64,000 nucleotides of DNA from an uncultured delta proteobacterium. Lineage in GTDB: Bacteria > Myxococcota > Myxococcia > Myxococcales > 40CM-4-68-19. Made by a program: the position numbers and the translations under genes. This document shows, piece after piece, positions 1 to 64,000 of the stretch (position 1 is its first letter; each line of letters begins with the position of its first letter). Where the stretch lies: positions 1 to 64,000 of the forward strand of contig CAIWCD010000025.1 of NCBI GenBank assembly GCA_903911145.1, given 5' to 3'. The notes under the pieces are model-generated. The model made no database searches, was not told where the DNA came from, and was given only the letters and a program-made list of their open reading frames with translations.

Positions 1-221
1 CGCCGCAGCCGCGTATTCTCCTGCCGCTCCTCCGTCGTCATCGCGCCCGGCGGCCCCTTCCCGGCGTCGATCTCAGCCTGCTTCGCCCAGGCTCGCAACG
101 AAGTTTCCGTCAGCCCCATCTCCTTCGAGAACAACCCGATGCTCTTCCCGCTGCGCTTCCACAGCGAAACCATCTCGGCCTTGTACTCCCTCGTGAAGCT
201 CCGTCGTTTTCTCGGTTCCAT
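1..221 (-). CDS. IS3-family transposase OrfA, partial (runs off left edge)
   Basis: From the ATG at 219-221 the minus strand reads MEPRKRRSFTREYKAEMV and continues with GKSIGLFSKEMGLTETSLRAW. This is the helix-turn-helix N-terminus of IS3/IS911-type OrfA (transposase_8 family), which binds the element ends. The 73 visible codons stop at the window edge. The rest of OrfA and the catalytic OrfB (DDE), usually reached by -1 frameshifting, would lie to the left. A longer open frame on the same strand (73-273) is out of frame with this and is a shadow. The start is supported by its position about 50 nt inside the terminal inverted repeat, as is usual in IS3 elements. Confidence 0.88.
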   Translation of the reverse strand, partial: MEPRKRRSFTREYKAEMVSLWKRSGKSIGLFSKEMGLTETSLRAWAKQAEIDAGKGPPGAMTTEERQENTRLR

Positions 222-245
222 GGACTGATTCTCCCTCACATCGAA

Positions 246-272
246 GGTGTCCACGAGATCGGGGCAGGCTCA
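246..272 (-). repeat. terminal inverted repeat of the IS3-family element
   Basis: On the minus strand from 272 the sequence reads TGAGCCTGCCCCGATCTCGT and then GGACACC. It begins with the TG dinucleotide expected at IS3-family ends and sits about 25 nt upstream of the OrfA start. The partner repeat is outside the window, so it is recognised by resemblance and position only. Confidence 0.7.
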
Positions 273-1510
273 ACCCGGCGATCCACCTCGATATGGAAGC
301 GCGCCGCTTCTATCTCGCAGGCCAGGCCTTCAACGCGCAGGACGTCTGGCTCATCGTCTTTCTGCTCGCATCGTTCGCATTCGGTCTGCTCTTCCTGACC
401 AGCTGGGCGGGCCGTGTCTGGTGCGGCTGGGGCTGCCCGCAGACGGTATTTCTCGAGGGGATCTTCCGTCCGATCGAGCGACTCATCGAAGGCAATGCGA
501 CGCAGCGGCGACAGCGCGATGCTTCCGGCTGGAACGCGCGCAAGCTTCTCCTGAAGGTCATTAAACAGATCATCTACGTCTCGATTGCGCTGATCCTCGC
601 GCACTGGGCGCTCGCCTTCTTCGTGCCGGTTCCCATGCTGGCCTCGATCATCCGCCACGGTCCCGCCGGACACGGCGTCCTCTTCACCTGGGCGATGGGG
701 CTGACTGCGCTCATCTGGTTCAACTTCGCCTGGTTCCGCGAGCAGCTCTGCATCATCGTCTGCCCCTACGGCAGGCTTCAGTCGGTGCTGCTCGACAAGC
801 AGTCGTTGATCATCGGCTACGACGAGAAACGCGGAGAGCCGCGCGGGAAGAAGCTCCACGTCGTCGCGTCCGATTCGCCCGCGGTCGGTGACTGCGTCGA
901 TTGCCACCGCTGCGTCGCCGTCTGCCCGACCGGAATCGATATCCGTCGCGGCGCGCAGATGGAGTGTATCGGCTGCGCGCAGTGCATCGATGCGTGCGAC
1001 GAAGTGATGGATCGACTGGAGCGCCCGCGAGGACTCGTGCGCTACGACTCGCTCGCCGGATTCGAGTCGACGCCGAAGCAGGTGCTGCGTCCGCGTCTCT
1101 TCATCTACGCGGGTCTGAGCGCGGCGGCCGCGCTGGCCGTCTTCCTCGATGTCGTCTGGCTGCGAACTCCATTCGAAGCCAATCTCCTCCGCGAGGGAGG
1201 CACGACCTATGTTCTCGACGGCACGACGGTGCGAGACCAGTTCGAACTCCACCTCGTGAACAAGCACGTCGAGCCGGCAGACTTCGAACTCTCGGTGATT
1301 GCCCCCGAGGGAATGACCGTCGTCCTGCCGCAACCGCATCTGCATCTCGGTTCGCTCGAGAGCCTGCGCACGCCGATCTTCGCGACGGCCAATCGCGCGG
1401 AGGTTCGCGGGCCGTTCGATCTGAACGTCCGGGTACGAGACGTCACCGCAGGCCGCGAGCGCACGCTGACGGGTCACTTCATCGGACCGCCGAATCCCCC
1501 TTCCAACTGA
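273..1510 (+). pseudogene. ccoG: CcoG (FixG/RdxA) cbb3 oxidase assembly protein, 5' end removed by IS insertion
   Basis: CcoG is a polyferredoxin-like inner-membrane protein needed to deliver copper to cbb3 cytochrome oxidase. The frame reads NPAIHLDMEARRFYLAG directly from the IS end, the usual CcoG sequence that follows its first membrane segment. About 60-80 N-terminal residues are therefore missing. Retained parts include the WCGWGCPQ motif near base 420 and two [4Fe-4S] clusters (CxxCxxCxxxCP near 892-927; CxxCxxCxxxC near 965-1000). Several membrane helices and the C-terminal Ig-like domain (about 1200-1500) are also present. An ATG at 293 could start a shortened product lacking helix 1, but no convincing ribosome site precedes it. 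The usual neighbours ccoH, ccoI and ccoS do not follow. Function is probably lost unless another copy exists. Confidence 0.9.
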
Positions 1511-1585
1511 TATGTCCCGCCCCGCGCTTACCGCGACGGCCGCTCCAGGCAAGCCTCACGCAGCGACTGGTGTACGGAGGTTCTT

Positions 1586-1984
1586 ATGTCCACGATTGCA
1601 ATGACGGTCGATTCGTTCACAGCGGAAATCAAGAAAGGGGGAATCCTCTTCATCGATTTCTGGGCCGGCTGGTGCGGACCCTGCCGCGCGTTTGCACCGA
1701 TTTTCGAGGGCGCCTCCAACAAGCACGCCGATATCACCTGGGCCAAGGTTGATACCGAGGCCGAGCAGCAGTTGGCAGGTGCGCTCGGCATCCAATCGAT
1801 TCCTACGCTGATGGTCTTCCGCGACGGGATTCTGCTGCTCGCGCAGCCGGGGATGCTCCCCGCATCCGCGCTCGACGGACTGGTCGCGGACGTGCGCGCG
1901 CTTGATATGGACGCGATCCGGCGCGAGGTCGCCGAGGCGGAGTCGCAAGCAGCGACGACCACGGCCGCACCGATATCGGAATAG
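1586..1984 (+). CDS. thioredoxin
   Basis: A 132-residue protein with the thioredoxin active site WCGPC (Cys30 and Cys33). It has the fold's typical FIDFWAGWCGPC strand-helix start and the cis-proline motif IPTL (SIPTLMVFRDG, about residues 71-81). It is slightly longer than E. coli TrxA because of a polar Ala/Thr-rich tail. It has no signal peptide, so it should act in the cytoplasm as a disulfide reductase. A good Shine-Dalgarno (GGAGG, 5 nt spacer) precedes the ATG. It is followed 12 nt later by a rhodanese gene, suggesting a thiol/sulfur redox unit behind the broken ccoG. It could be a specialised paralogue rather than the housekeeping TrxA. Confidence 0.9.
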   Translation: MSTIAMTVDSFTAEIKKGGILFIDFWAGWCGPCRAFAPIFEGASNKHADITWAKVDTEAEQQLAGALGIQSIPTLMVFRDGILLLAQPGMLPASALDGLVADVRALDMDAIRREVAEAESQAATTTAAPISE

Positions 1985-1996
1985 GAAAGCGCGCGA

Positions 1997-2338
1997 ATGG
2001 ACCCGGTTCAAACTGCCATCTTCGCCGCGCTGATCGTCGCCTTCCTGATCTTCAAACGGCTCGGCCAGATCAGCTCCGCGAAGGCGCGCGCGATGGTGCA
2101 GGCCGGCGCCACGCTCATCGATGTCCGCTCTCCGGGCGAGTTTGCCTCCGGGCATCTCCCGGCAGCGAAGAACATTCCGGTCGGGGAGATCGGCGCTCAT
2201 CTCGAGATGCTCGGCGCGAAGGAGTCACCGATCATCGTCTACTGCGCATCGGGAACGCGCAGCGCGATGGCCCGCGCGATCTTGAAGAGCAAGGGCTTCC
2301 GCGAGGTCTACAACCTCGGCGCGATGAGCCGCTGGTAG
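1997..2338 (+). CDS. membrane-anchored rhodanese-like protein
   Basis: A 113-residue protein with one N-terminal hydrophobic segment (about residues 6-20) followed by a single rhodanese domain. Visible motifs are LIDVRSPGEFASGHLPAAKNIP and the active-site loop CASGTRSA with Cys83, the sulfane-sulfur carrier. Rhodaneses move sulfur from thiosulfate or persulfides to acceptors. The single helix suggests it faces the periplasm or is tethered to the membrane. It follows the thioredoxin gene by 12 nt, so the two are probably co-transcribed; thioredoxin is a known sulfur acceptor for rhodaneses. Confidence 0.88.
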   Translation: MDPVQTAIFAALIVAFLIFKRLGQISSAKARAMVQAGATLIDVRSPGEFASGHLPAAKNIPVGEIGAHLEMLGAKESPIIVYCASGTRSAMARAILKSKGFREVYNLGAMSRW

Positions 2339-2385
2339 ATCGACGCGATCCCGATCCGACGCGGGCCGGGCATTAGAATCATGCG

Positions 2386-3267
2386 ATGGGAAGAACGCCG
2401 CTGGGCCATGCGCAGTTGGTTCCAGCGGCTGCGCTGCTCGATTTCTTCCGCGCGCGGATGAGCATCCCGCCGATTCTGGTCGATGCTTCTCTCTCCGAGG
2501 ATGGCCTCTGCACGCGCGACGCGCTCGTGCTGCATCCGCGCGCAGCCACCGGGGAGACCTTCCCTTCGACGCTCGCGCACGAGCTGTTCCACTTCTGGTC
2601 CCGACACGCCCTGAAGCAGTCGCGCTGGAGTGCGCTCCCGCGCGACGTCCCGCGCTTCAGCGCAGAGCGGAGCGAAGCACGCAGCTCGCCGGCGGCGGCC
2701 AACGTCGAGGAGATCGCCACCGATCTGCTGACAGAACGCCTCTGCGCCAGCGCAGGAGTTCCATTCCATTCCGCCTACCTCGTCGATCTTCCGCACGACC
2801 TGCTGTCTACCCGGCTCCTCTCCTTGCGAACAGCTCTCGCGAACTCTGTTCTTCCCCGCGCCGCGCCGGACACTCCTTCCCATCTCCACTCTGAGATCGC
2901 GGCGCTCAGCGAAACGCGCGAGGCGCTGCGGCGGCTGTCTGGATTCGAGTTGTCGGCGCTCGCACTCCACGAACTCAGGCAGGGCACGAACGGCTCTGGA
3001 CGCCAGTGGCCGATCCAGCTCGCTCCAGCGCTTCCAGCAGAGTTGGAATCGCTCGCCGCCGCGCTCGATGCGCTCGACGGTCCGCTGTTCCTCACGCTCA
3101 CCTGCCAGGCCTTCGCAAGGAGCTCTGCAACGACCGCGCGCAGTCCGTTCTGGAGCGGCGATTCACCGCTCTCCCCTGACGATCGACAACTCGCGGGCCG
3201 CCTTCGCGATCCCGAATCGCGCAGCGCGCTGCGATGCTTCCTGCTGGAACTGGCCTCGCGGACCTGA
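2386..3267 (+). CDS. uncharacterised protein with HELFH zincin-like motif
   Basis: A 293-residue soluble protein of no family I recognise. Around residue 65 it carries LAHELFHFWSRH, matching the HExxH zinc-binding motif of metallopeptidases. A helical, Leu/Ala-rich C-terminal half follows (about 150-290). There is no signal peptide. The ATG at 2386 has no strong ribosome site, and the gene begins 47 nt after the rhodanese gene. The end is uncertain: in another frame, 3268-3412 reads ERESIGYFLRPNAEGVLK and on to a stop, which looks like real protein. A frameshift may therefore have shortened this gene. The HExxH motif alone does not prove peptidase activity. Confidence 0.65.
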   Translation: MGRTPLGHAQLVPAAALLDFFRARMSIPPILVDASLSEDGLCTRDALVLHPRAATGETFPSTLAHELFHFWSRHALKQSRWSALPRDVPRFSAERSEARSSPAAANVEEIATDLLTERLCASAGVPFHSAYLVDLPHDLLSTRLLSLRTALANSVLPRAAPDTPSHLHSEIAALSETREALRRLSGFELSALALHELRQGTNGSGRQWPIQLAPALPAELESLAAALDALDGPLFLTLTCQAFARSSATTARSPFWSGDSPLSPDDRQLAGRLRDPESRSALRCFLLELASRT

Positions 3268-3510
3268 CCGCGGCGAGCGTGAGTCGATCGGTTACTTCCT
3301 GCGGCCCAATGCCGAGGGCGTGCTCAAGCATAGCGACGGCTGGCGGCCGTTGCTGCGAAAGCGCGTCGAACAGGATGGACGGCCGAGTCAGAACCGTCCG
3401 AGCTTCAGTTAGAGGTCAAGCAGGGGCCACGCCTTCGCGCAGCCTCCAACGAGGAAGGCCACGCGCCGCCCGTCAGGGTCTGGGATGTCGGTTGCGGAGG
3501 CTCGCCGTGC

Positions 3511-4371
3511 CTACCCGAGCAGCGCGCCGACGATCAGCGCGAAGGCGATTGTCAGCGATTGCAACACGACCACAACCGCAACGTTCCCGTCGCGCAGCGC
3601 ATTGCCGAGGTTCGCCTTCGGGAGAAAAATCCGGCGCAACGTCAGTTGGAATCCGAGCAGCACTGCGATTCCCATCGCGCCCGTTGCGCAGAAGATCAGC
3701 ACATCGGCGATCAGCCCTTGAGACTCGCCGCCGAGCGCGCTGCGCAGGAGAAGCGCATTTGCAACCAGCGCTCCGACCGTCTCGACTGCCGCAGCGCGAT
3801 TGTCGCGCGCGAGCTCTGCGGCACCCATCGGCGACCCGAGTCGGCGCGCGAGGAGAACGGCGAGAAGCAGCACCAGCATGCCCAACGCAAAGAAGAGTGC
3901 GAACGTCGCAAGACCGCGAAGGAGATCCTCACTGCCTCCCGCGACCGAGCCTTGAACCAACAGGCCGCTGGCGAGAAAGAGCCCGCCTTCCACAAGCCCG
4001 ACGCTGACGTTTCCATTCATGCACGCGTCGTCATCGTCGATTCCGCGCAGCAGCAGCGCATGGCAGAGAGCGCGCCCGGCGAAGAGCAGGACATAGGCAA
4101 CAATTCCGAAGAGAGCGACGCCAAGAAAATCGGCGACCAGGCCCTTCGACGGGCCTGACAACACACCCGCCATCGCGAGCGTCCCGCCGAGAAAGAGTCC
4201 CGCGCGGCGCAGCGCCACTGCCGTGTTCTGCCGCTCGAGAATCAAGGCGTCATCATCGAATCGGGTCGTCCGCAGATCGTCGGCCTTCTTCGCGAGGAAG
4301 GTCAGGACGAGCACCTCGAGCGCGAGCAGGCTTCCGCTGCCAATTGCCATCCAATCCAGACTGAATTTCAT
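3511..4371 (-). CDS. DUF350 (YjfL-type) membrane protein with two repeats
   Basis: A 286-residue integral membrane protein starting MKFSLDWMAIGS. It contains two DUF350 modules, each with about four hydrophobic helices, so it resembles two YjfL proteins joined end to end (YjfL of E. coli is about half this length). The long upstream open frame overlaps the preceding gene antisense and is not used. The ATG at 4371 lies 11 nt after the yjfC-like stop. It is the last gene of a yjfM-yjfC-yjfL-like operon. DUF350 function is not established; co-occurrence with a glutathionylspermidine-synthase-fold ligase is a known pattern. Confidence 0.85.
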   Translation of the reverse strand: MKFSLDWMAIGSGSLLALEVLVLTFLAKKADDLRTTRFDDDALILERQNTAVALRRAGLFLGGTLAMAGVLSGPSKGLVADFLGVALFGIVAYVLLFAGRALCHALLLRGIDDDDACMNGNVSVGLVEGGLFLASGLLVQGSVAGGSEDLLRGLATFALFFALGMLVLLLAVLLARRLGSPMGAAELARDNRAAAVETVGALVANALLLRSALGGESQGLIADVLIFCATGAMGIAVLLGFQLTLRRIFLPKANLGNALRDGNVAVVVVLQSLTIAFALIVGALLG

Positions 4372-4382
4372 TGCGGCACCGC

Positions 4383-5516
4383 CTATCGAAACCGGTGGGG
4401 AACAAAGTGGCTCTCGCCGGTAGTAATGAGCTCGGGCGACTCGCGAATCCCAATCCCTGCCGCGATGCCATCGATGAGCCAGCTCCCGATCACCGGATGC
4501 TGTCCATGAAACGTCGGCAGCTCCACATACTCCTGGTACACCGCCTGCTCTGCGTTCGCCGAGCCGGGCGTCGTCGTAATCTGCCCATTCAATGCCAGGG
4601 TAATGTTCTGCCCCTCGCGAGAGAAGAAGGGCTTGCGGACATAGTTCGCCGAGCGCGGAGCATTCAGATAAGCCGGCAACAGATTGGGATGACCCGGATT
4701 CAGCTCCCAGAGCATCGCAAGAATTCCCTTGTTCCAAAGCATGCGCCAGACCGGCTCGATCCATTGCATCGACTGCTCGACCTCGGGGATATGCGGCGCG
4801 AAGGATTCCGCAAGCAGCCACTCCCAGGGATAGAGCTTGAAGAGATCACTCATTGGATTGATCTCCAGATCCACGAATCGCCTGCGCGCCGAGTCCCAAC
4901 CGATCTCGTCGACATATAAGAAGCGGGTTTCAATACCCGCCTGGTTGGCGCAATCGGCGAGATAAGCGCAGGTCATCTCGTCTTCCCACGAGCCGCGCGT
5001 CGCGGTCAGGTGAAGGCGCGAACCGCGCAGGTAGCTTTTCAGCTCCCTCCACTTATCGATGAGTCGCTCGTGAATCGAATTGAACTGATCGCCGCCGAGT
5101 GCGGTCTCCTCGAACCAGTTCCACTGAATCACGGAAGCCTCGAGCAGCGCGGTCGGCGTGTCCGCATTGACCTCGAGCAGCTTCGGCGGTTGCTGGCCGT
5201 TATAGGCAAGATCCAACCGGGCATAGATCGACGGAGGCTCCGCTTCCCAGGCCCGACGGATCAGAGGCACCGCCAACGCAGGGATCCCAAGCTGCGCAAA
5301 GAGATCGCGCTCGATGATGTGCTCGGCCGCATTCAGGCATAGCCCGTAGATCTCATTGGTCGCGCTCTCGAGTTCGAGAACTTCCCGCTCCTGAAACAGG
5401 TAATGGGCCGTTTCGTCCCAATAAGGAGAACCATCCTGGTTGGTATGGTAGATAAACCCCTGCGCTTCGAGTTTCGCGCGCAGATCGCTGCGCGGCGCTT
5501 GGCGGATGCGCTCCAT
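4383..5516 (-). CDS. yjfC: glutathionylspermidine synthase-family ATP-grasp ligase (YjfC-like)
   Basis: A 377-residue protein matching the synthetase domain of glutathionylspermidine synthase (GSP_synth) and E. coli YjfC. It lacks the amidase domain of bifunctional Gss. Family sequence visible includes YARLDLAYNG, LLEVNADTPTALLEA and VRKPFFSREGQNI, typical of the ATP-grasp nucleotide and Mg sites. YjfC-type proteins probably ligate an amine to a carboxylate, but their substrate is unknown and true glutathionylspermidine synthesis should not be assumed. The start overlaps the upstream gene's stop by one base (TAATG), so the two are translationally coupled. Confidence 0.9.
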   Translation of the reverse strand: MERIRQAPRSDLRAKLEAQGFIYHTNQDGSPYWDETAHYLFQEREVLELESATNEIYGLCLNAAEHIIERDLFAQLGIPALAVPLIRRAWEAEPPSIYARLDLAYNGQQPPKLLEVNADTPTALLEASVIQWNWFEETALGGDQFNSIHERLIDKWRELKSYLRGSRLHLTATRGSWEDEMTCAYLADCANQAGIETRFLYVDEIGWDSARRRFVDLEINPMSDLFKLYPWEWLLAESFAPHIPEVEQSMQWIEPVWRMLWNKGILAMLWELNPGHPNLLPAYLNAPRSANYVRKPFFSREGQNITLALNGQITTTPGSANAEQAVYQEYVELPTFHGQHPVIGSWLIDGIAAGIGIRESPELITTGESHFVPHRFR

Positions 5517-5863
5517 TACTCCCCCCCTCCGCCGAATCCATGCGAACCGAATCCGCCGCGGGATACCGAGGAGGCAGACTCGCTGGAGCCGCTCGAACTG
5601 CCCCCGCCGAAGAAGGATGATCTGGAGCCGCCGGCTCCGTATCCATAGTAATGGGAAGAGGAATGGGTATAGGGATAGGACCAGTGATATCCAGGCACCG
5701 ATGCGTCACACTTGACGCGGTCGGCGGGAAGGTTGCTGTCGTCGACGCAGCGCCGGTCCGCACGCTCGCAGGCGAGCAACTCCGCTGACACGGAGAGGAC
5801 CAACCCCAGCTTGACCTGGCTGCTCCTGTGCGTGCGCGAACGAACGGGCTTTCGGGGCTTCAT
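5516..5863 (-). CDS. secreted, Gly/Ser-rich DUF1190-like protein (YjfM-like)
   Basis: A 115-residue protein from MKPRKPVRSRTHRSSQ. It has a basic N-terminus, a hydrophobic stretch (LGLVLSVSAELLAC), two further cysteines and a low-complexity tail rich in Gly, Ser and Phe ending SHGFGGGGE. This is the layout of DUF1190 (YgiB/YjfM) proteins. The position directly before yjfC matches the E. coli yjfM-yjfC pairing, which is the main support because sequence similarity is hard to judge by eye. The start at 5863 is preferred over 5905 because it puts the basic region just before the hydrophobic segment. Confidence 0.65.
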   Translation of the reverse strand: MKPRKPVRSRTHRSSQVKLGLVLSVSAELLACERADRRCVDDSNLPADRVKCDASVPGYHWSYPYTHSSSHYYGYGAGGSRSSFFGGGSSSGSSESASSVSRGGFGSHGFGGGGE

Positions 5864-6076
5864 GGCCACAATGCTAGCACCGAGGAGTCGTGAGCGATGA
5901 CTCAAACATGACCCGATGAACAGGACTGCTCTTGAGTTTCAATCGCCCTCGATTTGCCGCGAGGCTTTGATTTGCCCGACAACGGGAACGCATATGAAGG
6001 TTTCAGTTGCGGTGTTCGCGCTGTGGCGGCAGTCGGCGCTCCCGCAACCAGCGAGTGGGCATCAGCGCAGGCCCTT

Positions 6077-7069
6077 TCATGCGTGGTCTCTTCTTGATGG
6101 ATCGATGCCTGGGTCTTCGGATTCAGCGTAGCGACCCACGCGGCTTTTACCGAGAAGGCCCCGCACATAGATGATTCCCAGAACGATCAGGCAAATTGAA
6201 CCGAGCAGTAGATATCGGCCGACGATCGTGCTCGCGGACCAGCCGTGCAGATCGGAGAGCTGGCTTGGGTCAGAGAGCGCGACTCCTTCATTCTCGCCAA
6301 ATGGAATCGCATCCGGATCTGTGCATGCGGCCCACCAGGTCGAGAAGATATCGACGAACGTAGCAGCGCCAATCACCAGATATCCCCAGCGCAGCCAACC
6401 TATGACCAGCTGGGAATCGCGGCGCGCATAGAACGAGCTCATCAGCAGGACGGCGAAGATCATCGCGCCGCCGTCCCCGGCAAAGACGATCAGCGCGCGG
6501 GCGGAGTGCAGCGGCAGAAGCAACGTGCAGATGCTCTGCAGCGCGAGCAGCGAGACGCCGATCCCGACCTCGGCAGGATGTCTCAGACGCGCGCCTCTGA
6601 TGATGATCCAGATCAGCGAGCCTGAGACCAGAAGCGGCGCCGCGAAACCACGCGACTCCGAGAACATCATGGTCTTCCACACCACCGGGATGGCGACGAA
6701 TCCAGAGAGCCACGCGGCGGCAGCGTGGCCGAGTTCGTGGACCGGCATCGAGAGGAACGTGCGTTGGAGGAAGTGGCCGAGCGGAGCGGAATGGAACGCC
6801 AGCGCGACGAGCAGCGCAGAGGGAATCGCGAAGAGCCGCAAGCGGGATTCGAGCGCGAGCGACTCAGCGTCTCCATTCCAGACGGGTGATTGCGGCCGCA
6901 GGATCTCGACGTCGCTCGGTGGGAATCCGCGCGGACCATTCGCGGCCTGGTGGCCACTCACGACCCGCACACCATCGCGCAGCGCTTCCGCTTTGGAATA
7001 GACCGCTGCACACTTCGGGCATTTCAGCGCATCCACACGAGGCGCGCCGCACCATGCGCAGGTTGTCAT
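6077..7069 (-). CDS. zinc-ribbon membrane protein with HELGH motif (M50-like)
   Basis: A 330-residue protein. Residues 4-23 form a zinc ribbon with two CxxC knuckles (CAWC and CPKC). About six hydrophobic helices follow from residue 75. The second helical region carries MPVHELGHAAAAWLSG, the HExxH motif in the membrane setting typical of site-2-protease-like (M50) enzymes. The distal NPDG-type motif of true S2P proteins is not evident, so proteolysis is unproven. The gene is monocistronic, and its 5' end overlaps by 16 bases the start of the divergently oriented YfhO-like fragment. Confidence 0.75.
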   Translation of the reverse strand: MTTCAWCGAPRVDALKCPKCAAVYSKAEALRDGVRVVSGHQAANGPRGFPPSDVEILRPQSPVWNGDAESLALESRLRLFAIPSALLVALAFHSAPLGHFLQRTFLSMPVHELGHAAAAWLSGFVAIPVVWKTMMFSESRGFAAPLLVSGSLIWIIIRGARLRHPAEVGIGVSLLALQSICTLLLPLHSARALIVFAGDGGAMIFAVLLMSSFYARRDSQLVIGWLRWGYLVIGAATFVDIFSTWWAACTDPDAIPFGENEGVALSDPSQLSDLHGWSASTIVGRYLLLGSICLIVLGIIYVRGLLGKSRVGRYAESEDPGIDPSRRDHA

Positions 7070-7440
7070 CAGAGGACGTCGATATCATCGATTCGCTCCT
7101 CGAGCGCGCGCTCCCAGGCAGCTATGGAGACGTGCGCATCGACTCCTATGCCCCCGAGGAGATCGCGCTCACCGCGTCGGTGCCCGCTGGCGGCGCGATC
7201 CTCACCGGCACCGAGAGAGCTGCGCCAGGCTGGCGGGCCTGGGTCGACGGAGCCCCCGTAGAACCGGTCCGGACCAACCTCTTCTTCCGCGGCCTCGAGT
7301 TGCCGTCGGGCGAGCACCGGGTCTTGTGGAAATACCAGCCGCGCTGGTGGTGGCCGCTGGTCTGCGTGAGCACGGCGACTCAAGCGCTGGTGGTGGCGAC
7401 CGCACTCGCGCTGCGCAAGCGCCGCGCCGCGCTGCTCTGA
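7054..7440 (+). CDS. YfhO-like C-terminal domain fragment
   Basis: A 128-residue product from MRRLSSEDVD. It contains the closing beta-sandwich of YfhO-type membrane glycosyltransferase-like proteins: APGWRAWVDGAPVEPVRTN, FRGLELPSGEHRVLWKY, then one hydrophobic helix and a KRR end. Full YfhO proteins have about 700-900 residues with a dozen helices before this domain, and none of that is here. It is therefore either the relic of a longer gene or an independent single-helix protein that kept only this domain. No ribosome site is obvious before the ATG, which favours a relic. Confidence 0.6.
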   Translation: MRRLSSEDVDIIDSLLERALPGSYGDVRIDSYAPEEIALTASVPAGGAILTGTERAAPGWRAWVDGAPVEPVRTNLFFRGLELPSGEHRVLWKYQPRWWWPLVCVSTATQALVVATALALRKRRAALL

Positions 7441-8002
7441 ACAAACCACGCGACACAACGCGAAGCGGGAACGTCATGACCTGGACGGCAGTCACGCCGC
7501 CGACCCTGACGGGCACGCCGCCGTTTCACGTCGTGCCTTGATTCATCGTCCATCACGCGCATTGCGCACCAGCGACTGGAGCGTAGTGCGCACGCTGGAT
7601 AGACCCGCGGGGATGAAAGCCCCCGACGAACTGCTCGCCGCCGTGTATGCCAATCCGCAAGTCGACGCGCCTCACGCCGCTCGCTGGTGCCCTGACGAAA
7701 CGCCCGGTGCTGTTTGCGGATACATACAAGGCTCAATGAATATCAATTCCGTCATCGCCCAGATGGAGACGGTCGAGGGTTGGTTCACCCGCGACGAGGC
7801 GGAGCTGATCGCGGTGGCGCGTTGCGCGGCTCTTGAGCAGGAGCTTGCCACGCTCCGCAGCGAGCAGGAGGCGATGCACCACCGCGCCGTCGAACAGCCG
7901 AACGTCAATGCGGCATTGGAAGCGTCGCTGCTTGAGATGGCTTCATCGTCGGCCGTGCGCGGCGCCCGACTTCTTCAGCAGGCAAGCCCAGCGGCGCCGC
8001 GC
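7441..8002 (+). other. intergenic stretch with decayed coding sequence
   Basis: An open frame continues through this stretch into the lipoprotein gene, but it reads like joined fragments. From the ATG at 7738, after an AAGG, it reads MNINSVIAQMETVEGWFTRD, like the first residues of some class I SAM-dependent methyltransferases. No SAM-binding motif follows; instead there is a short coiled-coil-like segment (LEQELATLRSEQEAMHH). 7441-7737 shows nothing recognisable. Together with the YfhO fragment this suggests an eroded surface-glycan or glycosyltransferase locus. Confidence 0.35.
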
Positions 8003-8782
8003 GTGCTGGGCGCGCTGCTCCAGCGCCTCGTCGCGATGTTGCTCTGCTGCGCCCCTCTCGCCGCCTGCACGCAGGCAGATGGGGGGCCCGATGGAGGATT
8101 CGACGGCGGCCCCGATGGTGGCTCGGACGGCGGTACGGATGCGGGAGTAGCGGACGGCGGCCCCGCGACCTGGAACCTCGATTCAGGGATGCCCGAGTTC
8201 ATCGATCGATCGCCGCTCGCAGTCGCGAGCCTGGATCGCGTCTCCCGTTTCCGCTCTGGATTCGGTCACGACTACTCCGATGGATTCGAGAACTGCCGCT
8301 CGATGAAGCATTACTTCCAGCCGCTCTCCGCGCTCGATTGGTCGCGCCTACCGATCGTCGCGCCGGTGAGCGGCACGCTCGAGAAGGTGACGCCCGAGCG
8401 GCAGAACGGCCTGCAGCTCTGGCTCATCCCCGACGCGCAGCCGGCGTTTCATCTCGTCCTCTTTCACGTCAACACCACGAACCAGCAAGGCGACCACGTC
8501 ACCGCGGGAGAGGTGCTCGGGACGATGATCGACAACAGCGAGGACTTCGACGTCGCGCTCTGGATCGACACGCCGGATGGAAATCCTCGGCTCGGCTCAT
8601 TCTTCGCCGCGCTCAGCGACGACGGATTCGCGCCCTATCGCGACGCGGGGACAGCAGACCGCGCGCAATTCATCATCAGCCAGCAAGAGCGCGATGCCGA
8701 TCCGATCGTCTGCAGCGCAGGCGCGTTCGTCGATGGCGGGACGGCAATCGCTGACTGGGTCGAGCTCAGCGACGCTGGGTAG
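8003..8782 (+). CDS. lipoprotein with Asp/Gly linker and possible M23-like domain
   Basis: About 259 residues if the GTG at 8003 is used; an ATG at 8036 is the alternative but leaves almost no n-region. A hydrophobic segment ends in the lipobox LAAC. It is followed by a linker of DGG repeats (GGPDGGFDGGPDGGSDGGTD) typical of myxobacterial surface lipoproteins. The C-terminal domain contains GHDYSDGFE, IVAPVSGTLEKV and LVLFHVN, and GDHVTAGEVLG. This pattern resembles the beta-barrel of M23/lysostaphin-like or biotinyl-like folds. The full HxxxD/HxH zinc set is not clear, so catalysis is doubtful. It probably sits in the outer membrane. Confidence 0.65.
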   Translation: MLGALLQRLVAMLLCCAPLAACTQADGGPDGGFDGGPDGGSDGGTDAGVADGGPATWNLDSGMPEFIDRSPLAVASLDRVSRFRSGFGHDYSDGFENCRSMKHYFQPLSALDWSRLPIVAPVSGTLEKVTPERQNGLQLWLIPDAQPAFHLVLFHVNTTNQQGDHVTAGEVLGTMIDNSEDFDVALWIDTPDGNPRLGSFFAALSDDGFAPYRDAGTADRAQFIISQQERDADPIVCSAGAFVDGGTAIADWVELSDAG

Positions 8783-8783
8783 T

Positions 8784-8811
8784 GAGCGATTGGCCCTGAG
8801 CGATTGGCCCT
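8784..8811. repeat. two perfect tandem copies of GAGCGATTGGCCCT
   Basis: A 14-bp unit is repeated exactly between two convergent genes. The second copy reaches into the last codon region of the minus-strand phosphoesterase. It may be a replication-slippage product; no hairpin or known site is evident. Confidence 0.85.
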
Positions 8812-10183
8812 AAGGGAAATGGCCGGTCTCGAAGAAGTCAGCGAAGTCATTTGCCGACGAGACGCGGCTGCTCACGGGTACGCGGAGGATCTCCTCCAGC
8901 GATTTGACATAGGAGCTGTGGGTATAGGCAACGCTGCTCGAATATCCGGCCTTCACGTGCGGACCGACGACGAGGAACGGAACCGTCGAATTGAGCGCGG
9001 GCTCGTCCCAGAGGACGAAGAGCACGCCGCCGTGCGCATTGATGAACGAGATGATGGCCGGCACGTTGTTCTGCAGCCAGGTGTCGCCGCCCGCGATGCA
9101 GGCATTGCCCGTCAGACCGAGCGCGCTCGAGCAACCGTTGGTGCAGGCCGAGTTGCCGTGCATATCGTTGCATAGGTTCGGAGTAATGAAGGTATATGCG
9201 GCGACGTCTCCCGACGCGAGGTCCGCCTGGAATCCTTGCGAGGTATAGGCGCGGTGATGCGCGGCGCAGTTGCTATTGGTCTTCGACGGAGGATTTCCCG
9301 ATACATCCTGGAAGAAGATGAATGGATCGTGCTTGGCCGCATAGAGCCCGCTGCTCACCACCGGGCAATCACCAGTATTGGTGCTGTCCATATCCTCCTG
9401 ATAGGAACGCCAGGTCTTTCCATTCGCGGCCGCGGCCAATAACGCGGCGATATGATCCGAATTGTTGGTGCTGTTGCTCGCCGACGGGTCGTTATCGCTG
9501 GTGAACTTGGTCGAGCCGAAGTCATTGGTCCCGGCCTCGAGCCAGACATAGTGCGGCTCACTGGGAATCGATCCGGTCAGGCAATCGGAATATGCCGAGG
9601 CGCTTCCATACTGGGCCTTGAGCGTACCGTTGATATAGGGCGCATTGGAATTTCCATAGACGCCTACGTTGGCGAAGTTCGTGGTGTCCTGGTTCTCCAT
9701 CGCGATGACGAATACATAGGGAATCGCGCTGCTCGCCGAGCCGCCACCAGAGCCACCGGCCGCGCCGCCACCAGAGCCGCCGGCCACTCCGCCACCGGCG
9801 CCGCCGGCCGTTCCGCCACCAGAGCCACCGGCCATTCCGCCACCGGAGCCGCCGGCCATTCCGCCACCAGAGCCACCGGCCATTCCGCCACCAGAGCCAC
9901 CGGCCACTCCGCCACCAGAGCCACCGGCCACTCCGCCACCAGAGCCGCCGCCAGCGCCGCCCCCGAATCCACCTGCTGAGCCGCCACCAGAGCCGCCGTC
10001 GACGGGAATGCTGCAGGTCTGGTGCTGGCACTGCTCGCCTTGCGGGCAGTCACTATTGAACTGGCAATAGCCCCCGACAATCGAGGTGCCGCTGCAGGCA
10101 ACTCCAGCGAGCGCCACGAGCGTAGCGGTGAAGAACGTCCGGAAGGAAATCGGTGCGGGAGCGAGGGATGCGGATGAGAGCAT
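8810..10183 (-). CDS. phosphoesterase-family lipoprotein with long Gly-rich repeat
   Basis: A 457-residue protein. Its signal sequence ends LAGVAC, a slightly atypical lipobox. A small Cys-rich segment (CQFNSDCPQGEQCQHQTC) and a long GGSGGGxA linker (about residues 60-148) follow. The catalytic domain belongs to the phosphoesterase family that includes phospholipase C and acid phosphatases. It starts VFVIAMENQD and has a late LFVLWDEP and VPFLVVGPHVK. The usual [10 protein letters not shown]-type first motif is here MENQDTTNFA. The likely location is the outer surface. Start 10183 is chosen because it places a short basic region before the hydrophobic core. Confidence 0.82.
   Translation of the reverse strand: MLSSASLAPAPISFRTFFTATLVALAGVACSGTSIVGGYCQFNSDCPQGEQCQHQTCSIPVDGGSGGGSAGGFGGGAGGGSGGGVAGGSGGGVAGGSGGGMAGGSGGGMAGGSGGGMAGGSGGGTAGGAGGGVAGGSGGGAAGGSGGGSASSAIPYVFVIAMENQDTTNFANVGVYGNSNAPYINGTLKAQYGSASAYSDCLTGSIPSEPHYVWLEAGTNDFGSTKFTSDNDPSASNSTNNSDHIAALLAAAANGKTWRSYQEDMDSTNTGDCPVVSSGLYAAKHDPFIFFQDVSGNPPSKTNSNCAAHHRAYTSQGFQADLASGDVAAYTFITPNLCNDMHGNSACTNGCSSALGLTGNACIAGGDTWLQNNVPAIISFINAHGGVLFVLWDEPALNSTVPFLVVGPHVKAGYSSSVAYTHSSYVKSLEEILRVPVSSRVSSANDFADFFETGHFP
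9741..10004 (-). repeat. minisatellite: 11 tandem 24-bp units encoding GGSGGGxA
   Basis: Eleven units of exactly 24 bp run without a break. The central units are almost identical and the two nearest 10004 are the most diverged. Each unit encodes eight residues, mostly Gly with one Ser and a variable Met, Val, Thr or Ala. Length changes stay in frame, so this is a candidate for strain-to-strain length variation of the lipoprotein stalk. Confidence 0.92.
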
Positions 10184-10288
10184 GCTTGTTTCAAAGCACG
10201 ATCCGCGCGCGCGCACATTCGATCAGTGACTGACCCTACATCGTCTCCGTCCTATCTCCTCGATCCGCGATGCGAGTAACATCGCTCG

Positions 10289-11443
10289 ATGTTCTCACTG
10301 CTCCTCGCTGCCGCTCTCGTCATCGATGCAGGCGTGCCGCAGCAGTCCCCCACGGTCGCGATCCTCGAACTCAAGACGCACCTCAAGGGGGCCGAGCGCC
10401 GGGCGATCGACATCGGCTATTTGAGCGGCGTCGTGCGCAGCGGCGCGCTCAGCCTGGGCGGGCTGCGCGTGATGACCCACGAGAACATGCTCGCGCTGCT
10501 CGCTCCGACCGGACGCAAGCTCGAGGATTGCGAAGGGGAGTGCGAGGTCGAGACGGGACGCAAGCTGGGCGCCGACGCGATCGTGAGCGGCGAACTGCTC
10601 CGATTCGGCGAGAGCTACAAGGTCGCGCTGCGTCTGCACGACACGCGCGAGGGGTGGCTGCTCTCGAGCGTGCAGGCGAGCGGAGCGACTGCCGCGGAGC
10701 TCGAGATGAGCATCCAACATGAACTGACGACACTCTATGCGCCGCTCGCCGCGCGCATCCCCGCGGCCACGGCGGTCGGGAGCGCCATTCCACAGGAGTT
10801 GCGCGCGCTCGCTGCGGAGGCTTCATCGGCGCCCGCGTGCGAGCAGTCCGCGCGCGCCGCAAAGCTGCAGGCGGCCGAACGCGGCTGGGTCGCTCTGCGG
10901 GCCTGCATCGAGCGCGGGACGTTCTCTCGCGGCGTCTTCACCGACCTGCGCGGCCTGCTCGGCGAAGCGTGGGAGAAGCAGATGCAGAGCCGGTCCGATG
11001 CGGGGCAACTGCTCGCAAAGGTGATCGCGCTGCGCGGCGGCGACGTCGAGGGTGATCTCGAACTGCTTCAGCAGCATCGCGTGCCGCTCTTCTCTCTGCT
11101 CGCCGCGCAGGAGCAGCCCGACGCAATGCACGGCCGCTTCCTCGTGCTGCGCGCGCGCGTCGGCGAGAGCGTCGGCGCGGGACTGGCTCTGCGCGAGACG
11201 TCGCTGCACAGCCGCGGCAGGGAGCTTGCGCCGCGCTACCAGCCGCCCAACCGAGCGACGGGTCGTTACACCAACGTCGTGCAGGAGACCGGACGCGGTG
11301 CGATCGTCCGCGGCGCCCGCGATCCTTTTCTTTCTCGCGGCAAGGAGTTCATCTTTCTCGCCCGCGTCGACGGCGTGCAGGATGGCCAGCCTGCCCTCTC
11401 GCTCATCGCCTACTTCGAGCCGAACCCGCTGCTGGTTGATTAA
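10289..11443 (+). CDS. exported protein with CsgG/TolB-like N-terminal domain
   Basis: A 384-residue protein with a short N-terminal hydrophobic segment (MFSLLLAAALVIDAG) that looks like a signal peptide. It then has VAILELKT and LGADAIVSGELLRFGESYKV, a pattern seen in CsgG/TolB-like periplasmic domains of deltaproteobacterial proteins. The C-terminal half (about 170-384) is helical, then strand-rich, ending ISLIAYFEPNPLLVD-like; I recognise no family there. It is probably monocistronic between the divergent phosphoesterase gene and the KaiC gene. Its role is unknown. Confidence 0.72.
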   Translation: MFSLLLAAALVIDAGVPQQSPTVAILELKTHLKGAERRAIDIGYLSGVVRSGALSLGGLRVMTHENMLALLAPTGRKLEDCEGECEVETGRKLGADAIVSGELLRFGESYKVALRLHDTREGWLLSSVQASGATAAELEMSIQHELTTLYAPLAARIPAATAVGSAIPQELRALAAEASSAPACEQSARAAKLQAAERGWVALRACIERGTFSRGVFTDLRGLLGEAWEKQMQSRSDAGQLLAKVIALRGGDVEGDLELLQQHRVPLFSLLAAQEQPDAMHGRFLVLRARVGESVGAGLALRETSLHSRGRELAPRYQPPNRATGRYTNVVQETGRGAIVRGARDPFLSRGKEFIFLARVDGVQDGQPALSLIAYFEPNPLLVD

Positions 11444-11686
11444 CGGGAGGCCGCTTCAAATCGCGCCGCGAACGCCTCTGCGCACGGCCGCCGTGCCTCG
11501 ATTCGAGAGGGTCGCGCTGGACACCCATGTCGATCCGTGACGTGGTTGTCCCTCTTCGGCGATCAGTCCCCGCGCTGCGATCTCAACGACAACAAGAGGG
11601 CTTCACCGCGTCCACCGGTTCACGGCCCGCCATCCGGCGAGGCAACGAACCGCCGCTGGCCGCTGGCCTCCACTGGAGAATCGACC

Positions 11687-13501
11687 ATGAAGCCAGGCCA
11701 GCCGCCGTTGGAGCTTCTCTCGACAGGAAGCACAGCCTTCGATCGCATCCTCGGAGGAGGACTGCCCGTTCGGTCGCTGACCGTAGTCGCGGGCGCGCCC
11801 GGCTCGGGCAAGACGCTCTTCGCACTGCAGGCGCTCTTCCACCTCGCGAAGCAGGGGAAGAAGTGTCTCTACTTCACGACCCTCTCCGAGCCCGCTCTCA
11901 AGCTCGTTCAATACATGCAGCAGTTCGCCTTCTTCGATGAACGGATGATCGGCAGGGAGCTTATCTTCATCGATCTCGGGTCGGTCATTCGCGGCCACAA
12001 CGCGGACGCGATCCTTGCAGCGATCACCAGTCGCGTGGAGGAGGAGGAGCCCGCGATGGTGGTCATCGACAGCTTCAAGGCAATGCGCGACATCCTCGGT
12101 GACGCGCCGTCGGTGCGTACGTTCGTCTACGACCTCGCGATCCACACCGCGAGCTGGGGCGCGGCGACGATGTTCATCGGCGAGTACACGCAGGAGGAGG
12201 TCGAGCAGTTCGCGGAGTTCACCATCGCCGATGGCATCCTCCGCTTCAGCACCGTGCGCGAAGGCCTGGCGGTGATGCGGACGGTTGAGGTGTTGAAGCT
12301 GCGCGGCGGCGACTGCATCACGGGCCGTCACTTCTTTGAGATCAGCGCGGAGGGAGTTGAATTATTCCCACGCGTGCGCAGTCCGAACGTGAGCGTCCTG
12401 CCCGACAACGACTCTGTTGGAATGCTGGAGCCGACCGGAATTTCCGGCCTGGATGAGATGCTCGGTGGAGGGTTGCCGCGCGCAAGCTCAACCATTCTCC
12501 GGGGCGCGACCGGCACAGGGAAGACGCTGCTCGGTTTGCAGTTTCTCCTCGAGGGTGCGCGCCGCGGCGAACCGGGAATCCACTTCACACTGGAGGAGAC
12601 GCCGGATCAGCTGCGCGGGGTCGCGCAGAGCCTCGGCTGGGATCTTCACGAACTCGAGCGGCGCGGACTCCTATCGATTCATTACGTTTCGCCCGTCGAG
12701 CTCTCAACCGATGCATTCCTCAATCGGATTCGCGCGCAGACGGAACGTGCAGGGGCCAGGCGCGCGGTGCTCGACAGTTTGACCAGCCTGGAGCTCGGCG
12801 TCTCCAGCGCGCGACGATTCAAAGAGCTCGTCTACGCGGTCACCAAGCACTTTCGGGCCCAGGGCGTGACGCTCATTCTCAATATGGAACTTCCCGATCT
12901 GCTCGGCACGATGCAGCTCTCGGGAAGCGGGATCTCGTTCGCCACCGACAACGTCATTCAACTCAAATATGTCGAGCTTGACCGAACGCTCGAGCGTGGA
13001 TTGTCGGTGCTCAAGGTGCGCGGGATTCCGCACGCAACCAATGTACGGCGCATGACGGTGCAGGAGCACGGGATCTGCGTCGGCGCGCCGTTCAAAGGGT
13101 TGCGCGGAGTGCTGACCGGGCAGCCGACGCCCATCGGGAGAATTCTTCTCGCGGAGGATTCCCCGGATAGTTGCGCGATTACGATCGCCTATCTGGAAGA
13201 GACTCCCTACCAGGTCGAGGTCGCTGAAACTGGAGCCATCGCCTACGAGCGGTTCGTGACCGGCAGATACGACCTCGTCCTCATGGACCGGCAGATGCCC
13301 GTGATGGACGGCCTGACCGCGACGCGCATGATTCGCACGTGGGAGAAGGCGAACGGACGATCGCCGACGCCGATCATCGCCCTGACCGCCTCCTCCTCCC
13401 GAACCGATCGGGAGACCTGCATGGAAGCAGGCTGCACAGATTTTGTAACCAAACCGATCCACCAGGACGTGCTGCTCCAGGCGATCCGGAATCGCTCTTG
13501 A
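11687..13501 (+). CDS. KaiC-like double ATPase fused to a response-regulator receiver
   Basis: A 604-residue protein with two RecA/KaiC domains (about 8-235 and 245-470). Walker A is GAPGSGKT at 36-43 in the first and GATGTGKT at 273-280 in the second. The second keeps the Glu pair of KaiC-type ATPases in HFTLEETPDQL, while the first has TLSEP, so the two sites may differ in activity. A CheY-like receiver follows (about 485-602) with acidic pair E490-D491, phosphoacceptor D534 (LVLMDRQMP) and a TKP lysine. The upstream extension to 11537 is less likely because the KaiC start motif lies right after the ATG at 11687. It faces the hybrid kinase gene tail to tail, and its receiver closely resembles that kinase's first receiver. 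No kaiA or kaiB is nearby, so a signal-relay role is more likely than a clock. Confidence 0.9.
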   Translation: MKPGQPPLELLSTGSTAFDRILGGGLPVRSLTVVAGAPGSGKTLFALQALFHLAKQGKKCLYFTTLSEPALKLVQYMQQFAFFDERMIGRELIFIDLGSVIRGHNADAILAAITSRVEEEEPAMVVIDSFKAMRDILGDAPSVRTFVYDLAIHTASWGAATMFIGEYTQEEVEQFAEFTIADGILRFSTVREGLAVMRTVEVLKLRGGDCITGRHFFEISAEGVELFPRVRSPNVSVLPDNDSVGMLEPTGISGLDEMLGGGLPRASSTILRGATGTGKTLLGLQFLLEGARRGEPGIHFTLEETPDQLRGVAQSLGWDLHELERRGLLSIHYVSPVELSTDAFLNRIRAQTERAGARRAVLDSLTSLELGVSSARRFKELVYAVTKHFRAQGVTLILNMELPDLLGTMQLSGSGISFATDNVIQLKYVELDRTLERGLSVLKVRGIPHATNVRRMTVQEHGICVGAPFKGLRGVLTGQPTPIGRILLAEDSPDSCAITIAYLEETPYQVEVAETGAIAYERFVTGRYDLVLMDRQMPVMDGLTATRMIRTWEKANGRSPTPIIALTASSSRTDRETCMEAGCTDFVTKPIHQDVLLQAIRNRS

Positions 13502-13534
13502 ACGAGTCTGTGAACCGCGCCGCCTGAGGCGATC

Positions 13535-16500
13535 TCAGACTTCCTGCGGCCGCGTCCGGGCAGTCAACGACTGCGCCAGATCGATCGGCAATCTGTCTCG
13601 CACGCTCGCCGCCACGAGCAGCTGCTCGACCAGCTTGAGATCGACAGGCTTGGCCATGCAGGAATCAAATCCCGCGGCGAGAGCCCTCAATCGAATTGGT
13701 TCACTCGTGGAGGCAGTCAGCGCGATGAGCAGCAGCGAATGCCCCAACTCCGCGCGCACCTGCTTTGCGACCTGAAAGCCATCCAGGCCAGGCAACCCGA
13801 GGTCGACAATCGCGACGTCCGGCCTCGTGGCAAGAATGAGCGCGAGCCCTTCCCCGCCATTCCGCGCAGACTGGATCCGTTGTCCCCGATTCGCGAGCCT
13901 CAGACGAAGGAGGTCGCGCAGTTCGTCGTGGTCATCAACGAGCACGATCGACGGCAGGTCGGCCTCGACTGGCGGGGCCGCGATGTCCGCCGCATCACGC
14001 ACCGGCTCCAACGGCACAGGGGTTCCAACAGCGATTCCTGATCCCACGCGCGCCAGGAATGCCGAGAGATCGTCCATTCGTTCGCGCACGCCGTCGATAT
14101 CACCCTTGGCCGCCGACTGTTCCAGCGCGTTGCCGATATCCGAAATGATCTGGAATCCAAAGCTCGCGCCGGCACCGCTCATATCGTGCCCCAGACGCTC
14201 GACCGTCTCGAAATCACGCGACTGCAACGCAATCCCCATCGTGATGAGATCGTGCCTTCGATTCTGCAGAAACGCTGGCACCCGCGCTGCCAGCTTGGGA
14301 TGGATTGCACCTCTTCGGCCCTTCTGCTCCTGCGCAGGAAGGACCGTCACCCTGGCGTTTTCCCGAATTGCCAGCAGCAGAGCCTCTTGTTTAATCGGCT
14401 TGGTCAGGAAGTCTGTACAGCCAGCAGCCAGACATTTTTCCCGGTCTCCCTTCAGCGCCGCAGCCGTCAACGCGATGATTGGAGTCGCAGGCCGGTGGTG
14501 TGCCTGCTCCCAGGCGCGGATCGCCCGCGTTGCCGCGAGTCCATCCATGACGGGCATCTGCCTGTCCATCAGAACCAGATCATATCCTCCGACCGCAAAC
14601 ATATCGCAGGCAATGGCGCCGTTCTCTGCGATCTCCACTCGATAAGGCGTATCCTGCATATAGGCAATTGTAATGGTGCAGTTATCCGGGGAGTCCTCGA
14701 CGAGCAGGATCTTCAGCGCGCGCAGCGGCAACTCTGGATCGAGACCAATCGGAGCGACCGCACGGGGATTCGCCTCGGCCCAGACCTCAAACGGGACGAT
14801 GAATGAAAACACGCTCCCCTTCCCCACGCTGCTCTCGACAGAGATATGCCCGCCCATCAGTTCGACCAATCGCTTCGAAATCGTCAGTCCAAGGCCAGAG
14901 CCGCCGAATCGTCGGGTCGTCGAGGAGTCGGCCTGCGTGAATCGCTCAAACACGCGTCCGAGCTTGTCGATGGGAATGCCAATTCCCGTGTCCGTAATCG
15001 TGAAACGCAGTGCAAAGGGAAGGCCCGGCTCGCCGTCGAGAGTGACCAGCAGGGATACCTGCCCCACCTCGGTGAATTTGATCGCGTTGCCGATGAGATT
15101 CAGCAGCACCTGGCGCAAACGGGTCGGGTCGCCCACCAACTCCGTCGGCACGTCCGGTGCGACGTCGCTCAAGAGGATCAACCCCTTCCCGCGCGCACGC
15201 AGGGCGACCATTTCAATCACCTTCTCCAGAAGATCTCTTAATGAAAACCCGGTCCGCTCCAACTCGAGCTGGGAGGCTTCCACCTTGGACAGATCGAGAA
15301 TGTCGTTAATCAGATTCAGCAGGTTATCGCCGGCGCGCCGGAAGATCTGCACATACTTGTCCTGCTCCGGAGTCAGCGTGGTCTTCGCGAGTAGATCAGC
15401 AATTCCAATGATCGCATTCATCGGCGTGCGGATCTCGTGGCTCATGCTCGCGAGAAACTCAGATTTCGTCCGGCTCGCGCTTTCGGCATTGGCCTTCGCA
15501 CGCTTCAACTCCTCTTCGACCCGCTTGCCCTCGGTGTCATCGCGCGCGGCCGCGAAGACGCCCTGCAGCGTGCGATTGCGATCGTAGAACGTCGTCGCAT
15601 TGTAGGAGACAACCGTCTCCTTCCCGTCGCGGGCACGGGCGGTCAATTCATAATCGGTGACCTTCTTCTCGCTCAACACCAACCGGATCGCGGCCTCCGC
15701 TCGCTCAGGATCGGTAAAGCAGCCCTTGAATGGCGCACCGATCAACTCATCGCGCGTGCATCCGGTCAGCGCCTCCATCTGCCGATTCACGTCGGTGATG
15801 ATCCCCGACGGATCGGTGGTCATGATTCCATCGATATTCGATTCAATCAGTGACCGTGTATAGAACTGCTGGTCGCGCAGCCGTTGATCGAGCTTCTTCT
15901 GGTCGGCTTCGACAAGCTTGCGTGCGGTGTTGTCGGTTCCAATCAGCAGATATCCGATGATGGCATCCTGCGCGTCGCGCAGCGCCGTGACCGACACGAC
16001 CGCCGGAAAGCGGCTACCGTCCTTGCGGAAGTAGGTCAGCTCGTAGATATCCTCAATCCCACGCGAGGCCTTGAATACCAACGCCTCGAAGCCTGGCGCG
16101 ATCGGAGTGCCGAGTTCATCGCTGAGGGATTTTGCGCGCGCAATCACCTCCTCGGGATCGGAGATATCTGCGGGCGTAATCTTGTTCATGACCTCGGCCG
16201 CCGCGTATCCAAGCATTCGCTCAGCGCCGACGTTGAAGATCTGAATCACTCCTTTTGCATCGGTTGCGATGCTCGAGAAGTTCGCGCTGTCGAAGATTGC
16301 CTTCTGCAACGCGCCGGCCTTGAGGAGCGCATCTTCCGCCTGCTTGCGCGCGCTGATATCTCGCAGAATGCCGGTGAAATACCCCTGGCCGCCGAGCATC
16401 ATTTCGCTTGCGGTGATCTCGATCGGAAAGAGCGTTCCATTCTTGCGGCGTCCGACGACTTCACGACCGAGGCCGCTGGCGCGAGCTTCATCACTCGCTT

Positions 16501-17692
16501 TGTAATACTCGAGAGAACCATTGAACTTGTCCTGATCCAATTCAGGGATCAACTGGCTGAAGCTCTCGCCAATCAACTCTGACGCTGCATACCCGAACAT
16601 CCGCTCGGCTGCGGGATTCACCGTCTCAATGATGCCGCCGCGCGCGCGCATTGTGACAATGCCGTCTACGACCGTGTTGAGCACCGCGTGAATCAACGCT
16701 GCGCTGTCGCTCAACGCCTGCTGCGCAGCATACTCTTCAGTGACATCGCGGAACACGAGCACGGCACCAATCACCTGGTCGTCGCGGTTGCGAATCGGCG
16801 CGCAACTATCAGAGATCGCGCGCTCTCTGCCGTCCCGCGATATCAAGACCGTGTGATTGGCTAGGCCCTGCTTCGTGCCCTGCGCCAGGGTCTCGACGAC
16901 GGGGATAATCGCGGGCGAGCGCGTCTCCTGATTAATGATGCGAAACACCTCCTCCACCGGCCGCCCGCTCGCATCGGCCTGGGACCATCCCGTCAGTTGT
17001 TCGGCAACCGGGTTGAGCAACATCACGCGCGCCTGGGCGTCGGTGGCAATGACAGCATCGCCGATTGAATTCAGCGTGACGCCGAGCTTCTCCTCGCTGT
17101 TGCGCAACGTGACGTTGGCCTGCTGCAGTTGCCGATTCGTCTCCGCCTGGATTTCAATCAGATGCTGCCGCTCGGCCTCGACCAGCTTGCGCGCGGTATT
17201 GTCGGTGCCAATGAGGAGATATCCGATGATTGCATTCTGGTTATCGCGGAGCGCAGTGACAGAGACCACCGCGGGAAACCGACTCCCGTCCTTTCGGAAA
17301 TAGGTCAGCTCGTAGATATCCTCGATCCCGCGCGAGGCTTTGAACACCAGTGCGTCGAACCCCGGCGCGATGGACGTTCCCAATTCCGCACTCAGCGCCT
17401 TGGCGCGCGCGATCACCTCCTCCGGATCAGAGATATCGGCCGGGGTGATCTTGTTGATGACCTCGGCGGCCGCATACCCAAGCATGCGCTCAGCGCCGAC
17501 GTTGAAGATCTGGATCACTCCTTTGGCATCGGTCGCGATGCTCGAGAAGTTCGCGCTGTTGAGGATCGCGCGCTGCAAAGCGCCCGCCTTGAGCAGCGTC
17601 TCTTGCTCTTGTGCATGGGAGCGACGCGCCTCGGCCTCAGAAATGGGGCCGGTTGCCGTCTTCGCCTCGTCGGATTTGATATTCATGCCCAT
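13535..17692 (-). CDS. hybrid sensor histidine kinase: five PAS, HisKA, HATPase, receiver, HPt, receiver
   Basis: A 1385-residue cytoplasmic kinase; no membrane segments are seen. PAS domains lie at about 37-170, 205-320, 335-450, 455-590 and 605-725. The HisKA box is SMSHEIRTPMN with His752. The HATPase region (about 855-970) shows DTGIGIP and GSGLGLTISKRLVELMGG. Receiver 1 has D1043 (LVLMDRQMP), the HPt domain has H1169 (RLGHDMSGAGASFG), and receiver 2 has D1297 (VAIVDLGLPGLDG). All phosphorelay residues are present, so a full His-Asp-His-Asp relay can run within the protein. PAS1 and PAS4 are near-duplicates. Likely partners are the convergent KaiC-receiver protein or another receiver. The start may be the second Met (17686). 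Confidence 0.93.
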   Translation of the reverse strand: MGMNIKSDEAKTATGPISEAEARRSHAQEQETLLKAGALQRAILNSANFSSIATDAKGVIQIFNVGAERMLGYAAAEVINKITPADISDPEEVIARAKALSAELGTSIAPGFDALVFKASRGIEDIYELTYFRKDGSRFPAVVSVTALRDNQNAIIGYLLIGTDNTARKLVEAERQHLIEIQAETNRQLQQANVTLRNSEEKLGVTLNSIGDAVIATDAQARVMLLNPVAEQLTGWSQADASGRPVEEVFRIINQETRSPAIIPVVETLAQGTKQGLANHTVLISRDGRERAISDSCAPIRNRDDQVIGAVLVFRDVTEEYAAQQALSDSAALIHAVLNTVVDGIVTMRARGGIIETVNPAAERMFGYAASELIGESFSQLIPELDQDKFNGSLEYYKASDEARASGLGREVVGRRKNGTLFPIEITASEMMLGGQGYFTGILRDISARKQAEDALLKAGALQKAIFDSANFSSIATDAKGVIQIFNVGAERMLGYAAAEVMNKITPADISDPEEVIARAKSLSDELGTPIAPGFEALVFKASRGIEDIYELTYFRKDGSRFPAVVSVTALRDAQDAIIGYLLIGTDNTARKLVEADQKKLDQRLRDQQFYTRSLIESNIDGIMTTDPSGIITDVNRQMEALTGCTRDELIGAPFKGCFTDPERAEAAIRLVLSEKKVTDYELTARARDGKETVVSYNATTFYDRNRTLQGVFAAARDDTEGKRVEEELKRAKANAESASRTKSEFLASMSHEIRTPMNAIIGIADLLAKTTLTPEQDKYVQIFRRAGDNLLNLINDILDLSKVEASQLELERTGFSLRDLLEKVIEMVALRARGKGLILLSDVAPDVPTELVGDPTRLRQVLLNLIGNAIKFTEVGQVSLLVTLDGEPGLPFALRFTITDTGIGIPIDKLGRVFERFTQADSSTTRRFGGSGLGLTISKRLVELMGGHISVESSVGKGSVFSFIVPFEVWAEANPRAVAPIGLDPELPLRALKILLVEDSPDNCTITIAYMQDTPYRVEIAENGAIACDMFAVGGYDLVLMDRQMPVMDGLAATRAIRAWEQAHHRPATPIIALTAAALKGDREKCLAAGCTDFLTKPIKQEALLLAIRENARVTVLPAQEQKGRRGAIHPKLAARVPAFLQNRRHDLITMGIALQSRDFETVERLGHDMSGAGASFGFQIISDIGNALEQSAAKGDIDGVRERMDDLSAFLARVGSGIAVGTPVPLEPVRDAADIAAPPVEADLPSIVLVDDHDELRDLLRLRLANRGQRIQSARNGGEGLALILATRPDVAIVDLGLPGLDGFQVAKQVRAELGHSLLLIALTASTSEPIRLRALAAGFDSCMAKPVDLKLVEQLLVAASVRDRLPIDLAQSLTARTRPQEV
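15880..17600 (-). repeat. duplicated PAS segment within the hybrid kinase (two copies of about 440 bp)
   Basis: The segments at roughly 15880-16335 and 17145-17600 encode almost the same 145 residues, differing at only a dozen or so positions. Shared blocks include SANFSSIATDAKGVIQIFNV and ISDPEEVIARAK. They are about 1260 bp apart with two different PAS domains between them. This is a recent internal duplication rather than ancient PAS divergence, because even synonymous positions agree in long runs. Confidence 0.85.
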
Positions 17693-17948
17693 GCCCCTTC
17701 AGACTTCGTGCTCGTCCGGCGGTATTTCGTGCCGGCGACGCAGGGCAGTGGCTCCCTGAACCGATTCGCAAATCAATCCACCTGCAGATTGTGGAATGCC
17801 TCTACTTCATATCCCGCAGCAGCGACGACATATCCTCCGCGGAGCTATTCACCCGCCGTGCCGACTGCGCTGACGTGCGCCACACAGGAGAGAGCGGCGA
17901 ACACAGGGTATCGAAAGCGCGCACTGTGCGTCGTGATGAACGGCGCAG

Positions 17949-17965
17949 AGCGTTCACAGAACGCT
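17949..17965. repeat. inverted repeat AGCGTTC-ACA-GAACGCT
   Basis: Perfect 7-bp arms with a 3-nt loop, in the 288-bp gap between the tamB stop and the hybrid kinase start. It could be a weak terminator behind tamB or an operator upstream of the kinase. It belongs to a small set of CGTTC...GAACG repeats in this window. Nothing else in the gap (17693-17980) looks coding. Confidence 0.5.
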
Positions 17966-17980
17966 TTGCGGAACCTCAGA

Positions 17981-20900
17981 TTAGAACTCCATTGTGTACG
18001 TCACCATCAGGCCTTGGTTCTTCTCTCCAACCGTCGCGGCCGCGCCGACGCCGCGCACGATCTGGTACTCGATGGTGCCCTCGGTTTCGTTTTCCGTCGG
18101 GCCGGGCGAGAAGCGCTGCCGATAGCCAACGAAGATTCGATCGCCGATGTATTTGCCGACGCTCGCTTCCGGTGGACGATCGCCGCCCGCGGCCTCGATG
18201 TTGACCACGTCGATCGGAATGATGTTCGCCATGCCCTCGCGCAGCTGTCCGAAGAGGAGCGCCCCGACCACGCTGGTGGCCGCGTTGCCGAGATCGACGC
18301 TGCTGCCGACCTGCGTTGCCGTCTCCTGCACCCGTCCTGTCGCGAGGAAGAATGCGATCGCGTTCTGGTCGAGCGGTGGTGTGCTCGAGAGCTCGATCTG
18401 CGGCGCCTGCACGGACCCGGAGACGACCACCAGCACCGAGGCCTGCGCGTTCGCATAGCGCGCGCGAATATCGAGCTCAGGATTCGCGGGATCGTCTCCC
18501 GACTCGGTGATCGTCGCATGCTCGATGGCGAAGCGTCGGCCGAGAGCCGTGAACATGCCCGCGGAGATCTCGATCGTTCCGTCGGCGTGCGTCTGATCGG
18601 GATGGCGGGAGTCCCATGCCGCGTGCATCTGGCTGGTCAGGGGAAAGTCAAAGTCGGTCGCGCTCACCTGGAGCTTCTCGACGGTGAGGTTCGCGTCGAT
18701 TCGCAGATTGCTCTGTGCCGTCGCGAGCTGCTGCCGCTGCATCTCCACGAGATCGATCCCCGCGAGGTGCGGTGTCTCGCCGGGCGTGCTGAGGAGGATG
18801 TCCGGGTTTGGCGGGAGCGAGGGCAACGTCCGATCTGGCAGCGCGGTCACATGCACGGATGAGTCGCGCAGCTTCAACGAGACGATCGTGCTGCCGGCCG
18901 ACTGCGTTCCCGCGAACTCGAGCGCGCCCTCGAACTCTGCGCGGACCTCGCCCGCCTGGCGGATGGGAATCGGATGCGCAGCGAGCTGCGTTGCGTCTGC
19001 GACTCTCCTCCCGCGCACCGACTCCGCATCGCCCGCGTGCAGCTCTCCTGCGAATCGATAGAGAGCGTTCGCGCCGCTCTCGCCGGCGGGCCGCTCGAGC
19101 GATGCATTGCCGCTGAACGTACCCCCAGCGATCGATCCAGAGAGCTGCTCGAGTGTGCGCCGCTGCGGTGTGAAGGTGGCATCAAACGCGAGGTCGTCCC
19201 AGATCCCCTGTCCGACGATGTCGACGCTGCCTCGGCGCAGATGGAGCTCTCCTTGCGGGATTGGATTTGCGAGCGGCCCATGCACGAGAAGAGCGCCGTC
19301 GAGAGTTCCCGAAGTGCGGCGCAGCATCGGCGCGAGGCTGGAGAGAATCGTCAGATCGAGTGCGTGAAGCGTCGCGCTTCCCTCGAGAGTGCCGCTGAGG
19401 ATTTCACTGGCGCCTCGATCGAGCAGCGAGCGCGCAGAGATCGGAGCGCGCAGCGTCGCCTTGGCCACGAACGAGCCTGCCTCCAGAACAGTCGCCGCCG
19501 ACCGCTCGAGGCTCGCATTCGCGCGCGCTCCAGTTCGATCCGCGTCGAGCACCAGCGAGAGATCGCCGAGCGCGTGTGAACCGGCCTGCAGCGCACGCAG
19601 CGTGAACGCGCCGTGGAGCAGTGGCGCATCGGCCGTTCCGCTGCCATCGATAGTTCCATCGAGTTCACCGCGAACCAGCGGCGCGCGCCCATCCGCGCTG
19701 AGCGTGCCGAGGAGAATCTTCTCGACGTCGAGCCGCAACGAAAGAGCGCGCGCCAGCAACGGCTCGAGCGCGGCGCGAGAACCTCCCGCACGTGCGAGCG
19801 CGACGAGCTCCCGTGCCGCGACCTTCGCGGCGACCTTCAGCTGCACGCGCGCATCACCGCCTGGCATCGCGTCGAGCTCAAGCTGCAGCGCCTCTGCGCA
19901 GGAGAGATGGAGATCAAGATCGAGCTTCTGCAGCGCACCGAGCGACAGCTGCCGCGCGCTCAACTCGAGCTTCACGCGCGGAGCGCCGAGGGTTCCCTGC
20001 CCGACAACGTGCAGCGAGGCCGTCCCTTGCGGGTGCGCGACGACGAGCTCCGGCCGCTCGAGCAGCGGCGCGAGTTGCGCGAGATCGAACGGCGCAAGCG
20101 CGACGTCGAACTCGATGGGTGAGTCCATTCGCGCATCGAGGCGTCGCGGAAGGTTGGCGCGCAGAGAGAGCGTCGCCTGGGCGATGCCCGTCAAGGTCGC
20201 TTGCGCGCGCAGCCGGTTGCCGTCGAGCTGAACCGATGCATCGCCGTTGAGGCCGTGCGCGGTCTGCACGTCGACGTCGTGCAGCGAGACCTTCGCGCTG
20301 AGGTCGGGAGCGCTGAGCAGACCGGCGAACTCAAGCTGCGCGTCGACCGCGCCGCCGAGGTGCAGCGCGGGAGGAAGCGCGAACCCGGGCAGGCCGGCGA
20401 GTTGGAGCTTCTCGAACTCCAGCCTGGCCTCGATGCGAGCTGCCTTCGCGTGCGCTCCCGCACCGCCTGCGGCTTGCACCTGTCCAGCGAGAGAGATTCT
20501 CCCGCGCTCACCTGCGAGCACAAAGGAGTCGAGCACGGTGTCCCTCTCTCGAAAGAGGATCCGCGCAGGCGCTGTCTGCGCGAACGCGGTGCCCGGCCAG
20601 GAGACGCTGACGTCGCGCAAGAGCGCGCCACGGTTGTCTTCGTCGATCTGCGCCGCGCCCGAGAGATGCACGGCGCCGCTCGCAGCCGTGTCCTCCGCGC
20701 GCCCGACATTGACGGTGCCATCCACCACGAGGTGCGCTCGCGGCCACTCGACGCCCGCCGCGATCTGCGGCGAGTCGATCGCGATGCCGCCGAGAACCAC
20801 GCGCGTCGCGGCGATCGTGAACGCGCCGCGCGGGCGCGCGATCGGCCCGTGAAGCGCGCCATCAAGAGCCAGCGTCTCGACGCGGAAACCCGCACCCAGA

Positions 20901-22420
20901 GCCATCGCGGGGGATCGAAGATGAAGTTTCGCGGCAAGCGACTCCTTCTCTCCCTCGACGTGGGCCGAGAGGTGGGCCGTTCCGCTGAGCCCAAGCGAAG
21001 GCTTGTGCTGCAGCGCCGCGAGCGAGCGAGAGAAGCGGGCGAGATCGCTTGCGTCGAGCTGCAGGTCGAGTGCGAGCGCATGCAGGCCCAGCTTTCCGCT
21101 GGCACGCACGCGAAGAGCCAGCGCGTCGGCCTCGAGGTTTTCGATCTGCAGCGTATTTCCGCGCAGCACGAACCTCGCCTTGCCCGCGAGCGGCCCTGCG
21201 GCCGCAAGTTGCGCCGGACCCACCGCAACTGCTCCGCTGAGATCTCCATGAGGATCGTCACCCGTGAGATGCGGAATGCCGCGGCCCTGCAGCTCAAGGG
21301 CAAACGAGACGAGGCCCGCCGGGCCGCCGCGAACGAATCGAGAGGGATCGACGTGAGCGCTCGTGAGCTGCAGGCTCCATCGCGGCACAACTTCGATCGT
21401 GCTGCGCACAGCGAGGTCGATCAGGCCTTCGCGCCCGGCCGTCAGATGAAGCGTCGCGCGAACGTCGCGACCATCCGAATTCAGGTCGGCCTCGCCGCGT
21501 AGCTCAGCCCCGATCGGATTCACCGACGGGCCAAGCAGGGCATCGAGATCAGCCGGCGTGACGAGCAGATCGTGCAGGCGCAGCGCGCCCGCGAGCGTCG
21601 CCAGGTCGAGCGAGCCCTCCGCGGCAGCGCGGCTGTCGCCAAGCTGCAAGTCGAGCGCACGAAGCAGAATGCGACCACCCGCCAGCGTGCCGTCGAGCTG
21701 CGCAGCGACCGAGAGCTTCACCTTCGATTCGCGCGCCAGTCCAAGTTCGAGAGTGAGCGCGAGCTGCGCGGCCGCGCCTGTCGCGGAGTAGCGCGCGTGG
21801 GCAGGTCCGACCTCCAGCGCGTGCAGCGTGAAGGTCGGCGCAGCGCCGGGCTGTGCGCGCAGTTCGAAGGAACCGGCGTGGATCGCGAGCGCATCAACGA
21901 TAATCGCATAGGCGAATATCGCGTTCGGCGCTGCCGCGGCTGGTGCTGCACTCCGCGGCGCGAGTGCGCGCTGCAGCGAACTGGTCTTCTCTCCTGCCGC
22001 GCCGACCTCCCGCGTGAGGAAGAGCTGCGGCTTCTCGAGCGCAACGCGCAGCAGATGGATCTCCTTGTGAAGCAGCGCGGGAACGTCGATGGAGATGCAG
22101 AGCGACTCAACGCGCAGTGCGGGAACTCCATCGGGGTCCGCGAGTTCGAGATCCTGCGCGCACAACTCGAGCGGGCCGCGCAGATGCAGCGCGCCGATTG
22201 AGAGGCGTCCGGCGAGAGCAGCCTGTGCGCGCGTCGACAAGCCGGCGGTGAGCTTCTGTTGGACGCGACTCGTCCGCAGCAGCGCGAAAGCGATCAAGAG
22301 AACCAACGCGGCGCTGCCGACGATCGCGAGCAGGACCCATGCGAGCAGGCGCACTGCGCGCACCGCCCGCGTTCGCTTCGCAGGTTCGCGCACAGAGGCG
22401 ACGCCTGGCCCGCGCGACAT
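17981..22420 (-). CDS. tamB: TamB-family translocation and assembly module protein
   Basis: A 1479-residue AsmA/TamB protein, longer than E. coli TamB (about 1260). An N-terminal hydrophobic anchor (about residues 22-45) leads into a very long beta-rich body with recurring short hydrophobic strands. The C-terminal DUF490 region (about 1150-1479) includes NPELDIRARYANAQA and LSSTPPLDQNAIAFFLATGR, which is diagnostic. TamB spans the periplasm and works with an Omp85 partner, or moves phospholipids, between the two membranes. The start overlaps the tamA stop (TGATG), so translation is coupled. The longer frame upstream to 22969 is antisense-like shadow inside tamA. Confidence 0.93.
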   Translation of the reverse strand: MSRGPGVASVREPAKRTRAVRAVRLLAWVLLAIVGSAALVLLIAFALLRTSRVQQKLTAGLSTRAQAALAGRLSIGALHLRGPLELCAQDLELADPDGVPALRVESLCISIDVPALLHKEIHLLRVALEKPQLFLTREVGAAGEKTSSLQRALAPRSAAPAAAAPNAIFAYAIIVDALAIHAGSFELRAQPGAAPTFTLHALEVGPAHARYSATGAAAQLALTLELGLARESKVKLSVAAQLDGTLAGGRILLRALDLQLGDSRAAAEGSLDLATLAGALRLHDLLVTPADLDALLGPSVNPIGAELRGEADLNSDGRDVRATLHLTAGREGLIDLAVRSTIEVVPRWSLQLTSAHVDPSRFVRGGPAGLVSFALELQGRGIPHLTGDDPHGDLSGAVAVGPAQLAAAGPLAGKARFVLRGNTLQIENLEADALALRVRASGKLGLHALALDLQLDASDLARFSRSLAALQHKPSLGLSGTAHLSAHVEGEKESLAAKLHLRSPAMALGAGFRVETLALDGALHGPIARPRGAFTIAATRVVLGGIAIDSPQIAAGVEWPRAHLVVDGTVNVGRAEDTAASGAVHLSGAAQIDEDNRGALLRDVSVSWPGTAFAQTAPARILFRERDTVLDSFVLAGERGRISLAGQVQAAGGAGAHAKAARIEARLEFEKLQLAGLPGFALPPALHLGGAVDAQLEFAGLLSAPDLSAKVSLHDVDVQTAHGLNGDASVQLDGNRLRAQATLTGIAQATLSLRANLPRRLDARMDSPIEFDVALAPFDLAQLAPLLERPELVVAHPQGTASLHVVGQGTLGAPRVKLELSARQLSLGALQKLDLDLHLSCAEALQLELDAMPGGDARVQLKVAAKVAARELVALARAGGSRAALEPLLARALSLRLDVEKILLGTLSADGRAPLVRGELDGTIDGSGTADAPLLHGAFTLRALQAGSHALGDLSLVLDADRTGARANASLERSAATVLEAGSFVAKATLRAPISARSLLDRGASEILSGTLEGSATLHALDLTILSSLAPMLRRTSGTLDGALLVHGPLANPIPQGELHLRRGSVDIVGQGIWDDLAFDATFTPQRRTLEQLSGSIAGGTFSGNASLERPAGESGANALYRFAGELHAGDAESVRGRRVADATQLAAHPIPIRQAGEVRAEFEGALEFAGTQSAGSTIVSLKLRDSSVHVTALPDRTLPSLPPNPDILLSTPGETPHLAGIDLVEMQRQQLATAQSNLRIDANLTVEKLQVSATDFDFPLTSQMHAAWDSRHPDQTHADGTIEISAGMFTALGRRFAIEHATITESGDDPANPELDIRARYANAQASVLVVVSGSVQAPQIELSSTPPLDQNAIAFFLATGRVQETATQVGSSVDLGNAATSVVGALLFGQLREGMANIIPIDVVNIEAAGGDRPPEASVGKYIGDRIFVGYRQRFSPGPTENETEGTIEYQIVRGVGAAATVGEKNQGLMVTYTMEF

Positions 22421-24492
22421 CAGAACGCCTCGCCGATCGAGAGGTGGTACGCAAAGCGCGGCGTCGATACGCAAGTTCCGCCACTCGTGTTGCAGCGCAC
22501 GCTCACCACCGTCGGATGCACGCTGCCCGGGTCGGGCGACTGCGCGATGACGTCCTGCGGATTCACGCGCAGCGCAACGTCGAGACGCAGTGGCCCGAAC
22601 GGCGTCAGGTAGCGCAAACCCAGGCCTGGCGCGAACTCCGGCATCGTCTGCAGCGGCCACTCCGAGTTTGCAGTGACGCTGCTGGCATCGAGAAAAGGAA
22701 CAATCGCGGTCTTGCTCAGGATGATGTCGGTGCGAATGCGAAGCTCCACCGACGCGAGCGATCTTCCATTTCCGCCGATCGGAATTGCGGTCGTCGCGTA
22801 GCCGGGCGTGGGCAGGCCGAGTGCGTGCGACTGCGACGCGTTGGGTGACGCACCGATCTGCGGACCTTGCGCGAGTGCGGAGAAGCCGCGGTTTGAGTTC
22901 TGGCCGCCTGCGAAGAATCGCTGCGTGAACGGGCTCGACGAATCGCCCTCGAGAAACAGCGCGCCCCACTGCGCACGCAGCGCCAGCACGATCGCGCTTC
23001 CGAGCGGCAGATATCCGCGCAGCTCGCCATCGAGACGCAGGTAGCTGAACGAGCCCGGCTTGAGCGTCTGCGCGATGCTCGCGGTGGCGAAGAGGCCGGT
23101 TCGCGGCTCGACGATGTCGTCGCGAAGGTCGAGCGTGTAGCGCAGCTCGGGATACGTCAGCGTGCAGGCGGGCACGCAGCTCGAGAGAAGCGCCGCGCTC
23201 GTTCCCTGGTTGGTCAGCAGCGTGCCGAGATCGAGATCGAGCGTCGCCGCGAAGTAGCGGATGAAGTTGAGCGAGGCCACGAACGTCTGGGTGCCTGCGC
23301 GCAGTTGCAACGCCGCGCGCGCGCCGGTCTCGAAGTAGTTGAAGCCAGACTGGAGCTGCCGCTCGAACTCGCCGCGCCCGATGAAGTCGATGCCGAAGGG
23401 CAAGAGCGACGGCAGCGTGATCTGAGCGGTCGTCAGCGAGACGGGGCCGGTCTTCTGCGGCGAGACCAGGCCCGGAACAAACGCCCAGCCCGCCTGCTCC
23501 ACCAACTCGAGACGTCGCGCGCCGCCGAGAAAATTTCGATCGGTGTACTCGACACGAACGCGCGGAAGCTCAAGCCGGTTCTGCTCCAGCTCAGCGCCGA
23601 TGCCGAAGCGCACCGTCTGGAACGGAGCCTCTCGCACGTCGATGCCCACGTCCGCGATCGGCGCGCTCGTCAGCGGTCGCAGGCCGACGCGCGCCGAGGA
23701 GAAGACGCCGAGGTTGTAGATGCGCTGCTGCGCGTGCGCGACCAGGCTCGGGCGAAACGTCTCTCCGCGCGGAATGTCCGCGGCCTTCACGATCAGCTCG
23801 CTGGTGATCGCCTGGTTGCCATTGATGAACAGGCTTCCGAACTGGAATCTCACTCCGGTGTTGGCAGTGAGCACGATGGTGCAGAGCGCCTCGTTGAGCG
23901 CGACCTGCACCTCTCCAGTGGCGGTCGCCGCAGCGAAGCCGTGCTCTTTGAGTTGCTCGATCAGCACGAGCTTGTCCTTCTCGTAGAGCTCCTCGTCGAA
24001 AAGGTCCCCGCTCTTGAGCGGCAGCTTTCCGAGCAGCGCGCCCTGCTCGTCCGGCGTGAGAAGCGGGAGGCCGTTGAGCGTCAGGCTCGAGACGCGCGTG
24101 CGACGGCCCTCGACAATGCGGACGCGGACGCGAACGCGCGCGCGTGGGCCATCAGAGCCATCGGGAAGAACGTCGAGCTTCCCGAGCGACGCCTCGAAAA
24201 ATCCGCGATCGCGATACCAGCGGAGGATCCGCTCTCGATCGATCGCGAAGAGATCCTCGTCCCAGGTGCGGTGGATCTTCTTGAAGATGCCGCCCGTCGG
24301 AGCCGTGACGATCTTGGACTCGAGCTCTTTGTCCGAGATCGAATCGTTGCCCTGAAAGTCGAGCGCGGTGAGAAGCGGACGGCCGTCTGGCGGAGCACGA
24401 ATGGACGCACACGCGCCCACGAGTGCCGCGATGAGCAGCAGCGCGCAGGCGCGCTCAATCCCGCTTGGGCGAGTTGTGGGGCTTGGGCTCAT
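22420..24492 (-). CDS. tamA: TamA-like Omp85 outer-membrane protein
   Basis: A 690-residue protein with N-terminal POTRA-type domains (about 38-300). A C-terminal 16-strand barrel domain (about 310-690) carries the conserved loop motif FFAGGQNSNRGF and ends with DVALRVN and later strands. Its position directly before tamB makes TamA the natural reading, rather than BamA. The signal sequence ends LVGAC with Cys28 in a lipobox, unusual for an Omp85 protein; many POTRA-barrel proteins have ordinary signal peptides. The start ATG lies 38 bases inside the upstream YtxH gene, so coupling is likely. Confidence 0.9.
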   Translation of the reverse strand: MSPSPTTRPSGIERACALLLIAALVGACASIRAPPDGRPLLTALDFQGNDSISDKELESKIVTAPTGGIFKKIHRTWDEDLFAIDRERILRWYRDRGFFEASLGKLDVLPDGSDGPRARVRVRVRIVEGRRTRVSSLTLNGLPLLTPDEQGALLGKLPLKSGDLFDEELYEKDKLVLIEQLKEHGFAAATATGEVQVALNEALCTIVLTANTGVRFQFGSLFINGNQAITSELIVKAADIPRGETFRPSLVAHAQQRIYNLGVFSSARVGLRPLTSAPIADVGIDVREAPFQTVRFGIGAELEQNRLELPRVRVEYTDRNFLGGARRLELVEQAGWAFVPGLVSPQKTGPVSLTTAQITLPSLLPFGIDFIGRGEFERQLQSGFNYFETGARAALQLRAGTQTFVASLNFIRYFAATLDLDLGTLLTNQGTSAALLSSCVPACTLTYPELRYTLDLRDDIVEPRTGLFATASIAQTLKPGSFSYLRLDGELRGYLPLGSAIVLALRAQWGALFLEGDSSSPFTQRFFAGGQNSNRGFSALAQGPQIGASPNASQSHALGLPTPGYATTAIPIGGNGRSLASVELRIRTDIILSKTAIVPFLDASSVTANSEWPLQTMPEFAPGLGLRYLTPFGPLRLDVALRVNPQDVIAQSPDPGSVHPTVVSVRCNTSGGTCVSTPRFAYHLSIGEAF

Positions 24493-24736
24493 TCATCGCA
24501 TCCGTGAACGCATCGGCTGCGTCGGCGACAGCCTCGGGGATCCGGCCGACCAGCGCCTTGGGTCGCAACGCCAGCCGCCCAATTCCCGCGCGCGTCTCCG
24601 CTCCTGATTGCGGCGCGGTGAGCAACGCAGCAGCGGCCCCTGCGACTGCTCCGCCGAGAAACGCGAGCAGCAGTCCACCCATGCCGAATCCGTCATGCAC
24701 CACGACAACCCGCGACTCTGCGTGTCTAGCTTCCAC
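24455..24736 (-). CDS. YtxH-like small membrane protein
   Basis: A 93-residue protein starting at a GTG (VEARHAESRVV) with a strong AGGAGG site 6 nt upstream. One hydrophobic helix (GGLLLAFLGGAVAGAAAALL) is followed by TAPQSGAETRAGI, the signature of YtxH-domain (general stress) proteins. A polar Ala-rich tail ends in KPHNSPKRD. It overlaps the DUF948-like gene upstream by 11 bases and tamA downstream by 38 bases. It is thus embedded in a compact operon with the Tam genes. Function unknown; probably an inner-membrane accessory protein. Confidence 0.82.
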   Translation of the reverse strand: MEARHAESRVVVVHDGFGMGGLLLAFLGGAVAGAAAALLTAPQSGAETRAGIGRLALRPKALVGRIPEAVADAADAFTDAMNEPKPHNSPKRD

Positions 24737-25139
24737 GAGCAACCTCCTTGTGTGATGGCGCCCCATCGGCGACGCCATTGGTCTGTGCTGGAAGGGACTC
24801 GTCGGCAGCGCCCTCAGCCGGCGCGCGAAAGGCGCGAACTGCAGCAGCGACGGCCGGGCCCACGGCCGCGCCCAGCTTGGCCGCGAGGCTGATCGAGCTG
24901 GTGAGACGCTCGACCGTCGCGCCGACGCGATCGATTCGATCGGCTGCGGCGGCGATGTCGGTGAGCGAGCGATCAAGACGTGGACCGGCCGCGACGATGA
25001 ACTGCTCTGCGGCCTTCAGCGTCGAGCGCAGTTGAAACAGAACAGGCAGAAGCGTCCCGACGAGGACAGACACGAGGACGATCTCAACAACGCGCCAGCT
25101 TTCCATCTCCTCAGCTGGAGCACTCTTCGTGCCACGCAT
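24726..25139 (-). CDS. DUF948-like single-helix protein
   Basis: A 137-residue protein, MRGTKSAPAEEMESWRVVEI. One transmembrane helix (VVEIVLVSVLVGTLLPVLFQL) precedes an amphipathic helical region with repeated Asp-Arg and Ala (DRSLTDIAAAADRIDRVGAT). This resembles the DUF948 proteins often found next to YtxH genes. The start at 25139 is 7 nt after the preceding stop. The internal Met at 25106 has its purine-rich site too close, so it is the less likely start. It is the second gene of the five-gene run ending in tamB. Confidence 0.75.
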   Translation of the reverse strand: MRGTKSAPAEEMESWRVVEIVLVSVLVGTLLPVLFQLRSTLKAAEQFIVAAGPRLDRSLTDIAAAADRIDRVGATVERLTSSISLAAKLGAAVGPAVAAAVRAFRAPAEGAADESLPAQTNGVADGAPSHKEVARGS

Positions 25140-25146
25140 TGTGCGC

Positions 25147-25890
25147 TCACTGCGCTGACACCTTCGCGTCGCCGATGGTGAAGGCCGCGCGCGGCTTCGC
25201 AGAATCGAGCCGCTCGAGTTCGACTTTGATATCCAGATGCGCCGACTTGAAGGCGACATTCACGATCGCAGCGGTCGGCGTTGCCACGAGGCGCAGCACC
25301 GCACTGCCGAGCAGCGCAACCTGATCGACGCGGCAGTCGGGCGAACTCACCACCATGCCCGTCTCGGTGGAGATGACGCGCAGTTCGCGAAACTCGGTGA
25401 CCGGCTTGCCTGCGAGGCGCACGACTGCGCGCGCTGCAAGCAGCGGCGGATTGTCGTCTCGCGAGAGGTCAGCAGCGTCGGACATCAGCTCGAGAGCCGG
25501 CTGGTCAGCGCCCGCGATCCTGGCCAGATCGCCAAGGACATTCATCTCGATGTCGCGGTGCTCGCGCGGGTGCAGATCGATGTCGAGAGAGTCGCAGGCC
25601 AGACGCAGCTTGAACCGATCGAGATGGATCTCGAGCGGAGTCTTGAACTCGATTGTCTTGAGCGGGCCTGCGGCGACGCTGCAACGGGTGGCGCCGAGGT
25701 GGATGGGCAGCGTGCGCGACAAAGGAATGTGCATCGCGACTTCAGTGCAGTGAAAGCCGCGCCCAGCAAGGACTCGCGCTGCGATCAGCGAGGCGAGCGC
25801 GTCTCGAAAGAGCAGGCCCATCGCGAACGCCAGAAGGATCGCGATGAACGCGCCAGAGACGATTCTTCGCGTGCGGGTTCGGATGTGCAT
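25147..25890 (-). CDS. AsmA/TamB-like membrane-anchored periplasmic protein
   Basis: A 247-residue protein. A basic start (MHIRTRTRRIV) and one hydrophobic anchor (SGAFIAILLAFAMGLLF) are followed by a beta-rich domain of alternating hydrophobic residues with phrases such as LEIHLDRFKLRLACDSLDIDL. This is the style of short AsmA-like proteins. It opens the operon that continues through the DUF948-like, YtxH, TamA and TamB genes. It is therefore plausibly part of the same envelope transport or assembly machinery. The family assignment is by pattern only. Confidence 0.65.
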   Translation of the reverse strand: MHIRTRTRRIVSGAFIAILLAFAMGLLFRDALASLIAARVLAGRGFHCTEVAMHIPLSRTLPIHLGATRCSVAAGPLKTIEFKTPLEIHLDRFKLRLACDSLDIDLHPREHRDIEMNVLGDLARIAGADQPALELMSDAADLSRDDNPPLLAARAVVRLAGKPVTEFRELRVISTETGMVVSSPDCRVDQVALLGSAVLRLVATPTAAIVNVAFKSAHLDIKVELERLDSAKPRAAFTIGDAKVSAQ

Positions 25891-25965
25891 GGGCTCGCTT
25901 GGCCACGGTGCACGCGGCGTGCCCTCTCGACGAAGTCCGGCATCCGGCTTGCTGAAGAGCGGGGG

Positions 25966-26277
25966 ATGACCAACCCAACGATATCGTCCGCGATCGCAAA
26001 GAGCATTCGTCAGCAGCGCGCAGGCGCGAGGTGGCTGCTCATCGTCGCCGCGTTCGCCCTGCTCGCGCCTCGTGTCGCTCTCGCAGAAGGCGACACCGCC
26101 AAGGATGTGAGCGACGGCGTGAAGGACGCGGTCGATACCACCAAGGACAAGCTCGGCACGGACAGCGGCGCAGCGAAAACCGGTCGCCACGTCGACCGCG
26201 CGGTGCGCACCGTCAAGCACAAGGCGCGGCACGCGAAGAAGGACGTGAAGGACGCAGCCCACGACGCGACGAAGTAG
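25966..26277 (+). CDS. small secreted Lys/Asp-rich protein
   Basis: A 103-residue protein with a clear signal peptide (MTNPTISSAIAKS to LLAPRVALA, cleavage before EGD). The mature part is very polar and lysine-rich, with repeats of the form DGVKDAVDTTKDK and HKARHAKKDVKDAAHDATK. This resembles LEA-like or apolipophorin-like amphipathic helices. It is divergent from the AsmA-like gene (75-bp gap) and lies upstream of the first CsbD-like gene. A desiccation or stress role is a guess from composition. Confidence 0.7.
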   Translation: MTNPTISSAIAKSIRQQRAGARWLLIVAAFALLAPRVALAEGDTAKDVSDGVKDAVDTTKDKLGTDSGAAKTGRHVDRAVRTVKHKARHAKKDVKDAAHDATK

Positions 26278-26295
26278 TGACATCGCGCTCGCGAC

Positions 26296-26307
26296 CGTTC
26301 GCGAACG
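26296..26307. promoter_or_regulatory. perfect palindrome CGTTCGCGAACG, candidate operator
   Basis: A 12-bp perfect palindrome 146 bp upstream of the CsbD-like gene at 26453. The same 12-mer recurs at 49148-49159, upstream of the operon carrying the second CsbD-like gene. The symmetry suits a dimeric regulator, but no promoter elements could be assigned around it. Confidence 0.4.
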
Positions 26308-26452
26308 CTCTGCTGCACAGGATTCGATGCTCGTGCGTGGTTCTTCTGGCGCGCGCGACGCGTCGCTGTTGCCGCGCTGCTGGTGTCGACAGCGCCGGGC
26401 ACGCAACGACCGCGGCACTTCCTTTGCTCATCCCCACTGCAAGGAGAAGCCA

Positions 26453-26797
26453 ATGACCACTCAATCCACGCATCCCGCCGCAGCGTCCAAGCTCCACGAA
26501 GTCGCGCCGCACCACGCGGAACATCCCGCAGCGCATCACCCCGCGCACCACGAGAAGGAGCACGTGGCGCCGAAGATCGAAGCAGGCGAGCCGCCGAATC
26601 TCGACCTCCACTGGAAGGCGGTCGGCGCGAAGATGCGCGAGCAGTGGAGCGCGCTCACCAGCGACGATCTCCACTTCAGCGACAAGACCAAGGCCGCGCT
26701 GGTGGCGCTCGTGCACAAGCGCACGGGGCTCGATGCCGATACCGCCGAGAGGCAGATCGACGCACTGCTCGCGAGCCTGTCGCTCGTCTCGGTGTAG
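26453..26797 (+). CDS. CsbD-like stress protein with His/Ala-rich N-terminal extension
   Basis: A 114-residue protein preceded by AAGGAG. Residues 1-45 are His/Ala/Pro-rich (EVAPHHAEHPAAHHPAHHEK). Residues 48-114 follow the CsbD pattern of an opening WKAVGAKMREQW, then LTSDDL and RTGLDADTAERQIDALLASL. The same tail motif occurs in the second copy at 50046. CsbD-family proteins (UPF0337) are abundant small stress proteins under general-stress control in several bacteria, with unknown mechanism. The His-rich extension could bind metal, which is inference. Confidence 0.8.
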   Translation: MTTQSTHPAAASKLHEVAPHHAEHPAAHHPAHHEKEHVAPKIEAGEPPNLDLHWKAVGAKMREQWSALTSDDLHFSDKTKAALVALVHKRTGLDADTAERQIDALLASLSLVSV

Positions 26798-26888
26798 TGG
26801 CCGGACGCTCTCGTATTGAAGAGCCAGGATCGCCCGTTGCGCGATTCTGGTTGCATCGTTCTGCGCGTGCTGTGGAGTGGCAACCGCC

Positions 26889-27749
26889 ATGACCAAGCTC
26901 GCGTTCACGACGACTCCCTCTCAGGCCTCGCACTACTTGAAAGCGCTGCTCGCATCCAAGCGCGGGCTGCGCGCTGGCGAGGCGCTGCCGCCGATCGAGG
27001 CAACCCTCTCCATCGTTCCTTCGTCTACGGACGTCGCGATCTACCGGCGCATCTGCGGCTTCGGCGAGACGGGCCTGCCGATCACCTTCCCGCATGTTCT
27101 CGCATCGCCGCTCCATCTGGCGATCCTGACGGCGCGTGAGTTTCCACTTCGCGCCATGGGACTGCTCCACGTCGCCAACCGGATCACGCAGCACCGCGCG
27201 CTGAACGAGGGCGAGCGGCTTTCGCTGCACGTGGCGATCTCAGGCCAGCGGGATGCGCGACGCGGACTTGAGTTCGACCTGCGCACCGACGTGACCGTCG
27301 ACGGCGCGCTCGTCTGGGAGAGCGTCTCCACTCTGCTGCACCGCCTGGCGAGCAAGGAGACTCCCCGCTCGGGCAGCGGCACGCCCACAGAGCTTGCACC
27401 GATGGAGCGCAGCGAAGAGTGGAATCTCCCCGCGAGCCTCGGCAGACGCTACGCGCGCGTCTCGGGCGACTTCAATCCGATCCACCTCTGGCCGCTCAGC
27501 GCGCGACTCTTCGGTTTCCGACGGCCCATCATCCACGGGATGTGGACCCTCGCCCGCACGGCCGCGGCGCTCGCGCTCCACGCACCGGCAACGCCCTCGA
27601 CACTCGACGTCCGCTTCAAGCGCCCGCTCGCGCTTCCCGGCATCGCCGTGTTCGGCGCGAGCGCTGCCGAGGGCGGGCAGACCTTCCGCGTCGCCGATCG
27701 CAAAGGGAGCGAGGTCTTTCTCGAAGGCTCCTGGAGACCGAAGAGCTGA
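26889..27749 (+). CDS. MaoC-like hot-dog dehydratase
   Basis: A 286-residue double hot-dog protein. The C-terminal half carries the MaoC/hydratase 2 motif YARVSGDFNPIHLWPLSARLFGF, with the Asp and His of the catalytic dyad, then IIHGMWTLA. The N-terminal half (about 30-150) is a degenerate hot-dog without the motif. Such proteins hydrate enoyl thioesters, or act in beta-oxidation or polyketide pathways. The ATG at 26889 follows a GGAG by about 12 nt; a GTG at 26877 is an alternative start. No other fatty-acid genes are adjacent. Confidence 0.85.
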   Translation: MTKLAFTTTPSQASHYLKALLASKRGLRAGEALPPIEATLSIVPSSTDVAIYRRICGFGETGLPITFPHVLASPLHLAILTAREFPLRAMGLLHVANRITQHRALNEGERLSLHVAISGQRDARRGLEFDLRTDVTVDGALVWESVSTLLHRLASKETPRSGSGTPTELAPMERSEEWNLPASLGRRYARVSGDFNPIHLWPLSARLFGFRRPIIHGMWTLARTAAALALHAPATPSTLDVRFKRPLALPGIAVFGASAAEGGQTFRVADRKGSEVFLEGSWRPKS

Positions 27750-27840
27750 TCCCGAACCATCCTTCGCCCAATGAATGGCCGGGCACTCGAGTCGCATGTT
27801 CAGGCCGGACCTCGCGCCGCTGCCTTAGCCGGAAACGGCG

Positions 27841-29334
27841 TCAGTACTCGCCTTGTGGCCGAACCATCGCGTCCCGCCTTCTCGACACCGCTTCAGCAAC
27901 GCGCTGCCCATAGTCTGGATCCGCTTTCCGGAAATTCTCCGTCGCACGCGAGATCACGTCCTCGCGACTCACCTGCGCAAGACTCTCCGCGATGTTCTCC
28001 ACCAACCGGGTGCGCTCGTTGTCCTTCATCAATCGATAGAGCGCGCCGACCTGCGTGAAGTCATCATCCTCCGCGTGATGCTGCTGCGGCGTGATCCCGG
28101 CGGCACCGGAGAGCGGGTATCCCAATCCCGACGACAGGCCCGTCTGCATCGGGCCGTCATTACTGTTGGGTTGATAGTTCTTGCTCGCGCCGCCATTGTC
28201 GTCGGCGCGCATTGCGCCATCGCGACCATAGTTCCTCGCGCCGCCTTCGACACCTCGCGGGATATTCACCGATAGCTTCGTATGATTCACGCCCAGGCGA
28301 TATCGGGCCGCGTCGCCATACGCGAAGAGCCGCGCCTGGAGCAGACGATCGGGCGAAGGGCCAATCCCCGGCACGAAGTTCGAGGGCTCGAATGATACCT
28401 GCTCGGATTCAGCGAAGTAGTTGTCCGGAACCCGATCGAGCCGAAGCTTCGCAATCGGGATCAACGGATAGTCACCGTGCGGCCATACCTTGGTGACATC
28501 GAACGGATTGAATCGATACCGTGCTGCAGCCGCGTCCGGCATGACCTGCACAGACATCGTCCAGGAGGGATAGTCCGCACGCGCGATGGCTGAATAGAAC
28601 TCGTGGTGCAGATATGCGGGGTCCTTACCACCGAGAACCGCCGCCTCCTGGTTGGAGAGGTATCGAACCCCTTGGTCGCTCTTGAAATGGAATTTGACCC
28701 ACGAGCGATCGCCGTTCGCGTTGACCCATTGGAAGGTATGCGAACCGAAGCCATCCATATATCGATAGGACGCCGGTATCCCGCGATCGCCGAAGAGAAT
28801 GGTGAACTGGTGCGTCGCCTCGGGGGTATGCGAGAAGAAGTCCCAGATATTGTCCGGCTCCTGACGATTGGTATGCGGATCCTCCTTCTGCGAATGGATG
28901 AAATCGGGAAACTTGATTCCATCGCGAATGAAGAAGATGGGCGTGTTGTTCCCCGCCACGTCCCAATTGCCTTCCTCGGTATAGACCTTGATTGCAAACC
29001 CGCGCGGATCGCGTGCGGTATCGGGAGCGCCCTTCGAGCCGGCGACGCGGGAGAAGCGCACGAAGACCGGCGCGCTCTGGCCTGCGCGGGCGAAGAGCTT
29101 CATGCACGTCCAGCGAGGGAGTTCGTCGTTCGTCACTTCCAACTTGCCGTGCGCACCAGTGCCGACCGCGTGCACGACGCGCTCGGGAATCCGCTCGCGA
29201 TTGAAGCGCGCGAGCTTTTCGATCAGGTCGTGGTCCTGCAGCAGCGTCGGGCCCGCATCACCGGCCGTCTGGGAGTTCTGATTGTCGCCGATTGCTGCGC
29301 CGGCCTCGCTCGTGAGCGTCGCTCGCTTCATCAT
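27841..29334 (-). CDS. katA: monofunctional haem catalase
   Basis: A 497-residue small-subunit catalase that converts hydrogen peroxide to water and oxygen. Visible features are ERVVHAVGTGAHG with the distal His55, DVAGNNTPIFFIRD with the distal Asn, and the proximal haem motif RLFAYGDAARYRLG containing the ligand Tyr. The start MMKRATLTSEAG at 29334 is chosen for its GAGGAG site 8 nt upstream; the longer frame reads through unrelated sequence. It is divergent from the cysteine synthase gene across a 269-bp gap. Confidence 0.95.
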   Translation of the reverse strand: MMKRATLTSEAGAAIGDNQNSQTAGDAGPTLLQDHDLIEKLARFNRERIPERVVHAVGTGAHGKLEVTNDELPRWTCMKLFARAGQSAPVFVRFSRVAGSKGAPDTARDPRGFAIKVYTEEGNWDVAGNNTPIFFIRDGIKFPDFIHSQKEDPHTNRQEPDNIWDFFSHTPEATHQFTILFGDRGIPASYRYMDGFGSHTFQWVNANGDRSWVKFHFKSDQGVRYLSNQEAAVLGGKDPAYLHHEFYSAIARADYPSWTMSVQVMPDAAAARYRFNPFDVTKVWPHGDYPLIPIAKLRLDRVPDNYFAESEQVSFEPSNFVPGIGPSPDRLLQARLFAYGDAARYRLGVNHTKLSVNIPRGVEGGARNYGRDGAMRADDNGGASKNYQPNSNDGPMQTGLSSGLGYPLSGAAGITPQQHHAEDDDFTQVGALYRLMKDNERTRLVENIAESLAQVSREDVISRATENFRKADPDYGQRVAEAVSRRRDAMVRPQGEY

Positions 29335-29514
29335 GGACGTTTCTCCTCGTGCGATCGCGCCGTGGTTGGACTGATCTCCGCGTCGTCGCCAGCCAGGCGA
29401 CTGCAATCCCGCGCCCACCTCGCGATCCCGAACGACGTCACCAGAGACGGCGCGCCGGGCGTCAACGGCCGCACGCGGAGCTGGAGTTTGTTGTGTCCAT
29501 AAACGTTCGCGCAG

Positions 29515-29531
29515 CGTTCACGACCTGAACG
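29515..29531. repeat. inverted repeat CGTTCA-N5-TGAACG
   Basis: Perfect 6-bp arms in the divergent katA/cysteine-synthase gap. It has the same CGTTC...GAACG arms as the other palindromes in this window but a wider spacer. It is a possible operator for either gene. The rest of 29335-29603 shows no coding signal. Confidence 0.35.
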
Positions 29532-29603
29532 TCACATCGCCGAGGCCGGTGGCAGCGCGCTAAGGTCAGGGCTGCGCCAAGCGCCCCGCGGTATCGTGCA
29601 GTC

Positions 29604-30512
29604 ATGCGCATGGACTCAGTGCTCGATGCGATCGGGGAGACGCCACTCGTGCGGCTGCAGCGAGTCGCGCCGCCCGGTGTCACGCTGCTGCTCAAGCTCG
29701 AAGCCCAGAATCCCGGCGGCTCGATCAAGGACCGCGCGGTCAAACGCATGGTGCTCGCGGCCGAGCAGGCCGGTCTGATTTCGCCCGGCATGACGCTCGT
29801 CGAAGGGACCGCGGGCAACACCGGCATCGGCCTCGCGCTGGTGGCCGCCGCTCGCGGATACACGGCAGTCGTGGCGATGCCGCGCAACACTTCGCGCGAC
29901 AAGCAGCGCATCCTGCGTCTGCTCGGCGCAGAGCTGGTGCTGACGCCGCCCGACCTTCCGCTCGACGATCCGCAGAGCTATGTCGCGACGGCGAAGCGAA
30001 TCGCGAGTGAGCGACCGGGCGCGTATCGGCTGGCGCAGTTCGAGAATCTCTCCAATCCGACTGCGCATCTCGAGACCACCGGGCCTGAGCTCTGGCGCGA
30101 TGCGGGCGGTCGCATCGATGTGCTGATCGGTTGCGTCGGCACCGGCGGAACGCTCTCGGGCACCGCGCGATTTCTCCGCGCGAAGAATCCCGCGCTGCGA
30201 CTCGTTGCTGCACAGCCAGCGCAGGAGCCGTCGCGCATCGAAGGCGCGACCGACGACGATCCACCGGAGGAGTTTGGAGATGCGGCCGGCGCCGTTCGCA
30301 TCGACGCGCGCGTTCCAATCCGCGATGACGATGCGATCGCGATGGCACAGCGCGTGGCGCGCGAGGAGGGCATGCTGATCGGACTCTCCTCGGGAGCCGC
30401 GCTGGCAGCGGCTCTGCGCGATGTCCACGCGTGGCCGCCTGATGCAGTCGCGGTGGTGATCGCGCCAGATACCGGACGCAACTATCTCGATCTGCTGGCG
30501 CCGCAACCGTGA
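29604..30512 (+). CDS. cysteine synthase family PLP enzyme
   Basis: A 302-residue fold-type II PLP enzyme of the O-acetylserine sulfhydrylase / cystathionine beta-synthase group. The Schiff-base lysine is Lys42 in GGSIKDRAV. The substrate loop is EGTAGNTGIGLAL and the phosphate-binding loop is GCVGTGGTLSGTARF. OASS normally has TSGNTG; the TAGNTG seen here is found in some CBS-like members, so the nucleophile or substrate could differ. A serine acetyltransferase gene (cysE) lies 3 kb away on the other strand, which supports cysteine synthesis. The stop overlaps the next gene's GTG start by four bases (GTGA). Confidence 0.88.
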   Translation: MRMDSVLDAIGETPLVRLQRVAPPGVTLLLKLEAQNPGGSIKDRAVKRMVLAAEQAGLISPGMTLVEGTAGNTGIGLALVAAARGYTAVVAMPRNTSRDKQRILRLLGAELVLTPPDLPLDDPQSYVATAKRIASERPGAYRLAQFENLSNPTAHLETTGPELWRDAGGRIDVLIGCVGTGGTLSGTARFLRAKNPALRLVAAQPAQEPSRIEGATDDDPPEEFGDAAGAVRIDARVPIRDDDAIAMAQRVAREEGMLIGLSSGAALAAALRDVHAWPPDAVAVVIAPDTGRNYLDLLAPQP

Positions 30513-32014
30513 GACTCGCGCGCGCGTTCGAGCGGCTCTGCCACGAATGGCCGGAGCTCGGCATATTCGCCGGGGCGGATATCGCGACGCTCTCTCTGCT
30601 TGCGCCCGATGCGGTGCAGGCCCGCATCGAGGCCGTGCTCGCACTCGCCGACACGGCAGAGAGTCCGAGCGATGAGCGCCTGCTGCGCCAGGCGAGCGGC
30701 TTCTCCTCGACGATCTTCGCGCAGGGCCGCTGGAAGAAGAATCCCGACGTGCTCTCCGACTGGTCCGCGCTGCTCTTGAGGCAGGCGCTGCTCGCCGAGC
30801 GCAGCGCCCTCGAAGCCGAGCGGCTCGCCTCGATGCTCGTCTCGATTCCACGCGCACTCGCGCATGCGCTCGACGAACGCGAGCATCCCGATCCGCGGGC
30901 GCTCCTGCTCGCGCGCGACGCGTGCCTTGGCTTTCGCACGCAGCTCGATGCGCTCGCCGATCTCGTTCCTCCCGCGGCGCTGCAGACCGCTCTGCTGGCG
31001 GTCGCGCGGCACCAGGCGCTGCTCGACGCGCTGGCTCCCGGCGAGCCGCTCGGACACGTCGACGACCTCGCGCAACTGCTCCGCGCGCGCGGGATCGAGA
31101 CGAAGCTCGAGACGCTCGCGACTCTGTTCGACGCGGAGCTCGCGCGCCTGCAACACGATCTCGACGAGCTCCGCCGCACGAGCGATTCGCTCTCGCCCGC
31201 GATCGGGGCCGAGCTGACGCGCGAGACTTTGCGCGACGATCTGATGCGCGAGGCCCTGAGCCGCGAACTCGAGCTGACCGCGGCGCTCTGGAAGAAGTGC
31301 GGTCTGCCAAGCTGCGAGACGCGCTTCGAAGTGCTCCCCGTGCCCGCGGGCCTTGCGTCGACCATTCCACACGCCGCCGTGTTTTCTCCGCGACCGCTGC
31401 TGGCGGGCGAGCCCGCGATCGTCGTGCTCAACGCCGATTCTCCACTCGCGCGCGCTCCGCATCGGCGACTGCTTCTCGCTGTACACGAGGGTGCGCCGGG
31501 ACATGCGCTGCAGGCCGCTCGCGCGAACGCCGCCGATCGCCCGTGGCGCGCTGTCGATCTCTGTCCGATCCCTGGAGCCGGCGCAGGCGTCTTCGCGGGC
31601 GAGCTGATGGAGGGCTGGGCCCACTTCGCGGAAGGCCGCTTCGCCGAGCTGTTTCCGCGCGATCTCTCTCTGCAGCGCACCGTGCGCGAAGAGCAGCTGT
31701 GGCGTGCCGCGCGCGCCCGCGCCGATCTGGGATTTGCGCGGGGAGAATTCGACGCTGATCGTGCGGCGCAGTTTCTCGTCGAGAAGGCCGCGCTCTCTCC
31801 CGAAGACGCGCGCTCCGAGGTCGACGACTTCCGCCTCAATCCGTCATACGGCTTGTCATACACACTGGGCCGCCTGATGCTGGAGAGAATGCGCTCAGCC
31901 GCGCCTGTGGCCGACGAGCGCATGATCTACGAATCGCTTCTCGATCGCGGATTGGCTCCTCTGCCCTCAAGCCGGCTCGGGCAGAACCCACCAGGTGAAC
32001 GGAGCCGCTCGTGA
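30509..32014 (+). CDS. DUF885-family protein
   Basis: A 501-residue protein with the DUF885 signature HEGAPGHALQ (His326, Glu327, His332), here preceded by a long helical region. GELMEGWAHFAE and NPSYGLSYTLG sit further on at the usual spacing. The HExxxxH-like arrangement and the downstream Glu suggest a metal site, and DUF885 proteins are often treated as putative metallopeptidases, though this is not settled. There is no signal peptide. Translation is coupled to the upstream cysteine synthase gene by a GTGA overlap. Confidence 0.87.
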   Translation: MRLARAFERLCHEWPELGIFAGADIATLSLLAPDAVQARIEAVLALADTAESPSDERLLRQASGFSSTIFAQGRWKKNPDVLSDWSALLLRQALLAERSALEAERLASMLVSIPRALAHALDEREHPDPRALLLARDACLGFRTQLDALADLVPPAALQTALLAVARHQALLDALAPGEPLGHVDDLAQLLRARGIETKLETLATLFDAELARLQHDLDELRRTSDSLSPAIGAELTRETLRDDLMREALSRELELTAALWKKCGLPSCETRFEVLPVPAGLASTIPHAAVFSPRPLLAGEPAIVVLNADSPLARAPHRRLLLAVHEGAPGHALQAARANAADRPWRAVDLCPIPGAGAGVFAGELMEGWAHFAEGRFAELFPRDLSLQRTVREEQLWRAARARADLGFARGEFDADRAAQFLVEKAALSPEDARSEVDDFRLNPSYGLSYTLGRLMLERMRSAAPVADERMIYESLLDRGLAPLPSSRLGQNPPGERSRS

Positions 32015-32051
32015 GCAATCTGTATTTAATCATTCTGAATCCGGGATTCGC

Positions 32052-32438
32052 ATGACCACGCGGAGAACGTACAGAGCCAGTTGCCATTGTGGCGCGATCC
32101 GTTTCGCCTTCACCTGCGAAGAGATCACGAGCGGCCGGAGATGCAACTGCTCCATCTGCATCCGCAAAGGCGTGGTCGTCTCCTCGAACTATTTCCGCCC
32201 CTCGGAACTCGAAGTGGAGGGACAGGAACAGCTCGCCCGGTACCAGTTCGGGGACAAGGACGTGAACCACTTCTTCTGCCGCACCTGCGGGATATCCCCC
32301 TTCATCACAGTGGCCTCCATCCCGGCCGACTATCAAGGAGCCGCGAGGCCCGGGGACTATCGGTTAAACCTCGGCTGCGTTCACGACCTTGACGTACTCG
32401 CCCTGGATATTCAGGTCATCAACGGGAAGGCGCTCTAG
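32052..32438 (+). CDS. GFA-family (glutathione-dependent formaldehyde-activating-like) protein
   Basis: A 128-residue zinc protein with CHCGAIRF, CNCSICIRKG and FCRTCGISPF, the cysteine pattern of the GFA/CENP-V family that binds two zinc ions. Some members help glutathione react with formaldehyde, but most have no proven reaction. The ATG at 32052 is preferred because the first CHCG then falls at about residue 11, as in relatives. It is probably monocistronic. The 125 bases between it and cysE hold nothing recognisable. Confidence 0.88.
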   Translation: MTTRRTYRASCHCGAIRFAFTCEEITSGRRCNCSICIRKGVVVSSNYFRPSELEVEGQEQLARYQFGDKDVNHFFCRTCGISPFITVASIPADYQGAARPGDYRLNLGCVHDLDVLALDIQVINGKAL

Positions 32439-32563
32439 ATGGCTTTTCCGGGCAGGGGAACACTCGGCTGTAGCTGCGGCGCTTCACGCTGCCGACTCGA
32501 CACCCGACTTCATCGGGGTCGTATGAACCAATGAATGGATGACGGCGTCGACCAACGACCGAC

Positions 32564-33286
32564 TCAGGGTTTGCGGCCGTTCACGAAATCGTCCGGCTCG
32601 ACGCGCGGCGCCTCGCGACTGACCAGTCCCGCCTGCTTCTCCAGTCGCAGCAGCCGCTCGGTCAGCGCTTCGTTCTGATTCAAGAGGCCGCGAATGATCT
32701 CCTGCACCGGATCGGGAAGGCTCGCGTGGTTGAGCTGCTCCGCGAAATCCTCGCGCCGCGCGCCCCTCGCTTCGCGCGCAGGCACGCCCACCACGGTCGC
32801 GCCCGCGGGCACATCCTTGACCACGACCGATCCCGAGCCGATGCGCGCGCCCGCACCAATCGTGATCGCGCCAAGCACGCAGGCGTTCGAACCGATCACC
32901 GCGTTTCTCTCCAGATGCGGATGGCGCACCTTGCGCTCAAGGCTCGTGCCGCCGAGCACGACGCCCTTGTAGATGAGGCAGCCCTCGTCGATCACCGCGG
33001 TCTCGCCGATGACGACGCCCATGCCGTGATCGATGAAGACTCCGGGCGCAATGCGCGCGCCAGGGTGGATCTCGACGCCGGTGCGGCGACGCGACTGGTG
33101 CGCGAGAAGCCGCGCCAGGAGCGGATGACCGCGCGTCCAGAGCCCGTGCGCGATCTCGTGGATCCAGAGCGCATGCAGGCCCGGATAGGCGAGCAGCACC
33201 TCGGTGCGCGAGCGCGCCGCGGGATCGTGGTGCGGCGCGTACTCGATGTCGTTCTGGATGCGCCGCAAGAGCGCGAGCGGGTTCAC
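32564..33286 (-). CDS. cysE: serine O-acetyltransferase
   Basis: A 240-residue left-handed beta-helix acetyltransferase that makes O-acetylserine from serine and acetyl-CoA. The N-terminal domain includes WIHEIAHGLW. The hexapeptide repeats contain IHPGARIAPGVFIDHGMGVVIGET with the catalytic Asp-His pair, then GVVLGGTSLERKVRHPHLE and NAVIGSNACVLGAITIG. A GTG at 33286 fits the family start; the 33319 alternative would be TTG. A C-terminal tail of about 50 residues follows the helix, longer than the tail of E. coli CysE. Confidence 0.92.
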   Translation of the reverse strand: MNPLALLRRIQNDIEYAPHHDPAARSRTEVLLAYPGLHALWIHEIAHGLWTRGHPLLARLLAHQSRRRTGVEIHPGARIAPGVFIDHGMGVVIGETAVIDEGCLIYKGVVLGGTSLERKVRHPHLERNAVIGSNACVLGAITIGAGARIGSGSVVVKDVPAGATVVGVPAREARGARREDFAEQLNHASLPDPVQEIIRGLLNQNEALTERLLRLEKQAGLVSREAPRVEPDDFVNGRKP

Positions 33287-33364
33287 GCGGCGAGATCCAA
33301 GCACGGGCGCGCGGCACAATCCATTTTCTGAAGTGCGGAGAGCACGTGCGCCGCTGCGTGCATC

Positions 33365-34177
33365 TCAGGTATCGAGCGGCACTGCGAGCGAAGGCCTGGG
33401 CCGTGCGATCTTGCGACGCGGATCATCGGCAGCGAGCGGAGCCACGGCCGTACCCAGCGCGGTGAACTCGACGACGGGCGGACTCGACCCCGACTGCTCG
33501 CCGTGCGCCGCTTCGCTCACCGTCATGCCGACGATCCCGGTCGGCGCATCTGCATTTCCCGGCGGCCAGTCGCGGAAGAGATCTTCCTGGAGCCGCTCCA
33601 TCGCCAGCTCGCGCGCGTCGAAGAAGGCCTGCGTGTAGCTCAAGATCTCCTCGTCCTTGCCGCGGTGATTGCGCAGCTCGCGCGGATCGAGACCGTAGAC
33701 GCAGTTGCCCATCGCCACCGTGATCGGGCGGTAACCCGACGCGAGCAGCGTGACGAAATCGGCGGCGGAGAGATCGCTGTCGAAGGGCGCGCCATTCGCC
33801 AAACGCAGACTGGGCGCGCTCCGCAAGCTCGCGGGCGCGTGCGACGAGTCGAACGAGATCGCCGTGCCGATGGCGATGCACTTCACCACCTGCCTCGCTC
33901 CACGCCAGAGGTGGTGCTCGATCTCGAGTCGCAGCTGCACGATTCCGTCGGCATGGAGAGCTTTGGCCTGCTCGCGCAGACGCGTCACCGCGATCTTCCG
34001 CGCCTCTCGCATCGCCGTGCTCAGCCGCGTGATCTCGCCCGTCTTCACCGCCCAGTCGTACTGCGTGCCTGCCGTATAGACGGCCGAGCCGACGCACAGC
34101 CCGCGCGGGAGAAATCCTGCGCGCGAGAGCGTGAGCAGCTCGGTCACCGACAGCTCGCTCAATGCCGGGACCATCAT
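33365..34177 (-). CDS. tandem YbjQ-like (heavy-metal-binding domain) protein 4
   Basis: A 270-residue protein of two YbjQ/UPF0145-like domains (about 10-110 and 130-245). Domain 1 has AGFLPRGLCVGSAVY and the helix AREIAVTRLREQAK-type sequence ending ADGIVQLRL. Domain 2 has SDLSAADFVTLLASGYRP, AMGNCVYGL, ARELAMERLQ and EFTALGTAVA. It is the last and most diverged of four consecutive paralogues. It overlaps the preceding gene by four bases (ATGA). YbjQ proteins are small oligomeric proteins of unknown function, annotated as metal-binding on weak grounds. No signal peptide or membrane helix is present. Confidence 0.8.
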   Translation of the reverse strand: MMVPALSELSVTELLTLSRAGFLPRGLCVGSAVYTAGTQYDWAVKTGEITRLSTAMREARKIAVTRLREQAKALHADGIVQLRLEIEHHLWRGARQVVKCIAIGTAISFDSSHAPASLRSAPSLRLANGAPFDSDLSAADFVTLLASGYRPITVAMGNCVYGLDPRELRNHRGKDEEILSYTQAFFDARELAMERLQEDLFRDWPPGNADAPTGIVGMTVSEAAHGEQSGSSPPVVEFTALGTAVAPLAADDPRRKIARPRPSLAVPLDT

Positions 34178-35271
34178 TCGCCACCCTCCCCGGCCGATGC
34201 GATCTGATCATTTGCAGAGAGGATGAGCGCGGCCCGTCCGAGCTCGCCCGGCGTCGACGGCACCACCGCCGTGCCGATCACGAACAGCTCGATCACCTCG
34301 CCCGTCTGCAGCGCGGCGTTGCCGACGTTCACCGGCGTGTTGCGCCACGAGTGCTGCTCCTCGGAGACGGTCACCCCGACGACACCGACCGCGCCGAGCG
34401 CTTCTGCCTCGTCCTGCAGTCGCTCGATCGCCAGCTCGCGCGCGTCGTAGAGCGCGTGCGTGTAGTGCGTCAGCTCCGCGCTTGCGCCCGGTGTGCTCTG
34501 CAGCAGAGTCGGCGGCACGTAGTAGACGCAGTTGCCCATCACGAATCCGACGGGGCGATAGCCGCTCTTGATGAGCAGCCAGAAATCCTGGCCGGAGAGA
34601 TCCGACTGGAACGGCTTGCCATGCTTGTTGCGGTAATGCTCGCCCTCGCGATGGCGAATGGCCGTGCCGACCGCGATGAACTCAGCGGTGTTCGCGCCGA
34701 GCGCGTAGCTCGCCTTCGACGTCGCCTGCTGCCACGGCGCTTGCGGCACCTGCGTCCAGCCGTTGCGCGCGGTCCACTGCTTCCACTGCGACGCCGCGAG
34801 CGTCTCCCATCCCTGAAACCATCCCGCGGGCTGCACGGTCGGCGGACGACGAAAGCCGATCTCGTCGGCCCACTTCTTCCAGACGCGATACTGCTGCCAC
34901 TGCGCGCGCTGCGGATCGAGCGCGAGGTTGACGGTGAGCCGCACGCCGATGACGCCGTCCGCGCCGAGCGCCTCCGCCTCCTCTTCCATGCGGTTCATCG
35001 CCAACGTGCGCGCGTGATTGAGCGCCTTCGTCGTCGTCTCGAGTTCGCCCGCGGATTGGTTCTTGAGCATCCCCGGTTGCTGCGGGGCGACATGATAAAT
35101 CGACGTGCCCATCACGAGGCCCACGGGCTCGAATCCGGCCTCGCGCACGAGCACGAACTCATTCACCGAGAGGTCGCTCGTAAAGAGCTTGCGCTCCCGC
35201 ATCTCGCTGAGGCGCGCGCGCGCCTGCCCTGGAAGATCCTCGGCCAGCACCGGCTGATCTTGCGTGCTCAT
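34174..35271 (-). CDS. tandem YbjQ-like protein 3 with Trp-rich insertion
   Basis: A 365-residue protein with two YbjQ-like domains. The first starts FTSDLSVNEFVLVREAGFEP and the second FQSDLSGQDFWLLIKSGYRP. The first domain is split by an insertion at about residues 120-190 that carries nine tryptophans (W125, 131, 134, 151, 155, 163, 166, 172, 180) in a polar background. This insertion is absent from the other three paralogues. The usual closing strands EFIAVGTAI and ELFVIGTAVV are present. Both gene ends overlap their neighbours by four bases (ATGA), so translation is coupled across the group. Confidence 0.82.
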   Translation of the reverse strand: MSTQDQPVLAEDLPGQARARLSEMRERKLFTSDLSVNEFVLVREAGFEPVGLVMGTSIYHVAPQQPGMLKNQSAGELETTTKALNHARTLAMNRMEEEAEALGADGVIGVRLTVNLALDPQRAQWQQYRVWKKWADEIGFRRPPTVQPAGWFQGWETLAASQWKQWTARNGWTQVPQAPWQQATSKASYALGANTAEFIAVGTAIRHREGEHYRNKHGKPFQSDLSGQDFWLLIKSGYRPVGFVMGNCVYYVPPTLLQSTPGASAELTHYTHALYDARELAIERLQDEAEALGAVGVVGVTVSEEQHSWRNTPVNVGNAALQTGEVIELFVIGTAVVPSTPGELGRAALILSANDQIASAGEGGE

Positions 35272-36293
35272 TCGCCGCCCTCGTCTGCCTCGAGCGCAGC
35301 CTCTTCGGCCTCCTCGGCGGCGATGCGCACTTCGTCCTCATCGTCGTCGTCGTCGATGAGCGCGGCCCGTCGATGTCCGAGCGGCATCATCGAAAGAATG
35401 AGCGGCGGCGTCGTGTGGTGATCGCGCTCGACACCGGGCACGCGGCGCACGCCAGTCGCGAGCCAGCTCACGTCGACATCGAGATCATCGAGAGGACAGC
35501 CGCCCGAGCCGCACGGCACCTCGCGCACCGAGATCTTCAGATCGCTTCCGACGACGAACTCGGCCTGCTGCTGCTGGGCCTGCTCGAGCAGACGATCGCG
35601 CGCGATGTTGCGCGCCTGCAGCACCGCATCGCTCGCCGCTTTGATCTCGAGCGGACCGGCGCCGATCGGCTTGCGAGAGCCGGAGCCGGGGCTCTCTCCC
35701 GTCACGTGCCAGACGTGGTAGCGGCAGAACTCGAAGAGGAAACCAGTCGGCTCGAAGCCGTCCTGCGCGAGCGCCCAGAGATCCTGCCCGGAGAGATCGG
35801 TGACGATCGGCGAGTTGGGCGGATGCGTGATCCACGGCGCGCGCACCGCGGTGCCGACTGCGGTGAACTCGAGGATCTCGCCCCCGTCGTCGCCGCCCTT
35901 GCCGCGGCTGCCCATCGTGATCATGCGATCGCGCAGATGCACGCCGACCACCGCGTCCGCGCCGACGAGCGCCGCCTCTTGAAACAGTCTCGAGATGGCC
36001 GCCTTTCTCGAGGCGCGGTGCGCGTCTCCGATGACTTTGATCTCGCCGGTCTTGCCCTTGTAGTCGGGGATCTGCCCGACGTGGAAAATGCTGCTGCCCA
36101 TCACCTGCGAAATCGGCTCGCACTGGGCCTGCCTGCAGAGAACGAACTCGCGCACCGAGAGGTCGCTCGTAAAGAGGCGGCGATGAACGCCCGTCTCATC
36201 ACCAAGCCGCTGCTCGGCACGCAGTGGCAATCCTCCCTCGGCGACGCGCTTGAGGCTCGCCTTCAGATCGATCGGCGGACGGTTCGAACTCAT
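35268..36293 (-). CDS. tandem YbjQ-like protein 2 with acidic tail
   Basis: A 341-residue protein. Domain 1 (about 38-150) reads FTSDLSVREFVLCRQAQCEP, MGSSIFHVG and EFTAVGTAV. Domain 2 (about 160-290) starts VTDLSGQDLWALAQDGFEP but diverges, with the Cys-containing CGSGGCPLDDLDVDV before its last strand. A C-terminal extension of about 40 residues is strongly acidic (IDDDDDEDEV then Glu/Ala-rich), unlike the paralogues. The start directly abuts the preceding TAG. The acidic tail might bind metal or a basic partner; this is inference. Confidence 0.8.
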   Translation of the reverse strand: MSSNRPPIDLKASLKRVAEGGLPLRAEQRLGDETGVHRRLFTSDLSVREFVLCRQAQCEPISQVMGSSIFHVGQIPDYKGKTGEIKVIGDAHRASRKAAISRLFQEAALVGADAVVGVHLRDRMITMGSRGKGGDDGGEILEFTAVGTAVRAPWITHPPNSPIVTDLSGQDLWALAQDGFEPTGFLFEFCRYHVWHVTGESPGSGSRKPIGAGPLEIKAASDAVLQARNIARDRLLEQAQQQQAEFVVGSDLKISVREVPCGSGGCPLDDLDVDVSWLATGVRRVPGVERDHHTTPPLILSMMPLGHRRAALIDDDDDEDEVRIAAEEAEEAALEADEGGE

Positions 36294-37109
36294 CTAGTCG
36301 CCCACCGACAGGACGAGGTGCGGCTTGGCGATGTGATGGTCCTCGCGGATCGCAATGACGGCCGTGCCGACGGCGCTGAACTCGAGGACGCTGGGACCCC
36401 AGGTGTGGTTGTTCTCGTCGACGAAGACTCCGACGATTCCGGCGGCGCCGAGCGCTTCCGCTTCAGCCTGCATGCGCTCCATCGCCAGCTCGCGCGCGTC
36501 GTAGAACGCCTGCGTCGGACCCGTGAGCTCGCCGTTTTCCGGAGGGCGCACGTCAGCGCGACCGACGTTGTAGACGCAGTTGCCCATCACGAATCCGAGC
36601 GGTCGATATCCCGCAGAGAGCAGCGTCCAGAAATCCTGCCCGGAGAGATCGCTGGTGAACGGCTTTCCGTCAGCGCCACGAAACGAGGTACCGGGAGCGC
36701 CGCGCACGGCCGTGCCGATCGCGACGAACTCGATGACGTTCGCGCCCCACGCGTGCACGTTGAGCGTGAGCCGCACCGCGACGATTCCGTCTGCACCCAG
36801 CTCGTCGGCCTCGGCCTCCATGCGCTCCATCGCCAGCTCGCGCGCGCTGTACATCGCCTGCGTGAGTGTTGTGATCTCTCCACTCGCGGCGTTGTTGTCG
36901 AGCTGCGCGCCGATGTGAAAAATGCTGCTGCCCATCACGAGACCGAGCGGCTCGAAGCCCGCCTCCTTGACGAGCAGAAACTCGTTCACCGAGAGGTCGC
37001 TGGTGAAGAAGCGATGCTCCCGCATCTCCGCGAGGCGCTCGCGCGCGTGCTTCGGAAGCGAAGCGGACTGCACGCGCGACTGGGCCGACTGATCGTTCGG
37101 AGAGGTCAT
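36294..37109 (-). CDS. tandem YbjQ-like protein 1 (most canonical copy)
   Basis: A 271-residue protein of two similar domains. Domain 1 (about 33-135) has FTSDLSVNEFLLVKEAGFEP, LVMGSSIFHIG, ARELAMERMEAEADELGADG and EFVAIGTAV. Domain 2 (about 145-260) has FTSDLSGQDFWTLLSAGYRP, FVMGNCVYNVG and the same helix and strand motifs. The only cysteine common to the second domains of three of the paralogues is in GNCVY, so the label heavy-metal-binding is weakly supported. It is cytoplasmic by sequence. The gene starts 2 nt after the zinc-ribbon gene's stop. Confidence 0.84.
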   Translation of the reverse strand: MTSPNDQSAQSRVQSASLPKHARERLAEMREHRFFTSDLSVNEFLLVKEAGFEPLGLVMGSSIFHIGAQLDNNAASGEITTLTQAMYSARELAMERMEAEADELGADGIVAVRLTLNVHAWGANVIEFVAIGTAVRGAPGTSFRGADGKPFTSDLSGQDFWTLLSAGYRPLGFVMGNCVYNVGRADVRPPENGELTGPTQAFYDARELAMERMQAEAEALGAAGIVGVFVDENNHTWGPSVLEFSAVGTAVIAIREDHHIAKPHLVLSVGD

Positions 37110-37111
37110 GT

Positions 37112-37570
37112 TCAGCCCGCCTTGAGTTGCGCGAGGACCTGCGCCACGCGCGCGTTTTCATTCGCATGCACTGCAAGCGCACGCGTCAGCATCTCAACCC
37201 AGCGATCGAACGGCAGCGTCGCCGTCTTGAGCGCGATCCCGCGCACCATCTTCTTGTGCTGCGCGATGATCCCGTGCGGCTCGCGCTTCGCGACGAACAT
37301 GTCGATGTCGAGATTGAGCTCGAACAGCTCGAGCTTCTCGCCCATCGATTCGAACTTCGTGCGCCCGTTGAACCCGTGATGCAGCGAGTGCGCGAGCCGG
37401 TACATGAACTCTTCGATGTTCTGCAGATCGAGACGCAGGCCCGCCGCGAGCTGCTCTCCGTCGATGGCGACCTGCGTCTGCGCGCCACAATATTCGCATG
37501 CGTGAATACGGGCATCGGCAGCGGGCTTCATCATCGCGCCGCAACTGGGGCAACGGATCGGGGCGGTCAT
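37112..37570 (-). CDS. zinc-ribbon protein of the YbjQ operon
   Basis: A 152-residue protein with an N-terminal zinc ribbon formed by Cys7, Cys10, Cys25 and Cys28 (CPSC...CEYC). An acidic and helical region follows (NIEEFMYRLAHSLHHGFNG, FELNLDIDMFVAKREPHGI) with no family I recognise. There is no signal sequence. It overlaps the membrane protein gene upstream by four bases (ATGA) and is followed 2 nt later by the first YbjQ-like gene, so a shared function is very likely. The zinc ribbon could dock on the YbjQ-like assemblies. Confidence 0.8.
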   Translation of the reverse strand: MTAPIRCPSCGAMMKPAADARIHACEYCGAQTQVAIDGEQLAAGLRLDLQNIEEFMYRLAHSLHHGFNGRTKFESMGEKLELFELNLDIDMFVAKREPHGIIAQHKKMVRGIALKTATLPFDRWVEMLTRALAVHANENARVAQVLAQLKAG

Positions 37571-37986
37571 GGCTTTCCTGTCGCAAGTGAGGCCGCAGCG
37601 GGCAGGCCGATACCGAGCCCGACGACGGCAATATTCGCGGGGTCGCGCGGGTCGACGCGCAGCTCCACGGTGGCGCCCGGCAGCACGTCGCGCACGAGAT
37701 TTCCCGGAATGAGCACCATCGTTCCCACCTCATAGGGCGCCTTGCCCGGGAGTTCGACGTCAAGGAGTACCTCGCGCCGCTCGAAGCGAACCAGCGGCAT
37801 CCCCATGCTGCTGCGCATGCCGCCGGCCTGGCGAACGCCGGTGTTGTTCACCGAGAGAAAGATCCCGCGCGCCTGCACGCCGCTGCTCATCAGCTTCTGG
37901 TAGGCCGCGGCGGCCTGGCCGTTGCTGCGGCCTGCGATCATCATGATCGCCATCACGACAAAGCCGATAAAGAAGAGAGCAAACAA
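37567..37986 (-). CDS. membrane-anchored beta-domain protein, first gene of the YbjQ operon
   Basis: About 139 residues from a TTG start at 37986 that has AAGGA 7 nt upstream; no ATG fits before the membrane helix. One N-terminal helix (FALFFIGFVVMAIMMIAG) precedes a soluble domain rich in beta-strands with VRFERREVLLDVELPGKAPY and ATVELRVDPRDPANIAVVG. Such short membrane-tethered domains occur in DUF3592-like and similar proteins, but the match is loose. It would place at least one component of the six-gene operon at the membrane. Confidence 0.68.
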   Translation of the reverse strand: MFALFFIGFVVMAIMMIAGRSNGQAAAAYQKLMSSGVQARGIFLSVNNTGVRQAGGMRSSMGMPLVRFERREVLLDVELPGKAPYEVGTMVLIPGNLVRDVLPGATVELRVDPRDPANIAVVGLGIGLPAAASLATGKP

Positions 37987-38094
37987 TCCGGGTTCCTTGG
38001 TTGGGGCGAAGACGGTAGCGCGCCCAGTGCTGACCCAGCAAGGCGTCCTGCGTTGTCGCCCATCTTCGCCGTTGCGGGTGTTAGTTTGGCCCGC

Positions 38095-38559
38095 GTGAAC
38101 AACCCAGCCGAGCTGAATGCCGCCGATGCGATCAATGCCATGCACGAGGGGACGTGGGCGGCCACGCTCGGTCTGAAGCTCCTGCACGCATCGCGCGACG
38201 AGGTCATCGGAGAGTTTGAGATCCGTCCCGATCACAGACAGCCTCACGGCATCGTTCATGGCGGCGTCTACTCCAGCGCAATCGAATCGCTCGCGTCGAT
38301 CGGCGCGGCGCTCGACGCCCTGGCGCACGGCAGGACAGCGGTGGGTCTGGAGAACCACACGACGTTCGTGCGCGCCGTCCGCGAGGGTGTGCTGCGTGGA
38401 ACCGCGCGGCCACTCACGCGCGGACGCAGAACACAGGCCTGGGAGGTCACGCTCACGACGACGGAGGGCGCGCTCGTTGCCACCGGCCGCGTGCGGCTTC
38501 TCGTCCTCGAACCGGAATCAACCGTCGCAGGCGCAGCGCTCGGCACGAACGTGGAATAG
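38095..38559 (+). CDS. PaaI-type hot-dog thioesterase
   Basis: A 154-residue acyl-CoA thioesterase-like protein. The hallmark is IVHGGVYSSAIESLAS, the HGG...E/D region of PaaI-type hot-dog enzymes. It follows a GEFEIRPDH strand, and AVGLENHTTFVRAVREG comes later. A GTG at 38095 gives the usual family length; longer upstream frames run antisense into the neighbouring operon's promoter region. It is divergent from the YbjQ operon across about 108 bp and convergent with the MFS gene. Confidence 0.88.
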   Translation: MNNPAELNAADAINAMHEGTWAATLGLKLLHASRDEVIGEFEIRPDHRQPHGIVHGGVYSSAIESLASIGAALDALAHGRTAVGLENHTTFVRAVREGVLRGTARPLTRGRRTQAWEVTLTTTEGALVATGRVRLLVLEPESTVAGAALGTNVE

Positions 38560-38602
38560 AGAGAAGCGTTGGTGGAGCTGTATCAACAGGGTTGGCGGCA
38601 TC

Positions 38603-39877
38603 TCAGGACTCGTGGAAGTCGAGATCGACGCCGAAAGACTCCGGCAATGTCGCGAGGCCGATGAACGCGATCACCAGCGTGACCGCACCCACCACGATCG
38701 CCGCGACGATCACACCGCTGCCGGCCGCGAGCGCCTTGAACGACAGCGTCAGGAGGGGGACCGCGCCGCGCACGAAGTTCGGCACTGTCGTCGTCGCAGT
38801 CGCACGGAGATTCGTTCCAAACAACTCCGCCGCGGTCGACACGAACAGTGCCCAGTACCCCGTCGCCACTCCGGCCACAACACAGAGAGCGTAGAACACG
38901 GTCAGCGACGTTCCACCGACCCAGAAGAAGAGGGTCAGCGCGACCACAGCACCGGCCAGGAAGATGGCCAGTGCCTTCTTTCTTGATCTCAGACTCTGGC
39001 TGAGTAGTCCGCAGCCCAGGCCACCCAGCGAGCAGCCAGCATAGCAGCAGAACAGCGCCGTTGCAGGCGTCGGCGCAGGTGTAAGGCCCAGCTTCGCACC
39101 GATGATGTCAGCGAAAGTGAATGGAATTCCTATGACGTACCAGACCGGAATTCCTACCGCGATGATGGCCAGATACCGGGTGAACCTCAGACGGTTCGTA
39201 AAGAGCGACAGGAATCGCCCGCGTGGAACATTCTGGTCTGCCGCGGCCGCACGGAACATTCCCGATTCCACCACGCCAATGCGCAGCGCGAGCAGCAGGA
39301 GGCCCATCGCGCCTCCGATAAAGTAGGCGACGCGCCAACCCGGATGCGGCAGGCCCGTGAATGCGCCTCCGATGACGCCAGCAAGCAGGCCTCCGGAAAC
39401 GCCGATCGCGCCGACGAGCGTCGTGCCGATGCCGCGGTTCTCTCTTCCCATCAATTCTGAGACCAGCGTGACTCCCGCTCCCAGCTCTCCCGCGAGGCCA
39501 ACTCCCGCGATCAACCGCCACGCCGCATAGGCATCAACCGAATGCACCATCCCGTTCGCGAGGTTCGCCAGCGAATAGAGGGTGATCGATCCGAAGAGGA
39601 CGGAGAGGCGCCCGCGCTTATCGCCTAGAATGCCCCAGAGAATGCCGCCGACGAGCATTCCACCCATCTGCATGTTGAGCAGGTAGATGCCCTGGTTGGT
39701 CAGCAGATCCTTACAGGCCGGAGAGTCGAGCGGTAGGCCCGCGCAGACTCCGAGGTCGAGCAGGCTCGGCCTGCGCACCATTCCGAAGAGGATCAGGTCG
39801 TAGATATCAACCAGATAACCCAGGCTCGCGACAATCACTGCGAGCGTGACGGCACGCCTTGTTTGCGGAGTGTGCAT
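38603..39877 (-). CDS. MFS transporter (sugar/metabolite:proton symporter-like)
   Basis: A 424-residue protein with about 12 hydrophobic helices. The cytoplasmic loop between helices 2 and 3 carries GILGDKRGRLSVLFGS, the DRxGR-type motif of the major facilitator family. Helix 4 has WRLIAGVGLAGELGAGVTLVSELMGRENRG, as in the metabolite:H+ symporter and organic-cation-like branches. The substrate cannot be read from sequence. The ATG at 39877 places the first helix shortly after the start. No operon partner is apparent. Confidence 0.9.
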   Translation of the reverse strand: MHTPQTRRAVTLAVIVASLGYLVDIYDLILFGMVRRPSLLDLGVCAGLPLDSPACKDLLTNQGIYLLNMQMGGMLVGGILWGILGDKRGRLSVLFGSITLYSLANLANGMVHSVDAYAAWRLIAGVGLAGELGAGVTLVSELMGRENRGIGTTLVGAIGVSGGLLAGVIGGAFTGLPHPGWRVAYFIGGAMGLLLLALRIGVVESGMFRAAAADQNVPRGRFLSLFTNRLRFTRYLAIIAVGIPVWYVIGIPFTFADIIGAKLGLTPAPTPATALFCCYAGCSLGGLGCGLLSQSLRSRKKALAIFLAGAVVALTLFFWVGGTSLTVFYALCVVAGVATGYWALFVSTAAELFGTNLRATATTTVPNFVRGAVPLLTLSFKALAAGSGVIVAAIVVGAVTLVIAFIGLATLPESFGVDLDFHES

Positions 39878-39974
39878 ACCAGAAAGGACATGCCACGAAA
39901 GCCGCGAGCGACGCGCGCCTTTTCGTCCTGCCCTCGGCACCCGCAACGCGCCGAGGGATGCAACCAGAGAACGA

Positions 39975-40598
39975 CTAACCGTAGGTGAACGTCAGCGCGG
40001 CAAGTCCAGTGAAGGTCTTGTAGGTCGCCGAGTTGGTGTCGTTGTTGTTGTCGCGATTTCCTCCGCCGATTCCCTGCAGCGAGATCCCCAACCCGAGCCG
40101 GTCTGAGATCCACCACTGCTTACCCAACGTGACCGTAGCCGCAAGACCGACGTCGCTGTGACTGTCGCTGCCGTCGCTGTTGGTTACCGCCAGTCGGGTC
40201 AGATCCAGAGACACTCCGAGGAACAGATTCGCAGGCATGAGAAAGAATCCAATACCCAACCCGAGGCCTCCATAGTTCAACGTGGTGTTCTTCGCGATCG
40301 AGTTGCTCCCTGCAAACTGCACGTTGGGATTCGGGCAGGCCATCCCCCAGACCTCTCCGTAGAGGACAAGATTCGGGGCAATCGCTCCACCGAGTGCAGC
40401 ACCGAGCATTCCCGTTCCGCCAGTGCTGGTTGCTGTCACACCCGCATAGTTCGCGCTGGCGTGGAGATATCCGATTCCGCCCTCAACGCGGACGAACAGT
40501 CCGTCGTGGGATTCGGAGTGCCGGTCATCATCGGCACGGGCAGAGGTTGCTGCAGTGCAGAGGGCTAGAGAGATCGCAATCGCGATGGATGCGCGCAT
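39975..40598 (-). CDS. outer-membrane beta-barrel protein
   Basis: A 207-residue protein with a signal peptide (MRASIAIAISLALC to TSARA). The mature part alternates short amphipathic strands and Gly/Ser/Asn turns, and the last strand ends in an aromatic-Gly pair (LTFTYG), typical of small outer-membrane barrels. No specific family is recognised. The second of two adjacent ATGs is preferred because AGGAG is 6 nt upstream of it. It is probably monocistronic. Confidence 0.78.
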   Translation of the reverse strand: MRASIAIAISLALCTAATSARADDDRHSESHDGLFVRVEGGIGYLHASANYAGVTATSTGGTGMLGAALGGAIAPNLVLYGEVWGMACPNPNVQFAGSNSIAKNTTLNYGGLGLGIGFFLMPANLFLGVSLDLTRLAVTNSDGSDSHSDVGLAATVTLGKQWWISDRLGLGISLQGIGGGNRDNNNDTNSATYKTFTGLAALTFTYG

Positions 40599-40664
40599 CA
40601 TTGACTCCTGAATCACAACGGTTTGGAAGGACGACGTTCAACAAGAGCGGCCAGCGGCGGACGC

Positions 40665-40844
40665 TCAGGCAGCGATGGTCAGTAAGGGGTGAGAGGCTCG
40701 TCTTGCGGCGCGCAGCAGGCGTGCGACGGCCTGGCTGGCCAGTCGAGAGACCTCGCGCGGATCGTTGAGTTCCCGCGTCGCGCCGTCGAATGCGGAGGCA
40801 ATCAGGTTGCCGAGTCTTGCGAACTTGTAATCGTGGTTGGTCAT
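40665..40844 (-). CDS. small protein of 59 residues, uncharacterised
   Basis: The minus strand reads MTNHDYKFARLGNLIASAFD and continues with ATRELNDPREVSRLASQAVARLL to a stop at 40665. The composition is typical of a soluble helical protein, and the codons show the local GC-rich third-position bias. It lies in a 570-bp space (40602-41170) that otherwise holds only a short inverted repeat. The ribosome site before the ATG is weak (GGGA). It may be a genuine short gene or a fragment. Confidence 0.45.
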   Translation of the reverse strand: MTNHDYKFARLGNLIASAFDGATRELNDPREVSRLASQAVARLLRAARRASHPLLTIAA

Positions 40845-40945
40845 TCCCGGTTGCTATTCACTGACCGTGCCAGCCGCTCCACCCTCAACGGTCGCTCATA
40901 GGATGCGCGCTGGGCGCGGTCACTGCGCCTGTTGTGCGATCTCAC

Positions 40946-40958
40946 CGTTCAGCGAACG
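40946..40958. repeat. inverted repeat CGTTC-AGC-GAACG
   Basis: Perfect 5-bp arms followed at once by another CGCGAACGC, in the region upstream of the OmpA-like gene. It shares arms with the palindromes at 17949, 26296, 29515 and 49147. Apart from this, 40845-41170 shows nothing recognisable. Confidence 0.35.
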
Positions 40959-41170
40959 CCTCGCGAACGCTTTCCCACCACAGTTGGTCGGCCACGGCCA
41001 GGACCGCTGCTCCAGCCCTTGAGTCTGAGATCCGCGCAGATGCGTCCGTCGTCATTCAGCGCGCGGCGTCGTGGCACTGCGCTTGCTCAATCGCCGAGCA
41101 GCAGACGTTGGGTCGCCCTTTGCGGGCTTAACCTCGTGCCTTGACCCGGTTCGCTCTGCGGAAAGTATCT

Positions 41171-42292
41171 ATGTCGCTATCGCGCGATTGTCCGCCCATG
41201 CGGCGGTTGTTCCTCTTCCTGGTTGCGCTCCTGTCGCTCCCCTACGCGGCTCGTGCTCTGGACTTCGATGCGAAGCTCGAGCCCGGCGTTGCCATTCCCC
41301 TCGGAGCACCACAGTCCGATCGCTTTAACGTCGGCGGCGCTGCGACATTAAAGGGCCTGGTTGGTTTCGAAGGCGGATATGTCGATATCGCAGCGGGATT
41401 AACCTATCTCGGCCTTCCCGCCGCGACTGGCTACACGCTCACCAGCGCAGGAACCGCCTGGGCGCCCAGTCTTGGCCTTCGCCTCCAGCGCCCGCGCCGG
41501 TCCGAGGAGCAGCTTCGCGCCCAACCGCCTGGGCATGAATGGTTCTATGGAGCGCGCCCGTGGCTGGACGCGGATATCATGTATGTGCGAACGGGCAGCC
41601 TCGATCGAGCCGGCTTTGCCGCCGCCACGGGCCTCTCATTTCCACTCGACGACGGCCAGGCGTTCTGGTTGGGTCCCTTCGTCCGCTATTTCCAGATCCT
41701 CCAGCAGAACCACGCTGGACTCGATGAGCGCGACGCAAAGGCAATCATTGTTGGATTAAGCTTGGAAGTCGGCACGCGGCTCGTGCGTCCGACGAATACA
41801 CCCGCTGCAGCAGCGCCGGAGCCCGTTCAGGTCAAGGAGTGCCCCGCTGTCGTCGCGCAGGCCGCCCTGCCTCAGCAGATTGTGCGTCCGGACCGCGATG
41901 GGGACGGAGTTCCCGATGAATTCGACGCCTGCCCCGATGTCGCAGGCCCGGTTACAAACGGCGGTTGCCCAGTCTACGAGAGGCTCATCGTCAAGCCTGG
42001 GGTTCAGGAAGGCCGCGCGAGCTGCGTGACAACCTTCGTCCAGGTCTCAGGAAGCACGGCGCTCTTGGGAATCAATCGTGAGAGTGGCGCGACGCCATCT
42101 GCACGCTGCACGCCGCGCTCGAGTTGCTCCAGGTCGACATACTCATCTCCCTCAGCAAGACGACTGCCGGCCTCAGACATGCTGACCCGCGCCACTTCGT
42201 CGTCTGAGAGAAGATTCAGAATCCCATCGCGCGCGACCAGAGCGTCACGAGTCGCCTTCGCCGCACAGGTTGGCGCGTGGACCATCACATGA
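41171..42292 (+). CDS. OmpA-like protein lacking its OmpA domain (3' truncated)
   Basis: An N-terminal signal (MRRLFLFLVALLSLPYAARA from an internal Met at 41198) is followed by a barrel-like domain (about residues 30-215). A thrombospondin type 3-like calcium motif DRDGDGVPDEFDACPDV and then CPVYERLIVKP come next. In this protein class the peptidoglycan-binding OmpA domain always follows YxxLIVKP. Here the frame instead runs into sequence antisense to the next gene from about base 42000, giving about 95 Ser/Arg-rich residues with no domain. The OmpA module has therefore been deleted, probably together with intergenic sequence. The true start may be 41171 or 41198. Confidence 0.72.
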   Translation: MSLSRDCPPMRRLFLFLVALLSLPYAARALDFDAKLEPGVAIPLGAPQSDRFNVGGAATLKGLVGFEGGYVDIAAGLTYLGLPAATGYTLTSAGTAWAPSLGLRLQRPRRSEEQLRAQPPGHEWFYGARPWLDADIMYVRTGSLDRAGFAAATGLSFPLDDGQAFWLGPFVRYFQILQQNHAGLDERDAKAIIVGLSLEVGTRLVRPTNTPAAAAPEPVQVKECPAVVAQAALPQQIVRPDRDGDGVPDEFDACPDVAGPVTNGGCPVYERLIVKPGVQEGRASCVTTFVQVSGSTALLGINRESGATPSARCTPRSSCSRSTYSSPSARRLPASDMLTRATSSSERRFRIPSRATRASRVAFAAQVGAWTIT

Positions 42293-42792
42293 GAAGCGGT
42301 GCTGCTCCCAAGCAGCGCGCGGGCGCGCCCGACCATCTCTGAGTCACCGCTGGCGAGGACGATGAACTTCCCCGCCTTCACGTCGAGGACGTACTTCATG
42401 ACTGCGTCCTCGGGTACACCGACGCTCAGCAGAGCCGCGCCCAGTGCGCCCACGACGCCGCCAACGGCCGCCCCCTCCAGCGCGCCGAGCAACCAGCCCA
42501 CGAGAGGGCCCATCGCCACCAGCGGTCCGACGCCCGGCACAAAGAGGAATGCGCCGCCGAAGAGGAGGCCCCAGAGAGAGCCCCAGAACACCCCGCGCCC
42601 GCCCCAGACCTTGATGCGATCGCCAGAGGTATAGAAGCCGAGCGCGTGCTCCTCTGTGTGGAAGTCCTTCCCGATGATCGACAGCTGTTTCATGTCGATC
42701 CCGGCTTTCTGCAGCGACTTGATCGCGCCCTCTGCACCAGAGTGGGTTTCAAACGTAGCGACGACGGACTGCTCCTGCATTCCTGCGGTCAT
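42004..42792 (-). CDS. DUF1269/GS17M-like stress membrane protein
   Basis: A 262-residue protein. Residues 1-60 (VVATFETHSGAEGAIKSLQKAG, LSIIGKDFHTEEHALGFY) resemble the GS17M/YflT-type general stress domain. A central Gly-rich hydrophobic hairpin (WGSLWGLLFGGAFLFVPGVGPL to VVGALGAALLSVGVP) is typical of DUF1269-like proteins that may associate with membranes. The C-terminal 80 residues are polar and unassigned. The ATG at 42792 has AAGGAG 5 nt upstream, in register with an 11-bp repeat array. Its 3' end is convergent with, and overlapped by, the truncated OmpA-like frame. Confidence 0.8.
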   Translation of the reverse strand: MTAGMQEQSVVATFETHSGAEGAIKSLQKAGIDMKQLSIIGKDFHTEEHALGFYTSGDRIKVWGGRGVFWGSLWGLLFGGAFLFVPGVGPLVAMGPLVGWLLGALEGAAVGGVVGALGAALLSVGVPEDAVMKYVLDVKAGKFIVLASGDSEMVGRARALLGSSTASHVMVHAPTCAAKATRDALVARDGILNLLSDDEVARVSMSEAGSRLAEGDEYVDLEQLERGVQRADGVAPLSRLIPKSAVLPETWTKVVTQLARPS

Positions 42793-42803
42793 GACGACTC
42801 CTT

Positions 42804-42858
42804 GAGATGGCTCTGAGACAGGTCTGAGACTGGCCTGAGATGGGTCTGAGGACTGACT
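42804..42858 (-). repeat. five tandem 11-bp repeats in the leader of the DUF1269-like gene
   Basis: On the gene's strand the units read AGTCAGTCCTC, AGACCCATCTC, AGGCCAGTCTC, AGACCTGTCTC and AGAGCCATCTC, with consensus AGRCCNRTCTC. The next 11 bases, AAGGAGTCGTC, hold the ribosome site and touch the ATG in the same register. An 11-bp period is close to one helical turn, so one face of the DNA could bind a protein repeatedly. Alternatively the transcript may carry repeated UC-rich elements. Confidence 0.88.
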
Positions 42859-42993
42859 GTCGTTCAGGCAGTACAAGCGGCGTGCCATCGCCAGCCAGAG
42901 AGCAGCGGCCCAGTTCTCGCAGAGACGTACTCCACGCATGTTGGTGTCCGCGACCTGGAACGGCCGCGCGCAGCCAGCATTCAGAGAGCCACC

Positions 42994-43509
42994 ATGAATC
43001 GCTCCACTACGCTTTCACTCTTGCTGCTCTGCACCGTGTTCACCCTGCGCGCGACAGCAGCTGAGGATCGGCATGAAGGACACGCAGGGCCCGCGCCGCA
43101 GGCCGAACACCATGGCGCTCCACAGGCTGTCCCGCACCAGTCGCAGCGCCAGGGCCCGCCGCACTTTCAGGCCCACCCTCCGGGCGTCCATCCCCACGGC
43201 CCGATGGTGCGCCAGCACAACGTCCGCGTGCTCGCTCCCCGGAATATCGCGCGGGGGCACCGCGAGTGGGCGCACTGGGAGCACCCCGACTTTGCGCGGC
43301 CTTCCTATTTCTGGGCGTGGGGAAGTTTCCAGAGCGTCAGCTGCATCGCCGAGGATTCCTATGGTGATCAGTACCCGGTGACGGAGAGCGCGGGTGTGAA
43401 CTTCGGTCTGATGGACATGACTGCGACTGAGGATGATGCGATGGATCGCTGCTATGCAGAGTCAGGCGAAGATGCGAGCTGCTATCTGGCCACCTGTTCG
43501 CATTTCTAG
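42994..43509 (+). CDS. secreted His/Pro-rich protein
   Basis: A 171-residue protein with a signal peptide (MNRSTTLSLLLLCTVFTLRATA). Its mature N-terminal half is His/Pro/Gln-rich (HEGHAGPAPQAEHHGAPQ, HPPGVHPHGP). The C-terminal half is structured, with four cysteines and motifs SYFWAWGSFQSVSCIAEDSYGDQYPVTE and DRCYAESGEDASCYLATC. The His-rich half may bind metal ions. No family is recognised. It is followed 12 nt later by a barrel protein gene, and the two are probably co-transcribed. Confidence 0.7.
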   Translation: MNRSTTLSLLLLCTVFTLRATAAEDRHEGHAGPAPQAEHHGAPQAVPHQSQRQGPPHFQAHPPGVHPHGPMVRQHNVRVLAPRNIARGHREWAHWEHPDFARPSYFWAWGSFQSVSCIAEDSYGDQYPVTESAGVNFGLMDMTATEDDAMDRCYAESGEDASCYLATCSHF

Positions 43510-43521
43510 ACGGAGACGCCA

Positions 43522-44058
43522 ATGCGACTCCTCCAACCTCGCCTGCACCGTCGAATCTCCACGGCCTGTTTCACCGCTCTCCTGATCTCACTCGGTGCCG
43601 CGGCCGATCAGCCGCCCGACATCCGTTACGGACCGCGTCCGCTCTGGACTCTCGGTCTCATGCTCGGAGCACCGACCGGTCTGATGATCGAGGGAAACCT
43701 CAGAAGTGGAAACGCCTGGGATCTCGGCCTCGGCGCGATCATGGGGCCAGGAGCGCGTCTGCACGGCGACTACCTCCTGACGCTCGCTGGTTCGAATCCC
43801 GATGCCGGCCTCTTCGTGCGCCTTCAGATCGGCCTTGGAGGAATGGTCGGGCTGCTCACGCGGCCGTGCACGTTCTATGGCAACTTCCAGAACTGCAATC
43901 GCGACGGCTACATCGGTGCGCGAATGCCACTCGCGCTGGAGTTCTGGCCGCCAGGGCCGATCAATTTCGGGTTCGAGGTCGCGCCCGGAGCCGCAGTGAG
44001 CATCCATGCAGTGACCGGACTGCTCGACGCCTTCGCGTTCGTGCGGCTCAATCTGTAG
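43522..44058 (+). CDS. small outer-membrane barrel-like protein
   Basis: A 178-residue protein with an N-terminal signal (MRLLQPRLHRRISTACF to LGAAA) and alternating strands: LWTLGLMLGAPTGLMIEGNL, GLFVRLQIGLGGMVG, GYIGARMPLALEFW and a final VRLNL ending in Leu. This resembles small outer-membrane beta-barrel proteins. Two cysteines near the middle (CTFYGNFQNC) could form a disulfide. It ends next to a strong hairpin that probably terminates transcription from both sides. Confidence 0.7.
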   Translation: MRLLQPRLHRRISTACFTALLISLGAAADQPPDIRYGPRPLWTLGLMLGAPTGLMIEGNLRSGNAWDLGLGAIMGPGARLHGDYLLTLAGSNPDAGLFVRLQIGLGGMVGLLTRPCTFYGNFQNCNRDGYIGARMPLALEFWPPGPINFGFEVAPGAAVSIHAVTGLLDAFAFVRLNL

Positions 44059-44060
44059 AG

Positions 44061-44099
44061 ACGGCTCACTGCTGCGCGGGGACCGCAGCAGTGAGCCGT
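44061..44099. terminator. strong bidirectional hairpin between convergent genes
   Basis: Arms of 16 bases (ACGGCTCACTGCTGCG and its exact complement) flank a 7-base loop. It starts 3 nt after the barrel gene's stop and covers the last codons and stop of the PqiC-like gene on the minus strand. There is no long T-run on either side, so it may act as a factor-assisted terminator or as a 3'-end mRNA stabiliser. Confidence 0.6.
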
Positions 44100-44668
44100 T
44101 GAACCACCCGGTCGCCGATTCGCGCGGCTCCGGTGTGCAGCGCGAGCGAGAGTGCGTCGGCGACCGAACGCGCCTCGTCGCCATCGGGGTTTGTCGCCAC
44201 CGGTTGCTCCACGACAATCGACTCTTCGAGCAACGCGACGCTCTCGTTGCGCAGCACCATCCGCGCCTGCATCCGCGCGACATGCGGCGCAAGCAACTCC
44301 TCAAACGCAACCAACTGCACATCGAGTGTCAACGCATGCCCACCGAGCGATTCGGTGAGCCCGCGCTCGTCGAAGAGTGTCCGTGCAAGCGCTGCGCGCA
44401 AGTAGATCTCAGGGCGCTCCGTCCAGCGCCGCGCCTCGTGGAAGAACAGTTCGTGCGAGGCATCACGAGTCACCAGTCGCTCGCGCAGATGCGACCAGCT
44501 TTCGATGCGACCCAGGCGCAACTCAGGCCCGTGCGGGTTCACCGGGTGCACCGCAGGGCCTTCATCTGAGACGGCGAAGTAGCGCGGCACCAGCGGCTCG
44601 TTCTTGCCGAGCAGCGCACAACCAGAAAGCGCGCCCGAGCACGCCAGAAGCAGCATTGCGCGTCTCAT
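44066..44668 (-). CDS. PqiC-like ABC-transport auxiliary lipoprotein
   Basis: A 200-residue lipoprotein with signal MRRAMLLLACSGALSGC (lipobox LSGC). The mature sequence has RYFAVSDEGP, ELRLGRIESWSHLRERLV and a C-terminal LSLALHTGAARIGDRVVQRL. This is the pattern of PqiC/ABC-type auxiliary lipoproteins linked to MCE transporters. It would sit in the outer membrane as the acceptor end of the MlaD system. It overlaps mlaD by four bases (ATGA) and ends the seven-gene operon inside the hairpin. Confidence 0.82.
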   Translation of the reverse strand: MRRAMLLLACSGALSGCALLGKNEPLVPRYFAVSDEGPAVHPVNPHGPELRLGRIESWSHLRERLVTRDASHELFFHEARRWTERPEIYLRAALARTLFDERGLTESLGGHALTLDVQLVAFEELLAPHVARMQARMVLRNESVALLEESIVVEQPVATNPDGDEARSVADALSLALHTGAARIGDRVVQRLTAAVPAQQ

Positions 44669-45621
44669 GGGCGCACCTTTGCCTTCCCTTTGAGGAGCAT
44701 GTCCGGATCGAGTTGCAGGGCTTCCACAAGCTGCCGCACGGCCGTCGCTGCCTCACGAAGCTCGCGCCCTGTTTCTTCCAGATTCCGATCCAACCGCGGA
44801 CTCGCGAGATCGCCGAGGGCGTCTGAGGTCCGCTGCGCGCTGGCAAGAAGTCCGTCGCGCCCATCGATATGGTCAAGAACAAGATTCATCCGCACGAGCG
44901 CGCTGGTGGCCGCCTGGAGCGTCGTCTGTGCATCGCGCGACAACTCCGGCACTTGAAGCTGATCAAGCTTTGTCGAGAGTTTGAGCACCAGCTGATCAGT
45001 GTCTGAGATCGCCGCGGCCGCGCGCGCCGGGATCCCGCGGCGATGCACGTCGTCGAGAATCGAATTCATCCGCGTCGCCATGCCGCCGAGCTCTTCTGTG
45101 AGCAGCGGAATCATATCGACCGCGCGGACGACTGCGTCCTCGAGATTCTTCATCGTCGAAGGGGTCGCGGGAATGTAGTTGTCCGGCACGGGAAACGGCA
45201 GCACCGGAGGCGGCGTCGCCGAGGAGAAGAAGTCGATCTGCAGATATTTCGTCCCGGTCAGGCCGACTGATGCGAGCTGCACACGGAGGTCCGGTGGAAC
45301 GGAGAGCTTCGTCTCCTTGCCGTTCGTTGTCCCCGCAAGGCCAAGCCGATGCAGCACGCGCACACCGAGTTGGTAGGTCACCTCGACGTGCCGTCGATCG
45401 GGCGCAATATCGATGGCGGAGACGTTGCCGATCTTCACACCACGAAAGCTGATGGGCGAGCCGACTTCCAATCCGGTCACTGCTTCATCGAAATAGGAAA
45501 CATTGCTCGCGGTGATGACCTGCATCGTCTGCGCCGCCAGCAGCACGGCCGCCACCGATCCCAGCATCACCGAGCCAAGCACGAACGCGCCGAGCTTCCA
45601 ATGATTCGCCTGTGCGCTCAT
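44665..45621 (-). CDS. mlaD: MlaD/MCE-family lipid-binding protein
   Basis: A 318-residue protein with one N-terminal anchor (KLGAFVLGSVMLGSVAAVLL). A single MCE domain follows (about 40-125: YFDEAVTGLEVGSPISFRGVKIGNV). A long helical C-terminal region (about 155-315) then carries many Leu heptads. MCE proteins form hexameric rings that carry phospholipids between the membranes. It is longer than E. coli MlaD (183), so the helical part may form a tube or needle as in longer MCE proteins. It is coupled to mlaF upstream and the PqiC-like gene downstream by 4-bp overlaps. Confidence 0.9.
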   Translation of the reverse strand: MSAQANHWKLGAFVLGSVMLGSVAAVLLAAQTMQVITASNVSYFDEAVTGLEVGSPISFRGVKIGNVSAIDIAPDRRHVEVTYQLGVRVLHRLGLAGTTNGKETKLSVPPDLRVQLASVGLTGTKYLQIDFFSSATPPPVLPFPVPDNYIPATPSTMKNLEDAVVRAVDMIPLLTEELGGMATRMNSILDDVHRRGIPARAAAAISDTDQLVLKLSTKLDQLQVPELSRDAQTTLQAATSALVRMNLVLDHIDGRDGLLASAQRTSDALGDLASPRLDRNLEETGRELREAATAVRQLVEALQLDPDMLLKGKAKVRP

Positions 45622-46361
45622 GCGGCCACCGGCAGGTGCGTGCGGTTGAAGAAGGCGCGCACGCGGGCATCGGTGCTGCTGTCGCGCAGGCTCCGCGGAT
45701 CGCCGCGCGCGATGATGCTCTTGCTTTCCTTGTCGAGCATGATGCAGGCGGAACCGACCTTGAAGATGCTCTCCAGGTCGTGCGTGACGACAACAAACGT
45801 GATGCCCAGTTGCTGGTTGAGCGTGAGGATCAACTCGTCAAGTTCCACTGCCGAGACGGGATCGAGACCCGCCGACGGCTCATCGAGAAAGAGCAGGTCC
45901 GGCTCGAGCGCCATCGCCCGCGCAATCGCCGCGCGCTTGCGCATCCCGCCCGACAGCTCTTCGGGAAGCAGGTCTTCCGCGCCAACGAGTCCAACCAGAC
46001 GCAGCTTGGCGAGGGCGATCCCGCCGATCGCATCCGCGGGAAGATTGGTCCACTGCTGCAGCGGCAGCGCGACGTTCTCACCCACCGTCAGTCCGCCGAG
46101 CAGCGCTCCCGACTGGAACATCACGCCGAAGCGCGGCCGCGCCGTCACTCCTTGATCAGGCGCTTCCCCCTCGATGGTGATGCGGCCGCTGCCGAACTCC
46201 AGCCCGATCAGGTGACGCATCAGGGTGGACTTTCCACAGCCGCTGCCGCCGAGAATTACAAACACCGCACCCTGCTCGACCACGAAGCTTGCCGCTTGCA
46301 GGAGAACGCGACCATCCCAGCCGATGGTGAGATCCGCGACTTCGATCAGCGGCGCGCTCAC
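45618..46361 (-). CDS. mlaF: MlaF-type ABC transporter ATPase
   Basis: A 247-residue ATPase from a GTG start. It shows Walker A GGSGCGKST (about 38-46), signature LSGGMRKRAAIARAMALEPD, Walker B LLFLDEPSAGLDP and the switch THD. It powers lipid movement through the MlaE permease. The GTGA overlap with the upstream permease gene couples their translation. The closest known relatives are MlaF and Ttg2A of Gram-negative lipid-asymmetry systems. Confidence 0.94.
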   Translation of the reverse strand: MSAPLIEVADLTIGWDGRVLLQAASFVVEQGAVFVILGGSGCGKSTLMRHLIGLEFGSGRITIEGEAPDQGVTARPRFGVMFQSGALLGGLTVGENVALPLQQWTNLPADAIGGIALAKLRLVGLVGAEDLLPEELSGGMRKRAAIARAMALEPDLLFLDEPSAGLDPVSAVELDELILTLNQQLGITFVVVTHDLESIFKVGSACIMLDKESKSIIARGDPRSLRDSSTDARVRAFFNRTHLPVAA

Positions 46362-47485
46362 AGGCCCGCCACGCGGAAGAAGACGGTGAAGCTCGCGTCG
46401 ATGAGGATGAGCGCGAAGAGCGTGGTGACGACGGTCGAGGTGGTGCGCCGGCCCACGCCTTCGGCGCCGCCGCTGGTCGCAAGTCCCTGCTGGCACGCGA
46501 TGAGCGCGATCGCGAGCGCGAAGACAAGACTCTTGATCACACCTGACGACACATCCCAGATCGAGACGACTCTGGCGGTCTCGTTGAGAAACCCGCGGAT
46601 GGTCAGGTCGAGATTCCAGACGCCGACGACGAGCCCGCCGAGCACACCGGCCACGTCCGCGAGCAGCGTCAGGAGCGGCAGCACCAGAATCAGACCGAGC
46701 ACGCGCGGCACCACCAGGTAGCGCATCGGGCCGATGCCCATCGTGCGCAGCGCGTCGATCTCGCCGTTCACCTGCATGAAGCCGAGCTCAGCCGCAAACG
46801 CAGCCCCAGAGCGGCCCGCAATGACGATCGCTGCCATCAGTGGACCGAGTTCGCGGCAGACGGCGATGCCGATCAGATCGGCCACAAGGAGATTTGCGCC
46901 GAATCGCTTGAGCTGCGCGGCGGCCTGGAACGCCATCGCCAGTCCGACCAGGAAGTTGATGAGCAGAATGATTGGAACCGCATCGGCGCCGGAGCGCTCC
47001 ATCGTGGCCGGTAGATCGCTCCAGTTCGCCGAGCGCGGTGCGCGCCAGAGACTGAAGCCTGAGATCACCAACTGCCCAAAGAACGCGAGCACCAGTTGCA
47101 ACTCACGGACTGCAGAGATCGTGGCCCGCCCGAGTTGGTCGAGCAAACCGATTGGAGCGCGTGGCGTAAGCACGGCGACGGAGTGGTCGGCACCGTACAG
47201 ATGGATCAGCTTCTGCACCGCCGGGCCGGCCTCGACAAACTCCGATTGCACACCGCGACGCTGCAGTTCCGTCCGCAGACAGGCGAGCAGCGCCATCACG
47301 CCGCCGTCGATGCGCTCGACGCCGGCCATGTCGAAGTCGAGCGTCTCTCCGCGCACTGCGCTGCTCTCGACGTTGCGCAGCGCGGCCCACAACTCCGCGG
47401 CCTGCGCAAAGCGGAGGCTTCCGCGAAACTGGATCGCGCTGTGCGTCTGCGACGATCGAAACAGCTCGATTGCCGATGGTTGCAT
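46358..47485 (-). CDS. mlaE: MlaE-type permease with fused N-terminal STAS domain
   Basis: A 375-residue protein. Residues 1-100 form a STAS-like domain (AIQFRGSLRFAQAAELWAAL, LDFDMAGVERIDGGVMALLA) that corresponds to MlaB. The remainder is a MlaE permease with LLINFLVGLAMAFQAAAQL, AVCRELGPLMAAIVIAGRSGAAFAAELG and the conserved EIDALRTMGIGPMRYLVVPR. In E. coli MlaB and MlaE are separate proteins. The ATG at 47485 follows AAAGG by 7 nt. Longer frames upstream overlap the small lipoprotein gene and are not used. Confidence 0.92.
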   Translation of the reverse strand: MQPSAIELFRSSQTHSAIQFRGSLRFAQAAELWAALRNVESSAVRGETLDFDMAGVERIDGGVMALLACLRTELQRRGVQSEFVEAGPAVQKLIHLYGADHSVAVLTPRAPIGLLDQLGRATISAVRELQLVLAFFGQLVISGFSLWRAPRSANWSDLPATMERSGADAVPIILLINFLVGLAMAFQAAAQLKRFGANLLVADLIGIAVCRELGPLMAAIVIAGRSGAAFAAELGFMQVNGEIDALRTMGIGPMRYLVVPRVLGLILVLPLLTLLADVAGVLGGLVVGVWNLDLTIRGFLNETARVVSIWDVSSGVIKSLVFALAIALIACQQGLATSGGAEGVGRRTTSTVVTTLFALILIDASFTVFFRVAGL

Positions 47486-47516
47486 TCGACAACCTTTCTG
47501 GAGACGACCCGCGTCG

Positions 47517-47741
47517 CTATTCGATCCGAGCATCGGCAACGATCGACCACCCTCCGTTGCGGTGCGAATACCAACGCCCATCGTCGTGTTGGTAGACATG
47601 CTCTCCATGCCAGCGCTCATGGCGGTAAGGTCGCCCGTGCTCGTTTCGATACTCCTCGGGCCAGCACGCGATGAGGGAGACGCTGGCGCCGAGGAAGAAC
47701 ACCATCATTGCTGCGGAGAGTGCGCGAGTCAGGGATCGCAT
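47517..47741 (-). CDS. small lipoprotein-like protein, Trp/His-rich
   Basis: A 74-residue protein with signal MRSLTRALSAAMMVFF to SVSLIAC, where SLIAC can serve as a lipobox. The short mature part WPEEYRNEHGRPYRHERWHG then HVYQHDDGRWYSHRNGGW is rich in His, Arg, Tyr and Trp. It lies between the alcohol dehydrogenase and mlaE genes with gaps of 7 and 31 bases, so it is in the same operon. No family is recognised. Confidence 0.65.
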   Translation of the reverse strand: MRSLTRALSAAMMVFFLGASVSLIACWPEEYRNEHGRPYRHERWHGEHVYQHDDGRWYSHRNGGWSIVADARIE

Positions 47742-47748
47742 GGGTGCC

Positions 47749-48828
47749 TCAGTGGTTGTTGGTTTGAATCGGACTGCTCGTCAGAACGACCTTGAGCGCA
47801 TGCTCCTGGGCTGCGTTCCCAAAGGTCGCGTAGGCCTTGACTGCGTCTGCGAGCGTGAAGCGATGGGTGACCAGCTTGCCGGGGGTCAGCTTTCCGGAGT
47901 TGACCACTTTGAGAAGCATCGGTGTCGTCACGGTGTCCACCAACCGTGTCGTCAACGAGATGTTCCGATCCCAGAGTTTTTCCAGGTGCAACTCAACCGG
48001 CTTTCCGTGCACGCCGACGTTGGCGATCCGGCCGCCGACACCGACGATCTCCTGGCAGATCCCAAACGTCGCTGGCAGGCCCACAGCCTCGATCGCAACG
48101 TCGACGCCGGCTCCGCCCGTCAACTTCATCACCTGCGCGACCGCATCACCCTGAGAGTTGTTGATGACGCCCGTAGCGCCAAACTTTTTCGCCACTGCCA
48201 ACCGCTGCTCATCGGGGTCGATCATCAACACAGAGGCCGGCGAATAGAGCTGCGCGGTCATCAGAACGGCGAGTCCAATCGGACCCGCGCCCACAACGGC
48301 GACTGAGTCTCTTGGCTTCACCTGTCCGTTCTGGACTCCACACTCAAACGCAGTCGGGAGGATGTCGCTGAGCATCAGCATGTCCTCCTCCTTGGTACCA
48401 ACGGGAAGGTGGTAGAGGCTGCCGTCGGCCTGTGGAATCCGGACAGCCTCGGCCTGCGTTCCGTCGATCGTGTTCCCCAGAATCCATCCGCCATTTCGGC
48501 AATGGGAATAGATCGCGCGCCTGCAGAAATCGCACTTCAGACACGCCGTGATGCAGGAGACGATGACCCTGTCTCCAACCTTGAACTCCACCACTGCCGT
48601 GCCGACCTGCTCAACGACACCGATCCCTTCATGTCCCAGGATCCGCCCGGTGCTGACAGTGGGAAGATCCCCCTTGAGGATATGAAGGTCGGTTCCACAG
48701 ATCGTCGTGGTGGTGATTCTGACGACTGCGTCAGTTGGCTCCCGAATCGTGGGGCGTGGGCACTCGTCCCACGCGCAACTCGCCGGTCCGCGGTAGACGA
48801 GTGCCTTCATGGTGGTGCGGGTTGTCAT
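47749..48828 (-). CDS. zinc-dependent alcohol dehydrogenase
   Basis: A 359-residue medium-chain dehydrogenase. It shows the catalytic zinc motif CGTDLHILKGD and GHEGIGVVEQVG. The structural zinc region is CLKCDFCRRAIYSHC, and the Rossmann motif VGAGPIGLAVL is followed by an Asp (IDPDEQ) that favours NAD. It is closest to the isopropanol/formaldehyde-type branch with GWILGNTIDGTQAE. The substrate is not determinable. The start at 48828 lies just after the preceding stop; a Met at 48837 would overlap it. Confidence 0.92.
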   Translation of the reverse strand: MTTRTTMKALVYRGPASCAWDECPRPTIREPTDAVVRITTTTICGTDLHILKGDLPTVSTGRILGHEGIGVVEQVGTAVVEFKVGDRVIVSCITACLKCDFCRRAIYSHCRNGGWILGNTIDGTQAEAVRIPQADGSLYHLPVGTKEEDMLMLSDILPTAFECGVQNGQVKPRDSVAVVGAGPIGLAVLMTAQLYSPASVLMIDPDEQRLAVAKKFGATGVINNSQGDAVAQVMKLTGGAGVDVAIEAVGLPATFGICQEIVGVGGRIANVGVHGKPVELHLEKLWDRNISLTTRLVDTVTTPMLLKVVNSGKLTPGKLVTHRFTLADAVKAYATFGNAAQEHALKVVLTSSPIQTNNH

Positions 48829-48829
48829 C

Positions 48830-48979
48830 TCAGACAACCCGTCTCCCCTGGATGACCCGAATCAGGACCATGATGATCGCGACGGCAAGCAGGATGTGGA
48901 TGAACCCGCCCATCGTGTAGGACGTGACGAGCCCGAGCATCCAGAGAACGATGAGAACGATGGCGATTGTCCAGAGCAT
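48830..48979 (-). CDS. lmo0937-family small membrane protein (DUF5670)
   Basis: A 49-residue protein, MLWTIAIVLIVLWMLGLVTS then YTMGGFIHILLAVAIIMVL and a basic end RVIQGRR. Two hydrophobic helices with the central TSY.GGFIH motif match the lmo0937 family, widespread short membrane proteins often near stress genes. It opens the seven-gene minus-strand operon and ends 2 nt before the dehydrogenase start. Confidence 0.88.
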   Translation of the reverse strand: MLWTIAIVLIVLWMLGLVTSYTMGGFIHILLAVAIIMVLIRVIQGRRVV

Positions 48980-49146
48980 GTGACCTCGAAGGCGAGACGG
49001 TTTGCCGGCTCGCGGCCTGTAGAGGGAGTTGGAGCAGCAACGAGAAATCAGAGAGCACGCGCCGTGCCGCCCGCCGCGTTCAGGGCGTTGGAGTGCGTTG
49101 CTGCTCGGACTGCTCGTCTCAAGCGCTCGGCGGCGCCGCGTGCAGA

Positions 49147-49160
49147 ACGTTCGCGAACGT
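49147..49160. promoter_or_regulatory. 14-bp palindrome ACGTTCGCGAACGT, candidate operator in divergent promoter region
   Basis: A perfect 14-bp palindrome in the 287-bp space between the lmo0937-type operon (minus) and the operon starting at 49267 (plus). Its 12-bp core is identical to the palindrome at 26296-26307. A site here could control both operons. No confident -35/-10 pair was found, and the rest of 48980-49266 is not coding. Confidence 0.45.
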
Positions 49161-49266
49161 CCTGGCGGATGCCTGGGGCGTTGGATGCGCTCAGGGAGCG
49201 CGGAGCGAACCACTGGGCAGCGGCGACGGCACGGCAACTGCGTAGGGCAGCGCTGTGAGGTTTACA

Positions 49267-49860
49267 ATGCTGAGAGTTCTTGTCGCCGCAACGATCGTCC
49301 TGCTCGCGCGCAGTGGCACTGCGCTGGCCGCCACTGCCACCGCACCTTCGGCGCATCCGGAGGTCTGCGCGACCCATCCGCCCCACTCGCTGCTCAACGC
49401 CGCGGAGCCGACGAAGCATTCGTTCAGCACGCTTCCGCATCACCGCGCGGTCGAAACCGCGAAGTTCGACAGGGGGGTGGCGGTGCGAATCGAACAGAGC
49501 GGATGCGCGGGTCCGGCCGCGGTTCAATTCAGATTTTCCTTCCCATCAGCTCTGGGCGCGAACCATCGGGCTCTCGCGACGCTGGTGACGTTTCTGGATG
49601 CGAACGTGGACGCGTTTTCCATGACGCCGCTCGCGCTGCCTCCTGCTTCGCGCGCGCTGCACGACCTGGTTGAGCGCAAGCTCGCGTACGCACCTCAGAC
49701 CCGGCTTTGCCTGCTCGACTCTGGAGCAACACCTCCATCTCAGACTTCGCCCGCGAGCCACTGCGCGCGCTGGCTTTCGGTCGACTGGTCGCGCGACGCG
49801 GTCAAAGCCCTCACGGTCGTCGTCAACTACTCAGATGAAGCAGTCAGGAACAGCCCGTGA
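49267..49860 (+). CDS. exported protein of unknown function
   Basis: A 197-residue protein with a signal peptide (MLRVLVAATIVLLARSGTALA). The mature part has four cysteines (positions near SAHPEVCATHPP, EQSGCAG, RLCLLD and ASHCARW) that could pair in the periplasm. No family is recognised. It is the first gene of a plus-strand operon. Its stop overlaps the next gene's GTG start by four bases. A GTG at 49255 is a possible earlier start. Confidence 0.7.
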   Translation: MLRVLVAATIVLLARSGTALAATATAPSAHPEVCATHPPHSLLNAAEPTKHSFSTLPHHRAVETAKFDRGVAVRIEQSGCAGPAAVQFRFSFPSALGANHRALATLVTFLDANVDAFSMTPLALPPASRALHDLVERKLAYAPQTRLCLLDSGATPPSQTSPASHCARWLSVDWSRDAVKALTVVVNYSDEAVRNSP

Positions 49861-50009
49861 CCATTTCCACTCTATTCAACCTCCTCGCGGTTGCGCTGTT
49901 CTGCCTGGGAGTCGTTCCCAAGGTTCAACGTCCCTGGATGATGGGAGTGGGAATGGCGCTTCTGGCCGCCAGCTTCCTCCCCTACCCTGCGTTGCGCGCC
50001 GCGCACTGA
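49857..50009 (+). CDS. small membrane protein of 50 residues
   Basis: From the GTG at 49857 the protein reads MTISTLFNLLAVALFCLGVV, then PKVQRPWMMGVGMALLAASF and a short polar end. Two hydrophobic helices are separated by a basic turn. The GTGA overlap with the preceding gene indicates translational coupling. It precedes the CsbD-like gene by 36 bases. No known family is recognised. Confidence 0.7.
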   Translation: MTISTLFNLLAVALFCLGVVPKVQRPWMMGVGMALLAASFLPYPALRAAH

Positions 50010-50045
50010 GTCTTGCTGCTGTTCAGGCTTTCAACGGAGCTCCCC

Positions 50046-50306
50046 ATGAACTGGATCGAACGCGACGCCAACTGGGCACAGGTCGGTGTTGGTGTCAGGG
50101 CGAAATGGGCGACAGTCACTGATGACGACCTGCGCTTTCTGGATCGAAGCAAGGATGCGCTGGTGGCGAAGATCCACGAACGGACGGGTCTTGCACGCGA
50201 GACGGCCGAGCGGCAGATCGATGCGCTGCTCTTGATGCTCGCGACAGTGGAAGCTCGAGAGCCGGTGCCTTCGATGGCAATCCGCTTCCCTCCTTCTGGC
50301 CCGTAG
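50046..50306 (+). CDS. CsbD-like stress protein, second copy
   Basis: An 86-residue protein, MNWIERDANWAQVGVGVRAKW, with TDDDLRFLDRSKDALVAKI and ERTGLARETAERQIDALLLML. This gives the opening N-W...W and TDDDL elements of CsbD (UPF0337). Its last 60 residues align with those of the protein at 26453, sharing RTGL...TAERQIDALL. It lacks the His-rich extension of that copy. GGAG precedes the ATG. The operon context (a small membrane protein and an exported protein upstream) fits an envelope-stress role. Confidence 0.82.
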   Translation: MNWIERDANWAQVGVGVRAKWATVTDDDLRFLDRSKDALVAKIHERTGLARETAERQIDALLLMLATVEAREPVPSMAIRFPPSGP

Positions 50307-50316
50307 CCCAAGCCGC

Positions 50317-51546
50317 ATGGAGACCTGCGCACCGCTGCGCACCACGAGTCGACTACCCTCTGCAGACCGTCTTCTGGTGATCTTCAGCGACATCGAGATG
50401 GGCAGTGGTGGACCGACCGACGATTTTCCACACTCAGACTTTCTCGGATCTCTGATTGGAAACTACGGACGGTCTGATCTCAGAGATCTTCCGATCGATC
50501 TGATCTTCAATGGGGACACCTTCGACCTGCTGAAGACCGCGTTTGAGGGGACGTTTCCGATTCACATCACTGCGGCTGTCGCGGTTGCGAAGCTCGCGCA
50601 GATTGCCCTGGCGCATGCCCCGTTCTTCGCAGCGCTGCGGGAGTTTCTCGCTGAGCCAGGCGCGGATCGCCGCGTGCAATTCATCGTCGGAAACCACGAC
50701 GCCGAACTGGTGTTCCCAGAGGTGCAGGCGCAGCTTCGCGAGCTTTGCGGGAACGATTCGCGCGTCCTCTTCCCGGGCTTCCGCCTCGCGGTCGGTCGTG
50801 TGCTGATCGAACACGGATCACAGTCCGACAGAATGTTCTGCGTCGATGAGGAACATCCGGTCGTCGAGTTCGAGGGCCAGCAGATCCTCCACATCAGTTG
50901 GGGAGCAGTGGCCCTACTCAAGACGGTTATTCCACTCAAGGAGCTGCTCGGATTCCACGACCGTCTCAGACCGAAGCAGTTGATGCTCGAGCTGCTCCCT
51001 GAATTGCAGGGTCTCTTGATGAGCCGATTCTGGGGTTACTGGTCGCACGACTTCTGGAAAGGCTATGTCACGTCGTCCGACCCGACTCAGGAGATCACGT
51101 GGGCGATGCTCAAAGAGGTCATCTGGCGATTCAGCGTGCGAAGTCCTGAGGTGCTGATGAGCGATGGCCTGCTGGAACGCATGCGGAACACACCTGAGGT
51201 GCTGCTCTATGTTGTCGGCCACCAGCATGAGTCGCAGTGGCTGAGCTTCGGCGATCGCAAGATCCTCCAGTCGGGCTGTCTGCGAAACGCGTACATGGTC
51301 GACGCGAAGGGCGAGACGTTCCGTCCGATTCCCAAGACCTATATCGAGGCCTGGCTGCGCGACGGTGTGCCCGTGGTTTCGACATTCGTCGAGTTCGAAG
51401 GGCCGCCGGTTCCAACCGACTACCTTCCCAGGTCGATCTTCGACGTGCTCGACGGGGTTCGTGCGTTGCATCTACCGGAGGGAAGCGTGACGACTGCGCA
51501 CCCGCTGAAAAGCGCGCACGCGAAAGGCGCTCACGCGGCCCGCTGA
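50317..51546 (+). CDS. calcineurin-like metallophosphoesterase
   Basis: A 409-residue protein with the metallophosphoesterase motifs in order: SDIEMGSG (Asp motif, lacking the usual DxH histidine), FNGDTFDLL, GNHDAEL, LIEHGSQSD and GHQHESQW. This is the layout of LpxH-like and related phosphoesterases, but the protein is much longer. A helical insertion (about residues 190-290: LHISWGAVALLKTVIPLKEL) may contact membranes. The replaced first histidine could alter metal binding. It is the fourth gene of the plus-strand operon. Confidence 0.85.
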   Translation: METCAPLRTTSRLPSADRLLVIFSDIEMGSGGPTDDFPHSDFLGSLIGNYGRSDLRDLPIDLIFNGDTFDLLKTAFEGTFPIHITAAVAVAKLAQIALAHAPFFAALREFLAEPGADRRVQFIVGNHDAELVFPEVQAQLRELCGNDSRVLFPGFRLAVGRVLIEHGSQSDRMFCVDEEHPVVEFEGQQILHISWGAVALLKTVIPLKELLGFHDRLRPKQLMLELLPELQGLLMSRFWGYWSHDFWKGYVTSSDPTQEITWAMLKEVIWRFSVRSPEVLMSDGLLERMRNTPEVLLYVVGHQHESQWLSFGDRKILQSGCLRNAYMVDAKGETFRPIPKTYIEAWLRDGVPVVSTFVEFEGPPVPTDYLPRSIFDVLDGVRALHLPEGSVTTAHPLKSAHAKGAHAAR

Positions 51547-51609
51547 GCGAGGCTCCCCGGCGTTCGCGAAGAGCGACAACATCGCCCCGACCCGTGCGAT
51601 GCTGCGCGG

Positions 51610-52893
51610 ATGACGTCCATCAATCCACTGCGTTGCCGACCGCTCGCGCTCTGCACCCGAGAGGCCGGCCTGCTTGTACTTCTCGCGCTGCTTGGCTGCG
51701 CCAAGACCACGAGCAAGACCTCCTATCCGATCGATCACGTGGTGGTCTTCGTGAAGGAGAACCATACCTTCGATAACTACTTCGGCTCGTTTCCGGGTGC
51801 CGATGGCAACAGCCATTGCGCGCTCGCGGACGGCGGCACGTTCACCTGCCCGCACGCGCCCGACAGCACGCCGCGAGATCTCTGTCACAGCCACTCCTGC
51901 GCGCTCACAGACTGGGCTGGCGGCAAGCTGGACGGTTGGGAACTCAGCGACAGCCACGCCGATCATCTCTCGTGGGGCCAATATACCGAGGCCGATATCC
52001 CGAACTATTGGAAGTATGCGCGCACCTTCACGCTCGGCGACCGCTTCTTCGCCAACGTGCTCGGCCCGAGCTTCCCCGGCCATACCTTCCTGCTCGCCGC
52101 GCAGGCGGGCTGGGCGCAGGGAAACCCGCCCTCGCACATTCCCACCAGTCTCAATTGGGGCTGCGATCAGCCGTCCGGGGATACCGTCTCCATCCTGCAA
52201 GGAGGCACCTGCACGACCGCGGATGTCGCGCCCTGCTTCAATATCCCGTCGATTCCCGACGTCCTGCCGAAGGGCGTGAATTGGAAGTTCTATGGCACCA
52301 ACTTCTACGGCGCAGATCCGGAGATCTGGTCGATGTTCGATGCCATCAAACCAGTTCGGCAGGGGCCGGGTTGGAGCAACGTCGTCAACGTGAGCGAGTT
52401 CAGCACCGACGTCGCCAATGGCACGCTTCCCAATGTGTCGTGGATGGTCGATCAGGATCTCGACGACGAGCATCCCGTGATCGGCAGCGTCTGCGCAGGG
52501 GAGAACTGGACGGTTAAATATATCAACCAGATCATGCAGAGCCCCTATTGGAGCCACACGGCGATCATCTTCACGATGGATGACTTCGGCGGCTGGGTCG
52601 ATCACGTCGCGCCGCCGCGCCAATATGGCTGCGATGCACAGCATCCCTATGGTCTCGGCTTTCGCCTGCCGCTGCTCGTGATCTCGCCTTATGCGAAGCC
52701 CGGATATATCTTCCACGAGCAGGCCGAGCAGGCCTCCGTGCCCCGCTTCATCGAGACGATCTTCGGTGTACCCGCGCTCTCGACGCTCGACCCCGCGGCG
52801 CAGGACGGGCAGGCGAATGATCTCCTCGGCGCCTTCGATTTCAATCAAACTCCGCTGCCGCCGCTGGTATTGACACAGCGGACCTGTCCTTAA
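51610..52893 (+). CDS. phospholipase C/acid phosphatase-like phosphoesterase lipoprotein
   Basis: A 427-residue protein with a lipoprotein signal ending LLALLGC. The family's first motif, [15 protein letters not shown], is intact, followed by later blocks [47 protein letters not shown] and [13 protein letters not shown]. The probable nucleophile and metal ligands are therefore present, unlike the partly changed first motif in the paralogue at 8810. It should act outside the inner membrane on phosphate esters, possibly phospholipids. Confidence 0.92.
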
Positions 52894-52916
52894 GCCCGCT
52901 GCACGCAGGAGCGCTC

Positions 52917-53486
52917 TTGAATCGCCTCGTCCGATTCCTCTTTCAGGCTGCCGGTTGGCGCACGGCCGGCGCCGCGCCGAGCATTCCCCGATATGTGCTG
53001 ATTGCAGCGCCGCATACCTCCAATTGGGACGGTGTGCTCCTCGTCGCCGCGGGCAATCTCTTCGGGCTCAAGCTCTCCTGGTTTCTCAAAGCCAGCTGGT
53101 TCGTCTGGCCGATGAGCATCATGCTGCGCAAGATGGGCGCGCTTCCCATCGATCGCAAGGCAAGGCACGACGCGGTCGCCAATGCCGTCGAGCTGCTGAA
53201 GAAGAGCGACAAGCTCGCGCTCGCGGTCTCGCCGGAGGGTACGCGAAAGCACAGCGACAGCTGGCGCACGGGCTTCTATTACATCGCGCTTGGCGCGGGC
53301 GTTCCCATCGTCATGAGCTATCTCGACTATGGGCGCAGGATTGCGGGCATGGGCCCGGTCTTCACGCCGACGGGAGATATCGAAAAGGACTTTGCCGTCT
53401 TCCGCGAATTCTATTCCGGGATGACCGCCTGCCATCCCGAACAGTTCGGGCCGGTCGTGCCGCGCAAGTCGAAAGCTTCTGAGTAA
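52917..53486 (+). CDS. 1-acyl-glycerol-3-phosphate acyltransferase-like protein
   Basis: A 189-residue PlsC-family protein. It has motif I PHTSNWDG (HxxxxD), a second motif near MGALPIDRKARHD, and motif III SPEGTRKHSDSW. PlsC-type enzymes acylate lysophosphatidate or related acceptors at the membrane. The start is TTG at 52917 with AGGAG 5 nt upstream; no ATG suits. The stop touches the stop of the convergent gene with no intervening base. Confidence 0.88.
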   Translation: MNRLVRFLFQAAGWRTAGAAPSIPRYVLIAAPHTSNWDGVLLVAAGNLFGLKLSWFLKASWFVWPMSIMLRKMGALPIDRKARHDAVANAVELLKKSDKLALAVSPEGTRKHSDSWRTGFYYIALGAGVPIVMSYLDYGRRIAGMGPVFTPTGDIEKDFAVFREFYSGMTACHPEQFGPVVPRKSKASE

Positions 53487-53993
53487 CTAGTCTCGGTGGC
53501 AGAGAAGCCCTGCGGTCTCCTGCACGACGAACTTCTGCGTCGTCAGATTCACCGCCCACGCCTGTTCGACCGCGCCAGCCTTGCCGTCGTCTCCGCTCTT
53601 GAACAGCGGCAGCACATGCTCAAGCTTCTTGCCGCTGAGCGTGCAGTCGGAGAGCAGCGGCGGAGACTTGTTCGCGCTCACCGGCAGGGCAAGCGCATCC
53701 TTCACCAGCGTTCCCGTCGTCAGCACCAGGACGACCGCTCCGCAGACCTGCCAGGCGACGATGTTGAGTCCTTCCGTCACCTCGTCGGCACCGAGATCCT
53801 TGAGCCCGAGCGGCGCATACTTCTTCTCCGTCTCGGCGACCGGAGCGTCGTGCAGCTTCCTGCCCACCAGAGCCTTCGCGATGTCCGAGCCGCACTGGAT
53901 GCCGTTCCAATCCTCGGGCGGCTTCGCGGCCGCGGGAAGCGCGAGTCCAGCAAGCATCACCATCACGATGGAACGGTTCGCGGCATTGGTCAT
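53487..53993 (-). CDS. exported protein of unknown function
   Basis: A 168-residue protein with a signal peptide (MTNAANRSIVMVMLAGLALPAAA). The mature part has four cysteines (IQCGSD, WQVCGAV, LSDCTLS, GLLCHRD) and phrases KALVGRKLHDAPVAETEKKY and TQKFVVQETAGLLC. These resemble small secreted proteobacterial proteins of unknown role. Upstream, GATACAT occurs twice 23 bp apart (54028 and 54051), possibly part of its promoter region. Convergent with the acyltransferase gene. Confidence 0.72.
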   Translation of the reverse strand: MTNAANRSIVMVMLAGLALPAAAKPPEDWNGIQCGSDIAKALVGRKLHDAPVAETEKKYAPLGLKDLGADEVTEGLNIVAWQVCGAVVLVLTTGTLVKDALALPVSANKSPPLLSDCTLSGKKLEHVLPLFKSGDDGKAGAVEQAWAVNLTTQKFVVQETAGLLCHRD

Positions 53994-54056
53994 CTGCTGT
54001 CCTCGTTGGTTTGGGTTCTTGGCAGTTGATACATTCCGGATTGATTCAACGATACA

Positions 54057-55310
54057 TCAAGGCGCGCGAGCGTCGCGGACCTCAAACTCCATCCCCGCCG
54101 CGCGCAGCCGATCGATCAAAAGCGTTCCCATGGCCGACGCGGGCGTCAGAACGCCGCCGCGCGAAGTGAGCTTCTCGCCATCGAGCGCCAGACAGAGCGC
54201 CGATTCGGAGAGCATCTTCGCCGTCTCGCCATAACCGGGATCGCTCTTGCCGACGACGCGGCCGGTGAATTGCGACGCCGTTCCATCTTTGGATTGCGCG
54301 TCTGCAATCAAGCGCACGACGAAGTATCCGCGCTCGCGGGCCTCCTTCGACGGCCCTTCACCAACCTTGGGCAGGATGCGCGCGAGCAGGCTGCGCCCGG
54401 GCGCGAACGCCGCGGACGCGACGAAGCCGGCCATTCCCGCGCTCACCGCGGAGGCGATGAGCATTCCCTTCGGGCCTTTGCCGAAGCTCATCGATTCGCT
54501 GTAACGAAAGTCGCGGCCATAGGCGTAATCGAGCAGCGCATTGGAGCGGCGCACCACGCGCGTATTGATCGACGCCATCAAGAATGGGCCGGTCCACATC
54601 TTCAGATCGCGGTCGTAATGAACGCCCATCTGATCTGACTTGTCGGGACCGCGCTCCTTCTTGCGATCGGGATTGAGCGCATAGGGATCGCCGAGCAGGC
54701 GACGCACCTTCGCGTCGGAGCGCGCGGCGCGGGCGATCTCGAACATCGACGCGACCGTGCCACCGCTGCCTGATCCGCGGCTCTCGCCGAGGAAGAAACG
54801 CACGCGCGAGAGCGTCTGGCCGTGCGCCTTCGCGTGCTCGTGCATCATCAGCACGCCGAGGTCAGAGGGGATCGAATCGAAGCCGCAGGTATGAACAATG
54901 CGCGCCCCCGTCTCCTGCGCGCGGGCGTGGCAGCGATCGATCGTGTCGCGGATGAAGGGCGTCTCTCCGGTGAGATCGCAGTAGTGCGTGCCGTTCTCGG
55001 CGCAGGCGGCGACGAGCGCGCGGCCATACTTCATATAGGGGCCGACCGTGGTGATCACGACGCGCGCCTGCTTGGCGAGCGCATCGACCGAAGCTGCGTC
55101 GTCGCTATCTGCGATGAGCAGAGGCAGCGCCGAAGCATTCGGATGCGTCACCGCCAGATCTCGCCGGACCGCTTCCAGCTTGGTCTGGCTGCGTCCGGCC
55201 AATGCCCAGCGCAACGAGGCAGGCGCGTGCGAGAGCAGATATTCGGCGACCAGCTTGCCGGTGAAACCGGTGGCTCCGAAGAGGACGAGGTCGAACGCGC
55301 GCGTGGTCAT
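54057..55310 (-). CDS. saccharopine-dehydrogenase-like NAD(P)-binding reductase
   Basis: A 417-residue protein of the saccharopine dehydrogenase / trans-acting enoyl reductase group. It opens FDLVLFGATGFTGKLVAEYLL, an NADP-binding GATGFTG motif. TTVGPYMKYGRALVAACAENGTHYCDLTGE and HTCGFDSIPSDLGVL follow, diagnostic for this family. A hydrophobic region (about 275-310) could associate with membranes. The substrate is unknown; mycobacterial relatives reduce lipid intermediates. No operon partner is apparent. Confidence 0.9.
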   Translation of the reverse strand: MTTRAFDLVLFGATGFTGKLVAEYLLSHAPASLRWALAGRSQTKLEAVRRDLAVTHPNASALPLLIADSDDAASVDALAKQARVVITTVGPYMKYGRALVAACAENGTHYCDLTGETPFIRDTIDRCHARAQETGARIVHTCGFDSIPSDLGVLMMHEHAKAHGQTLSRVRFFLGESRGSGSGGTVASMFEIARAARSDAKVRRLLGDPYALNPDRKKERGPDKSDQMGVHYDRDLKMWTGPFLMASINTRVVRRSNALLDYAYGRDFRYSESMSFGKGPKGMLIASAVSAGMAGFVASAAFAPGRSLLARILPKVGEGPSKEARERGYFVVRLIADAQSKDGTASQFTGRVVGKSDPGYGETAKMLSESALCLALDGEKLTSRGGVLTPASAMGTLLIDRLRAAGMEFEVRDARAP

Positions 55311-55349
55311 CCCATCGGTATACAGGAAGCCACCGAGCGTACGCAGAGG

Positions 55350-56309
55350 CTACGCGTGCGTCAGCCAGAGCAGCAGCTCGGCCGAACCCGCAACAGCGAG
55401 CGGGATGGTGAGGTTGTCATCAACGCGGACGCTGAGCAGCTCGGCCGCAGCACCAGTGATTCCAGCGGCGGCGGCCAGCATCAGGCGAATCGAGAGCGAG
55501 AGGTTGCTGTGGAACAGCGCGAGACCGATCAAGCAGGCGAGCCCCGCGGAAACAGCGAACGCGAGCGCTCCCTCGAGTGAGCGGCCCGCGTTCAGACGCG
55601 TGCGGCCCCAGCGACGACCGATCAGCGCTGCGGTCGGATCGCCAATGCCCAGCGAGAGCACCGCGAGCAGGCAGGCGAGCTTTCCTGCGAGGCAGGCGAG
55701 CGTAAAGAGCGCGATCGCGTAGAACGTGCCGGAGTTGACGCGGAACTCCTCGGCGGGATGCGCGACGGCGCGGAACAGCTTCATCGAGAAGCGGCTCCAG
55801 GCGGGGCTGATACGCCGGCCAATCTCCAGCGCCAAACCGAACGCGAGAAACGAGCCGGACAAGGCAGCGAGCCAGGAGCGCGAAGGCAGGAACTCGATGC
55901 AGCCCGCGGCGAAGAGCGCATTGGCGACGTGGTACGCGTTGCGCTTGACGTTCGACGGTCGCAGCGAAGGAACCTCAACGCGCAGCGCCCGCAGACGCGC
56001 CACCAGCGCCTCGTAGCGCGGTGCCGCGGCCGTGCGAAACGACGAGAGCGCCTGCGGCGACCAGCCTCGCACGATCCGTTCGCGCAGCTCTTCGAGCGAC
56101 GCGAGGATCTCGCGCAGCACGCGGATGAGCGCGGCCACCGCCTCGTCGCGCGCGGAATCGGTGGTGAGTTCGCGGCACCGCTCGACCATCCGATCGAGGC
56201 GGGCCCGCAGCGCAGTGAGCGCCTCTTCTCCGGGGGGCCGGTCGAGCGTGCGCAACAGGTCGTACAGCTCCTTCGCGAAGTCACCTGTCTCGACCGCAAG
56301 CGTGGTCAC
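55350..56309 (-). CDS. membrane protein with CTP-transferase (SEC59/DGK1-type) domain
   Basis: A 319-residue protein with a helical N-terminal half (about 1-125). It then has about seven membrane helices carrying SGTFYAIALFTLACL, LSLGIGDPTAALIGRRWGRTR and GRSLEGALAFAVSAG. The GDPxAxxxGRxxGR...KSxEG-type pattern is typical of dolichol/diacylglycerol kinase-like and phytol/phosphatidate cytidylyltransferase proteins that use CTP. The GTG at 56309 has GGAGG 4 nt upstream. The lipid substrate is not known. The soluble half is not found in simple members of the family. Confidence 0.8.
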   Translation of the reverse strand: MTTLAVETGDFAKELYDLLRTLDRPPGEEALTALRARLDRMVERCRELTTDSARDEAVAALIRVLREILASLEELRERIVRGWSPQALSSFRTAAAPRYEALVARLRALRVEVPSLRPSNVKRNAYHVANALFAAGCIEFLPSRSWLAALSGSFLAFGLALEIGRRISPAWSRFSMKLFRAVAHPAEEFRVNSGTFYAIALFTLACLAGKLACLLAVLSLGIGDPTAALIGRRWGRTRLNAGRSLEGALAFAVSAGLACLIGLALFHSNLSLSIRLMLAAAAGITGAAAELLSVRVDDNLTIPLAVAGSAELLLWLTHA

Positions 56310-56521
56310 GCGTCCTCCGAATGCGACCGGCGTTGGGAGTCTCTTACACGACAAACGGCCGCACGTGGGCGCTGCCCCCTTGCAGTCCGCGGCGCAAGAT
56401 CGGATCCTCGCATCCTGGCTTTCGGTTCCGTGATGCGGCTCACATTGAAATCCGAGAGCTTCATGGTAGCGAAGGTCAGAAGGCTCGAGTCGATTCGTCC
56501 GAAGACCAACGAGGGGTGCGC

Positions 56522-56893
56522 ATGCGAATTGCGATCATCGACGATACCCAGAGCAGCCTCGACCTCATGGCGATGCTGGTCCGGGTGCTCGGCCCGGAGG
56601 AAGTGCATCTCTTTCTCTCGCCCGTCGAGGGCTTGAGCTGGTGCACGAAGAACAAGTTTGACCTCCTCATCGTCGACTACGTCATGCCGGAGCTGGATGG
56701 GCTGACGCTCTTGTCGCAGCTGCGCGCGCAGGGGAGCGACGTACCGATCATCCTCGTCACAGGCGAAGAGGATGGCGCGATCGGGAAGGAAGCGCTCGAG
56801 CGCGGCGCGAACGAGTTCGTCGCCAAGCCGGTCAAGCGGTACGAGTTTCTCGGCAGTGTGGCGAAGCAGCTGGCGACGCGCACGGGCCGCTGA
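56522..56893 (+). CDS. single-domain response regulator
   Basis: A 123-residue CheY-like receiver. MRIAIIDDTQSS gives the acidic pair, DLLIVDYVMPELDG gives the phosphoacceptor Asp near residue 53, ILVTGEE gives the Thr, and FVAKPVK gives the Lys. There is no output domain. The ATG at 56522 is preceded by a purine-rich GAGGGG. It lies 22 nt upstream of a metallopeptidase-like gene. An orphan receiver like this could accept phosphate from a hybrid kinase, but no kinase gene is next to it. Confidence 0.9.
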   Translation: MRIAIIDDTQSSLDLMAMLVRVLGPEEVHLFLSPVEGLSWCTKNKFDLLIVDYVMPELDGLTLLSQLRAQGSDVPIILVTGEEDGAIGKEALERGANEFVAKPVKRYEFLGSVAKQLATRTGR

Positions 56894-56915
56894 TTCACCA
56901 CCACGAAGAGGCTTC

Positions 56916-58103
56916 ATGTTCGCAGCGCTTGCCGTTCTGGTCGCCGTCGCAACCCCAGCCTGGCAATCTCGCGGCGAGGCCGTCGAGCGACAATACAAAG
57001 CCTTCGTCGCCAACCTCGAAGTCGATCGGTTGGCCCTGCGCGCCCGCATCGAGTCGCGCGCCCCTGAGCTCGCGACTCGTCTGTCTCCCGCGCCGGCCGC
57101 GGCCGTTCCCTATGGCTACCAGCTGCTCCCCAAGCTCACTCCAAACTCGCCACCGGCGCAGCAGCCGCGCGCTGTGTCAGCTGCCTTCGGCTGGCGCGGG
57201 ACGCTTGGGCTGCTCGAAGAGCGCAAGCGCGAACTCAAGCAGCTGCACGAGCGGCTCGCCCACTTCGCCGAGCAGAGCGGCAAGGTGGAGCTCAACCAGC
57301 TCATCGATCTCTACCTCGCGATCCAGCGCGGACAGGGCGTGGTCGATGGGCAGATCAAATACAATTGGTTCTGGCAGAAGGACATCGTCGATCACCGGCC
57401 CTGGTACGACGGAAGAACGGTCCTGCACGATCAGGTTCTCGAGCGCCAGCGCCTCCTCGACCAGCTTGCGCTCCACGAAGATGCGGCACTGCGCGGCCGG
57501 GAGCGCGCGCTCGCGGAGACAATCCATGCGGCGGCCTATGGCGACCTGAATGTCCCGAGCTTTGCAACCGTCACGACGCCGCAACCGGGGTTGCAGATCG
57601 TCCACCTCGAGCTCGAAACGGATATCTCCGACGCGGCCTTTCTCGAGCGCGTCAAGCAGGCGGTCGAGTCGAGATGGAAAGTGACGTCAGGCGATCAAGA
57701 GTATCGGCTTGAGCTCTCCATTCATCCAATCAAGCTCGCCAATCCTCCGGCCACGGGGGCGCATCTTGATCTGGATCAGCACCTCAAGGCGTTTCCTGCG
57801 GGGCCGGCGATCCTGACGACCGGCGCGCTCTTTACCAATGCGGTCTCCTGCTGTGCCGTCGCGCTCGGTCCCGGGCAGGTCGACGAGAACACGCTCGCAC
57901 ACGAGTTCGGCCACCTCTTTCAATTCCGCGATGGATATTTCCGCGGATATCGAGACCGCGGCGATGACGGCCTCGAGGTGCTCGAGATCTTCCCCGACAT
58001 GGGCGACATCATGTGCTCGCCGGGAAATGGGCGCGTGCTCGCGAGCCACTTCGAGGCGTTGATCAAGGCGATCGCGAAGCGCACCGAGACTCCGCAGCGA
58101 TAA
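56916..58103 (+). CDS. zincin-like protein with HEFGH motif
   Basis: A 395-residue protein with an N-terminal hydrophobic segment (MFAALAVLVAVATPAW) that looks like a signal peptide. It then has a helical region with heptads (ERKRELKQLHERLAHFAEQ). A late zincin motif NTLAHEFGHLFQFRDGY is followed by a downstream EVLEIFPDMGDIM. The HExxH plus a distal acidic residue suggests an active metallopeptidase in the periplasm. The family is not recognised. The next gene follows after 17 nt, so they are probably co-transcribed. Confidence 0.75.
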   Translation: MFAALAVLVAVATPAWQSRGEAVERQYKAFVANLEVDRLALRARIESRAPELATRLSPAPAAAVPYGYQLLPKLTPNSPPAQQPRAVSAAFGWRGTLGLLEERKRELKQLHERLAHFAEQSGKVELNQLIDLYLAIQRGQGVVDGQIKYNWFWQKDIVDHRPWYDGRTVLHDQVLERQRLLDQLALHEDAALRGRERALAETIHAAAYGDLNVPSFATVTTPQPGLQIVHLELETDISDAAFLERVKQAVESRWKVTSGDQEYRLELSIHPIKLANPPATGAHLDLDQHLKAFPAGPAILTTGALFTNAVSCCAVALGPGQVDENTLAHEFGHLFQFRDGYFRGYRDRGDDGLEVLEIFPDMGDIMCSPGNGRVLASHFEALIKAIAKRTETPQR

Positions 58104-58120
58104 TCCGAAGGGAATGATCG

Positions 58121-58339
58121 ATGGCCAAGAAAAGCGCACGCGTGGCGAAGAAGCTGGCGCGTCGTGCGGTCCCCGACAAGGCGGAGGGCCGGCGAGGCGC
58201 AACGATGGTGCGCGTCACCTTTGCGGGCGGTCGGGTCGAGATGCACCCCGACGATGGCCGCAGCTATCCAGACGGCACGATGCTTCAATGGTCCGATCGA
58301 TGGACGGTCGTCGGCTGCGCCTGGCCGTTCGACGACTAG
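58121..58339 (+). CDS. small basic protein of 72 residues
   Basis: It starts MAKKSARVAKKLARRAVPDK, a very basic N-terminus, then has a compact Gly/Trp-rich part (FAGGRVEMHPDDGRSYPDGT, LQWSDRWTVVGCAWPFDD). AAGGGA sits 7 nt before the ATG. The basic start suggests nucleic-acid binding and the C-terminal part could be a small beta fold; both are inference. It follows the zincin gene in the same direction. The 52 bases after it are AT-rich with repeated GATTA. Confidence 0.65.
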   Translation: MAKKSARVAKKLARRAVPDKAEGRRGATMVRVTFAGGRVEMHPDDGRSYPDGTMLQWSDRWTVVGCAWPFDD

Positions 58340-58391
58340 TCGAGATTAAGCCCGATTAAACTAGATTAGATTAACCTTGGACCAGGATTCA

Positions 58392-59507
58392 TTAGAATAT
58401 CACCCGGGCCGACGCGCTGTTTCCGGTGACGCCCAGGCTCCAGCGGACCTTCTCGTCGCGCGCGGTCGCGGACTTCTCGTCATCGGGGATCGCATTGAAA
58501 CTCCAATGCCCGGGCGACCAGGTCGCGAGCCCGATCGACGACATGATCGCGCCGACGCCGCCGAGCACCGAGAGCGTCACGCAGCCAATGCCCGCGCCCA
58601 CGTTGGTTCCCGAGTCGGATTTTGCCTGGATGATGCAGAGCGGAACGGCGCCGCCGAGAAAGAGCGTGCTCACCGAGAGGCCGACGATCGACTTCGTGAA
58701 GCTGCCGCGCTGCGCGTTCCAGACCGCATGCACGGCGACTCCGGGCGCTGGGAGAAAGGGCATCTCGTCCGGAAGCTGCGCCGTCGCCGGTGGCTCGAGT
58801 CCGCGGTCGGCCGTCCCCTCGATCGTCATTCCCTTTCCCGCCCACGTCACCGTGCAGGGCAGCGCGCGGCAGAGAGTCGCTCCCGCGGCATTGCGCAATT
58901 CCCAATGGCGCGACTCCGGCCCGTCGATGCGGATGCGCATGCGGCTCGCAACCCGCTTGGGCGCAAGGTCGACGCGCGTCTCCTCATCGACGCGAATGCG
59001 AAGTTCCTGGTTGATCGGCAGCGACAGATCGCTCTCGCAGTGAATCGCGATCGGACCCACCGGCACGCGCAAGAGCGGCACATCGCCGACTTCGATCTTC
59101 AACTTGAACGCGCCGATCGTGCACGACATCGGCTCGGTGCTCGTCAGCCGCAGTGAGCCCAGCAGGTGCACAAGCTTGAGCTTGACGAGGTTCGTCTCGT
59201 GCGCCTTCACGTCGATGTCCTGCTCGAGAGTCTGGTGATCCTCGAGCGAAGCGATGACGTGGTGCGCCCCCGGCGCCAGCTCCCCGAGCGATGCCGAAGT
59301 CTTCCCTTCAGCCTTCCCGTCGATGGTGAGGCTCGCACCGGAAGGCTCACTCATGATGAGCACCAGAGTGGGCGACACCGTTGCGGGCTGCGCGCTCGGC
59401 TCAGCTGCGAATGCGACGCGACCGAGCGTGAGCGCGGCGAGGAGAAACAGTGCCGATCGGGACGGCGATCCCCGAGGCGATCTCAGAGGTGAATTGGGCT
59501 GGCTCAT
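58392..59507 (-). CDS. PEGA-domain protein with two C-terminal membrane helices
   Basis: A 371-residue protein with a signal-like start (MSQPNSPLRSPRGSPSRSAL then LLAALTLGRVAFA). A PEGA domain follows (about 47-110: SEPSGASLTIDGKAEGKTSA, LAPGAHHVIASLEDHQ), then a beta-rich middle. Two hydrophobic segments lie near residues 270-330. PEGA domains are common in myxobacterial surface and signalling proteins. The longer frame to 59546 lacks a better start. Confidence 0.78.
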   Translation of the reverse strand: MSQPNSPLRSPRGSPSRSALFLLAALTLGRVAFAAEPSAQPATVSPTLVLIMSEPSGASLTIDGKAEGKTSASLGELAPGAHHVIASLEDHQTLEQDIDVKAHETNLVKLKLVHLLGSLRLTSTEPMSCTIGAFKLKIEVGDVPLLRVPVGPIAIHCESDLSLPINQELRIRVDEETRVDLAPKRVASRMRIRIDGPESRHWELRNAAGATLCRALPCTVTWAGKGMTIEGTADRGLEPPATAQLPDEMPFLPAPGVAVHAVWNAQRGSFTKSIVGLSVSTLFLGGAVPLCIIQAKSDSGTNVGAGIGCVTLSVLGGVGAIMSSIGLATWSPGHWSFNAIPDDEKSATARDEKVRWSLGVTGNSASARVIF

Positions 59508-59588
59508 GCGGGGCGCCAACGTGGACAAGCGCGTGCGCAGTGTCAACCGTTCGATTGTCTGGGGTGGCCACCGCGGCCAGAGCAGGCG

Positions 59589-59948
59589 CTAGACGACGAG
59601 GTGAATCTGCGCGTTGTCGTCGCTGCTCTCGAGCGGGCTGCCCTCCTGCGGCTGGCCCGCCATCATCCGCGCGGCAAGAGCCGCGAGCTGCGACGCCGGC
59701 ACGCCGAGCAGCCCGCGGTTGAGCGTGGTCTCGATGGTGCTGCGCAGCGCGCCCGGCGAGATGCCGATTCCAATCGCCAGTTTCGTCAGGCTCGCGCCAC
59801 TCGCGACAGCGCTGCGCAGTTCGGTCGGACTCATGCCGAGCTCGTCGGCGGCTGCGTTGAACGCCCGCTGGCGAGCGACGGTAAACCGCGACGCGACGGT
59901 GCCGTAGATGCCCTCGATGCCCCGCACGCTGTCGATGAGCATCGCCAT
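59589..59948 (-). CDS. helical protein of unknown function
   Basis: A 119-residue protein from MAMLIDSVRGIEGIYGTVAS, chosen over the longer frame because GGAG lies 5 nt upstream. It reads as helices with RAFNAAADELGMSPTELRSA, SLTKLAIGIGISPGALRSTI and LAALAARMMAGQ, a pattern close to repeated short helix-turn-helix-like units. No family is recognised. It is the last gene in the minus-strand run that starts with the purine-degradation genes, 87 nt after the GNAT gene, and may have its own promoter. Confidence 0.6.
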   Translation of the reverse strand: MAMLIDSVRGIEGIYGTVASRFTVARQRAFNAAADELGMSPTELRSAVASGASLTKLAIGIGISPGALRSTIETTLNRGLLGVPASQLAALAARMMAGQPQEGSPLESSDDNAQIHLVV

Positions 59949-60035
59949 GAACTCTCCGCTTCGCGCGCCAATGACGATCGCAGAGCGCAGACGAATCGTC
60001 CAGCCCACCCAGGCTCACCCGAAATGCATTCTGAC

Positions 60036-60581
60036 CTACAGCGGCTTGGCTCGCGCGGCGATCCACTCGCGCGCCAGCGTCGCGCAGAGAACCGAATCGA
60101 CCCATTCACCCTGCATGAATTCGCATTCGCGTAGATGGGCTTCGCGGCGCAGGCCCAGCTTCTCGGCGACGCGCAGCGAGGCGGCGTTGCGGGGATCGAT
60201 CTCGGCGTAGACGCGGTGGAGCGCGAGCGTGCTGAAGGCGAAATCGATCACCGCGGTGATCCCTTCCGTCGAGTAGCCGCGCCCCTGGTGATCCGGGTGG
60301 CAGATCCACCAGATCGTTCCCTGCGACGGCACCTCGAGCACGCGACACCCAACGCGGCCGATCAACTGCCCCTCGAGCTCCATCGCGAAATCGAAGACGT
60401 GGCGCGGACTCTCGGCCGCATCCGCGAGTCCAAGGCGGATGCGCGCGAGCGTCTCCTCGAGCGTGCGCGGCGCATTCGGCGTGTAGCGCATCACCTCGAT
60501 CAACCGCTCGTGCGAATGGATCGCCGGCGCATCCTCCTCGGTGATCTCACGCAGGCGGAGTCTGGCGGTGCGCAGTTCCAT
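60036..60581 (-). CDS. GNAT acetyltransferase, RimJ/RimL type
   Basis: A 181-residue acetyltransferase starting MELRTARLRLREITEEDAPA. The acetyl-CoA motif is HPDHQGRGYSTEGITAVIDF, and the C-terminal region HRVYAEIDPRNAASLRVAEKLG is typical of RimL-like N-acetyltransferases. Such enzymes acetylate protein N-termini, amino acids or small amines; the substrate here is unknown. It starts 3 nt after the phnA stop, so it belongs to the same transcript. Confidence 0.92.
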   Translation of the reverse strand: MELRTARLRLREITEEDAPAIHSHERLIEVMRYTPNAPRTLEETLARIRLGLADAAESPRHVFDFAMELEGQLIGRVGCRVLEVPSQGTIWWICHPDHQGRGYSTEGITAVIDFAFSTLALHRVYAEIDPRNAASLRVAEKLGLRREAHLRECEFMQGEWVDSVLCATLAREWIAARAKPL

Positions 60582-60584
60582 CGC

Positions 60585-61175
60585 TCACGCCTTCTTGAGA
60601 AATCCGGTCTTGAGCACGATCACGGTTCCGTTCACGCGCCCCTCGACGTGCTCCGGATTGTCGGTCAGATGGATCGCCTTGACGATCGTGCCGCGCTTGG
60701 CGACGAAGCCCGCGCCCTTGACGTCAAGGTCCTTGATCAACGTCACCGAATCACCCTCGGAGAGTTTCGTTCCGAAGCTGTCGACCGTCGGCGTCTCGAC
60801 CGAACTCTCGACGCTCTCGCTCTCGCTGCCGCCCTGCGCCCACGCCAGCAGCTCCGCGTCGAGATAGACCTGATCGAGCAGATCGCGCGCCCAGCTCTCG
60901 TTGCGCAGACGATTGGCGATGCGCCAGCTGAGAACCTGGATGGGCGCGTGCTCGCTCCAAATCGACTGCTGCAGACAGAACCATCGATTGCTCTCGAGCT
61001 GCGCTTTGCCATCGAGCTGCGCGAAGCAGGCCTCGCAGACCAGCACGCTGTGCGCGGCGGTTCCGTCGTCGAGCGGCGCAATCGCATAAGGCAGGCCGCT
61101 GCCGACGGAGCTGCAGAGTTCGCACACGCCATTGGCGCGCGTGCGAAGGGAGGCGAGTTCGAAGGAGATCGTCAT
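60585..61175 (-). CDS. phnA: PhnA/YjdM-family zinc-ribbon protein
   Basis: A 196-residue protein with an N-terminal zinc ribbon (RANGVCELCSSV and VLVCEACFAQL). The C-terminal PhnA domain has FGTKLSEGDSVTLIKDLDVK then FVAKRGTIVKAIHLTDNPEHVEGR and ends KTGFLKKA. Despite the name, PhnA is not part of C-P lyase, and its role is unsettled (E. coli YjdM). It is longer than YjdM (111) because of a middle segment. It lies 46 nt after allA and is probably co-transcribed with the purine-degradation genes. Confidence 0.88.
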   Translation of the reverse strand: MTISFELASLRTRANGVCELCSSVGSGLPYAIAPLDDGTAAHSVLVCEACFAQLDGKAQLESNRWFCLQQSIWSEHAPIQVLSWRIANRLRNESWARDLLDQVYLDAELLAWAQGGSESESVESSVETPTVDSFGTKLSEGDSVTLIKDLDVKGAGFVAKRGTIVKAIHLTDNPEHVEGRVNGTVIVLKTGFLKKA

Positions 61176-61221
61176 GCGTGGCGCGCCTTCTAGCAGACGG
61201 GCCCCGGGGCGCGCGCGATTC

Positions 61222-61740
61222 TCAATGCGAGGCGGCGGCGAGCTCGATGCGCACCGGCGCGTCCAGCGGATGCTCGACGCAATCGCGCGCAGTGCCATCC
61301 TCCCACGCGAGCATGAGGAAGTCGGCAGGAGCATCGAGCGCAATGATCGGGCAGTGCCAGGTGCCGGGCGCGTAGTTCACGCCCTGCCCCGGATTGCAGA
61401 TGAACGCGCGCAACTGGGCGACGTCGGGCAGGCCGTCGGCGAGAGTCGGCGCGACGCAGACGAGATAGCGGGAGGCGATCATCGGCGCGAAGAGCTGCGT
61501 CGAGCACGGATGCTGCTCGAGCAACTTCAGCTCGATCGGCAGAGGCCGCGGCGTCGAGCGGAAGACCGCGAGATTCGGCTTCGCCTCGCTGCGCGTATTC
61601 ACGAGCTTCGCGGCCCAGTCGAAGCGCACGGCAGTGCCCTGGTTGGCCGCGCGGCCTTCCTGATCTCCTGCGCTGATCACCTGACCGAATCGCGCGAACG
61701 CCTGCGCGGTGAGCAGCTCAGCGACGACAACCGCGTGCAT
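61222..61740 (-). CDS. allA: ureidoglycolate lyase
   Basis: A 172-residue cupin-fold enzyme that splits ureidoglycolate into glyoxylate and urea. Recognisable stretches are EAFARFGQVI-type start, HPCSTQLFAPM, NPGQGVNYAPGTWHCPIIAL and DFLMLAWEDGT. These give the conserved His and acidic residues of AllA. It starts one base after the uraH stop. With allantoicase upstream it completes allantoate breakdown to glyoxylate and two urea. Confidence 0.93.
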   Translation of the reverse strand: MHAVVVAELLTAQAFARFGQVISAGDQEGRAANQGTAVRFDWAAKLVNTRSEAKPNLAVFRSTPRPLPIELKLLEQHPCSTQLFAPMIASRYLVCVAPTLADGLPDVAQLRAFICNPGQGVNYAPGTWHCPIIALDAPADFLMLAWEDGTARDCVEHPLDAPVRIELAAASH

Positions 61741-61741
61741 C

Positions 61742-62080
61742 CTACGAGCCCCGATAGGTCGTGTAGCCGTGTGGATTGAGCAGCAGCGGCACATGGAAAT
61801 GCTCGCTCGGATCGCGCACGAGGAAGGTGATGGTGATGCTGGGATAGAATGACTGGATGGTCAGCTTTTCAAAATAGGACGCGACCGCGAAGGTGAGCCG
61901 ATAGCTTCCCGCGCGGATCGCTGCCCCTTCGCGCACGAGGCCCTTCGCGCGCCCGTCCGTGTTCGTGGTGTCCTGGCCGACGAGAATCCAGCTGCCGCCG
62001 TCGAGTCGCTCGAGCGTGACGGCGACGTCTGCAGCGGGACGGCCGAGCGTGGTGTCGAGGATGTGCGTGCTGATGCCCAT
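61742..62080 (-). CDS. uraH: 5-hydroxyisourate hydrolase
   Basis: A 112-residue transthyretin-like enzyme that opens 5-hydroxyisourate to OHCU. The three signature elements are STHILDTTLGRPAADV (His near residue 6), DGRAKGL (Arg) and the C-terminal tetrapeptide YRGS with HVPLLLNPHGYTTYRGS. It sits between the allantoicase-OHCU decarboxylase fusion (19-nt gap) and allA. Its own next enzyme, OHCU decarboxylase, is the C-terminal domain of that fusion. Confidence 0.95.
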   Translation of the reverse strand: MGISTHILDTTLGRPAADVAVTLERLDGGSWILVGQDTTNTDGRAKGLVREGAAIRAGSYRLTFAVASYFEKLTIQSFYPSITITFLVRDPSEHFHVPLLLNPHGYTTYRGS

Positions 62081-62099
62081 GGGGATCTCCGATGCGCTT

Positions 62100-63647
62100 T
62101 CAAGCGAACTGCGAGGTAAGCCACTTCTCGATGCGCAGCCGCGTGATCTTCGCCTGCTCGCGCGCCGCGTTCTCGATTTCGGTTGCGCGATCGTTCTCCA
62201 CACGCGCCTCGAGCAGCGCGAGCATCTCTTCAGCGGAGCGACCGGTCGCGAAGCAGATGAAGATGAAGCCGAAGCGCTCCCGATAGAGCGCGTTGAGCAT
62301 GTGCAGGCGCTCCATCGTCGACTGCTGCGCGCCCGCTGTTCCGCTCTGCTCCGCCTTCGACCAGTCGCCGCTCTTCTCGGTCTGCACCGCCGCCTTCTGC
62401 GTGTCGCCGATGCGCGGATGGGCCGCGAATGCCTCGAGGAACGCGGTCTCATCGAGGCTCCACCAGGCGGCCTCTGCGGCGGTGAAGAGAGCGCGCACAC
62501 TCTGCAGGGGTCGCAGCGCGAGCATCATCGCCGCCCAGCGCGTCGAGCCGTTGAACGAGAGCGCGAGCGCACTGGCCTCCTCGAGCGGAAGGGCATTGAA
62601 CGAGGAGAGGGCGCGCTTCTCCTCGCGCGTATCGACGGCGTGGCCGTAGAGCCGCAGGCGATTGATGCCGCCGTGCGGAAACATGTGCACGCGCACGTGC
62701 GTCGCGACGAGCGGACGCTCCGGCGCAAGCTCGTGGCGGCGGTGCTGCACCAGCGGCGTGCGCGAGAGCAGCGGCGTCCACCCTTGCGGCGCCCGCATCC
62801 GCTTCGCGAGCTCGTCAGCGCCGATCGCCTCTTCGTCGAGCAGCTCAATGCACGTCGCCTGCGGCGCGTTCCCCTTGAAGAAGTGCGTATCGAGCTCGAT
62901 CCGATCGATCACGCCGCGCCGCCCGAGCTTGATCACGCACCAGTCGCTTCCCGGCGTGCGTCGGCGCTTCGTCTCCCAGCCGTCCCCCATGTTCACGCCG
63001 CGGCCGGGCAATAATAGATTGGTCGCCGGACCAAAGAACTGATCGCTCTCGGCGGCGACCGTGCCGCCGTTCTCCACCGCGGCAAGATCGATCGAGCCGG
63101 CTTGCCAGAAGGTTCTCCCTCCTGGCGACACCACGCCCCACGTGCGCAGGCGAGCCACGCCGCCGTCGGGAAAGATGCGCAGCCGCAGATGCGTCACGCG
63201 CGCGCTCTGGGGAATCGTGAACTCGTTGGGAAAGTTCGGGCGCACGGGCGACTTCGGCAGGAGGTCGCGCCACTGGTCCGATGCGTTGAGCTGCGCAGGC
63301 GTCGCGGTCTGATCTGCAGCCAGCCCCTCGATGGCGACCTCCTGCGGCGCGTTCCCCCGGAAGTGCGTCGTGTCGACGACGAATCCGCGAACATGTCCGG
63401 GCAGGCCGAGCCGGATGATGCAGAAGTCGTGGCCGGGTTCGCGCTTGCGCTGCGACTCCCAGCCGTCCATCCACTTGCCCTTGTCTGTGAACTTCCCCTC
63501 GATCCAGATCGGCGCCGCGGCCTTGAGGAGGTTCTCCTTCTCCGCGAAATAATCGTCGGTGGCGTAGAGCGCGAAGGCGCCGAGCGCCTCGCTCGTCAGA
63601 TCGACCAGGCCAGCGAACGCTTCGGGAACCGCAATTGTCTCAGACAT
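62100..63647 (-). CDS. allantoicase fused to OHCU decarboxylase
   Basis: A 515-residue bifunctional protein. The N-terminal 345 residues contain two allantoicase repeats (WMDGWESQRKREPGHDFCII and MGDGWETKRRRTPGSDWCVI, each with HFRGNAPQ or HFFKGNAPQ). This unit hydrolyses allantoate to ureidoglycolate and urea. Residues 350-515 are OHCU decarboxylase, with the catalytic His410 in HPRIG and the late FGFIFICFATGRSAEEML. It converts OHCU to S-allantoin. The two steps are not consecutive: allantoinase acts between them. ATG at 63647 or GTG at 63653 both fit, and either overlaps or abuts the allB stop. Confidence 0.93.
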   Translation of the reverse strand: MSETIAVPEAFAGLVDLTSEALGAFALYATDDYFAEKENLLKAAAPIWIEGKFTDKGKWMDGWESQRKREPGHDFCIIRLGLPGHVRGFVVDTTHFRGNAPQEVAIEGLAADQTATPAQLNASDQWRDLLPKSPVRPNFPNEFTIPQSARVTHLRLRIFPDGGVARLRTWGVVSPGGRTFWQAGSIDLAAVENGGTVAAESDQFFGPATNLLLPGRGVNMGDGWETKRRRTPGSDWCVIKLGRRGVIDRIELDTHFFKGNAPQATCIELLDEEAIGADELAKRMRAPQGWTPLLSRTPLVQHRRHELAPERPLVATHVRVHMFPHGGINRLRLYGHAVDTREEKRALSSFNALPLEEASALALSFNGSTRWAAMMLALRPLQSVRALFTAAEAAWWSLDETAFLEAFAAHPRIGDTQKAAVQTEKSGDWSKAEQSGTAGAQQSTMERLHMLNALYRERFGFIFICFATGRSAEEMLALLEARVENDRATEIENAAREQAKITRLRIEKWLTSQFA

Positions 63648-63649
63648 GC

Positions 63650-64000
63650 TCACTGCTCTTTCGCGCTCTGGAACGCGCCATGCGGAGTGGAGGAGAGAGA
63701 GTCGCGCGCATCGAACGCGACCTCGCCGTTGACGATCGTCTTCTTCACGACTCCCATGAGAACGCGGCCCGCATAAGGAGTCACTTTGTGGCGGTGGCGC
63801 AGGTGCGCGGGCTCGACCTGCATCGTCTCCGTCTCGTTCCAGATCACGATGTCCGCGTCATATCCCGCCTGCAGCTTCCCCTTGCGCAGCTCAAGCCCTG
63901 CAAGCTTCGCCGGCGCGACGCTGTTCCACTGCACGAGCTGCGTGACGCCGTGTCCGCGCGCCTGCGCGAGCGTCCAGAGCAGAGGAAGGCCGAGCTGCAG
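63650..64000 (-). CDS. allB: allantoinase, C-terminal part (runs off right edge)
   Basis: The last 117 codons of an amidohydrolase. From the edge the minus strand reads LQLGLPLLWTLAQARGHGVT, then WNSVAPAKLAGLELRKGKLQ, AGYDADIVIWN and HRHKVTPYAGRVLMGVVKKT. This end is typical of AllB-type allantoinases, which open allantoin to allantoate. Metal ligands lie in the missing part. It is the first visible gene of the purine operon; its stop overlaps the fusion gene's possible GTG start. Confidence 0.9.
   Translation of the reverse strand: MQLGLPLLWTLAQARGHGVTQLVQWNSVAPAKLAGLELRKGKLQAGYDADIVIWNETETMQVEPAHLRHRHKVTPYAGRVLMGVVKKTIVNGEVAFDARDSLSSTPHGAFQSAKEQ

Follow-up and report, generated by a model that had tools for sequence, protein, structure and literature searches.

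Non-coding short tandem repeats of the minisatellite type exist in the leaders of bacterial genes. Direct repeats with an 11-nucleotide (nt) step are described for operators of the OmpR/PhoB family of response regulators, where the portion of PMC4415409 drawn on here defines the PHO box as direct repeats of 11 nt, seven positions of each being conserved and four variable. For mycobacterial PhoP, the extract used of PMC4832192 reports that three and four motifs in a row were bound more tightly than two. Tandem half-sites are also typical of the activators of sigma-54 promoters, which according to excerpts of PMC9765219 and PMC7910581 occupy sites 80-150 bp upstream of the promoter; the Nla28 half-site is given there as CT(C/G)CG(C/G)AG and the sigma-54 consensus is printed as TGGCACG-N4-TTGC(T/A).

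The array studied here lies in a 64,000-nt stretch of DNA (the window), just before a gene of the stress type, and can be set beside each of these systems. It shares with minisatellite-like leader repeats the few imperfect, head-to-tail, non-coding copies, the restriction to one locus and the absence from homologues, and differs from them in being too short in copies and too diverged to show recent slippage. With the PHO box and other OmpR/PhoB operators, as far as the cited portions of PMC4415409 and PMC4832192 describe them, it shares the 11-nt direct repeat and the split of the unit into seven conserved and four variable positions; it differs in a unit sequence other than CTGTCAT, in its probable placement inside a leader, and in that searches of the genome and of the scanned window genes turned up, respectively, no regulon and no regulator. 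Like the myxobacterial sigma-54 promoters with Nla28 tandem half-sites in the excerpted accounts, it is accompanied by an element resembling TGGCACG-N4-TTGY, which lies upstream of the array; in those accounts, by contrast, the repeats are not downstream of the promoter, the unit is the Nla28 half-site, and -12 carries GC rather than GT. The repeats read on the minus strand, a strand that the initial annotation did not give, and the features of the locus are as follows.

42872..42887, minus strand: sigma-54-like element TGGCACG-CCGC-TTGTA, TGGCACGCCGCTTGTA (motif match, rpoN present; putative promoter)
42793..42861, minus strand: predicted untranslated leader of 69 nt, if the sigma-54-like element is used (putative start site)
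42848..42858, minus strand: degenerate flanking stretch AGTCAGTCCTC, earlier counted as a fifth unit (sequence read)
42804..42847, minus strand: array of four imperfect 11-bp direct repeats, AGRCCNRTCTC (sequence read and statistics)
42847-42837, minus strand: unit AGACCCATCTC, 0 mismatches to AGRCCNRTCTC
42836-42826, minus strand: unit AGGCCAGTCTC, 0 mismatches
42825-42815, minus strand: unit AGACCTGTCTC, 0 mismatches
42814-42804, minus strand: unit AGAGCCATCTC, 1 mismatch
42793..42803, minus strand: 11-base step AAGGAGTCGTC with Shine-Dalgarno AAGGAG, abutting the ATG (sequence read)
42004..42792, minus strand: gene for a 262-aa protein with an N-terminal YflT domain, a glycine-rich hydrophobic middle and a C-terminal domain (PF11181 and homologues)

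The repeats that the initial annotation had pointed out are real, but their number is four and not five, since the stretch at 42858-42848 mismatches 4 of the 10 specified consensus positions and matches only 6. Its reading of the junction with the gene was accurate: the array ends exactly one 11-base step ahead of the ATG at 42792, and that step is taken by the ribosome-binding site stretch with its AAGGAG. Seven columns are invariant across the four units, including six contiguous ones that spell TCTCAG across the unit boundary, and substitutions among units are not significantly concentrated in a part of the unit (P = 0.14).

A chance origin of the array is unlikely, though not overwhelmingly so when the whole window is considered. 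Allowing up to two mismatches, the pattern CTCAGN6CTCAGN6CTCAG has 5 matches in the window (4 of them the array) against 0.49 expected. With 25 of 33 step matches, the array is surpassed among the window's four-copy arrays of period 7-24 by a single one, whose period is 24 bp and which lies at about 9.7-10.0 kb. Of 60 dinucleotide shuffles, one or more scored higher (maximum 8.96 against 8.06); simulation produced equally good arrays in 5 of 400 sequences of 64 kb and in none of 5000 sequences of 200 bp. The 24-bp tandem array (9741-9998) has some 10.8 copies and apparently lies inside a coding region.

Three simple accounts of the repeats were rejected. They are not a coding repeat, even though no stop interrupts the frame upstream as far as an ATG at 42939: 11 is no multiple of 3, homologues align from 42792, AAGGAG precedes that position, and a codon-based gene caller independently picked it. 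Nothing points to a mobile element: the 121-bp region has no match in plasmids or phages, and the three-unit pattern is absent from viral contigs. Nor does a known RNA family turn up, there being no Rfam match in 42400-43200.

We favor the reading that the array is a locally arisen, decaying tandem repeat in the leader, without demonstrable function, and assign it a probability of roughly 0.5. The repeat would have been born by local duplication in the untranslated leader of the YflT-domain stress gene, and its units would now be diverging. A sigma-54-type promoter some 80 bases ahead of the ATG probably drives transcription, so that the repeats would be transcribed; having no specific binding partner, they would be at most passive, a start-codon-free spacer ahead of an ordinary Shine-Dalgarno. 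Two observations count against this reading, namely that the array sits exactly between the predicted start site and the Shine-Dalgarno, the usual place of a control element, and that its step of 11 with TCTCAG kept at each step resembles an OmpR/PhoB-type site. As found, the array matters little: it is a single-locus repeat without conserved relatives or regulon.

The gene after the repeats had been described as a stress gene, and the domain search agrees, since residues 10-77 match YflT (PF11181) with 27.1 bits against a Pfam gathering cut-off of 26.2; the 262-aa protein had no NCBIfam match. Counting the window's own genome, 11 of 142 genomes searched in the order have a full or partial homologue with E up to 1e-10, and 5 of 195 in the phylum have one with E up to 1e-30; the genome from the same genus and the remaining genomes of the family yielded none. 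The array is absent upstream of the four closest homologues from other genomes (E up to 1e-30, 195 phylum genomes), where the best 11-bp score within 400 nt is 14-17 of 33 against 25 of 33 here. Note that these homologues are merely 42-60% identical, so their lack of repeats tells little about conservation within the species; the comparison includes no close orthologue and speaks to distant relatives, which is its main limit. A search of the 11 further family genomes gave no match to the divergent gene at 42994. Plasmids also carry relatives of the YflT part (47-53% identity where they match), whose neighbors include phosphoketolase, glgX, Clp ATPase and oleate hydratase genes. The C-terminal domain, which matches no family model at the thresholds used (Pfam, NCBIfam), recurs as separate small proteins in L022, L027, L030, L031 and L014. 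Elsewhere in the window (33368-37109, minus strand), three YbjQ-type (PF01906) proteins are encoded near one another.

The main rival to a passive local repeat is an operator: an OmpR/PhoB-family response regulator would occupy the 11-bp direct repeats as at least two dimers arranged head to tail. From its place downstream of the sigma-54-like element, such an operator would bring about repression of the stress gene, or else could switch on the divergent gene at 42994. The initial annotation had proposed a multi-site operator, and its geometry is right for this family, with seven invariant columns, including the TCTCAG block, that fit the 11-nt pattern of seven conserved and four variable positions in the cited part of PMC4415409. 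Several results weigh against it. The array unit differs from the E. coli PHO motif CTGTCAT, the homologues carry no copy, no sigma-70-type promoter occurs within 42700-43100, and no OmpR-type DNA-binding domain was found among the window genes scanned, which are part of the predicted genes. Furthermore, the 5.3-Mb genome has the three-unit array at this one place, and two-unit sites with up to two mismatches number 25 (4 of them the array) against 28 for the reversed control, which shows no excess. There is thus no support for a regulon with AGRCCNRTCTC arrays before other genes, for which the initial annotation had recommended a search, while the non-enrichment is compatible with a regulator dedicated to a single gene. 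We consider the operator unlikely, if still a serious contender. If it exists, it would represent an uncommon layout, in which response-regulator sites follow a sigma-54-type promoter, and would offer a handle on stress-gene control in a little-studied lineage.

CTCAG-type three-unit matches, with different units, occur in 7 other genomes among 145 of the order, and reversed-pattern controls give a similar rate. At 5 of the 8 places with such matches a long open reading frame (ORF) ends inside the array; this is no functional evidence, because the array's TGA triplets fall in all three frames. In other genomes of the order we also noticed 11-bp TGAG-type repeats at gene ends, with stops in three frames (L005, L006, L007, L008 and L009); any long ORF entering an array of this kind must stop there.

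Sigma-54 control of the YflT gene is likely but unproven. TGGCACGCCGCTTGTA departs from TGGCACG-N4-TTGC(T/A) at one position, the C of the conserved GC, which becomes GT; the signature GG-N10-GC at -24/-12 is consequently absent from it, and we call it sigma-54-like only. The genome (G000) encodes RpoN (PF04552, 209.4 bits), and sites with at most one mismatch to the unwidened consensus lie at -150 to -20 of 2 of 386 sampled predicted genes, the YflT gene included. Across the genome, however, a scan with at most one mismatch to TGGCACGNNNNTTGYW gave 51 matches against 68 for the reversed control, so that the motif scan by itself is unspecific; since TGGCACGNNNNTTGYW is the consensus with C widened to Y after sight of 42887-42872, the uniqueness of its exact match carries little weight. 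Among the homologues, L019 and L016 have sigma-54-like sites with one and two mismatches, respectively, both at workable distances, L018 has one with two mismatches merely 28 nt from the ATG, and L017 has none within 100 nt; the chance of a site with up to two mismatches in 100 nt is about 0.006-0.012 per homologue. A sigma-54 start site usually lies about 12 nt from its element, which would place the start near 42861. If the element is real, the whole array would therefore fall inside a 69-nt leader, a stretch that contains no ATG, GTG or TTG. Given such a promoter, the operator could be imagined as a dedicated one within the leader, at which a cooperatively bound OmpR/PhoB-type regulator blocks polymerase and so joins two-component and sigma-54 control of one stress gene; we regard this elaboration as quite improbable.

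The same placement would suit an RNA element, in which an RNA-binding protein or small RNA binds the repeated CU-containing motifs of the leader and controls translation. The repeats would stand in the leader beside the Shine-Dalgarno, and the leader is weakly structured, being less structured than its shuffles (z +1.41). A second gene in the genome has a comparable layout: at L101 (G000:C3:67011) two TCTCAG copies abut the Shine-Dalgarno and ATG of an apparent lipoprotein gene, but 14 apart, not 11. The UC-rich elements controlling translation that the initial annotation had offered as an alternative nevertheless gain no positive support. Besides the missing Rfam match, the Shine-Dalgarno is ordinarily exposed (0.42 against a mean of 0.40, with 121 of 300 shuffled leaders at least as open), and the 80 nt preceding 386 predicted genes show no enrichment of TCTCAG (6 copies where 5.3 are expected, 3 of the 6 being the array). 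An RNA element of this kind is improbable.

TCTCAG-rich repeats arise at several places in the genome without a fixed step. Clusters of TCTCAG/CTGAGA occur at C16:49872, C48:60255, C48:214678, C3:67011 and elsewhere, with spacings of 9, 11, 13 and 14, and their positions relative to genes vary. Steps of this kind would be expected if the repeats are local and follow no set protein register; they disfavor a register of 11, which weakens the earlier equation of the period with a helical turn. A further candidate makes the array one member of a family of TCTCAG/CTGAGA half-sites scattered over the genome, most often in the form of the palindrome CTGAGATCTCAG; the family would mark, in several layouts, where a DNA-binding protein binds. 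Exact copies of the palindrome number 9, where an order-3 Markov model of 464 kb predicts 0.19, and there are 30 direct pairs of TCTCAG lying within 28 bases, compared with 13 pairs of the reversed control; that control, which holds CTAG when palindromic (0.013 expected), is biased low. On the other side, sampled intergenic DNA contains the single hexamer TCTCAG no more often than expected (23 observed, 23.0 expected), layouts and gene-relative positions differ, and the window array has no palindromic copy, all of which leaves membership in such a family rather doubtful, a shade more so than the RNA element. The CTGAGATCTCAG copies stand at C3:78995, C14:23454, C16:49872, C18:24336, C20:43598, C20:50007, C48:60285, C48:60298 and C49:116454; by predicted genes 6 of the 9 are intergenic, and two of these, as read from the translations, lie between rplA and rplJ.
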